Source of the DNA: Nanobdellota archaeon
GTDB lineage: Archaea > Nanobdellota > Nanobdellia > Pacearchaeales > GW2011-AR1
Length of the DNA stretch: 33,212 bases
Assembly: GCA_018830525.1 (NCBI GenBank)
Contig: JAHJSH010000003.1
Coordinates: 1 to 33,212, forward strand
Direction of reading: 5' to 3'
Shown here: piece by piece, positions 1-33,212 of the stretch
Numbering within the stretch: the first letter of the stretch is position 1
How the letters are laid out: the number at the start of each line of letters is the position of its first letter
Made by a program: the position numbers and the translations under genes
The notes under the pieces: generated by a model
Database searches by the model: none
What the model saw: only the letters and a program-made list of their open reading frames with translations
What the model was told of the DNA's origin: nothing

Positions 1-134
1 TGGAACTTTTCAAAAGTTTTCTATGGGGCAAGAAATTTTGGAGTGAAGGATATTTCGCTCGAAGTATAGGATGTGTCACAACGGAGAGGATTAGATATTA
101 CATAGAGGAATCGCAAAGTAAACATTGGAATTAG
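1..134 (+). CDS. tnpA: IS200/IS605-family transposase TnpA, C-terminal part (5' end outside window)
   Basis: An open frame enters from the window edge (codons in phase with position 3) and stops at TAG 132-134. Its 43 residues contain LWGKKFWSEGYFARSIG followed by RIRYYIEESQ. This is the characteristic C-terminus of Y1 single-strand DNA transposases (PF01797), where a conserved 'WGKHFWSxGYFxxSVG' stretch follows the catalytic tyrosine region. These enzymes excise and insert single-stranded copies of the element using terminal hairpins. A fitting hairpin lies 24 nt downstream, which supports the call. Whether the element is intact cannot be judged because most of the gene is outside the window. 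Confidence 0.82.
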   Translation, partial: ELFKSFLWGKKFWSEGYFARSIGCVTTERIRYYIEESQSKHWN

Positions 135-157
135 GTTTTGGGAATTGGTAGGTCACG

Positions 158-177
158 CTCCGGACTTTAGTCCGGAG
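158..177 (+). repeat. Right-end hairpin of the IS200/IS605 element
   Basis: CTCCGGAC (158-165) and GTCCGGAG (170-177) form a perfect 8-bp stem around a TTTA loop, 24 nt after the transposase stop. IS200/IS605 elements carry sub-terminal hairpins at both ends, and TnpA binds the right-end one. The exact cleavage site, expected a few bases further downstream, cannot be placed without the left end. Confidence 0.65.
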
Positions 178-189
178 TAGTTGACAAAC

Positions 190-299
190 GACTCACCAGC
201 GGATTATTTTGTTTTGGGGATACAGTTACTTTTGAAGGTCCGTGGAGAAGTCAGAAGCTCTTGAGAAATAGAATATGAGATATCAAGCTCTCAAGTGTT
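190..299 (+). ncRNA. Possible tnpB-tail/omega-RNA-like remnant downstream of the IS200 hairpin
   Basis: This gene-free stretch has an arrangement (GAAGTCAGAAGC near 250-261, then arms CTTGAGA and TCTCAAG around 263-297) that resembles the 'GAAGCAGGAAGCC + hairpin' end of IS605-type elements, where the TnpB guide RNA scaffold sits. One frame (acc agc gga ...) reads through it for about 30 codons ending at TGA, but this is too short and weak to call a TnpB C-terminus. A hairpin-plus-T terminator follows. The call rests on resemblance only. Confidence 0.22.
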
Positions 300-334
300 T
301 ATAAGACTGTGGTTGGGTGTCTTATAGTTTTTTT
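300..334 (+). terminator. Hairpin followed by T7 run
   Basis: TATAAGAC (300-307) pairs with GTCTTATA (319-326) over an 11-nt loop, and a run of seven T follows at 328-334. It ends whatever is transcribed from the IS200 side and insulates the next gene, whose TATA box begins 10 nt later. Confidence 0.55.
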
Positions 335-343
335 GCCTAAATA

Positions 344-350
344 TTTATAA
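344..350 (+). promoter_or_regulatory. TATA box of the DUF1846 gene
   Basis: TTTATAA is centred 26 nt upstream of the ATG at 373. This is the expected spacing for an archaeal promoter whose transcript starts at or next to the start codon. It decides the start at 373 rather than the in-frame upstream codons. Confidence 0.6.
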
Positions 351-372
351 GGGCTTGTTGATTTTTCAAATA

Positions 373-1875
373 ATGGAAAAGGGTTTTGATACAGAAAAAT
401 ATCTTGAGATTCAATCATCAGAGATTTTGAAAAGGGTTAATAATTTTGATAAACTTTATCTTGAGTTTGGGGGGAAGATTTGTGATGACTTTCATGCGGC
501 CAGGGTTCTTCCGGGTTATGATGCTAACGCAAAAATAAAAATGTTGGAGATGATTAAGGATGATTCGGAGATTGTTTTTTGTATAAGTGCTAAAGATATT
601 GAGAATGGAAAGATGCGTGCGGATTTCGGTTTGAATTATGAGGCAGTGACTTTGAAATCTATTAATGATTTAAGAAATTTTGGATTGGATGTTTCCGCTG
701 TTGTAATTAATCGGTTCTCTGGAGAAAAGAAAGCTTTGAAGTTTAAGAGGTATCTAGAGAATATTGGGATTCGGGTTTATTTACAGAATGAAATTGAAGG
801 ATATCCTGCCGATGTCGACAAGATTGTTAGCGAAGAGGGATACGGGAAAAATCCTTATGTTAATACGAAGAAGTCGATTGTTGTGGTTACTGGTGCCGGT
901 CCTGGGAGTGGTAAAATGTCTTTTTGTTTATCCCAATTATATCATGATAATGTTCGTGGGATGAAATCTGGATTTTCTAAGTTTGAAACTTTTCCGATTT
1001 GGGATTTAGAGATAGATCATCCAGTGAATATTGCTTACGAGGCGGCTACAGCAGATATTGGGGATGTGAATATGATAGACCCTTTTCATTTACAGGCTAA
1101 TGGTGTTGCCGCGGTAAATTATAATCGAGATATAGAGAATTTTCCTATTTTGAAAAGCATTCTTAAAAAAATTGGGATGGATATTTATGCTTCTCCTACG
1201 GAAATGGGGGTAAGTAAGGCCAAACAAGGGATTATTGATGATGAAGTTGTTAGAGAAGCTTCGAAGCAAGAAATTATTAGGAGATATTTTAGATATAAGA
1301 AGGAAAATCTTCTAGGGATTGTGGATAAGGGGGTTGTTGATAAGGTTGAAAAATTGATGCAAGAATTGGAAATCAATGAGGATTATCGGTCTGTTGTAGG
1401 GGCGGCAAGGCAATCTGCTATGGATGCGGTGGCTAAGGAAGGAAAGGGAAACAAGGGATTCTGTTGTGGTTCTGCGATTCAAATTGGAGAAGAAATTATT
1501 TGTGGTAAAAATTCTGAATTGCTTCATTCTGAATCTTCGTGTATAATTAATGCTCTGAAACATGTTTCGAATATTCCTGATGATATCGCCTTACTTTCTG
1601 AATCTTTGATTAAAAGCATACAGGGATTAAAAGAGAAGATAATTAAAAATTCTAGTCCAAGTTTGGATGTGAGCGAAGTTTTAATCTCTTTGGCAATTTC
1701 TTCTTCGACAAATCCTACTGCTAAAAAATGTATAGATAATCTTCCATTACTTCATAACTGTGAGATGCATACAACTCATTTGCTTACGCGAGGTGATGAG
1801 AATGGTTTGAGGGATCTTGGGATTAATTTGACTACTGATGCAGAGTTTACACCCAAGATTTATTTTAGAAGTTGA
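373..1875 (+). CDS. DUF1846 family protein
   Basis: This 500-residue protein matches the DUF1846 family (PF08903), about 500 aa in bacteria and some archaea. Recognisable stretches are the N-terminal KGFDTEKYLEIQ, the central VTGAGPGSGKMSFCLSQLYH, which resembles a nucleotide-binding loop (GPGSGK), then SGFSKFETFPIWDLEIDHPVN split by ordinary residues, and a C-terminal NPTAKKCIDNLPLL. The biochemical function of the family is not established. The P-loop-like motif near residues 174-185 suggests nucleotide binding, which is inference. I chose ATG 373 because the TATA box is 26 nt upstream and family members begin at about this point. No operon partner is seen: the next gene is 135 nt away with its own promoter. 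Confidence 0.85.
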   Translation: MEKGFDTEKYLEIQSSEILKRVNNFDKLYLEFGGKICDDFHAARVLPGYDANAKIKMLEMIKDDSEIVFCISAKDIENGKMRADFGLNYEAVTLKSINDLRNFGLDVSAVVINRFSGEKKALKFKRYLENIGIRVYLQNEIEGYPADVDKIVSEEGYGKNPYVNTKKSIVVVTGAGPGSGKMSFCLSQLYHDNVRGMKSGFSKFETFPIWDLEIDHPVNIAYEAATADIGDVNMIDPFHLQANGVAAVNYNRDIENFPILKSILKKIGMDIYASPTEMGVSKAKQGIIDDEVVREASKQEIIRRYFRYKKENLLGIVDKGVVDKVEKLMQELEINEDYRSVVGAARQSAMDAVAKEGKGNKGFCCGSAIQIGEEIICGKNSELLHSESSCIINALKHVSNIPDDIALLSESLIKSIQGLKEKIIKNSSPSLDVSEVLISLAISSSTNPTAKKCIDNLPLLHNCEMHTTHLLTRGDENGLRDLGINLTTDAEFTPKIYFRS

Positions 1876-1894
1876 TTATTATGAATATTTACTT

Positions 1895-1973
1895 AAAACG
1901 AAAACTTTTGTACTTTATGTGCAAAAAGAGGTACGCAATTACGAGGAAAACGCAAAAGTCTAGAAAACGAAAT
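1895..1973 (+). repeat. Three imperfect AAAACGMAA direct repeats upstream of the DUF5320 promoter
   Basis: AAAACGAAAA (1895), AAAACGCAAA (1947) and AAAACGAAAT (1964) lie in the 135-nt gap before the DUF5320/DUF134 genes, the last directly before the TATA box. They could be activator sites, or chance in AT-rich DNA. Confidence 0.25.
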
Positions 1974-1975
1974 GT

Positions 1976-1983
1976 TTAAATAG
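1976..1983 (+). promoter_or_regulatory. TATA box of the DUF5320-DUF134 operon
   Basis: TTTAAATA-type element about 30 nt before the ATG at 2011, followed at once by a palindrome (1985-2006) that would cover the transcription start region. Confidence 0.5.
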
Positions 1984-1984
1984 G

Positions 1985-2006
1985 GTTATGAATATATATG
2001 CATAAC
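1985..2006. promoter_or_regulatory. 22-nt near-perfect palindrome, candidate operator
   Basis: GTTATG (1985-1990) and CATAAC (2001-2006) are perfect inverted arms, and the AT-rich centre is itself palindromic, so 20 of 22 positions are symmetric. It sits between the TATA box and the ATG at 2011, where bound protein would block initiation. The operon encodes a small HTH protein (DUF134), so autoregulation is the simplest reading (inference). Confidence 0.5.
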
Positions 2007-2010
2007 TAAA

Positions 2011-2181
2011 ATGGAGAAAAATACAATGCCAAATAAAGATGGAACAGGACCCGAAGGAAAAGGACCTAAGACTGGAAGGCAGATGGGCGAGTGCGAAGAC
2101 GCAGAACCTGTAGCTGGAAATGGAAGAGGACGAGGACCTTGTGGGAACGGACGTGGTCGAGGACGAAGAGTTAGGGATTAA
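2011..2181 (+). CDS. DUF5320-like small glycine/arginine-rich protein
   Basis: This 56-residue ORF begins ATGGAGAAAAAT and ends one base before the DUF134 start codon. It reads MPNKDGTGPEGKGPKTGRQMG from residue 6, then a GRGRGPCGNGRGRGRR tail. The 'MP..DGTGP.G.GP.TGR.MG.C' pattern is typical of short DUF5320 proteins, often found next to DUF134 or NifB/NifX-like iron-sulfur genes in archaea and anaerobic bacteria. Its two cysteines (28 and 44) are possible metal ligands. The function is unknown. ATG 2026 is an alternative start. Co-transcription with DUF134 is almost certain given the 1-nt gap. Confidence 0.7.
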   Translation: MEKNTMPNKDGTGPEGKGPKTGRQMGECEDAEPVAGNGRGRGPCGNGRGRGRRVRD

Positions 2182-2182
2182 G

Positions 2183-2455
2183 ATGGTTCGACCATGTAGA
2201 CGAAGAAGGGTTCGTGGAAGACCGAATTCTTCTTATTTTAAACCGGCAGGGATTAGGATGATTGATCTAGAAGAGTCTGAACTTTCTCTGCCTGAGTTTG
2301 AAGCTATTCGGCTTGTTGATTTAGAGGATGTTTCTCAAGAAGAAGCTGGGAGCAAGATGCAGGTTTCTCAATCAACTCTTTCTCGTATTTTAAAATCTGG
2401 ACGTAAAAAAATTGCTGATGCTATTGTTTATGGTAAAGCAATAAAAATTGAATGA
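2183..2455 (+). CDS. DUF134 family HTH DNA-binding protein
   Basis: This 90-residue protein matches DUF134 (PF02001): an N-terminal MVRPCRRRRVRGRP, then YFKPAGIRMIDLEE, LSLPEFEAIRLVDLEDVSQE and a sigma-70-region-4-like helix-turn-helix (EAGSKMQVSQSTLSRILKSG, about residues 55-74). It ends in KKIADAIVYGKAIKIE, as family members do. I chose ATG 2183 because the family starts at MxRPxxxR and because the upstream gene stops at 2181; a longer in-frame reading would overlap that gene. It probably binds DNA, and the palindrome at 1985-2006 in its own promoter is a natural candidate site. Confidence 0.85.
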   Translation: MVRPCRRRRVRGRPNSSYFKPAGIRMIDLEESELSLPEFEAIRLVDLEDVSQEEAGSKMQVSQSTLSRILKSGRKKIADAIVYGKAIKIE

Positions 2456-2467
2456 AACTGGTTTCAT
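2452..2467. promoter_or_regulatory. Small palindrome before the thioredoxin-DsbD gene
   Basis: ATGAAAC (2452-2458, overlapping the DUF134 stop codon) and GTTTCAT (2461-2467) are perfect inverted arms separated by TG. They lie directly upstream of a TATA-like TTTTTAAAG (2475-2483) that is 25 nt before the next ATG. It could be an operator or a weak hairpin. Confidence 0.3.
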
Positions 2468-2503
2468 CTTAACGTTTTTAAAGAGTGATTTATATAATAA
2501 ATT

Positions 2504-3556
2504 ATGAAAAAAATAATGTTTATTTTCGCATTGCTTTTGTTAGCGTCATTTGTCAGTGCTGCAGATGTTCCCGAGACTAATATAATTTATTTTTATTCCC
2601 CTAATTGTGTTCATTGTGCTGTTGTTGCAGAATCGGGGATTCTTGAAGAAATTAATGAGTGGGAAAATGTTACTGTTACAAAATATGAGGTAACTCTTAG
2701 TCAAAAGGGTAGAGATTTATTTGAATATTATGGAAATGGTTTTGGATTAGATCGGAGAGGTTATCCTTTCTTGGTTATTGAACAGGGTGAAGAGAAATTT
2801 TATTTGATGGGAGATACTCCGATTGTTGATCGTTTGGAAGATAATGTTATTAATTTTGAGTCAATACCTTTTAATGAAAATAGTGGGTCTGGAAAACAAT
2901 TAACTCTCATTGCAGTTATTGTGGCAGCCCTTATAGATTCAGTTAATCCTTGTGCGTTTGGAGTTTTGATTTTTCTTATGTTGAGTTTGTTAAATATGGG
3001 TTCTTCAAAAAGGGCACTTCGAGCAGGGCTTGTTTATACCTTTGTTGTTTTTGTTGTTTATTTTTTCTCAGGACTTGGAATTTTTAGGGTAATTCAATCA
3101 TTTACTGCCGCTACTTATTATATTTATATTGCGGCGGGAATTCTTGTTCTTGGTTTGGGATTGTGGCAATTTAAAGATGTTTTTCTTCCCAAGGTTGGCC
3201 CGACTTTACAAATTTCTCCCAAGGTGAAACCTTTGATTGAAAAAATTATACATAAAGGAACTATTCCTGCAATGATTTTTCTAGGAATTGTGGTTTCTCT
3301 CTTTGAACTTCCATGTACTGGTGGAATATATCTTGGAATTCTTACCTTGATGTCAATAAATAAGACATTCGCGTTTTCTTATTTGATATTGTATAATATT
3401 ATCTTTGTGTTACCTTTGCTTATTCTCACTTTTTTGATTTACAAGGGAATGTCTCCAAAGATTTTACAGAATTGGACTTCTAAGGAACGTAAATGGATGA
3501 AACTTGGGGCAGGGTTAGTTTTGGTTTCTTTGGGAGTTTATATCTTGTTAATGTAA
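2504..3556 (+). CDS. Thioredoxin-like domain fused to DsbD/CcdA-type thiol-disulfide transmembrane transporter
   Basis: The 350 residues start with a signal peptide (1-19, ending SFVSA). An extracellular thioredoxin-like domain follows, with a CVHC active site (C35, C38) and a GYPFL cis-proline loop near residue 88. From about residue 133 there are six or so membrane segments of the DsbD/CcdA type, including SVNPCAFGV (C150) and LFELPCTGG (C about 270). This is the conserved cysteine pair that carries reducing equivalents across the membrane. Such proteins pass electrons from cytosolic thioredoxin to extracytoplasmic thiols. Here acceptor and transporter are in one chain, with the thioredoxin part N-terminal. 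A TATA-like box at 2475-2483 fits a leaderless ATG at 2504. Confidence 0.85.
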   Translation: MKKIMFIFALLLLASFVSAADVPETNIIYFYSPNCVHCAVVAESGILEEINEWENVTVTKYEVTLSQKGRDLFEYYGNGFGLDRRGYPFLVIEQGEEKFYLMGDTPIVDRLEDNVINFESIPFNENSGSGKQLTLIAVIVAALIDSVNPCAFGVLIFLMLSLLNMGSSKRALRAGLVYTFVVFVVYFFSGLGIFRVIQSFTAATYYIYIAAGILVLGLGLWQFKDVFLPKVGPTLQISPKVKPLIEKIIHKGTIPAMIFLGIVVSLFELPCTGGIYLGILTLMSINKTFAFSYLILYNIIFVLPLLILTFLIYKGMSPKILQNWTSKERKWMKLGAGLVLVSLGVYILLM

Positions 3557-3647
3557 CACCATAGATTTTAAATATCGACTATAATAGAATTAAATATGGT
3601 ATATACGGGAGAAATTAGAGAAAGATTATGCAATGGCGAAGCCCTTG

Positions 3648-3670
3648 CGGATCACCCAGTAGGTGATCCG
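3648..3670. repeat. 9-bp hairpin in the leader of the CCG-domain gene
   Basis: CGGATCACC (3648-3656) and GGTGATCCG (3662-3670) pair perfectly over CAGTA. The preceding GGCGAAGCCC is similar to other dispersed hairpin repeats here, and the GTAGGTGATC stretch recurs at about 23667-23676. A member of the local REP-like family or a leader structure. Confidence 0.45.
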
Positions 3671-3699
3671 GTGATCAAAAAATCGGAGGATTTTTGCTA

Positions 3700-4437
3700 A
3701 TGGGAATATTTGGATTTGGGAATGGAAAGACATTATATTATCCGGGATGTTTGACGAAGGGAGTTTTGAAAGAACAGTTTGAGAACTATAAAGGGATTTT
3801 TAATCGTCTTGGTATTGACTTTGTTTTATTGTCTGACAATGAGGTTTGTTGTGGTTTGCCGGTTTTGAATGCGGGATATCGGAAAGATGTGAAGAAGTTA
3901 GCTAAGAAAAACTATGATTTATTTAAAAAACAAGGGATTTCTAAGATAATTACTAATTGTCCTTCGTGTTATCATACGTTTAGTGAGATTTATCCCAAGT
4001 TGATTTCGGAGTGGGATATTGAAGTGGAGCATGCAACGGTTACTATTTTGAATGCATTGAAGAAAAGAAGGATTCAGTTTTGTGGCGAGGGGGGTGAAAG
4101 AGAACTTGTTAATTATCATGACCCGTGTCATCTTGGGAGATATTCGGGGATTTATGAAGAACCGAGGGAAGTGATTGAATTGCTTGGTGGGAAGATTATT
4201 GAAGCCTATTTTAATCGAGAGAACGCTTATTGTTGTGGCGGTGGTGGTGGAGTTCGTGCGAATTTTCCAGAAATTGCTAAAGCGATAGCAAAAAAGAAGA
4301 CTGGATATATTCCTGAACAGGTTGGGAAAATAATTTCTCCTTGTGGTCTTTGTTATGCTAATATTAAATCTGCGACTGAAAGAAGTGTAGAATTTTCTAC
4401 TTTTGTTTTGGGTAAATTGAGGGGGCTTGGACGATGA
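3700..4437 (+). CDS. CCG-domain (HdrB/GlcF/LutA-like) iron-sulfur oxidoreductase subunit
   Basis: This 245-residue protein has two cysteine-rich CCG domains (PF02754). The first has C17, C50-C51-G52 and NCPSC at 87-90. The second has C143, C178-C179-G180 and CGLC at 215-218. In HdrB, GlcF and LutA such domains bind an unusual cluster or quinone-side site and take part in electron transfer. There is no ferredoxin domain in this chain. A separate two-cluster protein (7607-8050 region) and a GlcD-like FAD protein (5182) in the same run of genes supply what a normal GlcDF enzyme contains. I chose ATG 3700 because GGAGGA lies about 10 nt upstream; an in-frame TTG at 3694 lies inside that spacer. 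It overlaps the next gene by ATGA. Confidence 0.85.
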   Translation: MGIFGFGNGKTLYYPGCLTKGVLKEQFENYKGIFNRLGIDFVLLSDNEVCCGLPVLNAGYRKDVKKLAKKNYDLFKKQGISKIITNCPSCYHTFSEIYPKLISEWDIEVEHATVTILNALKKRRIQFCGEGGERELVNYHDPCHLGRYSGIYEEPREVIELLGGKIIEAYFNRENAYCCGGGGGVRANFPEIAKAIAKKKTGYIPEQVGKIISPCGLCYANIKSATERSVEFSTFVLGKLRGLGR

Positions 4438-5189
4438 ATAAATTAACAATCATTTTTGGAGGTTTTGTAGATTTATATAGGTCTTATTTTAATGTATTTA
4501 ATGAAGTTGAGAAAGAATTTGGTATAAAGATTAGGAGAAAGTCTCCTTATTTATTCTCGGGGAAATTAGGAAAAATTCTTATTGAATTTCGATTTTGTTT
4601 TCATCCAATTAGGGATGAAAATTATAAGGTCAACAAAAAATATCAGGAGGAAGGATTAGGAAAAGAATTAGTTCCAGATTCAGCGGAGGATTTAGTGAAG
4701 AAAATAAATTCGGAAGCCGTTATTTTTGCAGGATTATGTGGTGTATTTAAGGGGAAAAAGAATCAGATTTTTATCCCCGAAAAATTTAGTGAAATACTTT
4801 TTGATTCAATTTTTATAAAAAAAACTTCCAAGATTAAATTAACAAAAACTTTCTCAAGAAAAAACTTTCTCAAAAAATTAGGGAAGACATCTCATGCCAT
4901 AACCTCAAATGTTACACTAAGTCCTGTATGTATTGAGGGAAATTCTTCAGAATTATTGATAAAAATTGGAAAAGAATTATCAAAGGAAGCAGACCATGTA
5001 GACAAGGAAGTTTATTCGATTGCTAAGGGTTTAAAGAAAAATGTTCTGTTTGGTGCATTTTTGTTATCTTCGGATATTATTACTGTCAGAAAACATATGA
5101 TTGATAAAATAATTTTTGCTCCGAATAAGAATCTTTTTAATAAAACTTTAATTAAATCAATTAAGACTATGGTTAAGGACGATGAATAA
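4434..5189 (+). CDS. Unknown protein, possible divergent nucleoside-phosphorylase fold
   Basis: A 251-residue soluble protein translationally coupled to its neighbours by ATGA at the 5' end and an 8-nt overlap at the 3' end. I do not recognise a family with confidence. The stretch EAVIFAGLCGVFKGKKNQIF and the later DHVDKEVYSIAK ... LSSD recall the 'GxAGG ... vDMExyaia ... vSD' layout of PNP/UDP phosphorylases (PF01048), but the key glutamate pair is not clearly kept, so catalytic activity is doubtful. Its place between the CCG and FAD subunits suggests a role with that complex (inference). Confidence 0.6.
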   Translation: MNKLTIIFGGFVDLYRSYFNVFNEVEKEFGIKIRRKSPYLFSGKLGKILIEFRFCFHPIRDENYKVNKKYQEEGLGKELVPDSAEDLVKKINSEAVIFAGLCGVFKGKKNQIFIPEKFSEILFDSIFIKKTSKIKLTKTFSRKNFLKKLGKTSHAITSNVTLSPVCIEGNSSELLIKIGKELSKEADHVDKEVYSIAKGLKKNVLFGAFLLSSDIITVRKHMIDKIIFAPNKNLFNKTLIKSIKTMVKDDE

Positions 5190-6327
5190 AAATTTATTAA
5201 AAATTTATGAGACTGATGCGTCACAGCTCAAGGGAAAAGCATTAGATGTTGTGATTCCTAAAACTATTTTGGAAGTTAGAAATATTGTTGCCAAGTCTCG
5301 GAGGATTGTTCCGCGGGGAGGTGGGACTGGATTGGCTGGTGGTTGTGTTCCTCAAAATGGTGTTGACCTGGTTTTAGATTTGTCTAAGTTAGATATAATT
5401 GGGAGTTATGATAAGGAAAGGAGAACTATTGAGGTGGGGGCTGGAGTTATCTTGGATGAATTGCAAGCTTATCTTATGCTATATAGATTGGAATTCCCGG
5501 TGAAGCCCGCGAGTCATGCGATTGCTACAATTGGGGGAATGATTGCGACTGATGCGGTTGGTAGCCGGGCGGTTAAATATGGGAAAACTTCTAATTGGGT
5601 TAAATGGGTTGAGATTGTTGATGGTTATGGAAATTTGCATCGAAAAGGAGTTACTGAGTTGAGTGATTATTCCGGGATGGAAGGAATTACTGGAGTGATT
5701 GTTAAGGCTTGTTTGAAACTTGCTCCGATTCGTAAAAGAAGTGCGTCGCTTGTTAAGGTTGAGAATTTTGATGAAGTAGTTGCGATTGTTCATAAATTGA
5801 AAAGAGATTCTTCAGTTTCGATGGTAGAGTTATTGGGTAAGCAAGTTTCGGAGATGCTGGGGTTGTTTGAACCTGATGAATCTGGTGAGGTGAAATCTGC
5901 ATATCACTTGATTATCGAATATGAAGATGATTCCGGAATGTTGAATGGAAAAGAATATGCTGAGCTATTCGAGATGAGAGATAAAATTGGTCCGATGCTT
6001 TCTGGAGGAGGTTATTCGCGTCTTGAAGATCCTAAGATTTTGCTTGATAAGTCAGATAAACTTGTTTCTTGGTTTGAAGAACATGGAATTCCTTTTTTTG
6101 GACATATTGGCGTCGGTATTTTTCATCCGAGATTTGATCATGATCAAGAGAAATATATTCCGGAGATGATTAAACTTGTTAAGAAACTTAATGGGCAGAT
6201 TTCTGGAGAGCATGGGATTGGTATTTTGAAGAGAAAGTTTGTGGAGATTAATGATCAGAAGATTTTGAGAAATGTTAAGAAAAGGACTGATCCGGAAAAT
6301 AAATTTAATGTTGGAAAGGTAATTTAA
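5182..6327 (+). CDS. FAD-binding oxidoreductase, GlcD/D-lactate dehydrogenase-like
   Basis: This 381-residue protein carries an N-terminal PCMH-type FAD-binding domain (PF01565), with PRGGGTGLAGG at 44-54 and PASHAIATIGGMIATDAVGSR at about 112-132. Its C-terminal FAD-oxidase domain (PF02913) has FGHIGVGIFHPRF and the signature ISGEHGIGILKRKF. Family members oxidise 2-hydroxy acids such as glycolate or D-lactate and pass electrons to iron-sulfur partners. It is about 80 residues shorter than typical GlcD, mostly by a shorter N-terminus and middle. The gene overlaps its upstream neighbour by 8 nt, and the next gene's ATG shares one base with its stop. The substrate is unknown. Confidence 0.85.
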   Translation: MNKNLLKIYETDASQLKGKALDVVIPKTILEVRNIVAKSRRIVPRGGGTGLAGGCVPQNGVDLVLDLSKLDIIGSYDKERRTIEVGAGVILDELQAYLMLYRLEFPVKPASHAIATIGGMIATDAVGSRAVKYGKTSNWVKWVEIVDGYGNLHRKGVTELSDYSGMEGITGVIVKACLKLAPIRKRSASLVKVENFDEVVAIVHKLKRDSSVSMVELLGKQVSEMLGLFEPDESGEVKSAYHLIIEYEDDSGMLNGKEYAELFEMRDKIGPMLSGGGYSRLEDPKILLDKSDKLVSWFEEHGIPFFGHIGVGIFHPRFDHDQEKYIPEMIKLVKKLNGQISGEHGIGILKRKFVEINDQKILRNVKKRTDPENKFNVGKVI

Positions 6328-6971
6328 TGGAAGAAGAATTTTTTGGGAAATTGAGAGAGAAGATTTTGCCATATTTTGAAGGGGTTAATCCTTGTCATGA
6401 TATTAGTCATACGGAAAGAGTTTTGAATTTGGCTTTGGCGATTGGAGAAGAAGAAGGTGCAAACTTGGAGATTTTGGAAGTTGCTGTCTTATTACATGAT
6501 GTTGCTCGGAAAGAACAAGATGAGTCAAGGGGGACCGTTTGTCATGCTGGGCGTGGTGGAGAGATGGCTAAGGAAATATTGGATGAATTAGGTTATCCTT
6601 TGGATAAGATTGAGAAAGTTGTTCATTGTATAGAGACTCATAGGTTTAGGAAAGGAAATGTTCCTGAAAGTGTTGAAGCGAAAGTTTTGTATGATTCGGA
6701 TAAGTTAGATAGTATTGGTGCGATTGGAATCGGAAGGGCATTTTCGTTTTCGGGTTATTTAGGTTCTCATGTACATTTTTTAGATTTAGATTTAACTGAT
6801 GATGAGGAATATGGTGAAAAGGATTGCGCTTATAGAGAGTTTTTAACAAAACTTTTGAAGGTTAAGGATAAAATGTTGACTGAACGGGGGAGAGAACTTG
6901 CTGAGGAGAGGCACGATTTTATGGTTGAATTTTTTGATAGGATAAATAAAGAGGTGGGGGGAGAATTATAA
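6327..6971 (+). CDS. HD-domain phosphohydrolase
   Basis: A 214-residue HD-superfamily protein (PF01966) with the metal ligands in order: H28 in HDISHTERV, H57-D58 in VLLHDVAR, further histidines at 73 and about 98-103, and D in YDSDKLDSIG near 128-131. These proteins hydrolyse phosphate esters, often of nucleotides. The substrate cannot be read from sequence. It overlaps the FAD-subunit stop by one base, so it is translated with that operon. Its link to redox genes is not obvious, although metabolite repair or nucleotide turnover is possible. Confidence 0.82.
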   Translation: MEEEFFGKLREKILPYFEGVNPCHDISHTERVLNLALAIGEEEGANLEILEVAVLLHDVARKEQDESRGTVCHAGRGGEMAKEILDELGYPLDKIEKVVHCIETHRFRKGNVPESVEAKVLYDSDKLDSIGAIGIGRAFSFSGYLGSHVHFLDLDLTDDEEYGEKDCAYREFLTKLLKVKDKMLTERGRELAEERHDFMVEFFDRINKEVGGEL

Positions 6972-6979
6972 TGGAAAGG

Positions 6980-6987
6980 TTTAAATA
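6980..6987 (+). promoter_or_regulatory. TATA box and structured leader of the NYN gene
   Basis: TTTAAATA at 6980-6987 starts just after the HD gene and would give a transcript with a leader of about 50 nt before the ATG at 7060. The leader holds an imperfect hairpin, CCCGG (7017-7021) with CCGGG (7038-7042). Leaders are uncommon in this window, so this one may be regulatory. Confidence 0.4.
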
Positions 6988-7059
6988 TCTTGGAGGGTTA
7001 AGATAAGTATTACTTCCCCGGTATGACGAAAGGAATGCCGGGAGTCTTTATTTTCTAAT

Positions 7060-7620
7060 ATGGTTAAGAAGCGTGCGATTGTTTTTGTTGATGGTAATAA
7101 TTGGTACCATGGCGTTAAGGGTCTGATTAATAAACCGAAGTCGGTTGATATTGGTAATCTTTCTTCGATGATTGCTGATAAATTTGATTTAGAGATATCT
7201 GGAATTAGGTATTATAATTCGACGCCAGATATTGAATCTGGGGAAGATAATTATTACAAGCATATGGTTTTTTTGGCAGGATTGAAGAAGAGAGGATTTG
7301 AGGTGAATACAAATAAATTGAAAAAGATAAGAGTAAATGGAAAGGTGGTCCGTGTGGAGAAGGGTATTGATGTTATGATTACTGTTGATATGATTAGTAA
7401 GGCGTTGATTGATGATGAATGTGATTGTTGTATTTTGATTTCGGGAGATTGTGATTTTGTTCCGGTTATGCGGTTGATAAAAAAAGCTGGTAAAGAAGTT
7501 TTGACGGCGTCTGTTTTAAGGAGTTATGCTCGAGAGTTGTTACAAGGAGAGTTTCGATTTTGGATTTTGAAAAAGAATGATCTTGTTAAATGTTTTAAGG
7601 GTTATAATGGTAAAAAATAA
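7060..7620 (+). CDS. NYN-domain (LabA-like, PIN-fold) ribonuclease
   Basis: A 186-residue NYN-domain protein (PF01936). Acidic residues expected for metal binding are in FVDGNNW (D11), EKGIDVMITVDM (D104) and SGDCDFVPV (D130, D132). NYN proteins are PIN-like nucleases acting on RNA. The gene overlaps the start of the following iron-sulfur gene if that begins at 7607, so the two are probably cotranscribed. Relation to the upstream redox genes is unclear. Confidence 0.85.
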   Translation: MVKKRAIVFVDGNNWYHGVKGLINKPKSVDIGNLSSMIADKFDLEISGIRYYNSTPDIESGEDNYYKHMVFLAGLKKRGFEVNTNKLKKIRVNGKVVRVEKGIDVMITVDMISKALIDDECDCCILISGDCDFVPVMRLIKKAGKEVLTASVLRSYARELLQGEFRFWILKKNDLVKCFKGYNGKK

Positions 7621-8047
7621 AATAACTGAAGCTGGCCGGCCGGCAGATTCCAGGCAGGTGGCTGGAGCCAAGATTGAAGCAGATAACTTAATGGAAGAAG
7701 CAAGTGAGGTTTTTGATTCGTGTATCAAATGCGGGATGTGTAAGTCTCTTTGTCCGGTTTTTAAGGTTTTGAAGGAAGAACAAGTTTCTCCTCGGGGAAA
7801 AGCGATTATTCTTTCAGATAAGATCATGGATAAGATTTTGTTTGAGTGTACATTTTGTAAGGGTTGTGAACGGAATTGTCCGTTGGATATCAAGATTTGT
7901 GATGGTGTTAAGAAGGCTCGTGAAGCGATGGTTTTACGGGGGAAGGGTTTGAAGTCGAATGAGGAGATGATGGAGAACATTCGAAAATATGGAACTCCTT
8001 TTGGAAAGGGGGATAAGAAAGATTTAGAGAAGTTGTATTGCTGCTAA
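7607..8047 (+). CDS. Two-[4Fe-4S] ferredoxin-like subunit (HdrC/GlcF N-domain type)
   Basis: Up to 146 residues with two CxxCxxCxxxCP motifs: C39, C42, C45, C49 (CIKCGMCKSLCP) and C81, C84, C87, C91 (CTFCKGCERNCP). This matches the ferredoxin part of GlcF or HdrC, which normally precedes CCG domains in one chain. Here it is separate from the CCG protein at 3700, hence the split-enzyme reading. If the start is 7607 it overlaps the NYN gene by 14 nt and includes a GC-rich coded stretch (residues 9-21) unlike the rest. ATG 7691 (MEEASEVFDSC...) would exclude that stretch and is a good alternative. The stop codon directly abuts the last attC-like site of the integron. Confidence 0.8.
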   Translation: MVKNKITEAGRPADSRQVAGAKIEADNLMEEASEVFDSCIKCGMCKSLCPVFKVLKEEQVSPRGKAIILSDKIMDKILFECTFCKGCERNCPLDIKICDGVKKAREAMVLRGKGLKSNEEMMENIRKYGTPFGKGDKKDLEKLYCC

Positions 8048-8121
8048 TTAGGGATTAAGAGGAGTTCGCGAAGCGAATTTGGGAAATTTCAGCAGGAAAT
8101 TTCCTCTTAATCGCTGTTATG
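8048..8121 (-). repeat. attC-like site A (terminal, with eroded R' core)
   Basis: The outer stem GATTAAGAGGA (8053-8063) with TCCTCTTAATC (8102-8112) is 11 bp and perfect. Inside are two hairpins, TTCGC-gaa-GCGAA and GGAAATTTC-agcag-GAAATTTCC. TGTTAT at 8115-8120 keeps the gene-side R'' box (minus strand ATAACA). The opposite end lacks the TAACATC of sites B and D and runs straight into the stop codon of the iron-sulfur gene, so this last site looks unable to accept further recombination. Confidence 0.65.
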
Positions 8122-8171
8122 TGGGGAGACTGCAAGTCGACCGACCGAAGGGACAGTTTAGAATTACCACA

Positions 8172-8447
8172 CTAATGTTTTTTATATTTCAATTTTAATG
8201 CTAGAATTAGAATTATTGCACAGGAAGCAAAATTTAATCCTGTAACAATTTCTAGCAACAAATCAGAGATTACTAAAAGCGCATACAAAAAAGTAATACA
8301 ACTACAAAAAGTCCAAATGACATAAGATTGAATATTTGCGCTTGCAATTTTTTTTGTTAAATCTCTGATTGTTGGGATATATCCTATTGTGGCAATAATT
8401 CCCGTGCTTGCATAAAGAAATGCAATAATTGTTAAGATGGTTTCCAT
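8172..8447 (-). CDS. PQ-loop/SemiSWEET-like small membrane protein (cassette 1)
   Basis: A 91-residue protein with three predicted membrane segments and the phrase TIGYIPTIRDL near residues 20-30, which resembles the PQ-loop (GYIPQIxxL) of SemiSWEET and related transporters. SemiSWEETs are about 90 residues with three helices and work as dimers moving small sugars, so the length fits. The substrate is not known. A TATA box GATTTATATT on the minus strand (8472-8481) is centred 28-29 nt upstream of the ATG, so this cassette carries its own archaeal promoter and the mRNA is probably leaderless. The gene lies between inverted arms and ends 1 nt from the left arm. Confidence 0.65.
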   Translation of the reverse strand: METILTIIAFLYASTGIIATIGYIPTIRDLTKKIASANIQSYVIWTFCSCITFLYALLVISDLLLEIVTGLNFASCAIILILALKLKYKKH

Positions 8448-8471
8448 ATTAAATACATTAAAATTGAAATG

Positions 8472-8481
8472 AATATAAATC
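8472..8481 (-). promoter_or_regulatory. TATA box inside cassette 1
   Basis: Minus-strand GATTTATATT, about 28 nt before the PQ-loop start codon and directly inside the 5' inverted arm. Cassettes 2 and 3 have the same arm-TATA-gene order. Confidence 0.55.
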
Positions 8482-8501
8482 TTGCGGTAATTCTAAATTT
8501 C

Positions 8502-8593
8502 ACTTAACATCGCGATTAAGAGAAGTTCTGAACGTAGTGAGGAATTTGGGAAATTTGCGAGCCGAGCAAATTTCCTCATAAGCCCTGTTATAC
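8502..8593 (-). repeat. attC-like site B
   Basis: TAACA (8505-8509) and TGTTA (8586-8590) are the outer inverted boxes. The minus-strand core at the low-coordinate end is GTTAAGT (8508-8502), an exact GTTRRRY. TTAAGAG (8514-8522 region) pairs with CTCATAA with one mismatch. The interior keeps the conserved GAAGTT...AATTTGG pair seen in all four sites, and a hairpin AAATTTGC-gagccga-GCAAATTT. The loop gagccga is identical in site C. Confidence 0.72.
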
Positions 8594-8640
8594 GAGGGTG
8601 AGGAGCGTAGCGACGAAAGCGCAGCGTCCCCTTGAGTTCT
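8588..8640 (-). repeat. Conserved 3' module of cassettes 2 and 3 (copy 1)
   Basis: About 55 nt starting TTATACGAGGGTGAGGAG and ending TTGAGTT lie between attC site B and the TrmO gene. A second copy lies at 9278-9333 between site C and the DUF6326-like gene, differing by a few substitutions and small indels. The copied unit ends exactly at the cassette-specific inverted arm, so cassettes share attC plus this module but not the gene. Confidence 0.65.
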
Positions 8641-8653
8641 GACCCCCACCGTT

Positions 8654-9127
8654 TTATTCTCTTGCCTTTGGTTTTGGACGGATTTTTTTTGTCTCTGTCC
8701 ATCCGTTATTTGCGTTATCAAAATGATCAAATCTGGGGATATATGGTTTAATATCAATTAGAGGTGTATTATCAAGAATGTCTATTCCAGATACTTCTAG
8801 AATATTTTTATTTCTTTTTTCTAGTTTTACAATTGAGATACCAATACCGTTTGGTCTACAGGGATGCCTAGAAGCAAAAACGCCATGTGGAGAATCATCT
8901 AAAAATGTTGGACGGGATAATTTTATTTCGCCAGCTTTATCAAAAATATAAAACAGTATAATATGTGAAAATGTCTCAATTGTTTCTAATCCTTCTTCAT
9001 ATTCTGGAAATAATTCTATTTGTCCTTTCCCTTCAGGATTTACATTGCCTTGAATAGGGCATTCTTCTTTTGTTTTATATGGACTGTGGATTATCCCAAT
9101 TTGTTCTATTTCAAATTTCATATTCAT
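8654..9127 (-). CDS. trmO: TrmO-like tRNA t6A37 N6-methyltransferase (cassette 2)
   Basis: A 157-residue TsaA/TrmO-domain protein (PF01980): IGIIHSPYKTKEECPIQGN at the N-terminus, EGLETIETFSHIILFYIFD in the middle, then the signature GVFASRHPCRPNGIGISIVKL and IDILDNTPLIDIKPYIPRFD. TrmO methylates N6-threonylcarbamoyladenosine at position 37 of certain tRNAs using SAM. It lacks the C-terminal domain of the longer bacterial TrmO. GGAGG lies 7 nt before ATG 9127; ATG 9121 is an alternative lying 27 nt from a TATA-like box (9144-9153). As a single gene in a cassette with its own promoter it is probably a transferred extra copy or a neutral passenger. Confidence 0.82.
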   Translation of the reverse strand: MNMKFEIEQIGIIHSPYKTKEECPIQGNVNPEGKGQIELFPEYEEGLETIETFSHIILFYIFDKAGEIKLSRPTFLDDSPHGVFASRHPCRPNGIGISIVKLEKRNKNILEVSGIDILDNTPLIDIKPYIPRFDHFDNANNGWTETKKIRPKPKARE

Positions 9128-9143
9128 AATAATTCCTCCAATT

Positions 9144-9153
9144 TATTTAAATA
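9144..9153 (-). promoter_or_regulatory. TATA box inside cassette 2
   Basis: Minus-strand TATTTAAAT-type element 21-27 nt before the two possible TrmO start codons, just inside the 5' inverted arm. Confidence 0.5.
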
Positions 9154-9182
9154 TATTCATTTTTAGGCGGGGGTCAGAATTG

Positions 9183-9284
9183 CGTATAACGTCAGGGATA
9201 TACGAAGTTTTTCTGGAACGAAGTGGAAGAAAAATTTGGGTGAGGGGCGAGCCGAGCCCCGAACCGTATATCCCTTGTTATACG
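9183..9284 (-). repeat. attC-like site C
   Basis: This is the clearest of the four. CGTATAAC (9183-9190) pairs with GTTATACG (9277-9284), and after a small bulge AGGGATATACG (9194-9204) pairs with CGTATATCCCT (9265-9275), giving 19 bp of outer stem with extrahelical bases as in bacterial attC. Inside are an A/T hairpin (AGTTTTTCT with GAAGAAAAATTT) and GGGGC-gagccga-GCCCC. The minus-strand core is GTTATAC. Confidence 0.78.
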
Positions 9285-9333
9285 AGGGTGAGGAGTGATA
9301 GCGACGAAAGCGCAGCCCCGTCCCCCTTGAGTT
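9278..9333 (-). repeat. Conserved 3' module of cassettes 2 and 3 (copy 2)
   Basis: Second copy of the module at 8588-8640: TTATACGAGGGTGAGGAG, then AGCGACGAAAGCGCAGC, then CCCCCTTGAGTT. It is slightly longer, with CCC and ATA insertions. Confidence 0.65.
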
Positions 9334-9795
9334 TTAAACCCCACTATTTTTAACATAAGGCCATTTCCATGCATACCAAACTATTGATAATAGTAGTAAG
9401 ACCTCTACAATACTACCAAAAATATAGAATACCCATGTTTCTCCAATACAGAAAAATACGATACTACTTGCATAGAGTAAAGCTAATATTATGTTTGTCC
9501 AACGATTAATTGTAGGTTTTAACGTCAAGGACAGAAAAACCATTAGACTTGGAATCAATATATATACTGTTCCAAATATCAAGAATCCTTGAGTAATCTG
9601 CATACCTGCTACAATTCCTGACCGTATTTCATCAATAATTCCCGGTCGGTAAAATCCAAATATATCTACATATGCAAATAAAAACAGCATAGCTATCCAT
9701 AATGCTGAAATCTTAAGCTTTACATTAATTTTTATATCCTCAAAAATTCTTGCGGTCTTTTTATTTGTATTTATTTTTTCTTTATTGTTTTCCAT
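9334..9795 (-). CDS. DUF6326-like four-helix membrane protein (cassette 3)
   Basis: A 153-residue protein with a charged N-terminal 30 residues and four membrane helices. ISALWIAMLFLFAYVDIFGF, GMQITQGFLIFGTVYILIPS and FGSIVEVLLLLSIVWYAWKWP match the pattern I associate with DUF6326, a family best known in bacteria and without a described function. A TATA box GATTTATAT on the minus strand (9819-9828) lies about 28 nt before the ATG at 9795, and a weak GGA stretch is nearby. The stop codon is inside the left inverted arm, so the arm sequence is partly coding. Confidence 0.7.
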   Translation of the reverse strand: MENNKEKINTNKKTARIFEDIKINVKLKISALWIAMLFLFAYVDIFGFYRPGIIDEIRSGIVAGMQITQGFLIFGTVYILIPSLMVFLSLTLKPTINRWTNIILALLYASSIVFFCIGETWVFYIFGSIVEVLLLLSIVWYAWKWPYVKNSGV

Positions 9796-9818
9796 ATTTT
9801 ATTCCTTTATTTAATAAT

Positions 9819-9828
9819 TATATAAATC
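9819..9828 (-). promoter_or_regulatory. TATA box inside cassette 3
   Basis: Minus-strand GATTTATATA about 28 nt before the start at 9795. A second AATTTATATAG lies at 9829-9840. Same arm-TATA-gene order as cassettes 1 and 2. Confidence 0.5.
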
Positions 9829-9868
9829 TATATAAATTTATCTAAATTGAGATAGGGTTTGAAATTTC

Positions 9869-9970
9869 ATTTAACATCGGGCTTAAGAGAAGTTCGGTTT
9901 TGAGGCAACCCACAAAACCGAATTTGGATGGAGAAGTCTGCAGACTTCGTAATCTCTTAATCGCTGTTAT
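9869..9970 (-). repeat. attC-like site D
   Basis: TAACA (9872-9876) and TGTTA (9965-9969) are the outer boxes; the minus-strand core GTTAAAT fits GTTRRRY exactly. TTAAGAGA (9883-9890) pairs with TCTCTTAA (9953-9960). Two perfect hairpins sit inside: TTCGGTTTTG (9893-9902) with CAAAACCGAA (9913-9922), and the 16-nt palindrome GAAGTCTG-CAGACTTC (9933-9948). It ends the large cassette 4. Confidence 0.75.
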
Positions 9971-9993
9971 ATTCGTCTGACCAAAGGGAAGAC

Positions 9994-10032
9994 CTAAAAT
10001 TTAGTGCAACGATGCCGAAGGCAAAATTTTAG
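9994..10032. repeat. Nested hairpin between site D and the RM island
   Basis: CTAAAATTT (9994-10002) pairs with AAATTTTAG (10024-10032), and TGCC-gaa-GGCA forms a second stem inside. It lies in the gene-free stretch 9971-10267, which also holds an inverted arm, a 34-nt direct repeat, three GGGGCGTC motifs and two A/T hairpins. Confidence 0.55.
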
Positions 10033-10054
10033 AGTTTTTGGATTACTGATAAAT

Positions 10055-10088
10055 TCGACCGCATGGAGTGAATATGTCCGAAGGACGA
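10055..10088 (+). repeat. 34-nt direct repeat, left copy
   Basis: It begins TCGACCGCATGGAGTGAATA and ends in the palindromic GTCCGAAGGAC. A second copy in the same orientation at 13743-13776 matches at 31 of 34 positions. The two copies bracket the RM island and could be sites or products of an insertion. Confidence 0.7.
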
Positions 10089-10092
10089 GAGA

Positions 10093-10187
10093 GGGGCGTC
10101 AGATTTTTTGCTTCTTTTTTCTAAAAAAAGAAGATAGAAGGGGCGTCTTGTTTTGGTTCTTTTCTGAAAAGAACATTTAGGGGCGTC
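10093..10187. repeat. GGGGCGTC triplet with two A/T hairpins, left end of RM island
   Basis: GGGGCGTC occurs at 10093, 10140 and 10180. The gaps hold perfect hairpins CTTCTTTTTT-cta-AAAAAAGAAG (10111-10133) and GTTCTTTT-ctg-AAAAGAAC (10156-10174). The mirror arrangement, GACGCCCC, occurs three times at the right end. Confidence 0.75.
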
Positions 10188-10216
10188 GTTATATCACTGG
10201 ACAATGGGCCAAAAGA

Positions 10217-10224
10217 TTTAAATA
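10217..10224 (+). promoter_or_regulatory. TATA box of the RHH-methyltransferase operon
   Basis: TTTAAATA about 48 nt upstream of the RHH start codon. The transcript would start near 10245. Confidence 0.45.
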
Positions 10225-10228
10225 GTAG

Positions 10229-10248
10229 TACATTTATTTACATTTGTA
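10229..10248. promoter_or_regulatory. TACATTT direct repeat, candidate RHH operator
   Basis: TACATTTATT and TACATTTGTA begin at 10229 and 10239, exactly 10 bp apart, directly after the TATA box and before a ribbon-helix-helix gene. RHH proteins commonly bind short tandem sites one helical turn apart. Binding is inferred. Confidence 0.4.
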
Positions 10249-10267
10249 TCCAAATGAGAGGTTAAAT

Positions 10268-10408
10268 ATGGCACAGAAAAATGTAACATTAAGTCTTGAT
10301 GAAAATATTTACGATAATTATAAAGAATTTTGTAAAAAGAATGCAATAGCTTTATCAAGAAGTATTGAAGTTTTTATGGAAGAAAAAACAAAAAAGGGAG
10401 AAAAATGA
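10268..10408 (+). CDS. Ribbon-helix-helix (CopG-like) small protein, candidate RM controller
   Basis: A 46-residue ORF, MAQKNVTLSLDENIYDNYKE then FCKKNAIALSRSIEVFMEEK. It has the RHH layout: a beta strand (NVTLSLD), helix 1 (ENIYDNYKEFCKKN) and helix 2 (ALSRSIEVFMEEKT). AGAGG lies about 7 nt before the ATG. The stop TGA overlaps the methyltransferase ATG (ATGA), so they are translationally coupled. It is the probable regulator of the RM operon via the TACATTT repeats. Confidence 0.75.
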   Translation: MAQKNVTLSLDENIYDNYKEFCKKNAIALSRSIEVFMEEKTKKGEK

Positions 10409-12012
10409 GTCAAGCACTTTTATCAATAACCGAAGCATCAAAATGGGCATCTGATTATTTAGATAGACCTGTATCTCAATCTAATATAAGTTATTTAATT
10501 CAGTATGCTAAAATAAAAAAATATCATGATGAGCAGAAAAAAATAAAGATTAATCAAGAAGAACTAAAAAAATACTATGATGAAGAAGTTGTTCAAAAAC
10601 AACAAGAATGGAAAAGTAAATTAGGTAAAGATTTAGATTGGGGTTTGTCTTTTTCACACTTGAGGGAATCTGATACTACAAAACATGTTCACAGATTGCA
10701 CCCATATAAAGGAAAATTTATCCCTCATCTTGTTGAATATTTTTTAGATAAACATATTAATACCCACAAAAAAAAGATTTATTTTAAAGAAGGAGACATC
10801 ATTCTTGATCCTTTTATGGGCAGTGGGACAACTCTTGTTCAATCATCGGAATTAGGTTTGCACTCCATAGGCATTGATGTTTCAGATTTTAATTGTTTAA
10901 TTTCTAAAGTTAAAATAGGAAAACACGATGTAGTTAAATTAGACAAAACCTCAAGAGATGTTTGTTTCAAAACAAGAGAATTTAGTCAAAGAGTATTTGA
11001 TGACTCTTTTGATGAACAATTAAAAGAAAAATTATCCGAATTTAATAATAAACATTTTCCTAACCCCGAATTTAAGACAAAAATTAGAAAGGGATTAATT
11101 AAAGATGAAAAAGAATACGGAGAAGAAAAGCTTAAACAATTCTTAGATGAAAATAGAGAATTTTTTGAGAAAAACGGAACAAAAGACAAGACAGGTCTAT
11201 TAAATGAAGAAGATATGAATAGTTTTTTGAATAAATGGTTTTCAAAGAGAGTAAAGCAAGAACTTTTTTATTATATAAAATTATTAGAAAAAATTGAAGA
11301 TGAAAATCTAAAAAATATTTTGAGAGTCATTTTGAGTAGAACTGCTCGTTCTTGTAGAGCAACAAAGCATTCAGATTTGGCAACATTAACAGAACCACAA
11401 ATTGGACCTTATTATTGTAGAAAACATAAAAAATTATGTACTCCAATAAATAGCATTGTTAAACATTTGATAAGATATACTTACGACACAATAGAAAGAT
11501 TAAAAGAGTTTTCAAATCTTAAAAAAGATGTTAGTTCTTTTGTAATTCATGGAGATTCAAGAGATGTAAATATATTTGATGAAGTAAAAGAACAAAACCA
11601 CGAGTTTTATAAGTTGTTGGCAAATAAGAAAATCGCAGGAATTTTTACATCTCCCCCTTATGTTGGACAAATTGATTATCACGAACAACACGCATATTCA
11701 TATGAGTTGTTTAATATTCCAAGAAAAGATGATAAGGAAATCGGACCCTTATACAAGGGAAAAGGGAAACAAGCAAAAGACGAGTATGTAGAAGGCATAA
11801 GTAAAGTATTAATTAATATAAATAAATTTGTTAAGGATGATGGAGATTATTTTATTGTTGCAAATGATCAATTTAACTTATATCCTTTAATTGCTGAAAA
11901 AAGCGGTTTGAAAATTATTGATAAATTTAAGAGACCTGTTTTAAACAGAACTGAAAGAGATAGACAACCTTATGCAGAAATAATATTCCATATGAAAAAG
12001 GAGAGAAAATAA
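10405..12012 (+). CDS. DNA methyltransferase (N4-cytosine/N6-adenine type) of an RM system
   Basis: A 535-residue SAM-dependent DNA methyltransferase. It begins with a helical HTH/excisionase-like segment (ITEASKWASDYLDRPVSQSN, residues 8-27). Then come HRLHPYKGKFIPHLVEYF (about 96-113), the SAM-binding motif I DPFMGSGTT at 135-143, and the catalytic motif IV TSPPY at about 415-419. SPPY is typical of N4-cytosine or related amino-methyltransferases. A long insert (about 170-400) between the motifs probably holds target recognition. It is preceded by the RHH gene and followed 3 nt later by a protease gene. The convergent TdeIII-like gene is the likely cognate nuclease. Confidence 0.87.
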   Translation: MSQALLSITEASKWASDYLDRPVSQSNISYLIQYAKIKKYHDEQKKIKINQEELKKYYDEEVVQKQQEWKSKLGKDLDWGLSFSHLRESDTTKHVHRLHPYKGKFIPHLVEYFLDKHINTHKKKIYFKEGDIILDPFMGSGTTLVQSSELGLHSIGIDVSDFNCLISKVKIGKHDVVKLDKTSRDVCFKTREFSQRVFDDSFDEQLKEKLSEFNNKHFPNPEFKTKIRKGLIKDEKEYGEEKLKQFLDENREFFEKNGTKDKTGLLNEEDMNSFLNKWFSKRVKQELFYYIKLLEKIEDENLKNILRVILSRTARSCRATKHSDLATLTEPQIGPYYCRKHKKLCTPINSIVKHLIRYTYDTIERLKEFSNLKKDVSSFVIHGDSRDVNIFDEVKEQNHEFYKLLANKKIAGIFTSPPYVGQIDYHEQHAYSYELFNIPRKDDKEIGPLYKGKGKQAKDEYVEGISKVLININKFVKDDGDYFIVANDQFNLYPLIAEKSGLKIIDKFKRPVLNRTERDRQPYAEIIFHMKKERK

Positions 12013-12015
12013 GAA

Positions 12016-12846
12016 ATGCAACCGCAAACAATCTCTGAGCAAATGCAGTATAGCACGGTTCGTTTAGTGACGAATTCTGATTCAAAGGGGACAGGATTCT
12101 TTTTTCAATTCAAAATTAATGAACAAAATATTCCCGTAATAATCACAAACAAGCATGTCGTAAATGGTAACGAAAATGAGGAAGTAAACTTCTTTTTACA
12201 TTCTAAAAAAGAACAAGTATTAGGTGAAGAAAAAATAAATATAAGATTTAAACCAAAATGGTATTTTCATAAAGATAAAGATTTATGTTTTTGTTTCTTT
12301 GCACCTTTACTTCATCAGATAAAAGAAAAACAAAATCAAGATGTATTTTTTATACCAATTACTGAAGATTTCATTTGGGATAATGAAAAACTTGAAGGTT
12401 TAAGTGCTATTGAAGAGATTATAATGGTTGGTTATCCTATTGGATTATGGGATGAAAAAAATAATTTGCCTCTATTTAGAAAAGGAATTACTGCTTCTCA
12501 TCCAGCAATTGATTTTAATGATAAAAACATAGGTGTAGTTGATATGGCTTGTTTTCCCGGTTCATCAGGATCTCCGATATTTATTCTTAATGAAAATGGA
12601 TTTAGTGACAAAAAAGGAACTACATATCTTGGAGCCAAAAGAGTAGTTTTTCTGGGAACACTTTTTCAAGGCCCTCAATTTAATGCAAAGGGGGAGTTAA
12701 TTATAGAAAATATACCTACACAACAAAAAGTAATTTCAACAACACCCTTAATGATAAATTTAGGTTATTATATAAAATCAATTGAGATAATTGATTTTAA
12801 AAAAACTATTGAAGAAATATTATCTAAACAGAACATAAAAAATTAA
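12016..12846 (+). CDS. Trypsin-like (S1-fold) serine protease in the RM island
   Basis: This 276-residue protein has the chymotrypsin-fold triad in order: H47 in IITNKHVV, D90 in KDKDLCF, and S185 in FPGSSGSPIF. It lacks a signal peptide, so it should act in the cytosol. It starts 3 nt after the methyltransferase stop and overlaps the end of the endonuclease gene by 4 nt. Trypsin-like proteases are recurrent partners in defence islands, where they may cleave a toxin or sensor. A link to the RM system here is inferred from the operon. Confidence 0.82.
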   Translation: MQPQTISEQMQYSTVRLVTNSDSKGTGFFFQFKINEQNIPVIITNKHVVNGNENEEVNFFLHSKKEQVLGEEKINIRFKPKWYFHKDKDLCFCFFAPLLHQIKEKQNQDVFFIPITEDFIWDNEKLEGLSAIEEIIMVGYPIGLWDEKNNLPLFRKGITASHPAIDFNDKNIGVVDMACFPGSSGSPIFILNENGFSDKKGTTYLGAKRVVFLGTLFQGPQFNAKGELIIENIPTQQKVISTTPLMINLGYYIKSIEIIDFKKTIEEILSKQNIKN

Positions 12847-13622
12847 AATCTATTATTCATTACATCTTCGATTAAAGGAGTAATTTCTGTTTTGACTTCT
12901 TCAAGAACTTCTAATAAATCTTCATAAGTACCTTCTCCACCTAATAAATCCCAGAATTCTTCTTGAACTAAAAGACCTGTTCCTTGTTCAAACATAGGGG
13001 ATACTTTCCAATTATTGTATTTTCCGTTTTCATTGTTATAATATACCCCAAATATAATAATTGCATTTTTATCAAAATCTTCAAGTTTTATTTCTCTTTT
13101 TTTCATAGCAACAATATTCAATAAATCCTCTTTTGCGGCTCGGACTTCTTTTTTATTAGGATCTGGTCCCTTCATTTCTACAAAATATTCTTTTCCGGAT
13201 TTGTCTTTTAAGAATAAATCAATAGTAATTCTAATCTCTCTTATATTTTTAGTTTCAGCATTATAAATCATCTTTATTTCTTCATCATAATCTGAATTTA
13301 TCTTCTTCTCTTCTAAATCTTTAACCAAATTTCTTATAACTGCACTTTCAGAATTAGATATTTTTCCCGTAAAAACGAATTTCTTTACTTCAACAAAATT
13401 ATTATTCCCTTCGGCTATTTTTCTTGCTAAAATTTCATAGTAACTTCCAAGCATAGTAGCAGTTCCATGAATAAATGATTTGATATTGGAAAATTTTCCA
13501 AAGACTATATCAATAAAAGGATTTCCAGATTTTTTTGAAAAATCATAGTTATTTATTTTCTTTTTGATTCTATCAATCAAATCTTGTTTGATTTCCAGTT
13601 TTAACTCATTCGTAAGTGCCAT
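12843..13622 (-). CDS. TdeIII-like type II restriction endonuclease
   Basis: A 259-residue protein resembling TdeIII-family endonucleases (PF09520), with SFIHGTATMLGSYYEILARK (50-69) and a PD-(D/E)XK-like core: D135 in RITIDLFL and E149-x-K151 in YFVEMKGPDPNK. TdeIII is known to recognise GGNCC; whether this enzyme does cannot be read from sequence. It is convergent with the methyltransferase-protease operon. A TATA box on the minus strand (13645-13653) lies 27 nt upstream of its ATG. It is the cassette-sense gene of cassette 4. Confidence 0.72.
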   Translation of the reverse strand: MALTNELKLEIKQDLIDRIKKKINNYDFSKKSGNPFIDIVFGKFSNIKSFIHGTATMLGSYYEILARKIAEGNNNFVEVKKFVFTGKISNSESAVIRNLVKDLEEKKINSDYDEEIKMIYNAETKNIREIRITIDLFLKDKSGKEYFVEMKGPDPNKKEVRAAKEDLLNIVAMKKREIKLEDFDKNAIIIFGVYYNNENGKYNNWKVSPMFEQGTGLLVQEEFWDLLGGEGTYEDLLEVLEEVKTEITPLIEDVMNNRF

Positions 13623-13644
13623 ATTTAAATAAAGATAAACTTTG

Positions 13645-13653
13645 ATATATAAA
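13645..13653 (-). promoter_or_regulatory. TATA box of the TdeIII-like gene
   Basis: Minus-strand TTTATATAT centred 27 nt upstream of the ATG at 13622, which fits a leaderless transcript. Confidence 0.55.
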
Positions 13654-13676
13654 TGTTCTTCTGTTTTTGTGTTTAA

Positions 13677-13782
13677 GACGCCCCCGAATAATATTTCTTT
13701 TTCCGCAGAAAAAGACTATCTTGACGCCCCTTCTAATAAATATCGACTGCAGGGAGTGAATATGTCCGTAGGACGACGCCCC
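13677..13782. repeat. GACGCCCC triplet with A/T hairpin, right end of RM island
   Basis: GACGCCCC occurs at 13677, 13723 and 13775, the inverse of the three GGGGCGTC motifs at 10093-10187. TCTTTTTC-cgca-GAAAAAGA (13696-13715) is a hairpin between the first two. The 34-nt direct repeat lies before the third. AGAAGGGGCGTC is shared by the middle motifs of both ends when inverted. Confidence 0.72.
13743..13776 (+). repeat. 34-nt direct repeat, right copy
   Basis: It begins TCGACTGCAGGGAGTGAATA and ends GTCCGTAGGACGA, matching the copy at 10055-10088 at 31 of 34 positions. It keeps the same orientation although the surrounding motifs are inverted. Confidence 0.7.
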
Positions 13783-13793
13783 TCTCTCTTTTG

Positions 13794-13812
13794 TTTCTTT
13801 TTCTAAAAGAAA
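13794..13812. repeat. A/T hairpin before the right arm of cassette 4
   Basis: TTTCTTTT-tct-AAAAGAAA, a perfect 8-bp stem 3 nt before the inverted arm AGTAATCCAAAAA. It matches the style of the other hairpins in the island ends. Confidence 0.55.
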
Positions 13813-13828
13813 GGAAGTAATCCAAAAA

Positions 13829-13845
13829 TTGAAACTAACAAGATG
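13829..13845 (-). other. Candidate attI recombination core
   Basis: AACTAAC (13833-13839; minus strand GTTAGTT) lies 4 nt from the cassette-4 arm, the same position that the attC cores hold relative to the arms of cassettes 1-3. It is 86 nt upstream of the recombinase start codon, where bacterial integrons have attI. GTTAGTT deviates from GTTRRRY at one position. No attC-like fold surrounds it, as expected for attI. Confidence 0.5.
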
Positions 13846-13897
13846 TACTGCTGAGTAAAGTTGGTTGTATATGTCATTTTGGGGTTAAAAGCCAAAT

Positions 13898-13907
13898 TTA
13901 TAAATAT
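13898..13907 (+). promoter_or_regulatory. TATA box of the recombinase gene
   Basis: TTTATAAATA centred 24 nt upstream of the ATG at 13926. Expression starts inside the attI-to-recombinase spacer. Confidence 0.58.
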
Positions 13908-13925
13908 CTTGAGGTTATCCATTTT

Positions 13926-14729
13926 ATGCATGGTTTATTGGAGAAACTGAAAGAAGAATTAAAGATTAGGAATTATGCTCGAAAAACGATTAAAAGTTAT
14001 CTTTATTCTGTTTCTAAATTCTTGGACTATTCAGAGTCTAAGGGAATAAATTTGGAAGTTGTGAAAGAATACACCCTTAAGCGATTAGAAGGGCAAAATC
14101 CTTCGAGTGTTGCAAAAGACCTTTTCGCCATTAAATTCTTTTTTGAAAATGTTCTAAATCAAGATTTAGTATTGCCCACAATCAAAAGAAACAAACCTTT
14201 ACCAGATATATTAACTATTGGGGAGATCAAGCAACTAATTGATAATACTTTGAACATTAAACATATTTTGATAATAAAGATTCTTTATGGGTGCGGGCTT
14301 CGGGTTTCCGAAATTATAAATTTGAAGAAAGAAGACGTTAATTTTGAAGAAGGTCTTATTCATGTCAAGATGGCTAAAGGCCGTAAGGATAGATTTGTTA
14401 AGATTCCTAATTCGGTAATTGAAGATTTGGAAAACTTTATGAAAATTTCTGGAGGTGTCTATCTATTTGGTTCTAATCGTGGGGGAAAATTGACTGATTC
14501 GACTATCCAGGCTATTATGAAAAATTCTGCTAAGAAGGCGGGGATTAAAAAACGAGTTTATCCTCATTTGCTTAGACATTCTTTTGCGACGCACCTACTT
14601 GAGCAGGGGACAGACTTGCGAGTGATTCAGAAATTACTTGGGCATTCAGATATTAAGACAACTCAAATCTATACACATATTTCTCAAGCTTCAATCCAAA
14701 ATGTTAAAAGTCCGTTGGATAATCTCTAA
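13926..14729 (+). CDS. Tyrosine recombinase (Xer/IntI-like), candidate integron integrase
   Basis: A 267-residue tyrosine recombinase. The N-terminal SAM-like DNA-binding domain (1-85) starts LEKLKEELKIRNYARKTIKS. The catalytic residues are R126 (GCGLRVSE), K in the KGRKDR beta turn (151-155), H214 and R217 (PHLLRHSFATHLL), H240 (LLGHSD) and Y249 (QIYTHI). The C-terminus, NVKSPLDNL, resembles the SPLD ending of IntI-type and phage integrases rather than the usual Xer ending. It lacks the 20-35 residue insertion before the HxxR box that marks bacterial IntI: only about 25 residues separate FGSNRGG and PHLLRH. Position next to attI argues for the integron role; a chromosomal XerA is the alternative. 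Confidence 0.85.
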   Translation: MHGLLEKLKEELKIRNYARKTIKSYLYSVSKFLDYSESKGINLEVVKEYTLKRLEGQNPSSVAKDLFAIKFFFENVLNQDLVLPTIKRNKPLPDILTIGEIKQLIDNTLNIKHILIIKILYGCGLRVSEIINLKKEDVNFEEGLIHVKMAKGRKDRFVKIPNSVIEDLENFMKISGGVYLFGSNRGGKLTDSTIQAIMKNSAKKAGIKKRVYPHLLRHSFATHLLEQGTDLRVIQKLLGHSDIKTTQIYTHISQASIQNVKSPLDNL

Positions 14730-16483
14730 TTATGTGCAAACCAAAATTCTAATTTGTCTTTTGTTCTTTTATGTAATTTGACGAAGCCGAATCTTTCGAA
14801 CTGAATTGTTGTTCCGACTTTTAGCTTTGCGAGTTCAGGTTCTCCGAGGCCTTTTGTAACTGTTCCATCAGGCATCATTATTTTTGTTGGGATGTTGTAA
14901 GGACTATGTGGGAGCCAGTGGATGAATTTTGTTTCCAAGTCATTGTTTGGATCTTCTGAGATGAATGAATATGTTCTCGGTTTTAACCCTATTTTATCTG
15001 ACTTGAAATTTAGGAGGTGCATGAGTCTGTAATTTTTGTCTTGCATGTTTTCGGCATCTTGTTGAGAGATTAGAAAATTTTGTGTTGTTTGATAAGTTCT
15101 GTGTCCAAGTTTTCCATTTGGATGAAGCGGGATTTTTGCAGTTAATTCCGGGCAACCCCCGATTGTTATTTTTAGGGGATCTTGTATGAAGAAATATCTT
15201 GGTACTTCTTCTAAATATTTTTTATTTAATGTGTAGAGAACATTTACTGGGACTGTCGTGTTTGTTTTCTTTAATCCCATGTTAAGGATGAATTGTCTTA
15301 TTGCTTCTTTTGTTATTCCTCTGTCTTTGAGCGATTGGAGTGACCAGGTTCGTGGATCGTTCCATCCAATATATGTTCCAGCCTTTACTTCTTGTGTTCC
15401 TTTCGTTTTAGAAATTTTTACTCCTTCAACTGCAAAGTGTCCATTATAAATTGGTTCAGGATTTTTCCATTTGAAAATATTTCTGATGAAATCTTGAGTT
15501 CTTGTAGACATATAATGATCTATACCTCTAAGCACATGGGTTACTCCAAGTAGATGGTCGTCGATTGCCCAAGAGAAATCCATCGATGGATAAACTCTGT
15601 ATTTTGTTCCAGTTTTTGGATGGGGTCTATCAGATATCTTAAACATAACTCTATCCCTAAAGGCCGGGTCTGAATCTTGCATATCCGTTTTTAATCTGAC
15701 TGTCATCGAGCCTACTTTTGCTTCGAACATTTTTTTCCATCGTTTAAATTGAATCTCTGCAGGATATTCTCGGCAACCACATGCAACTCCTTTGACTTTC
15801 AAATCATGCATTTCGTTTTGGGTACAATCGCAGACATACATGTACCCCTTTTTGATTAGTTCTTCTGCATATGCATAGTATTTTTCTATTCGGTCAGATT
15901 TGTAGATTATCTTTTTGTCGTAATTTACTCCGAGCCATTGTAGCCCTTCATCTATTAATTTGTAGGCTTCGGGTTCAATGGGTTTTCCCTCGGATCCGAT
16001 TGTATCATCCATTACTAAGAGAAGTTTCCCCTCGTACATTTTTACATATTCATCATTGAGGACTGCGGTTTTCGCGTTTCCGATGTGTAGGGGTCCTGAC
16101 GGGTAGGGTGCCATTCTCATTACAACTTTTCCTTTTTCAGCGTTGGGTAATTCTGGGAGACCTTCCCGGATTTCTCGTTTTGAAGTTTTATATTCTAATT
16201 TATTGAATTGCTCTTTTTGTTTTTCTAAGGTTAATCCGTTTACTTCTTTCAGAACTTCCTGGATTTTTGGCATTATATCCTTTATTTTAGATTTTTCTAA
16301 ACCTTCTGCGAATAGCCCTGCTAGGACTGCACTCGAATTTGCCTTACCATTATATTTAATAGCATTTTCTAGTGTATATGCTTTAATCGTTTCTTTGCCT
16401 ATGGAACTAACAGTTCCCTCTGGCTTCACCTTCCCTTGAGTTAATCGAGCTTCGCTCGTATCTTCTTTGCTTATTTCACCCAT
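14726..16483 (-). CDS. gltX: Glutamyl-tRNA synthetase, archaeal type
   Basis: A 585-residue class I synthetase. A helical N-terminal extension of about 105 residues is followed by MRMAPYPSGPLHIGNAK (HIGH-type motif at 133-136), a zinc-like CDCTQNE...CGCREY segment, RGIDHYMSTRTQDFI, and KISKTKG near 351-357 in place of KMSKS. The C-terminal part is the beta-barrel anticodon domain of the GlnRS/archaeal GluRS type. It charges tRNA-Glu, and in archaea usually also tRNA-Gln for later amidation. A minus-strand TATA box at 16506-16513 lies 27 nt upstream of the start. It converges on the recombinase gene with a 4-nt overlap. Confidence 0.93.
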   Translation of the reverse strand: MGEISKEDTSEARLTQGKVKPEGTVSSIGKETIKAYTLENAIKYNGKANSSAVLAGLFAEGLEKSKIKDIMPKIQEVLKEVNGLTLEKQKEQFNKLEYKTSKREIREGLPELPNAEKGKVVMRMAPYPSGPLHIGNAKTAVLNDEYVKMYEGKLLLVMDDTIGSEGKPIEPEAYKLIDEGLQWLGVNYDKKIIYKSDRIEKYYAYAEELIKKGYMYVCDCTQNEMHDLKVKGVACGCREYPAEIQFKRWKKMFEAKVGSMTVRLKTDMQDSDPAFRDRVMFKISDRPHPKTGTKYRVYPSMDFSWAIDDHLLGVTHVLRGIDHYMSTRTQDFIRNIFKWKNPEPIYNGHFAVEGVKISKTKGTQEVKAGTYIGWNDPRTWSLQSLKDRGITKEAIRQFILNMGLKKTNTTVPVNVLYTLNKKYLEEVPRYFFIQDPLKITIGGCPELTAKIPLHPNGKLGHRTYQTTQNFLISQQDAENMQDKNYRLMHLLNFKSDKIGLKPRTYSFISEDPNNDLETKFIHWLPHSPYNIPTKIMMPDGTVTKGLGEPELAKLKVGTTIQFERFGFVKLHKRTKDKLEFWFAHN

Positions 16484-16505
16484 AGTATATAGAAGGATTT
16501 AGGAG

Positions 16506-16513
16506 TTTTAAAT
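16506..16513 (-). promoter_or_regulatory. TATA box of gltX
   Basis: Minus-strand ATTTAAAA centred about 27 nt before the gltX start codon, which fits a leaderless transcript. Confidence 0.55.
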
Positions 16514-16661
16514 CTGTTGGGATTGCTTTTTACTGCCTTGAGCTCGTTAGTAAATTGTTGGGCTATATTCTGTGATATATACTTTGTAGGACAACAATTC
16601 TTTATAAGTCAAATCTTCTTGATTTTTTACCCGGGAAGAAGAGTTCTGTGATAAAATTAGT

Positions 16662-18314
16662 ATGAGAAAAACAACAGTACTGCAAGGAAAGTTGAAGAGG
16701 AGGTTTGATAATGCCTCTGGTGAAGTGGGGGGCGGAAAGAATGCTGATTTTTTGAAAAGCTTTTCTGAGACTATTGGGAACAGATATCGGAGTCATGTGG
16801 ATAGGATGACCGACGCTATGGTGTCCATTAACAATTTTTATGAGGCGGGTGGAGAGTTTAGTAGGGAGGATTTGGTTTCTCTTTATGGTTTAACTCATAC
16901 CGAAAGTAAGTATGTTGGTGAAAGAAGTGATAAGATAGTGAATTCGGATTATGTTAGTCAAATGATTGGTGAATTGAAGGAAGGTTTGAGATATGAACTC
17001 GGTTCTTTGAAGGCAGAGTCTTCTGAAGTTGCTCCGGTTGAAAACTTAGAAAATAAGGTTGGAGCTTCAGATTCTCGTTCTAGTCGTCTTATGACGCGGA
17101 TTGGTGGAAAGTTGAATAGGGCTGCGGGTGCTACTATGGAAGTTGTTAAGGGCGCAGCATATGTTGCTGGCGGAGTTGTCCTTGGATTTATTTTAGGAAG
17201 AAGTTCGGATAATAATTATAATCCTGATCAAGTTGCCTTGGAGAGACTTATCTCTGAGAAGAAAGTTGTAGCGGTTGAGAGTTCTGTTCCTGCTGAAATG
17301 CCGAAGGTTGTTTATAATGAAGTGAAGCCTGCTGTTGTGAAGGGGGAAGCTCCGAAAATTGTTTATAATGATGTGAAACCTATTGTTGTCGAAGAAAAAG
17401 TGGAAGTCGTTCCGATTGGGGAAAAGGTTGCGGTTGTGAGTAATGTTCAACGAAATTATTCTCCTGTTGCGGCGAATCTTATTTCTAAGACTGATTTGCC
17501 TGTGCCAGAAATTAAGGTCACTAACTCGGTGAGGGATGTGAATGAGGTTTCAGGTCTTGAAGATGTTGTTGCAGATGTTAATGTTGCTCTTTCTGTTGAA
17601 AGTAAGCCCGGAGTTTTGGGAAGGGCTGTGGGTTCTGTTGTGAATGCCGGAGAATATGTTGTTGATTCTGGGGAAAAGGTTTTGGATTTTGTTGATGAAT
17701 TGTTGACGATAGAAGATACGAAAGTTTATCCGGGAGATACTGATTGTAATTGTGTTGATTCTAATGGTTATGCGGATTACATGTGGGAAAAAGGTGAATG
17801 GCAAAATCAGGAGGGACAAAAGATTCAATCCGCTTTAACAAAGGGTGGTTCGGTTTTGGGTAATTTAAATAATCTTTGTAGGAATATTGTTAAGCCTTTT
17901 GCTGAAAAGATTGGGGCGGCTTCTAGAACGATAACTTCGAATGTATGTACTTTGCTTACTAAAGGAAGGCTAGCGAAGGAAGATACTTGGGAAGTTGGTG
18001 CTAAGGATGCGAATTGGTTCAATGATGTTTTTTGGAGAAATACTCTTGGTGGAGCCAATTTTCAAAAGACTCTTTCGGAAACTGCAGAACTTGTAACCTT
18101 GGGTAACCTTAATTTTACTAATGAGAGAGACCAGTATACTTGCGATGACGGACCTCTTGGATGGGCGATTCAAGGTGCGACTGTATATTATATGATTCCT
18201 CATGGGGGTGGTGGAGGCGGAGATGACCCAGTTTCAGGAGTAACTGGAGGAAAATCTGGCGGAGCTGGAGGAGTTGGTGGAGGAAAATCTGGCGGAGCTG
18301 GAGGAGCACCTTAA
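16662..18314 (+). CDS. Unknown membrane-anchored protein with glycine-rich tail
   Basis: A 550-residue protein that I cannot assign. Residues 1-150 are hydrophilic and helical. One membrane segment follows (about 162-180, AAYVAGGVVLGFILG), then a linker with a doubled motif PKVVYNEVKP / PKIVYNDVKP. A C-terminal region has scattered cysteines (TDCNCVDSNG and others). The end is low complexity, GGGGGG then two GGKSGGAGG units. The downstream surface protein begins 8 nt after the stop, so the two form an operon and may act together at the cell surface. A TATA-like TTTATAAG at 16600 is 60 nt upstream, so the start is uncertain. Confidence 0.7.
   Translation: MRKTTVLQGKLKRRFDNASGEVGGGKNADFLKSFSETIGNRYRSHVDRMTDAMVSINNFYEAGGEFSREDLVSLYGLTHTESKYVGERSDKIVNSDYVSQMIGELKEGLRYELGSLKAESSEVAPVENLENKVGASDSRSSRLMTRIGGKLNRAAGATMEVVKGAAYVAGGVVLGFILGRSSDNNYNPDQVALERLISEKKVVAVESSVPAEMPKVVYNEVKPAVVKGEAPKIVYNDVKPIVVEEKVEVVPIGEKVAVVSNVQRNYSPVAANLISKTDLPVPEIKVTNSVRDVNEVSGLEDVVADVNVALSVESKPGVLGRAVGSVVNAGEYVVDSGEKVLDFVDELLTIEDTKVYPGDTDCNCVDSNGYADYMWEKGEWQNQEGQKIQSALTKGGSVLGNLNNLCRNIVKPFAEKIGAASRTITSNVCTLLTKGRLAKEDTWEVGAKDANWFNDVFWRNTLGGANFQKTLSETAELVTLGNLNFTNERDQYTCDDGPLGWAIQGATVYYMIPHGGGGGGDDPVSGVTGGKSGGAGGVGGGKSGGAGGAP
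18242..18306 (+). repeat. Tandem DNA repeat coding the Gly-rich tail
   Basis: GGAGGAAAATCTGGCGGAGC occurs twice about 33 nt apart, coding GGKSGGAGG. A recent in-frame duplication is the likely cause. Confidence 0.6.
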
Positions 18315-18322
18315 AATTTAAA

Positions 18323-20449
18323 ATGAAAAAAATATTATTAAGTTTGTTTATGTGTTTGCTTTTCGTTGGACTTGTTTCGGCGGTTGTAACTGAAGATAAT
18401 TATGTTAATTATGGGGAAATTGATAGTTCTGGGAATTTGATAACTACGAGTACAGCAGTTAATGGTGCGAGTGTGTTGGGTTATGTTTGTAGTTCTGCGA
18501 ATTGTGCAAGTGTTTCAAGCGTTTTATTTGGGCCTTTGAATGTTCCTGCGAATTTTATTACGTTGTCTTATCCTACAACTCTTCTTTCTTCGTTCGGTTA
18601 TGGAATTTATGTTTACAAGACGGGGTATATTCCTTATGAGGCCGAGTCGGATTATGCCGGAACTGGACAGGCTTCAAATTATACAAATTATTTGTCGAGG
18701 TTGCAATCTTGTAAGTCTAATATTGATAGTTTAACTTTGACTCAGAATGGGGGAAACATTGATGTTGAAGCGAATGTTGATTCTCCAATTAATCATGGTG
18801 GGCCTTTAAATTATATGCCCGCCCCGATTAGTTCGCATTATGCTGTTGATGTTGATGTTAAGATGGAAGTTAAGAAAGATGGTGTTTTGGATAATACAAA
18901 GACTCAGACAAAGACTGTGAATATTCCTTTTTCGGATGATGAAGATGTTGATTTTTCTTTTGTGGCTGGGGTGGGAGTTTATGAAGTGAAAATTATTACT
19001 TCGAAGGGAGATGATAAATGTGTTGGGGAAGTTCTTGTTGAGAAAACTAAGAGTATAACTATCGCTCCGAGTCCTGACCCTTGTCTTAGTAATCCTAATC
19101 TTGGACAGTCTTGTTCCATTGGTGTTGGAGCCTGTAATAATGTTGGAGTTTATGTTTGTAATTCTGCTGGGACGGATGTAGAATGTAATGCTGTCGCAGG
19201 AACTCCGGCGACTAATGATGCAAATTGTAATGGTATAGATGATGATTGTAATTTTTTGATTGATGATGGTTATGTTTCTACCTCTACTTCGTGTGGATTA
19301 GGACTTTGTGCTTCTACTGGATTTTTGCAATGCATTTTGGGAAGCGAGACAAATTCCTGTGTTGTTGGTACTTCGAGTTTTGAGATTTGTGATGGACTAG
19401 ACAACGATTGTGATGGAGTAACCGATGAGGGATGTTCTTGTACGAATGGAAACACACAATCTTGTGGAATTGATGTTGGGGAATGTAGCTTTGGAACACA
19501 AACTTGTTCTTCTGGAATTTGGGGAAGTTGTGTTGGGGGTGTTGGACCTGCAATTGAATTATGTGATGGGTTTGATAATGATTGTGATGGTGCCGTTGAC
19601 GAGGGTTATGTTGAGATTGCAACTTCGTGTGGTGTTGGTGTTTGCGCTACAGGGGGATTGTTACAATGTGTTGGTGGCGTCGAGGTAGATTCATGTAGTG
19701 CTGGGCTTTCAGGTGTTGAAATCTGTGATGGTTTGGACAACGATTGTGATGGAACTGTTGATGAGGGATGTGGGGGAGATGTTTTTGGTCCTATAGTTAA
19801 CTTGCTTGCGCCCCCGGGTGGACAAACTTTTTATGGGTTCTCATATATTGTCGATTTTGTGTTTAGTGTTAGTGATCAATCAGAGGTTTCAAGTTGTTAT
19901 GCGAATGTTTCTGGTGTTTCGTATCCTAATGTTAGTTCAATTGACAAAGTTTTGGATAATACTATTGGGGCGAATTTGAGTGAGGGAAATTATAGTGTTC
20001 AGGTTTTCTGTAGTGATGTTTTTGGAAATGACGGAAATAGTGGGGAAGTTTTATTTAGTGTTAAACAGCTTGGGGTTTGTTCAGTTGATGCAAATTGTAG
20101 TGATGATTATTATGGTAATAGGTATTGTAAGGGCGATGATATTTACGAAAATTTCCATGATTTTAGTTGTGTGAATGGAACTTGTGTTGAAAATGTGACT
20201 GAAGAGTTTGTGAAGACGTGTGTGGATGATTGTACTAAAGGAAGATGTACAAGTGATGATACTGATTATAATCGAAGTTATCTTAATCAGAATACTGGGA
20301 CAAAAAGTTTGATTAATTCTAGTTCTTTGAATTTGATTAGTCTTGGTAATGATGAAGTTGAAGGGTCTTGGAATTTGTTTTGGTTGTGGATAATTTTGTT
20401 AATAATTGGAATCTTAATTGTTCTTATATATATTGTTAGACTAATTTAG
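18323..20449 (+). CDS. Secreted surface protein with four MopE-type metal-binding repeats
   Basis: 708 residues. A signal peptide (1-20, ending GLVSA) is followed by a beta-rich region. Four repeats of the CDGxDNDCDGxxDEG type (PF11617) start near 301, 355, 413 and 467; the first is degenerate (CNGIDDDCNFLIDDG). They alternate with cysteine-rich TSCGxGxCxxxG units. An Ig-like segment follows (about 495-585), then a further Cys-rich stretch, and a C-terminal membrane helix (about 685-708) anchors it. The MopE motif takes its name from a methanotroph copper-binding protein and is common in surface proteins; metal or calcium binding here is inferred. It is in an operon with the preceding membrane protein. 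Confidence 0.82.
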   Translation: MKKILLSLFMCLLFVGLVSAVVTEDNYVNYGEIDSSGNLITTSTAVNGASVLGYVCSSANCASVSSVLFGPLNVPANFITLSYPTTLLSSFGYGIYVYKTGYIPYEAESDYAGTGQASNYTNYLSRLQSCKSNIDSLTLTQNGGNIDVEANVDSPINHGGPLNYMPAPISSHYAVDVDVKMEVKKDGVLDNTKTQTKTVNIPFSDDEDVDFSFVAGVGVYEVKIITSKGDDKCVGEVLVEKTKSITIAPSPDPCLSNPNLGQSCSIGVGACNNVGVYVCNSAGTDVECNAVAGTPATNDANCNGIDDDCNFLIDDGYVSTSTSCGLGLCASTGFLQCILGSETNSCVVGTSSFEICDGLDNDCDGVTDEGCSCTNGNTQSCGIDVGECSFGTQTCSSGIWGSCVGGVGPAIELCDGFDNDCDGAVDEGYVEIATSCGVGVCATGGLLQCVGGVEVDSCSAGLSGVEICDGLDNDCDGTVDEGCGGDVFGPIVNLLAPPGGQTFYGFSYIVDFVFSVSDQSEVSSCYANVSGVSYPNVSSIDKVLDNTIGANLSEGNYSVQVFCSDVFGNDGNSGEVLFSVKQLGVCSVDANCSDDYYGNRYCKGDDIYENFHDFSCVNGTCVENVTEEFVKTCVDDCTKGRCTSDDTDYNRSYLNQNTGTKSLINSSSLNLISLGNDEVEGSWNLFWLWIILLIIGILIVLIYIVRLI

Positions 20450-20492
20450 AATAATAATCTTACCAGTTCATTACTTCTAAGTTCTGTTGGGA

Positions 20493-20864
20493 TTAAGAGT
20501 TAATCTTGTAATCTACCATGAAAAGAATTCCAATAAACCAAAGAGGTAGAATTGATACTATGAATCCCTCCATGCTGTTGAATGCTCCAAAGAATACTCC
20601 GAAGATGAATCCGAATGCTAGAATTATTAGTCCTCCTATGATTTCTCGATGCCATGCGATTCCTAGAAAAATCAAAAGGAAAATTACTGGGATTAATTTT
20701 ATGCTTCCCCGAATTCCATCAGCTAATGCAAAAGAATTTATCATTGAAATGTAAATTATCATCAGAATCCTCGGTGCCCAGTGGATTACCTTACTCATCT
20801 CATCTTTTTCTTTTACCACTACCTTCTTCCTTTTAATTACTACTTCTTCTACTCCTTTTACCAT
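20493..20864 (-). CDS. Small membrane protein, DUF7670-like
   Basis: A 123-residue protein with a basic N-terminus (KRKKVVVKEKDE) and three to four membrane helices. HWAPRILMIIYISMINSFAL and LIPVIFLLIFLGIAWHREII match the layout of DUF7670-type proteins ('WAPRIL..LF..FLSLFA' then 'AW+xE.iGG'). No function is known. The start at 20864 has AAAAGGAG just upstream, within a duplicated ATGGTAAAAGGAGTA stretch. A later Met (22) is possible. Confidence 0.6.
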   Translation of the reverse strand: MVKGVEEVVIKRKKVVVKEKDEMSKVIHWAPRILMIIYISMINSFALADGIRGSIKLIPVIFLLIFLGIAWHREIIGGLIILAFGFIFGVFFGAFNSMEGFIVSILPLWFIGILFMVDYKINS

Positions 20865-20905
20865 TTTACTCCTTTTACCATCTTATTATTTCAAGATTTA
20901 GTCTT

Positions 20906-20989
20906 GTGGCAAAGCCACGCGGGAAATTCTGTTTACAATTTGCACCTCGAGAGATAGTCTCGATATATGATATCTCTCGGAGCGAATTG
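20906..20989. repeat. REP-like hairpin repeat, copy 2
   Basis: GTGGC-aaa-GCCAC (20906-20918) is followed by a long imperfect hairpin, CAATTTGC...CGAGAGATA (20936-20956) with TATCTCTCG...GCGAATTG (20971-20989). Parts recur at 23700-23745 and 31165-31215. It lies in the 150-nt gap between two minus-strand genes. Confidence 0.55.
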
Positions 20990-21017
20990 TTCGTTCGCCC
21001 CACGCTTGCTGCGAATT

Positions 21018-21347
21018 TTACCATCCCATTATTCCTACGCTCGGTTCTGGCGATTGATTTATATCTAATTTTCTTTCTAGTAATTCTATCCTTTGTTCTA
21101 GTTTGTAGATCTTGTTATCTAACTCCGTCATTCTTTCGGAATCCATTCGGTTTGAAGATGAGGGAACTGCCGCCGCTGAAGAACTTCCTAAGAAATCCAT
21201 GGCATTTGATGGCCTTGTGCTTGCTTCTAGTTCTACGAATCCATTGTTATCTGTTGGAACTACTATGTCTCGTTTTGGAATTCGCACGACGCCACGTCTT
21301 TGAAGTTCTCTTACGTCAATCATCCTCTTTTTTCTTCCGAATATCAT
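21018..21347 (-). CDS. Unknown small protein with C-terminal coiled coil
   Basis: 109 residues. The basic N-terminus (MIFGRKKRMIDVRELQRRG) is followed by VVRIPKRDIVVPTDNNGFVE, a serine/alanine-rich linker, and a heptad-like helix MTELDNKIYKLEQRIELLER (about 74-93). I recognise no family. It is divergent from the next gene across about 78 nt. Confidence 0.6.
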   Translation of the reverse strand: MIFGRKKRMIDVRELQRRGVVRIPKRDIVVPTDNNGFVELEASTRPSNAMDFLGSSSAAAVPSSSNRMDSERMTELDNKIYKLEQRIELLERKLDINQSPEPSVGIMGW

Positions 21348-21425
21348 AATTGACCTATGTGATTGGAGTATATAAAATATTTGATTGATAGTTAATATTA
21401 AAAAGAATAAAAGATATAGATTAGC

Positions 21426-22958
21426 ATGGGTGACATTAGGGATGTGATTAAGAAGGTTTTAAGTGAGAGTAAAAGTAAGGAGACTAAAAAATGGGCGAAA
21501 CCGGTTTCTTCGTTTAAGATGACTTTTGATTCGCAACAGGCACAGTTGGAACCGATTTATTATTGGCTGTTGGATTTTGTTCAGGATATGGGTTGGGATA
21601 TGGAAAAGTTGACGGATAATTTTACGGCGAGTCCGGGGTCGGGGCAATTTTCTGAAATGAGTATGAAGGCAACGAAGATGCAGGAGGAAGGGATGAAAAT
21701 TCTTGGAGGATTGAATCAGGTTGTTAAATCGGTTTTGAATTTGGTTTATGATTTGAAGGAGTTCGAGTTGAGGTTGGCGCATTATGACGATGCGAATTCT
21801 AATGATGATAAGAAAAAGGAAGAGGGATTGCTTGCGTTGAAACAGATTTGGTTAGATAATGTTGATTTGAAGAGGGGACGTGGTTCGATTCATCAGATGG
21901 CTGCGGAGCTTGGTTTTACTACCTTGCGTGAGGCGTTTATGATTGCGAATTCGCAGGAAGAATTAAAGGAGATGAATAAGGGTAAGGATGGCGAGGGTGG
22001 TTTAGTTAACGATTCGGTTTATCGAGTTTTAATTCCGAGGCTTAGTGAATTTTTGAAATGGGCTGATTATTCTGAGAAGGAATTGCGAAAGAGATTTAGT
22101 ATAGAGAAAAATTATTTGAAGTCGCAGGTTGAGACGATTAAGTTGTATTCGGCCTGGATGAAACCTTATTTGAAGGCAGCCGAGGATTTGAGGCAGAGAG
22201 GTTTTGATAAGAATGTGGCATTGGTTAATGCATTTAGTACTTCGATGTTTGAGTTGCAGATTTTTGGCAAACAGCCAATGAAAGTTCCAGAAAAGTTCCA
22301 TGGTTATAAATTGAAAAGGGATTATAATCAGTGTATTGTTATCGGTTTGAAATATCGTGGGCATGTTTCTCAGAGAGTTACTCAAAAAGGAGATATGGGA
22401 TTTGGGATGGGTGGTCGAGTTGATATGACGTTTGATGCTTACGCTTTGAATGATGAAGAATATAATTTAGTAAGGAAAGAACTTGATAAGGCGGATGTCG
22501 ATGATAGTATGGTTTTTTCTGCAGATGTGGCGGGAGAGGCACTTGCGGATTTGAAGGAAGATTTGGATTATTTTTTGAAGAGTGATGAAGAGAAAGCTAA
22601 AATTGAAGCTGCGGAGAAAAAGAAAACTGGTGAGGGTCAGGATATCAATCCGTTTTCTGCATTGTTTGGTTTGTTTAAGGGCGGAGCTGAAAAGGTAAAG
22701 GGCGAGAAGAAAGAGATTGAGAGCGTCAAGGATATTAAGTCTGATAATTATGTTGAAAGAGTTGTTCGTGCCGAGGCTGCTGCTGCTGCTGCTGGAAATT
22801 TACATACGGTTTATGATATTTATAAGAAGGCTCACGGAATGGCTTCTGCTCCAGGTGAAGGTTTCAATCGGCTTGAGTTGGATGAAGGAAATGTTGAGGA
22901 AGCTAAGGTTGGTGGGAAGGTTGGATTCTGGGGGGCGTTTAAGGGTAGAGGCTCTTGA
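21426..22958 (+). CDS. Unknown conserved-looking cytosolic protein
   Basis: A 510-residue, mostly helical, charged protein with no signal peptide or membrane segment. Notable parts are an N-terminal GDIRDVIKKVLSESKSKETK, a central WMKPYLKAAEDLRQRGFDK, a glycine-rich DMGFGMGGRVDMTFDAYAL and an alanine run AEAAAAAAG near 455. I do not recognise it; such proteins are common in DPANN genomes. A TATA-like TATATAAAA at 21369-21377 implies a leader of about 30 nt. The following acidic protein may share the transcript. Confidence 0.65.
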   Translation: MGDIRDVIKKVLSESKSKETKKWAKPVSSFKMTFDSQQAQLEPIYYWLLDFVQDMGWDMEKLTDNFTASPGSGQFSEMSMKATKMQEEGMKILGGLNQVVKSVLNLVYDLKEFELRLAHYDDANSNDDKKKEEGLLALKQIWLDNVDLKRGRGSIHQMAAELGFTTLREAFMIANSQEELKEMNKGKDGEGGLVNDSVYRVLIPRLSEFLKWADYSEKELRKRFSIEKNYLKSQVETIKLYSAWMKPYLKAAEDLRQRGFDKNVALVNAFSTSMFELQIFGKQPMKVPEKFHGYKLKRDYNQCIVIGLKYRGHVSQRVTQKGDMGFGMGGRVDMTFDAYALNDEEYNLVRKELDKADVDDSMVFSADVAGEALADLKEDLDYFLKSDEEKAKIEAAEKKKTGEGQDINPFSALFGLFKGGAEKVKGEKKEIESVKDIKSDNYVERVVRAEAAAAAAGNLHTVYDIYKKAHGMASAPGEGFNRLELDEGNVEEAKVGGKVGFWGAFKGRGS

Positions 22959-23029
22959 GTAGTAAAATAGATAAAGATATTTCTTGTTAATTAATTATGG
23001 CTCTACACGCACAGGTGTATCCGTTATAA

Positions 23030-23046
23030 GAGATTCAATGAATCTC
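23030..23046. repeat. 7-bp hairpin next to the start of the acidic protein
   Basis: GAGATTC-aat-GAATCTC ends 1 nt before the ATG at 23048 and would hide or shape the start region. TACAC-gcacag-GTGTA lies about 20 nt earlier. It could be translational control. Confidence 0.4.
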
Positions 23047-23047
23047 G

Positions 23048-23650
23048 ATGAATATCATGGGCAGGAAAAAGATTAAGGCAGAAGAGGAAATTGAGACTGA
23101 AGATGATGAAGAATTAGCTGAGGCTGAAGAAGAGTCCATAGATGATTCTAGTGAGTCAGATTTTTTTGAAGAAGATTTAAGGGAGATTTCGGAAGAAGAT
23201 TTTGAAGTGAGTGATTTTTCTATTGGAGATATTGGATTGGCAACTGCGAAAGCGGAAACTTCTTGGAAAGGGAGTCTTGAAAGTTCATTGGCTGATGAGC
23301 CTTCAAATAAATGGGTTGAACATAAGGAAGAGCGTGAGGAGAATAATTTTTATCAGGGGGGGGTTGATGAACGGGAAAAGTCTATTGGAGAACAGGTTGA
23401 ACGGGGTAGTGATTTTTATACTGGTGGTGGACGAGGTACTGATTTGTATGCTTCCGATTCTGGAAATTATAATGCGAAAGATGAGTCTGGAGAGTTTTAT
23501 GACCCTCGGATTGGTAAGCGAGCTGATGTTGAAGGAGTTAGGCCTGTTGGAGATTCTAAACTTGAGGTAACTGGATTGCAGGGTGGTTTTGGTCGTGGGA
23601 CGGAAAAGGATATTCGTGGTAAACGAGATGATAAGAAATATAATAATTAG
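23048..23650 (+). CDS. Acidic, probably disordered protein
   Basis: 200 residues; the first 80 are dominated by Glu and Asp (for example EEEIETEDDEELAEAEEE), and the rest is Gly, Asp and Lys-rich without a hydrophobic core. No domain is recognisable. ATG 23057 (MGRKKIKAEEE) is an alternative start and clears the hairpin better. Codon use matches its neighbours, so it is likely real. Confidence 0.55.
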   Translation: MNIMGRKKIKAEEEIETEDDEELAEAEEESIDDSSESDFFEEDLREISEEDFEVSDFSIGDIGLATAKAETSWKGSLESSLADEPSNKWVEHKEEREENNFYQGGVDEREKSIGEQVERGSDFYTGGGRGTDLYASDSGNYNAKDESGEFYDPRIGKRADVEGVRPVGDSKLEVTGLQGGFGRGTEKDIRGKRDDKKYNN

Positions 23651-23653
23651 CCT

Positions 23654-23745
23654 AAGAACCACCCCGTAGGTGATCTGGGGATCTAAGGTTCTTTACTCGC
23701 AATTTGCATCTCGAGATTTTTGAGATAGTCTCGAAGCGAATCGCT
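23654..23745. repeat. REP-like hairpin repeat, copy 3
   Basis: AAGAACC (23654-23660) pairs with GGTTCTT (23687-23693). Then CAATTTGCATCTCGAGA and GATAGTCTCGAAGCGAAT repeat the motifs of copy 2. TCGAGA (23711-23716) pairs with TCTCGA (23729-23734). It occupies the gap between two plus-strand genes. Confidence 0.55.
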
Positions 23746-23845
23746 CGACTTCAACTCTTTTAAATTAGTCGACTTGTCGTATCTAATTAGACCTATAGCA
23801 GATTTTAAATAATCATTTTATTTAGTATTATTGGGTGATAATAGT

Positions 23846-25747
23846 ATGGTAGATTATACGGTAACGGAATCTTTTTATGATGGGGCGGAAACATCACTTA
23901 GCCCTGATTATGGCGGTTTTATGGGTTTTAGAATGAATGCGGCGCAGTTAGGTTTTCCGGGTTCTCCTCAGACTGCGAATCAGCTTGGTGAAACTGTTAA
24001 TGCGTTAAAGCAAGGTGTTAAGGCTTTTGAGGTTTCTTTGCTTATCCCGGATACTGCAGAGGCTATTCCTAAGCAACATTTTAATGAGATGCGAGCTTTG
24101 ATGAAACTTTCTGGAGTGAAGCCTTCGATGCATGGTCCGATGGTTGATGCTGCGGGTTGGGGTGAAAAAGGTTGGAATGGGGATTATGGTCGAGAGGACA
24201 GTGAGCGAAGAATGTTTGATGCGATTGAGAAGGCACATATGTTGGATCCTAATGGAAATGTTCCGATTGTTTTTCATGGTTCTTCAGGGGTTCCAGGTTC
24301 TGAGATTAAGCCCGGAAAGGATGGTGTTATTGTAGAAAAACAGTTTGCGATTAATCAAGAGACGAAGCAGATGGCTCCGTTGGAATTGGAATATAAATAT
24401 CGGCCAGAGCATCCCGAACTTTTGGAAGGTAAGGGAAAGGAATATACTCCCGAAAAGGAATTAGATTCTATTAATGCGACTGAGTGGGAGAATAAGATGA
24501 CTGAGTTGGCGACTTTTGCTAAGCATTCTGATGAGATAATTGGTAGTTCGGCATTATATCTTAGGAAGAAAGGTTATGAAAATGGAGTAGTTACTTCCGA
24601 AGGTATTAAAGATTCAGTTACTGGAGAAATGTTGCCCTTTCTTGATGATCATCAACGTGAAAAATATTATCAGATGAAAAAGGCAGATATCTTTCTTGAT
24701 AATATTCAAATGAATTTTGCAGGGGCTTTTCATAAAGCTTTCAAATATGGTTCTGACGAACAGAAGGAGGAATTAAAAAAACTTTCTCAAGGTTATAATG
24801 AAGAGATTAAGAAACTTCCAGAGAACGCCGTTTTCAATCCAATTCACAAGAAGGAAATTTTTGAGAACGCGATTGGAGCTTTGCAGAAGATTACTTCTCA
24901 AAGAAAACTTGTTGAAAATGGGTCGTATGTTGTTAAAGATGGTCATTATGTTGATGATGAAAATTATGGCGCTCCAAAAATTTATCAGGAGGTTGAGAGT
25001 TTTGCTATGGATAAATCGGCTAAGACTTTTGGTAACTTGGCGATGCAATCTTATGAGAAATTTGGCGATAACGCTCCGATTATTGCAATTGAGAATTTTC
25101 AGCCGGGTTCGGCTTTTTCTTCTGCAAAGAAATTAAAAGAGCTTGTTGAAATTTCCCGAAAGAATTTTGTTAAACAATTGGTGGAAGAAAAAGGGTTGAG
25201 TAAGAGTGAGGCGAAGGAAATTGCTGAGAAGCAGTTGGGTGTCACTTGGGATGTTGGTCATTTGAATATGATTAAGAAAAAAGGTTTTACTGACAAGGAT
25301 GTTATGGCGGAAACGGAGCTTATCACTAAAGATAAAACGATGGTTAAACATGTTCATTTAACTGATAATTTTGGTTTTGCGGATTCGCATTTGGCTCCCG
25401 GGATGGGAAATGTTCCGTTCAAGAAAGTTATGGAACAACTTGAGAGAACTGGGCGACTTGATGAAATGAATAAAATTGTTGAGGCTGGTGGTTTTGTCCA
25501 ACATTTTAAGAAGTCTCCTCATGGTCTGACTTTAGCGGCATTTGGTTCTCCGATTTATGGGATGAAAAGTGCGCCTTATTGGAATCAGGTTGCAGATATG
25601 CAAGGAGCTTATTTTGGGGGCTATGGGACTTTGAATCCTTCGCAACATCATACTATGTATGGTGCGGGTTTTACTAATATGCCTGTTGAATTGGGTGGAC
25701 AGATGCCTGGCGGACAAAGTAGGTTTGGCGGGACGCCGATGGCCTAG
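23846..25747 (+). CDS. Xylose-isomerase-like TIM-barrel protein with long insert
   Basis: 633 residues. TIM-barrel signatures of the AP-endonuclease-2/xylose isomerase superfamily (PF01261) appear in order: KPSMHGPMVDAAGW, VPIVFHGSSG, then after a long helical insert IIAIENFQPGSAF, VTWDVGHLNM and VKHVHLTDNFGFADSHLAPG. These contain the H, E, D and H residues that usually bind divalent metal. The insert (about residues 165-395) is much longer than in ordinary members, which are 250-350 aa. The C-terminus is Gly/Pro/Gln-rich. GGTGAT lies 7 nt before ATG 23846, so I prefer it to the upstream TTG. The substrate is unknown. Confidence 0.72.
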   Translation: MVDYTVTESFYDGAETSLSPDYGGFMGFRMNAAQLGFPGSPQTANQLGETVNALKQGVKAFEVSLLIPDTAEAIPKQHFNEMRALMKLSGVKPSMHGPMVDAAGWGEKGWNGDYGREDSERRMFDAIEKAHMLDPNGNVPIVFHGSSGVPGSEIKPGKDGVIVEKQFAINQETKQMAPLELEYKYRPEHPELLEGKGKEYTPEKELDSINATEWENKMTELATFAKHSDEIIGSSALYLRKKGYENGVVTSEGIKDSVTGEMLPFLDDHQREKYYQMKKADIFLDNIQMNFAGAFHKAFKYGSDEQKEELKKLSQGYNEEIKKLPENAVFNPIHKKEIFENAIGALQKITSQRKLVENGSYVVKDGHYVDDENYGAPKIYQEVESFAMDKSAKTFGNLAMQSYEKFGDNAPIIAIENFQPGSAFSSAKKLKELVEISRKNFVKQLVEEKGLSKSEAKEIAEKQLGVTWDVGHLNMIKKKGFTDKDVMAETELITKDKTMVKHVHLTDNFGFADSHLAPGMGNVPFKKVMEQLERTGRLDEMNKIVEAGGFVQHFKKSPHGLTLAAFGSPIYGMKSAPYWNQVADMQGAYFGGYGTLNPSQHHTMYGAGFTNMPVELGGQMPGGQSRFGGTPMA

Positions 25748-25753
25748 AAATTA

Positions 25754-26488
25754 TTATATTTTTGCCCAACTTAGCTGTTCTGTGAAAATTTTAATGGTTC
25801 CTTTACTACAACCATTCTTTAGTTCTCCTTTATCTTTACCAGGTTTTAGTTCGAGGATTTGGGAGCATGAACATCCATATATTATTTGGTTTTCAATTGT
25901 ATCTGGACATAAGTCTTCTGAATCTGAAACTCCATCGCCATCAGAGTCGGGGGCTTTGGCCGCTAGTTCTGTTAGTTCTGGATTCCAGTATGTTGAGCCG
26001 TCGCTTGATACGTATAAATAATATGCATCATAGGTGGTTGGATTATAAGTTAACCTTACTGATTTTTTCCAGGTCTGATTTATTGGAAAATATATTGTTA
26101 TTGGATTATTATCAAAATTGACTGTGATTGTGGCAGGGGGTTCGATTGTGAGTGTTCCTCCTATCGAAGTCCAAGCAACTTTTAACGATTCGTTGTTTCC
26201 ATTGTTATTTAAGTTACGAAAGTAAGGTTGTTTTACGCCGGTTTGGAGCCAGGCTGCAGGGGATGTAGGGTTTTTACTTAACGCTATAAAGTGTATGTAG
26301 GCGTAAAGTAGATTACCATTCCAACTCGTATCATTATTTGGGTATATTCCGTCGTAACTACAATCATTTGGGTAGAGTATTCCTTCTTGTAATCTATATG
26401 GTTCTAGCGTTTCTGCGGTACATAATCCCCCGAGCATTAAAAATAATCCTAGAAACGTTAATCCATATATTGAACTTTTATTTTTCAT
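25754..26488 (-). CDS. Secreted protein with thrombospondin-3-like calcium-binding motif
   Basis: 244 residues. A signal peptide (1-25, GLTFLGLFLMLGGLCTA) is followed by a beta-rich domain with several Asn-x-Ser/Thr sites, then DSDGDGVSDSEDLCPDT (about 180-196), a calcium-binding loop of the thrombospondin type 3 or OmpA-linker kind, and a Cys-containing end (YGCSCSQ...NGCSKG). No membrane anchor is seen. It is likely extracellular. A minus-strand TATA box (26511-26519) is 27 nt from the ATG. Confidence 0.7.
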   Translation of the reverse strand: MKNKSSIYGLTFLGLFLMLGGLCTAETLEPYRLQEGILYPNDCSYDGIYPNNDTSWNGNLLYAYIHFIALSKNPTSPAAWLQTGVKQPYFRNLNNNGNNESLKVAWTSIGGTLTIEPPATITVNFDNNPITIYFPINQTWKKSVRLTYNPTTYDAYYLYVSSDGSTYWNPELTELAAKAPDSDGDGVSDSEDLCPDTIENQIIYGCSCSQILELKPGKDKGELKNGCSKGTIKIFTEQLSWAKI

Positions 26489-26636
26489 TTTGATAAATAA
26501 TTTGAATATCTTTTATAATTATCTAAAGTTTTTAAATATGTCTTTTCTTCGGTTTTTTAGTTTAGTATTCCTATTTTAATTTGCAGGCTTGATTGAGAAC
26601 CTTTATAAAATATAATTACTATAAATTGGTAAGAAG

Positions 26637-27518
26637 ATGGTGGCACCGAGTGTACCCTTGAAGGGCAATAAGAAGGTGAAGAAGATTCCTACTAGGAAGT
26701 TGGAGAAATCGAAGACTCTTTTGATTGCTGGAGAGCGTGAGATTGCGGCAGATTTTGCTATGAAGGTTTATGAGAATTTTGACCAGATGATAAAGTCTGT
26801 TATTCTTTTTGGTTCGTCAGCGAAGAAGGCTTCTACGCCTGAATCGGATATTGATGTTATCATTATTATTGATGATGTTTCTGTGCGTTGGGATCAAGAG
26901 TTGATTGCGTGGTATCGTGAGGAACTTGGAAAGTTGATTAAAGATAATCCGTATAGAAAGTCATTGCATATTAATTCGGTGAAATTGTCGACGTGGTGGG
27001 AGGATATGATGCGTGGTGATCCGGTTGTGATTAATATTCTTCGTTATGGTGATGCGTTGATTGATTTTGGCGGTTTCTTTAATCCTCTGAAGGTTTTGTT
27101 GAAAGAGGGAAAAATCCGTTCGACTCCCGAATCGATTTATACTTTGTTGCAGAGGGCTCCAGGACATATGACTCGTGCTCGACAATCTATGTTGGGAGTT
27201 GTCGATGGGCTTTATTGGACGATGGTTGATTCGGCTCATGCGGCTTTGATTGCGGCGAAAGTTATGCCTTCATCTCCGGAGACTATTCCGGAAGTTTTAA
27301 CTGAAACTTTTGTTAAAAATAAAATGTTAAATAAAAAATATGTTGGTTATTATTCAGATATTCATGAGATTGCAAAGAATATTGTTCATGGTTCAAAGTC
27401 ATCGATTAGAGGAAAGGATCTTGATGAATGGTTTGAAAAGGCTGATGATTTTCTTGGTGAGATGGCTCGACTTGTTGATAAGTTGATTGATGCGAAAGCT
27501 GGAAGTTTGAGAGATTAG
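26637..27518 (+). CDS. Nucleotidyltransferase-HEPN fusion protein
   Basis: 293 residues. The N-terminal nucleotidyltransferase (PF01909) has LFGSSAKKASTPESDIDV, the GS-x10-DxD signature with G59-S60 and D71/D73. The C-terminal helical domain (about 165-285), with RARQSMLGVVDGLYWTMVDS and AHAALIAAK, has the shape of HEPN. Separate MNT and HEPN proteins form toxin-antitoxin pairs in which MNT AMPylates or inhibits the HEPN RNase. Here both are in one chain, and I see no clear R-x4-6-H catalytic motif, so a housekeeping or regulatory role is as likely. A TATA-like CTTTATAAAA (26601-26610) gives a short leader. Confidence 0.78.
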   Translation: MVAPSVPLKGNKKVKKIPTRKLEKSKTLLIAGEREIAADFAMKVYENFDQMIKSVILFGSSAKKASTPESDIDVIIIIDDVSVRWDQELIAWYREELGKLIKDNPYRKSLHINSVKLSTWWEDMMRGDPVVINILRYGDALIDFGGFFNPLKVLLKEGKIRSTPESIYTLLQRAPGHMTRARQSMLGVVDGLYWTMVDSAHAALIAAKVMPSSPETIPEVLTETFVKNKMLNKKYVGYYSDIHEIAKNIVHGSKSSIRGKDLDEWFEKADDFLGEMARLVDKLIDAKAGSLRD

Positions 27519-27522
27519 ATTT

Positions 27523-28383
27523 CTAAGGAGTTGTTGGTGTTTTTCTTGCTTTGATTGCTGCTACTGCTTCACCGAAAAGAGCATTTGTCAATTGAGGTAG
27601 TGTTTTGAAGTCTTCTTTTGTCGTCTCAAGAGTTTCTTCTCTCTTTCTTATTCCTTCGAAGTATTTTGCTTCTTCTTCTGCGTTGTAATGTGCAGGCATC
27701 TTATTAGTTAGATCTGTTTCATCTTTTCTGATCTTTTCTAATTCTATTGTGTAAGCATCCATTAACTTTGTTTGACCGTTGTGTGTTTCTGCGATGTATT
27801 TTTCTGTCCTCATAGTTGCAATTGCTCTGAATGCATTTTTCTGTGCAGTTTCCATATCTACTTGGCATACTTCATTACCATATCTTCCGACGATTCTTTT
27901 CATGAAATCTGGTGCTGCAGCAATTACTGAATTTATGTAAGCTTCAGGGTCTGATTTGATTGTTTCGATTACTTTCTTTTCTCTACTAACTACCTTTGCT
28001 ACTGTTAAATATTTTTTTGATCCTTGTATTTTTGAACCTTCTTCTGGACTGAATTTATAAGCTATTTCTGCCCTCATTGGTTCTTCAATTTCTTTTGCAG
28101 TAGCTTCAGTGTGTCTAGAAATATAGCCTTCTATTCCCCCGTTAACTGCTGAACTAATTTGTTTGTATTCTAATGCTATTTGATTTTTTGATCTTCCAGC
28201 AGTTTTTAGTCCAGTAACAGCTTCGTATTGTTTTATTCCATCCACTGTTGTAGTGTTTGCTTTAGAATATGCTTCAAAGAAATCTGATGTTTCGGTTAAT
28301 GTTGTAGTATTGTAACTAGGGTTAACAGTTGTGAATCCATCCCCCTTGTCTTTTAATCCGCCGATTATTTGTTCTAATGCCAT
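27523..28383 (-). CDS. Unknown soluble protein
   Basis: 286 residues, largely helical after a Thr-rich N-terminal part (TVNPSYNTTTLTETSDFFEA). No recognisable domain, one cysteine, no signal peptide or membrane segment. It converges on the MNT-HEPN gene with a 4-nt gap. A minus-strand TATA box (28405-28413) is centred 26 nt upstream of the ATG, so the start is well supported. Confidence 0.65.
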   Translation of the reverse strand: MALEQIIGGLKDKGDGFTTVNPSYNTTTLTETSDFFEAYSKANTTTVDGIKQYEAVTGLKTAGRSKNQIALEYKQISSAVNGGIEGYISRHTEATAKEIEEPMRAEIAYKFSPEEGSKIQGSKKYLTVAKVVSREKKVIETIKSDPEAYINSVIAAAPDFMKRIVGRYGNEVCQVDMETAQKNAFRAIATMRTEKYIAETHNGQTKLMDAYTIELEKIRKDETDLTNKMPAHYNAEEEAKYFEGIRKREETLETTKEDFKTLPQLTNALFGEAVAAIKARKTPTTP

Positions 28384-28404
28384 AATTTATATATGTTAAA
28401 ATAG

Positions 28405-28413
28405 TTTATAAAG
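28405..28413 (-). promoter_or_regulatory. TATA box of the unknown gene at 27523-28383
   Basis: Minus-strand CTTTATAAA, 26 nt before the start codon; a typical leaderless arrangement. Confidence 0.55.
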
Positions 28414-28447
28414 CTTTCTGTCTGTTGTATCTATCAAGGGGTAACAA

Positions 28448-31027
28448 TTAATTGAAACTGTTTTCTTTTCGGGGCTTTTCTATAGGTGTTGTTTCTTCCT
28501 CCCCTTCAAGTTCTTCTATAACTTCAACGTCACTTTCAGGTTCTTCTATGGGCTCTTCTTCAGTTTCTCCTTCATTCATATCTTTAGTATTTTCTAAAAT
28601 ATCTTCTTTTATTTCTTCTAATTTTTCTTGCTCGATAGTTTTCCTTTCTTCAATTTCTTCTTCAATAGATTCTTTATTGTCTAAAGGCTCTATTTTGGGA
28701 TTGTCTTCGGGAGTATTTGGTATTGAAGTCTCATCTTTTACTGCTTCAGAGTTATCTTCAACTTCATCTACGGATTCTCCCTTTTCTAGTTTTTGTACTA
28801 ATTCAGAGATTTCTTTTGCGACATCGGCATTTACGGAGATTGAATCAATTCCTTGTTTGACTAGGAACTTTACCATTTCTTTGTTTGAGCCGGCTTGTCC
28901 GCAAATTGATGTTTCCACTTTTTGTTTTTTACATTCTCTGATTACTCTCGAAAGTTGTTTTAGAACTGCCCAGTTTGTCTCATCATAAATATTTTGGACT
29001 TCTTCGTTTCCCCTGTCGACTGCTAAGGTGAACTGTGTTAAGTCGTTTGTTCCAAATGAGATGAAATCGATTTTTTCTTCGCAAATATCTTTGATTAGAA
29101 TTGATGCGGCAGGTGTTTCAATCATTACTCCGAATTGGACATTATCCATTTTTAATTCATTAAATATTGCTCGTGCTTTTTTTACTTCATCGACAGAGAT
29201 TACTTGTGGAAACATTACTCCGAATTTGTGGCCCTTGTCAGCAAGTTCTTTAATGGCTCCGAGTTCTGCTTTGAATATTCCGGGATGTTTTAATGAGAAT
29301 CGTATTCCATGGTCTCCGAGCATTGGATTTTTTTCTATTTCTTTTGATGCTCCTTCAAGATTGGAATATTCATCACTTCGTATATCTGATGATCTTACCC
29401 AGATTGGTTTCCCAATAAACGTATCTGCTATTTTTCCAAGTCCTTTCTTTAACATTTCCTTGTATTCATCTAGCTTATTTTCTTTTTCATAGGCTATTGG
29501 ATGTTTCCCCCCCATTGCAATGAGTCCTTCAAGTCTTACCAACCCAACCCCATCCGCTTGTGTTTTTGCTGCTCGTTCCGCGAATTGTGGGAGGTCTACA
29601 AGAACTTTTATTTTAATTTTGGTATCAACGACTGGGAGGATTTCTACTTTTACGTCTTTTGCTTTTCCGGCGTATACTTTTCCATTTGAACCGTCTACCG
29701 TAATTTCATCACCTTCGTGTAATACTTCTAGCGCGGTTTGTGCTCCGACTACTGCTGGTATACCCATTTCTCGTGATACGATTGCAGCGTGTGCGGTTGC
29801 TCCGCCTTCTGAAGTTACTATCGCCGCAGCTTTTTGCATGGAGACTACCATGTCTGGGTTGGTCATTGTCGTAACTAAAATATCTCCATCTTTAATTTTT
29901 CCGAGGTCTGCCATTGAATGGATTATTTTTACAATTCCCGAAGCAACACCAGGGGAAGCAGCCATACCTTCGGTTAAAATCTGTCCTTCAAGCTCAACTT
30001 CTTTTTCGTTTCCGGTTTTCTTGATTAATGTTGTTATTGGTCTTGTTTGTAAGATGTAAATTTCTTCGCCTTCAATTGCGAATTCAATGTCTTGAGGTTT
30101 CTTGTAATGGTTTTCTAGCTTTATTGCGAACTCGGCTAGTTGTTTTAATTCATAAGTTTTTAGAACTCTTTGTTTTGATTTTTCTGGAGTTAACTGAATA
30201 GTTTTTGTTTGTCCTCCCGAAGTTCGGATAATTGCTAATTTTTTATCTGCTATACTTTCATTGATTAATTCTAGGTTTCTTGTTAGGGTGTGTTGATCGG
30301 GTTTTATTCTTCCAGAGACGATTCCTTCCCCCTGACCAAAAACTGCCTCAATCATAATTTCTTCATTATTTTTTATGGGGTTTCGGGAGAACATTACTCC
30401 TGACTTATCAGAGTTAATCATTTTTTGGACTACTGATGCGAGTCCTACTAAATCATCGAAGCCTTTTTTCTTCCGGTAGTAGAGTGAACGTGCGGTGAAA
30501 ATTGAAGCCATGCATTTTTTGACTGTTTCGATTAATTCTTTATTTCCTTTTATATTGATAAATGATTCTTGTTGTCCTGCGAAACTTGCGTCTCCGAGGT
30601 CTTCTGCGGTTGCTGAGCTTCGAACTGAAACGAAAACTGGTTCTCGCGAGGATCTTAAGATTGCTAATGCTCCTGGTGAACTTTTTAACCCGTCAAGGTC
30701 TACGTTGAAATGATCGTATGCTTCCAGGATTTCATCTTCTAATTTCTTCGGCATTTCTGAATTGATGATTACATTTCTGATTTCTTCGGATTTTTTTGTT
30801 AAATCATCTGTATTATCCACGTCTATTCTGTTTAGGAGTTCTCTGATTTTGTCTTGTATCTTGGTTTCTTTTAAGAAATAATAAAATGCGTCGGTTGTTA
30901 TGACGAAAGCTTGTGGGACGGGGAATTTTAGGTTGTACATCTCTCCGAGATTTGCGCCTTTTCCTCCTACGAGTTTGATGTCCTTAGAAGAAAGGTCTGA
31001 GAGCCATGCAATATATCTATCACCCAT
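28448..31027 (-). CDS. ppsA: Phosphoenolpyruvate synthase with acidic C-terminal tail
   Basis: 859 residues. The ATP-grasp/PPDK N-terminal domain begins YIAWLSDL...LVGGKGANLGEM and has VSVRSSATAEDLGDASFAGQ split by ordinary residues. The phosphohistidine domain has the catalytic His in GGATAHAAIVSREMGIPAVV (about 405-424). The PEP/pyruvate TIM barrel ends in SICGQAGS with the catalytic Cys near 710. It makes PEP from pyruvate, ATP and water, the entry to gluconeogenesis. Archaeal PpsA usually ends near residue 750-800. Here about 100 further residues are strongly acidic (for example EGETEEEPIEEPESDVE) and probably disordered. Confidence 0.93.
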   Translation of the reverse strand: MGDRYIAWLSDLSSKDIKLVGGKGANLGEMYNLKFPVPQAFVITTDAFYYFLKETKIQDKIRELLNRIDVDNTDDLTKKSEEIRNVIINSEMPKKLEDEILEAYDHFNVDLDGLKSSPGALAILRSSREPVFVSVRSSATAEDLGDASFAGQQESFINIKGNKELIETVKKCMASIFTARSLYYRKKKGFDDLVGLASVVQKMINSDKSGVMFSRNPIKNNEEIMIEAVFGQGEGIVSGRIKPDQHTLTRNLELINESIADKKLAIIRTSGGQTKTIQLTPEKSKQRVLKTYELKQLAEFAIKLENHYKKPQDIEFAIEGEEIYILQTRPITTLIKKTGNEKEVELEGQILTEGMAASPGVASGIVKIIHSMADLGKIKDGDILVTTMTNPDMVVSMQKAAAIVTSEGGATAHAAIVSREMGIPAVVGAQTALEVLHEGDEITVDGSNGKVYAGKAKDVKVEILPVVDTKIKIKVLVDLPQFAERAAKTQADGVGLVRLEGLIAMGGKHPIAYEKENKLDEYKEMLKKGLGKIADTFIGKPIWVRSSDIRSDEYSNLEGASKEIEKNPMLGDHGIRFSLKHPGIFKAELGAIKELADKGHKFGVMFPQVISVDEVKKARAIFNELKMDNVQFGVMIETPAASILIKDICEEKIDFISFGTNDLTQFTLAVDRGNEEVQNIYDETNWAVLKQLSRVIRECKKQKVETSICGQAGSNKEMVKFLVKQGIDSISVNADVAKEISELVQKLEKGESVDEVEDNSEAVKDETSIPNTPEDNPKIEPLDNKESIEEEIEERKTIEQEKLEEIKEDILENTKDMNEGETEEEPIEEPESDVEVIEELEGEEETTPIEKPRKENSFN

Positions 31028-31054
31028 ACGAAAAAATCTTTAGATTTTTGAGAA

Positions 31055-31073
31055 CTAATGGCTCTGCCATTAG
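31055..31073. repeat. Hairpin upstream of ppsA
   Basis: CTAATGG-ctctg-CCATTAG lies 28 nt before the ppsA start codon on the minus strand, with AAAAATC-ttta-GATTTTT even closer (about 31032-31049). They may be leader structures of ppsA or further REP-like units. Confidence 0.4.
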
Positions 31074-31129
31074 ATAATCTTAATCAATTGTCTCCAAGAT
31101 TTAATATCACCCATGATTGTTGATGGGGC

Positions 31130-31248
31130 AAAGATTATATAAATGTTATTGTGGCTGTTTAGCTAAATAGTCTTACGGCAAAGCCGTGCGAGGAAATCGG
31201 TCGCGCTTCGCTTGCTGCGATTCCAAAGATTATATAAATGTTATTGTG
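31130..31248 (+). repeat. 24-nt direct repeat carrying a TATA box, around a REP-like unit
   Basis: AAAGATTATATAAATGTTAT plus TGTG occurs at 31130-31153 and again, identical, at 31225-31248. The 71 nt between them hold ACGGC-aaa-GCCGT (31175-31187) and GCTTGCTGCGA, both also seen in the repeat at 20900-21015. The second copy's TATATAA lies 26 nt before the PIN gene, so the promoter itself is duplicated. Confidence 0.7.
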
Positions 31249-31259
31249 ATTATTTTTAC

Positions 31260-32117
31260 ATGGATATGAAAAAAATTGGTGTTGTTTTTATTTTGGGAAG
31301 TATTTTTCTTTCTTTGGCGAACCTTACTTTTACTGGGGCTGTTGTTGGTTCGGGTCATTCTGTTGGATATTGGAGTCTTGTTGCTATAGTTTCTTTTGTT
31401 GTGGGGGTCTTTTTATTAGTTAGTGGATCTAGGTTGGAAACGATTGTTGGTGGATTTCGGGTTAGTGATTCTAAGGTTGTTTCGAAAGAGAAGATATTCA
31501 GAACTTTTGAGAAAAATTTCCCTTATGCTGCTCCTGCAGTTGTTTTAGATACTTCTTTTTTAATTTCTTATTCTAATAATCGGAGAGAAATGGTTGATTA
31601 TTTGAAATCTCATACCGATGTTATTGTTCCCGAAGAAGTTATTAATGAATTTAATGATACGGACCAGAAGTTTATCAAGGATTATTTGAGAAAAGAAACT
31701 AAGCGACCTGATGAGAGTTATAAAAAGTATATTGATCATGCTTGGGAAGTTCTTAATACTGGGAAAAAAGCGACTTTTTATGATATTTTGATTGGGGAAG
31801 AGGATATGCCTCCAGAAGGATCTGAGATTCGTAAAGAATATGCCTTGGCGATTAATGATCTTAAGACATTTATTATCAAAGATGGAAAAAGTGTTAATGA
31901 AGAGAGTATACGTAAAAAGGCGAAAAAACATTGGCCTGTTAGTGATGCTGATGTGGCGGTTTTGGCGGTTACGATGGATTACGAAGCGAAAGGTAAGAGG
32001 TCTATGATAATGGAGAAAGATTCAGATTTTAAAGAAGCCTTGAAATATATGCAGAGAAATGATAATGTTCAGGGGATTTCATGTTTTGATGCTTATGGTA
32101 AAGTTTATAGTGAGTAG
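31260..32117 (+). CDS. Membrane-anchored PIN-domain ribonuclease
   Basis: 286 residues. Two membrane helices (5-27 and 38-56) are followed by a cytosolic PIN domain: VVLDTSFLISY with D97, then VPEEVINEFN, VSDADVAVLAV and IMEKDSDFKEAL, which supply the acidic cluster for metal-dependent RNA cleavage. A stretch of about 90 residues between strands is longer than in toxin-type PINs. I chose ATG 31260 because the TATA in the second direct repeat lies 26 nt upstream; the frame is open further upstream but that part lies in the promoter. It is not paired with an antitoxin, so housekeeping RNA processing at the membrane is more likely. Confidence 0.8.
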   Translation: MDMKKIGVVFILGSIFLSLANLTFTGAVVGSGHSVGYWSLVAIVSFVVGVFLLVSGSRLETIVGGFRVSDSKVVSKEKIFRTFEKNFPYAAPAVVLDTSFLISYSNNRREMVDYLKSHTDVIVPEEVINEFNDTDQKFIKDYLRKETKRPDESYKKYIDHAWEVLNTGKKATFYDILIGEEDMPPEGSEIRKEYALAINDLKTFIIKDGKSVNEESIRKKAKKHWPVSDADVAVLAVTMDYEAKGKRSMIMEKDSDFKEALKYMQRNDNVQGISCFDAYGKVYSE

Positions 32118-32247
32118 GGTTGCCCCATTTAACTCTTGTAGTGTGATATATAGGTTGTAATATGGTATATTGTATCATATAGGTTTTAAGAAATAAAAAA
32201 TGTGAAATTTTTTTGTTGAGGATTTTAAGAAATTTTTTTAAGAAATA

Positions 32248-32285
32248 AAAAAGCACGTACCAGGTTAATAGTGGGGGTGCTTTTT
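32248..32285. terminator. Bidirectional hairpin terminator
   Basis: AAAAAGCAC (32248-32256) pairs with GTGCTTTTT (32277-32285) over 20 nt. A/T runs flank both sides, so it can end the PIN transcript on the plus strand and the small membrane-protein transcript on the minus strand. The rest of the gap 32118-32247 is AT-rich with TTTTAAGAAAT repeated three times but no gene. Confidence 0.6.
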
Positions 32286-32288
32286 GTG

Positions 32289-32525
32289 TTAGTTGGCTGC
32301 GAAGTAGAGTAGAGCAGAAAATAGAGTTATTAGGATCCATATGGGCGATACAAACCAGGTTGTCGTTGTTTCAACCTTCTTGCCTGCTTTTCTTTTACCT
32401 TCTTTTACTAGCTCATTTGCTTTTTCTTTACTAATTCGCTTTTTGGTTACTGCATCATAATATCTTTTTTGACGACTTACTGGGAGAATGATTTCTCCTC
32501 CGGTAAAACCTTTTCTTGCAATCAT
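32289..32525 (-). CDS. Small unknown membrane protein
   Basis: 78 residues: a basic cytosolic part (SRQKRYYDAVTKKRISKEKA) and one C-terminal membrane helix (WFVSPIWILITLFSALLYFA). AAAGGATG lies about 10 nt before the ATG. A terminator-like hairpin lies downstream. I recognise no family; tail-anchored topology is inferred. Confidence 0.6.
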   Translation of the reverse strand: MIARKGFTGGEIILPVSRQKRYYDAVTKKRISKEKANELVKEGKRKAGKKVETTTTWFVSPIWILITLFSALLYFAAN

Positions 32526-32555
32526 TTATTCACATCCTTTCACGAGGTTAAAAGA

Positions 32556-32589
32556 AAAGCCCTAACTCGATGTTTTGAGAAAGGGCTTT
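32556..32589 (-). terminator. Terminator after the MORN gene
   Basis: AAAGCCCT (32556-32563) pairs with AGGGCTTT (32582-32589). On the minus strand the stem is followed by TTCTTTTAA. It lies 11 nt past the MORN stop codon. Confidence 0.55.
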
Positions 32590-32599
32590 AGGTTAATAT

Positions 32600-33212
32600 T
32601 TATTCTGTAATTGGTTTTCCTACGAATTGTCCTTTTTCCCAGAGACCTTCTTGGACGGTTCCATCGGGGTGCGTCATTTTTCCGAAACCATGTGGTCGTT
32701 CGTATGTCCAAGTGCCTGGGGGTGGTGGTTCAGTTATACCAAGGATTTTCGCATCACCATTCCATTCGCCTTCATATCTGTGGCCATCTGGATAATTAAT
32801 TGTTCCAGATTTTGTTTCGCCACTGAAAATCCCAGTTAGGATAGTTCCATCTTTACCTGTAAAGGTGCCTTTGTATTCAAGGCCTTTCTTGAATTCTCCA
32901 ACAAAAATTCCATTAGCCATATAGTGGGTTACTTGTCCTTCAGGGAAACCATTTGCAAATTGACCAACATATTTAGTGCCATCAGGTAATGTAAATGTTC
33001 CTTGCCCTTCTTGTTTACCATCTTTCCATTGGCCCACATATTTTTTGCCATCTGTCCAGGTGTAAGTTCCTTGCCCATTATATTTACCATTTGCAAATTG
33101 ACCAACATATACTGTCCCATCAGGTAATGTAAGCGTCCCTTGCCCGTGTCGTTTTCCGAATGAATGATTGCCACTATATGTTTGACCACCTAACCAAACA
33201 TAATCTCCATAA
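32600..33212 (-). CDS. MORN-repeat protein, C-terminal part (5' end outside window)
   Basis: The frame is open from the window edge to the stop at 32600, about 204 residues. At least eight MORN repeats (PF02493) of the type GQGTxTxPDGTxYxGQFxNG are visible: GQGTLTLPDGTVYVGQF, GQGTYTWTDGKKYVGQW, GQGTFTLPDGTKYVGQF, then more divergent ones, ending HGFGKMTHPDGTVQEGLWEK. MORN repeats form beta-hairpin solenoids that bind proteins or membranes, and in bacteria and eukaryotes are often fused to enzymes. What lies N-terminal is not visible. Confidence 0.85.
   Translation of the reverse strand, partial: YGDYVWLGGQTYSGNHSFGKRHGQGTLTLPDGTVYVGQFANGKYNGQGTYTWTDGKKYVGQWKDGKQEGQGTFTLPDGTKYVGQFANGFPEGQVTHYMANGIFVGEFKKGLEYKGTFTGKDGTILTGIFSGETKSGTINYPDGHRYEGEWNGDAKILGITEPPPPGTWTYERPHGFGKMTHPDGTVQEGLWEKGQFVGKPITE

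Follow-up and report, generated by a model that had tools for sequence, protein, structure and literature searches.

What role do the four foldable sites play that lie in tandem in one contig of a Nanobdellota archaeon, and which recombinase would act on them? The window (i.e., the whole stretch of DNA that was analysed, 33,212 nucleotides) is one contig (C1) of a host genome of 963 kb in 35 contigs, the nearest named relatives of which are Pacearchaeota metagenome-assembled genomes. As judged by sequence comparison, the window of this tiny archaeon holds a complete integron, i.e., a system that collects gene cassettes, and the four sites, A to D, are its shuffling sites. We read the whole system as a functional integron with a XerA-type integrase, i.e., a variant of the integron, and infer that its cassettes recombine. 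It is classed as a variant because it would work as an integron does, yet two features fail: the domain specific to the integron integrase IntI, and the extrahelical bases in the L stem of the sites. It is probable that this Pacearchaeota integron is complete, that it is in working order and that its integrase is the XerA-type recombinase; a mechanism is proposed below.

The sites were scored with a covariance model (CM R1) built from 14 sites, the E-values of which are rough:

8046-8122 (+): site A, at the distal end of the array (E 3e-15); right core GTTATGT at 8116-8122, left core degenerate, with TAATTAG in place of the expected AAC
8502-8593 (+): site B (E 8e-24); cores ACTTAAC at 8502-8508 and GTTATAC at 8587-8593
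9184-9283 (+): site C (E 1e-21); cores GTATAAC at 9184-9190 and GTTATAC at 9277-9283
9869-9972 (+): site D (E 4e-14); cores ATTTAAC at 9869-9875 and GTTATAT at 9966-9972

Each site is laid out as core, spacer, L stem, hairpin 1 (AAGTT...AATTT), GG, hairpin 2, L stem, spacer and core. The first-pass annotation had described four attC-like sites with outer arms and two hairpins within 8502-9970; all four hold as sites, and site A lies outside that interval. The outer stem plus two hairpins is the unconstrained minimum-energy fold of sites A, C and D, and site B has another best fold, despite which 26 of its 28 consensus pairs can form. Two details were confirmed: the loop GAGCCGA is identical in sites B and C on differing stems (GAAATTTGC/GCAAATTTC versus GGGGC/GCCCC), and hairpin 2 of site D is a perfect 16-nt palindrome, GAAGTCTGCAGACTTC. 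The left end of site A (8040-8062) has no AAC core and directly adjoins the stop codon of a ferredoxin-like gene (7577-8047); for this reason, excision of the last cassette may no longer be possible. A stretch of 30-60 nt separates the GTT core from the private repeat described below, at 8594-8632 (site B), at 9284-9330 (site C) and in relatives; it has a recurrent GCGCAGCG motif and possibly forms a third hairpin, the CCC/GGG ends of which seemingly swap between sites.

The sites belong to a family that extends well beyond the window. With site B as the query, a DNA search detected relatives in 15 of 56 genomes, its own genome included, and the covariance model matched 87 of the 180 genomes in the host's family, the Pacearchaeota, as well as 126 of the 371 genomes of its phylum; as metagenome-assembled genomes are incomplete, the counts of absence are soft. 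The host genome itself has one further, weaker site by this search, on contig C20. Across the recombinase loci that were fetched (936,925 bases), all matches below E = 0.07 were archaeal, and there was none below this value in 43 bacterial loci, which included genuine Vibrio-type integrons.

The suggestion that selection acts on the shape of the sites was borne out by compensatory change over 119 homologous sites. Double-sided changes numbered 571, compared with 144 in shuffles; 91.2% of cells were paired, compared with 73.1% in shuffles; and the covariation score of 0.449 (shuffles, 0.142) was reached by 0 of 500 shuffles, all of these values being somewhat in favour of the structure, as the rows were aligned with the covariance model itself. 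When the structure was slid by 1-3 columns, 29-53% of cells were paired. The mean folding z-score was -4.9 relative to dinucleotide shuffles (sample, n=30). As DNA, the minimum-energy folds of the homologues had both hairpins in 79 of the 119 sites and both hairpins together with the L stem in 67.

The branch takes the form of a three-way junction that is marked in its sequence and hardly varies. At the base of hairpin 1 (AAGTT-hairpin 1-AATTT), 114/119 sites have a G.T pair, and the GG between the two hairpins is unpaired in 114/116 sites. When the helix was checked for extrahelical bases, no unpaired column was found within the L helix; it is at the three-way junction that the unpaired GG is located. 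In the AAC/GTT core, the two A-T pairs form in 115/116 sites and the C-G pair in 113/116, counting G-U. Only this core is nearly invariant, a point against the integron reading: the strict 7-mers RYYYAAC and GTTRRRY were found in a minority (24/82 and 32/93, respectively).

The intervals between the sites are the cassettes. The array of the window has four, the first of which (next to the attI-like site) carries a restriction-modification system:

8172-8447 (-): gene of cassette A-B, encoding a 91-aa protein without family matches
8654-9127 (-): gene of cassette B-C, TrmO-like tRNA methyltransferase (PF01980, 2e-39; TIGR00104, 142 bits, cut-off 93)
9334-9795 (-): gene of cassette C-D, DUF6326 protein (PF19851, 1.5e-11)
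9973-13837 (-): first cassette, restriction-modification, ~3.9 kb with four ORFs
10268-10405 (+): small DUF6364-like ORF of the first cassette
10405-12012 (+): N6/N4 DNA methylase of the first cassette
12016-12846 (+): trypsin-like protein of the first cassette
12843-13622 (-): TdeIII-type restriction endonuclease of the first cassette

In the window and in 40 fetched regions, the sites point one way within each array, save that L176 has a weak site in the opposite orientation 4.6 kb away and that a palindromic site in L150 was hit twice. Of the 67 intervals that were analysed, most contain a single gene; the gene is on the attC top strand in 44 and on the other strand in 23. Since the longest ORF is on the other strand in those 23, expression from a common promoter is unlikely, which counts against the integron reading. 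Across arrays, the cargo includes methyltransferases, acetyltransferases, DNA methylases, transporters, a phosphotransferase-family (APH) protein and others. The edges of the restriction-modification cassette (9973-10200 and 13675-13790) have several GGGGCGTC / GACGCCCC octamers in inverted orientation, as well as a 34-nt repeat (10055-10088 and 13743-13776, 91%). A cassette end, AAATTAAAATTTGGGCGAAGCCAAGCAAC, is found in the same or a closely similar form by attI or attC in L152, L282, L299, L300, L320 and L010, which suggests one very widespread cassette.

Most cassettes have, at their two ends, an inverted repeat that is private to the cassette (P1):

8157-8168 and 8486-8497 (+): left and right arms, P1 of cassette A-B
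8637-8650 and 9166-9179 (+): left and right arms, P1 of cassette B-C
9332-9341 and 9855-9864 (+): left arm (weak on its own) and right arm, P1 of cassette C-D
10035-10047 and 13816-13828 (+): left and right arms, P1 of the restriction-modification cassette

Over the 67 cassettes, the mean complementarity of a cassette's own two ends was 13.1, compared with 8.3 for permuted partners (maximum of 2000 permutations, 9.1), and a score of 12 was reached by about two-thirds of cassettes, compared with 5% of mismatched pairs. P1 also occurs in first cassettes, that of the window included. Among bacterial cassettes (n=46) there were no private repeats (8.24 versus 7.86; maximum 8.61), and including the R boxes gave a slight signal only (10.2 versus 8.6). 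Terminal inverted repeats of a transposon were considered and rejected, because the repeats differ in every cassette. Because the P1 sequence differs between cassettes, it would be the pairing that is under selection.

Perhaps P1 is not a working part at all, but a trace of how cassettes were made (e.g. by copying across a fold-back), which would be compatible with an integron. A repeat that differs in every cassette cannot be recognised by its sequence as such, in agreement with this; on the other hand, P1 keeps its register with the site, starting 4 nt from it in 25/44 cassettes, and at its base has the RAGT/AATT motif, including a G.T pair, that is also found at the base of hairpin 1. On balance, a mere trace is possible but somewhat unlikely.

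Beyond the last site of the window, the following features were found:

13833-13880 (+): attI-like site, comprising the junction core AACTAAC (13833-13839) and an imperfect palindrome after it
13897-13906 (+): TATA-box-like TTTATAAATA ahead of the integrase gene, a reading from the sequence
13926-14729 (+): XerA-type tyrosine recombinase, 267 aa, the proposed integrase

The recombinase, which would act on sites of the A to D type, scores 237.5 bits with NF040815 (XerA_Arch; cut-off 220) and 211 bits with the IntI model TIGR02249, which is below the cut-off of 265 and in two stretches. Compared with a Vibrio IntI, 31 + 11 residues are missing where the additional domain would lie, and the catalytic residues are retained; compared with the IntI structure 2A3V, ~45 residues are missing. 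Thus, the IntI-specific additional domain (I2 helix) is absent from the recombinase of the window. The structure predicted for it (pLDDT 84.9, with low values near the tyrosine) resembles XerA 5HXY most closely, and IntI 2A3V is another of its matches.

A XerA gene lies just beyond the last site, at a constant end and in a constant orientation, in 15 loci (the window included). The geometry, with the recombinase at one end of the array and reading away from it, and attI in between, is that of the Vibrio-type arrays that were fetched. The main clade of array XerAs (32 rows, 100/99 support) is distinct from that of the host's other XerA and also from IntI, which forms a separate clade (100/100). 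The host's other XerA (L112) also falls in a separate clade, no member of which was seen beside an array. Sites were present in 35/42 genomes with the main XerA clade, compared with 52/138 of the others (p 1e-7). The 52 genomes with sites but without the main clade count against this XerA as the integrase, but are partly explained by other XerA lineages at arrays and by incomplete genomes. Such lineages outside the main clade (~41-48% identity) were seen at arrays in L179, L159/L311, L153/L312, L310, L317, L320, L325 and L204, so that the integrase of an array may have undergone replacement, or new recruitment, on more than one occasion. Flavobacteriales and other Bacteroidota (L206-L211) have XerA-like proteins resembling the archaeal integrases; these proteins (~38-48% identity) were rejected as a bacterial counterpart, as there are no covariance-model sites at their loci. 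The viral contigs with a recombinase yielded distant relatives only.

In relatives, a core ending in AAC is found 85-90 nt before the ATG of the integrase, mostly followed by a near-perfect palindrome; this core and palindrome are absent ahead of canonical XerA genes. Movement of cassettes can be seen by comparing genomes. One cassette is common to G010 and G002, which are of the same genus, at 84% identity; the body is the same and the right flank differs, being ...TTTCGTATAA|TATC, an attC, in one genome and ...TTTCACATAA|CAACG, an attI-like sequence near the end of the contig, in the other. The homology breaks at ATAA|C, and a break at AA|C is the G|TT rule of integrons read on the other strand. 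One other cassette (86-88%) is found at different array positions in three genomes. Taken together, these comparisons indicate that each cassette moves as a unit, the boundaries of which lie at the G|TT core. Whereas the first-pass annotation recognised the sites as attC-like, which is supported by their behaviour, it missed the integrase, attI, the fourth cassette and the private inverted repeats.

Further along the window, a large surface-type protein is encoded at 18323-20449, in which a repeat rich in DG.DNDCDG..DEG (57-nt repeat family D2) occurs four times, and tandem 69-nt repeats at 32600-33189 (-) encode a protein with regular YVGQ..G...G-type (MORN-like) repeats.

The features that are directly supported, i.e., the folded family of sites, the architecture of the array, the integrase and attI at a constant position, the core boundaries of cassettes, the changes in position of one cassette, the absence of the IntI domain and the presence of P1 in most cassettes, can be joined into the following mechanism. 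The plus strand of attC would fold into a site with a three-way junction, comprising the R box, the asymmetric spacer, the L stem, hairpin 1, the unpaired GG and hairpin 2. The XerA-type integrase would cut at the AA|C (G|TT) core; exchange between attC and attC would excise a cassette, and excised cassettes would be inserted at the palindromic attI ahead of the integrase gene. The integrase would use the folded single strand, with the unpaired GG and the G.T pair possibly standing in for the extrahelical bases and the I2 helix. P1 may bring the two flanking sites of a cassette together for excision, or may lengthen the site's stem once the cassette is a free circle. That this arrangement is an independent origin or an ancestral form of the integron in DPANN archaea, in which a XerA without the I2 helix acts on folded single-stranded junction sites and a private stem aids excision and insertion, is given about an even chance.

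One doubt concerns the folded single strand. A XerA-type recombinase could move cassettes as Xer enzymes ordinarily do, on double-stranded DNA, with the fold then serving cruciform extrusion, transcription termination or something else. The enzyme is indeed Xer-like and is without the I2 helix to which use of single strands is credited, and attI is palindromic, as is a dif site. However, the two strands are not equivalent. When both strands of each site were folded, as had been suggested, the plus strand was more stable in 108 sites and less stable in 8 (mean gain, 2 kcal/mol); the spacer is asymmetric (4 nt versus 2 nt, in 95/116 and 109/116 sites), and the GG is unpaired. Moreover, covariation extends over the whole branched fold, far past a 28-bp dif-type core. 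The plus strand is the best-folding strand of attC and is the bottom strand relative to most cassette genes; we infer that this bottom strand is the one that recombines, and recombination on double strands is judged unlikely.

It could also be supposed that the array is a CALIN-type cluster of ordinary attC sites, served in trans by an IntI from elsewhere and unrelated to the neighbouring XerA. Most archaeal integrons reported to date are CALINs (PMC9668308), but no IntI above the cut-off was found in the 180 genomes of the family, XerA keeps its end and orientation in the 15 loci, and the conserved attI lies ahead of exactly these XerA genes, rendering a cluster served in trans very improbable. 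Least credible of all, and hardly to be entertained, is that ordinary recombination has spread elements that belong to small genes as structured RNAs or as the ends of transcripts (terminators or processing elements): they are intergenic and fold well, and zero Rfam matches at gathering thresholds mean that they are not a described RNA, though an undescribed one could be meant, but cassette genes are on either strand, the homology breaks exactly at the AA|C core and the position of the integrase is constant.

The XerA-type integron thus looks like a separate and so far unreported route to the job of an integron, with a recombinase lacking a part thought essential for integrons. No description of such a system was found in the full-text literature on integrons with Pacearchaeota, XerA or DPANN, a coverage that mostly leaves out subscription papers and preprints. 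The I2 helix has been described as unique to IntI and necessary for the capture of cassettes (PMC7790495), which counts against a working XerA-type integron here. Conversely, a widespread archaeal integron layout without I2 provides a test of whether I2 is needed for single-strand recombination and capture, and bears on how integrons arose. It also allows one to ask whether the integrases that archaeal CALINs seem to lack are just of the XerA type, and provides DPANN archaea, whose genomes are about a megabase in size, with a dedicated means of gene collection.

How does this system compare with those already known? Integrons are known in Archaea, Nanoarchaeota included, with an IntI that has the additional domain, and most of the arrays are CALINs (Ghaly et al. 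2022, PMC9668308). The system described here shares with those integrons its archaeal hosts, tandem cassettes bounded by foldable attC sites and an attI by the integrase; it differs in that the integrase is XerA-type, without the IntI-specific domain. Branching alone is not novel, since the large VCR attC sites have been described as having a branched, variable terminal structure, which can be deleted with little effect (PMC2727003). With the sedentary chromosomal integrons of the Vibrio type (VCR attC, IntIA), the system has in common the layout of the array, the orientation of the integrase, the AAC/GTT core, the branched interior and folding of the bottom strand. In contrast, Vibrio-type IntI is ~320-340 aa long with I2, whereas the enzyme of the window is 267 aa long without it; Vibrio-type attC sites have extrahelical bases in the L stem, whereas the sites here have none; and Vibrio-type cassette ends are without the private repeats that are present in most cassettes here.

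Canonical archaeal XerA is encoded by a conserved chromosomal gene and resolves chromosome dimers at dif, with no tie to cassettes. The enzyme of the window is like that of the archaeal XerA/dif system in recombinase family and fold (4A8E, 5HXY); unlike canonical XerA, it belongs to a separate clade and lies beside a cassette array with an attI, in a genome that has another XerA.
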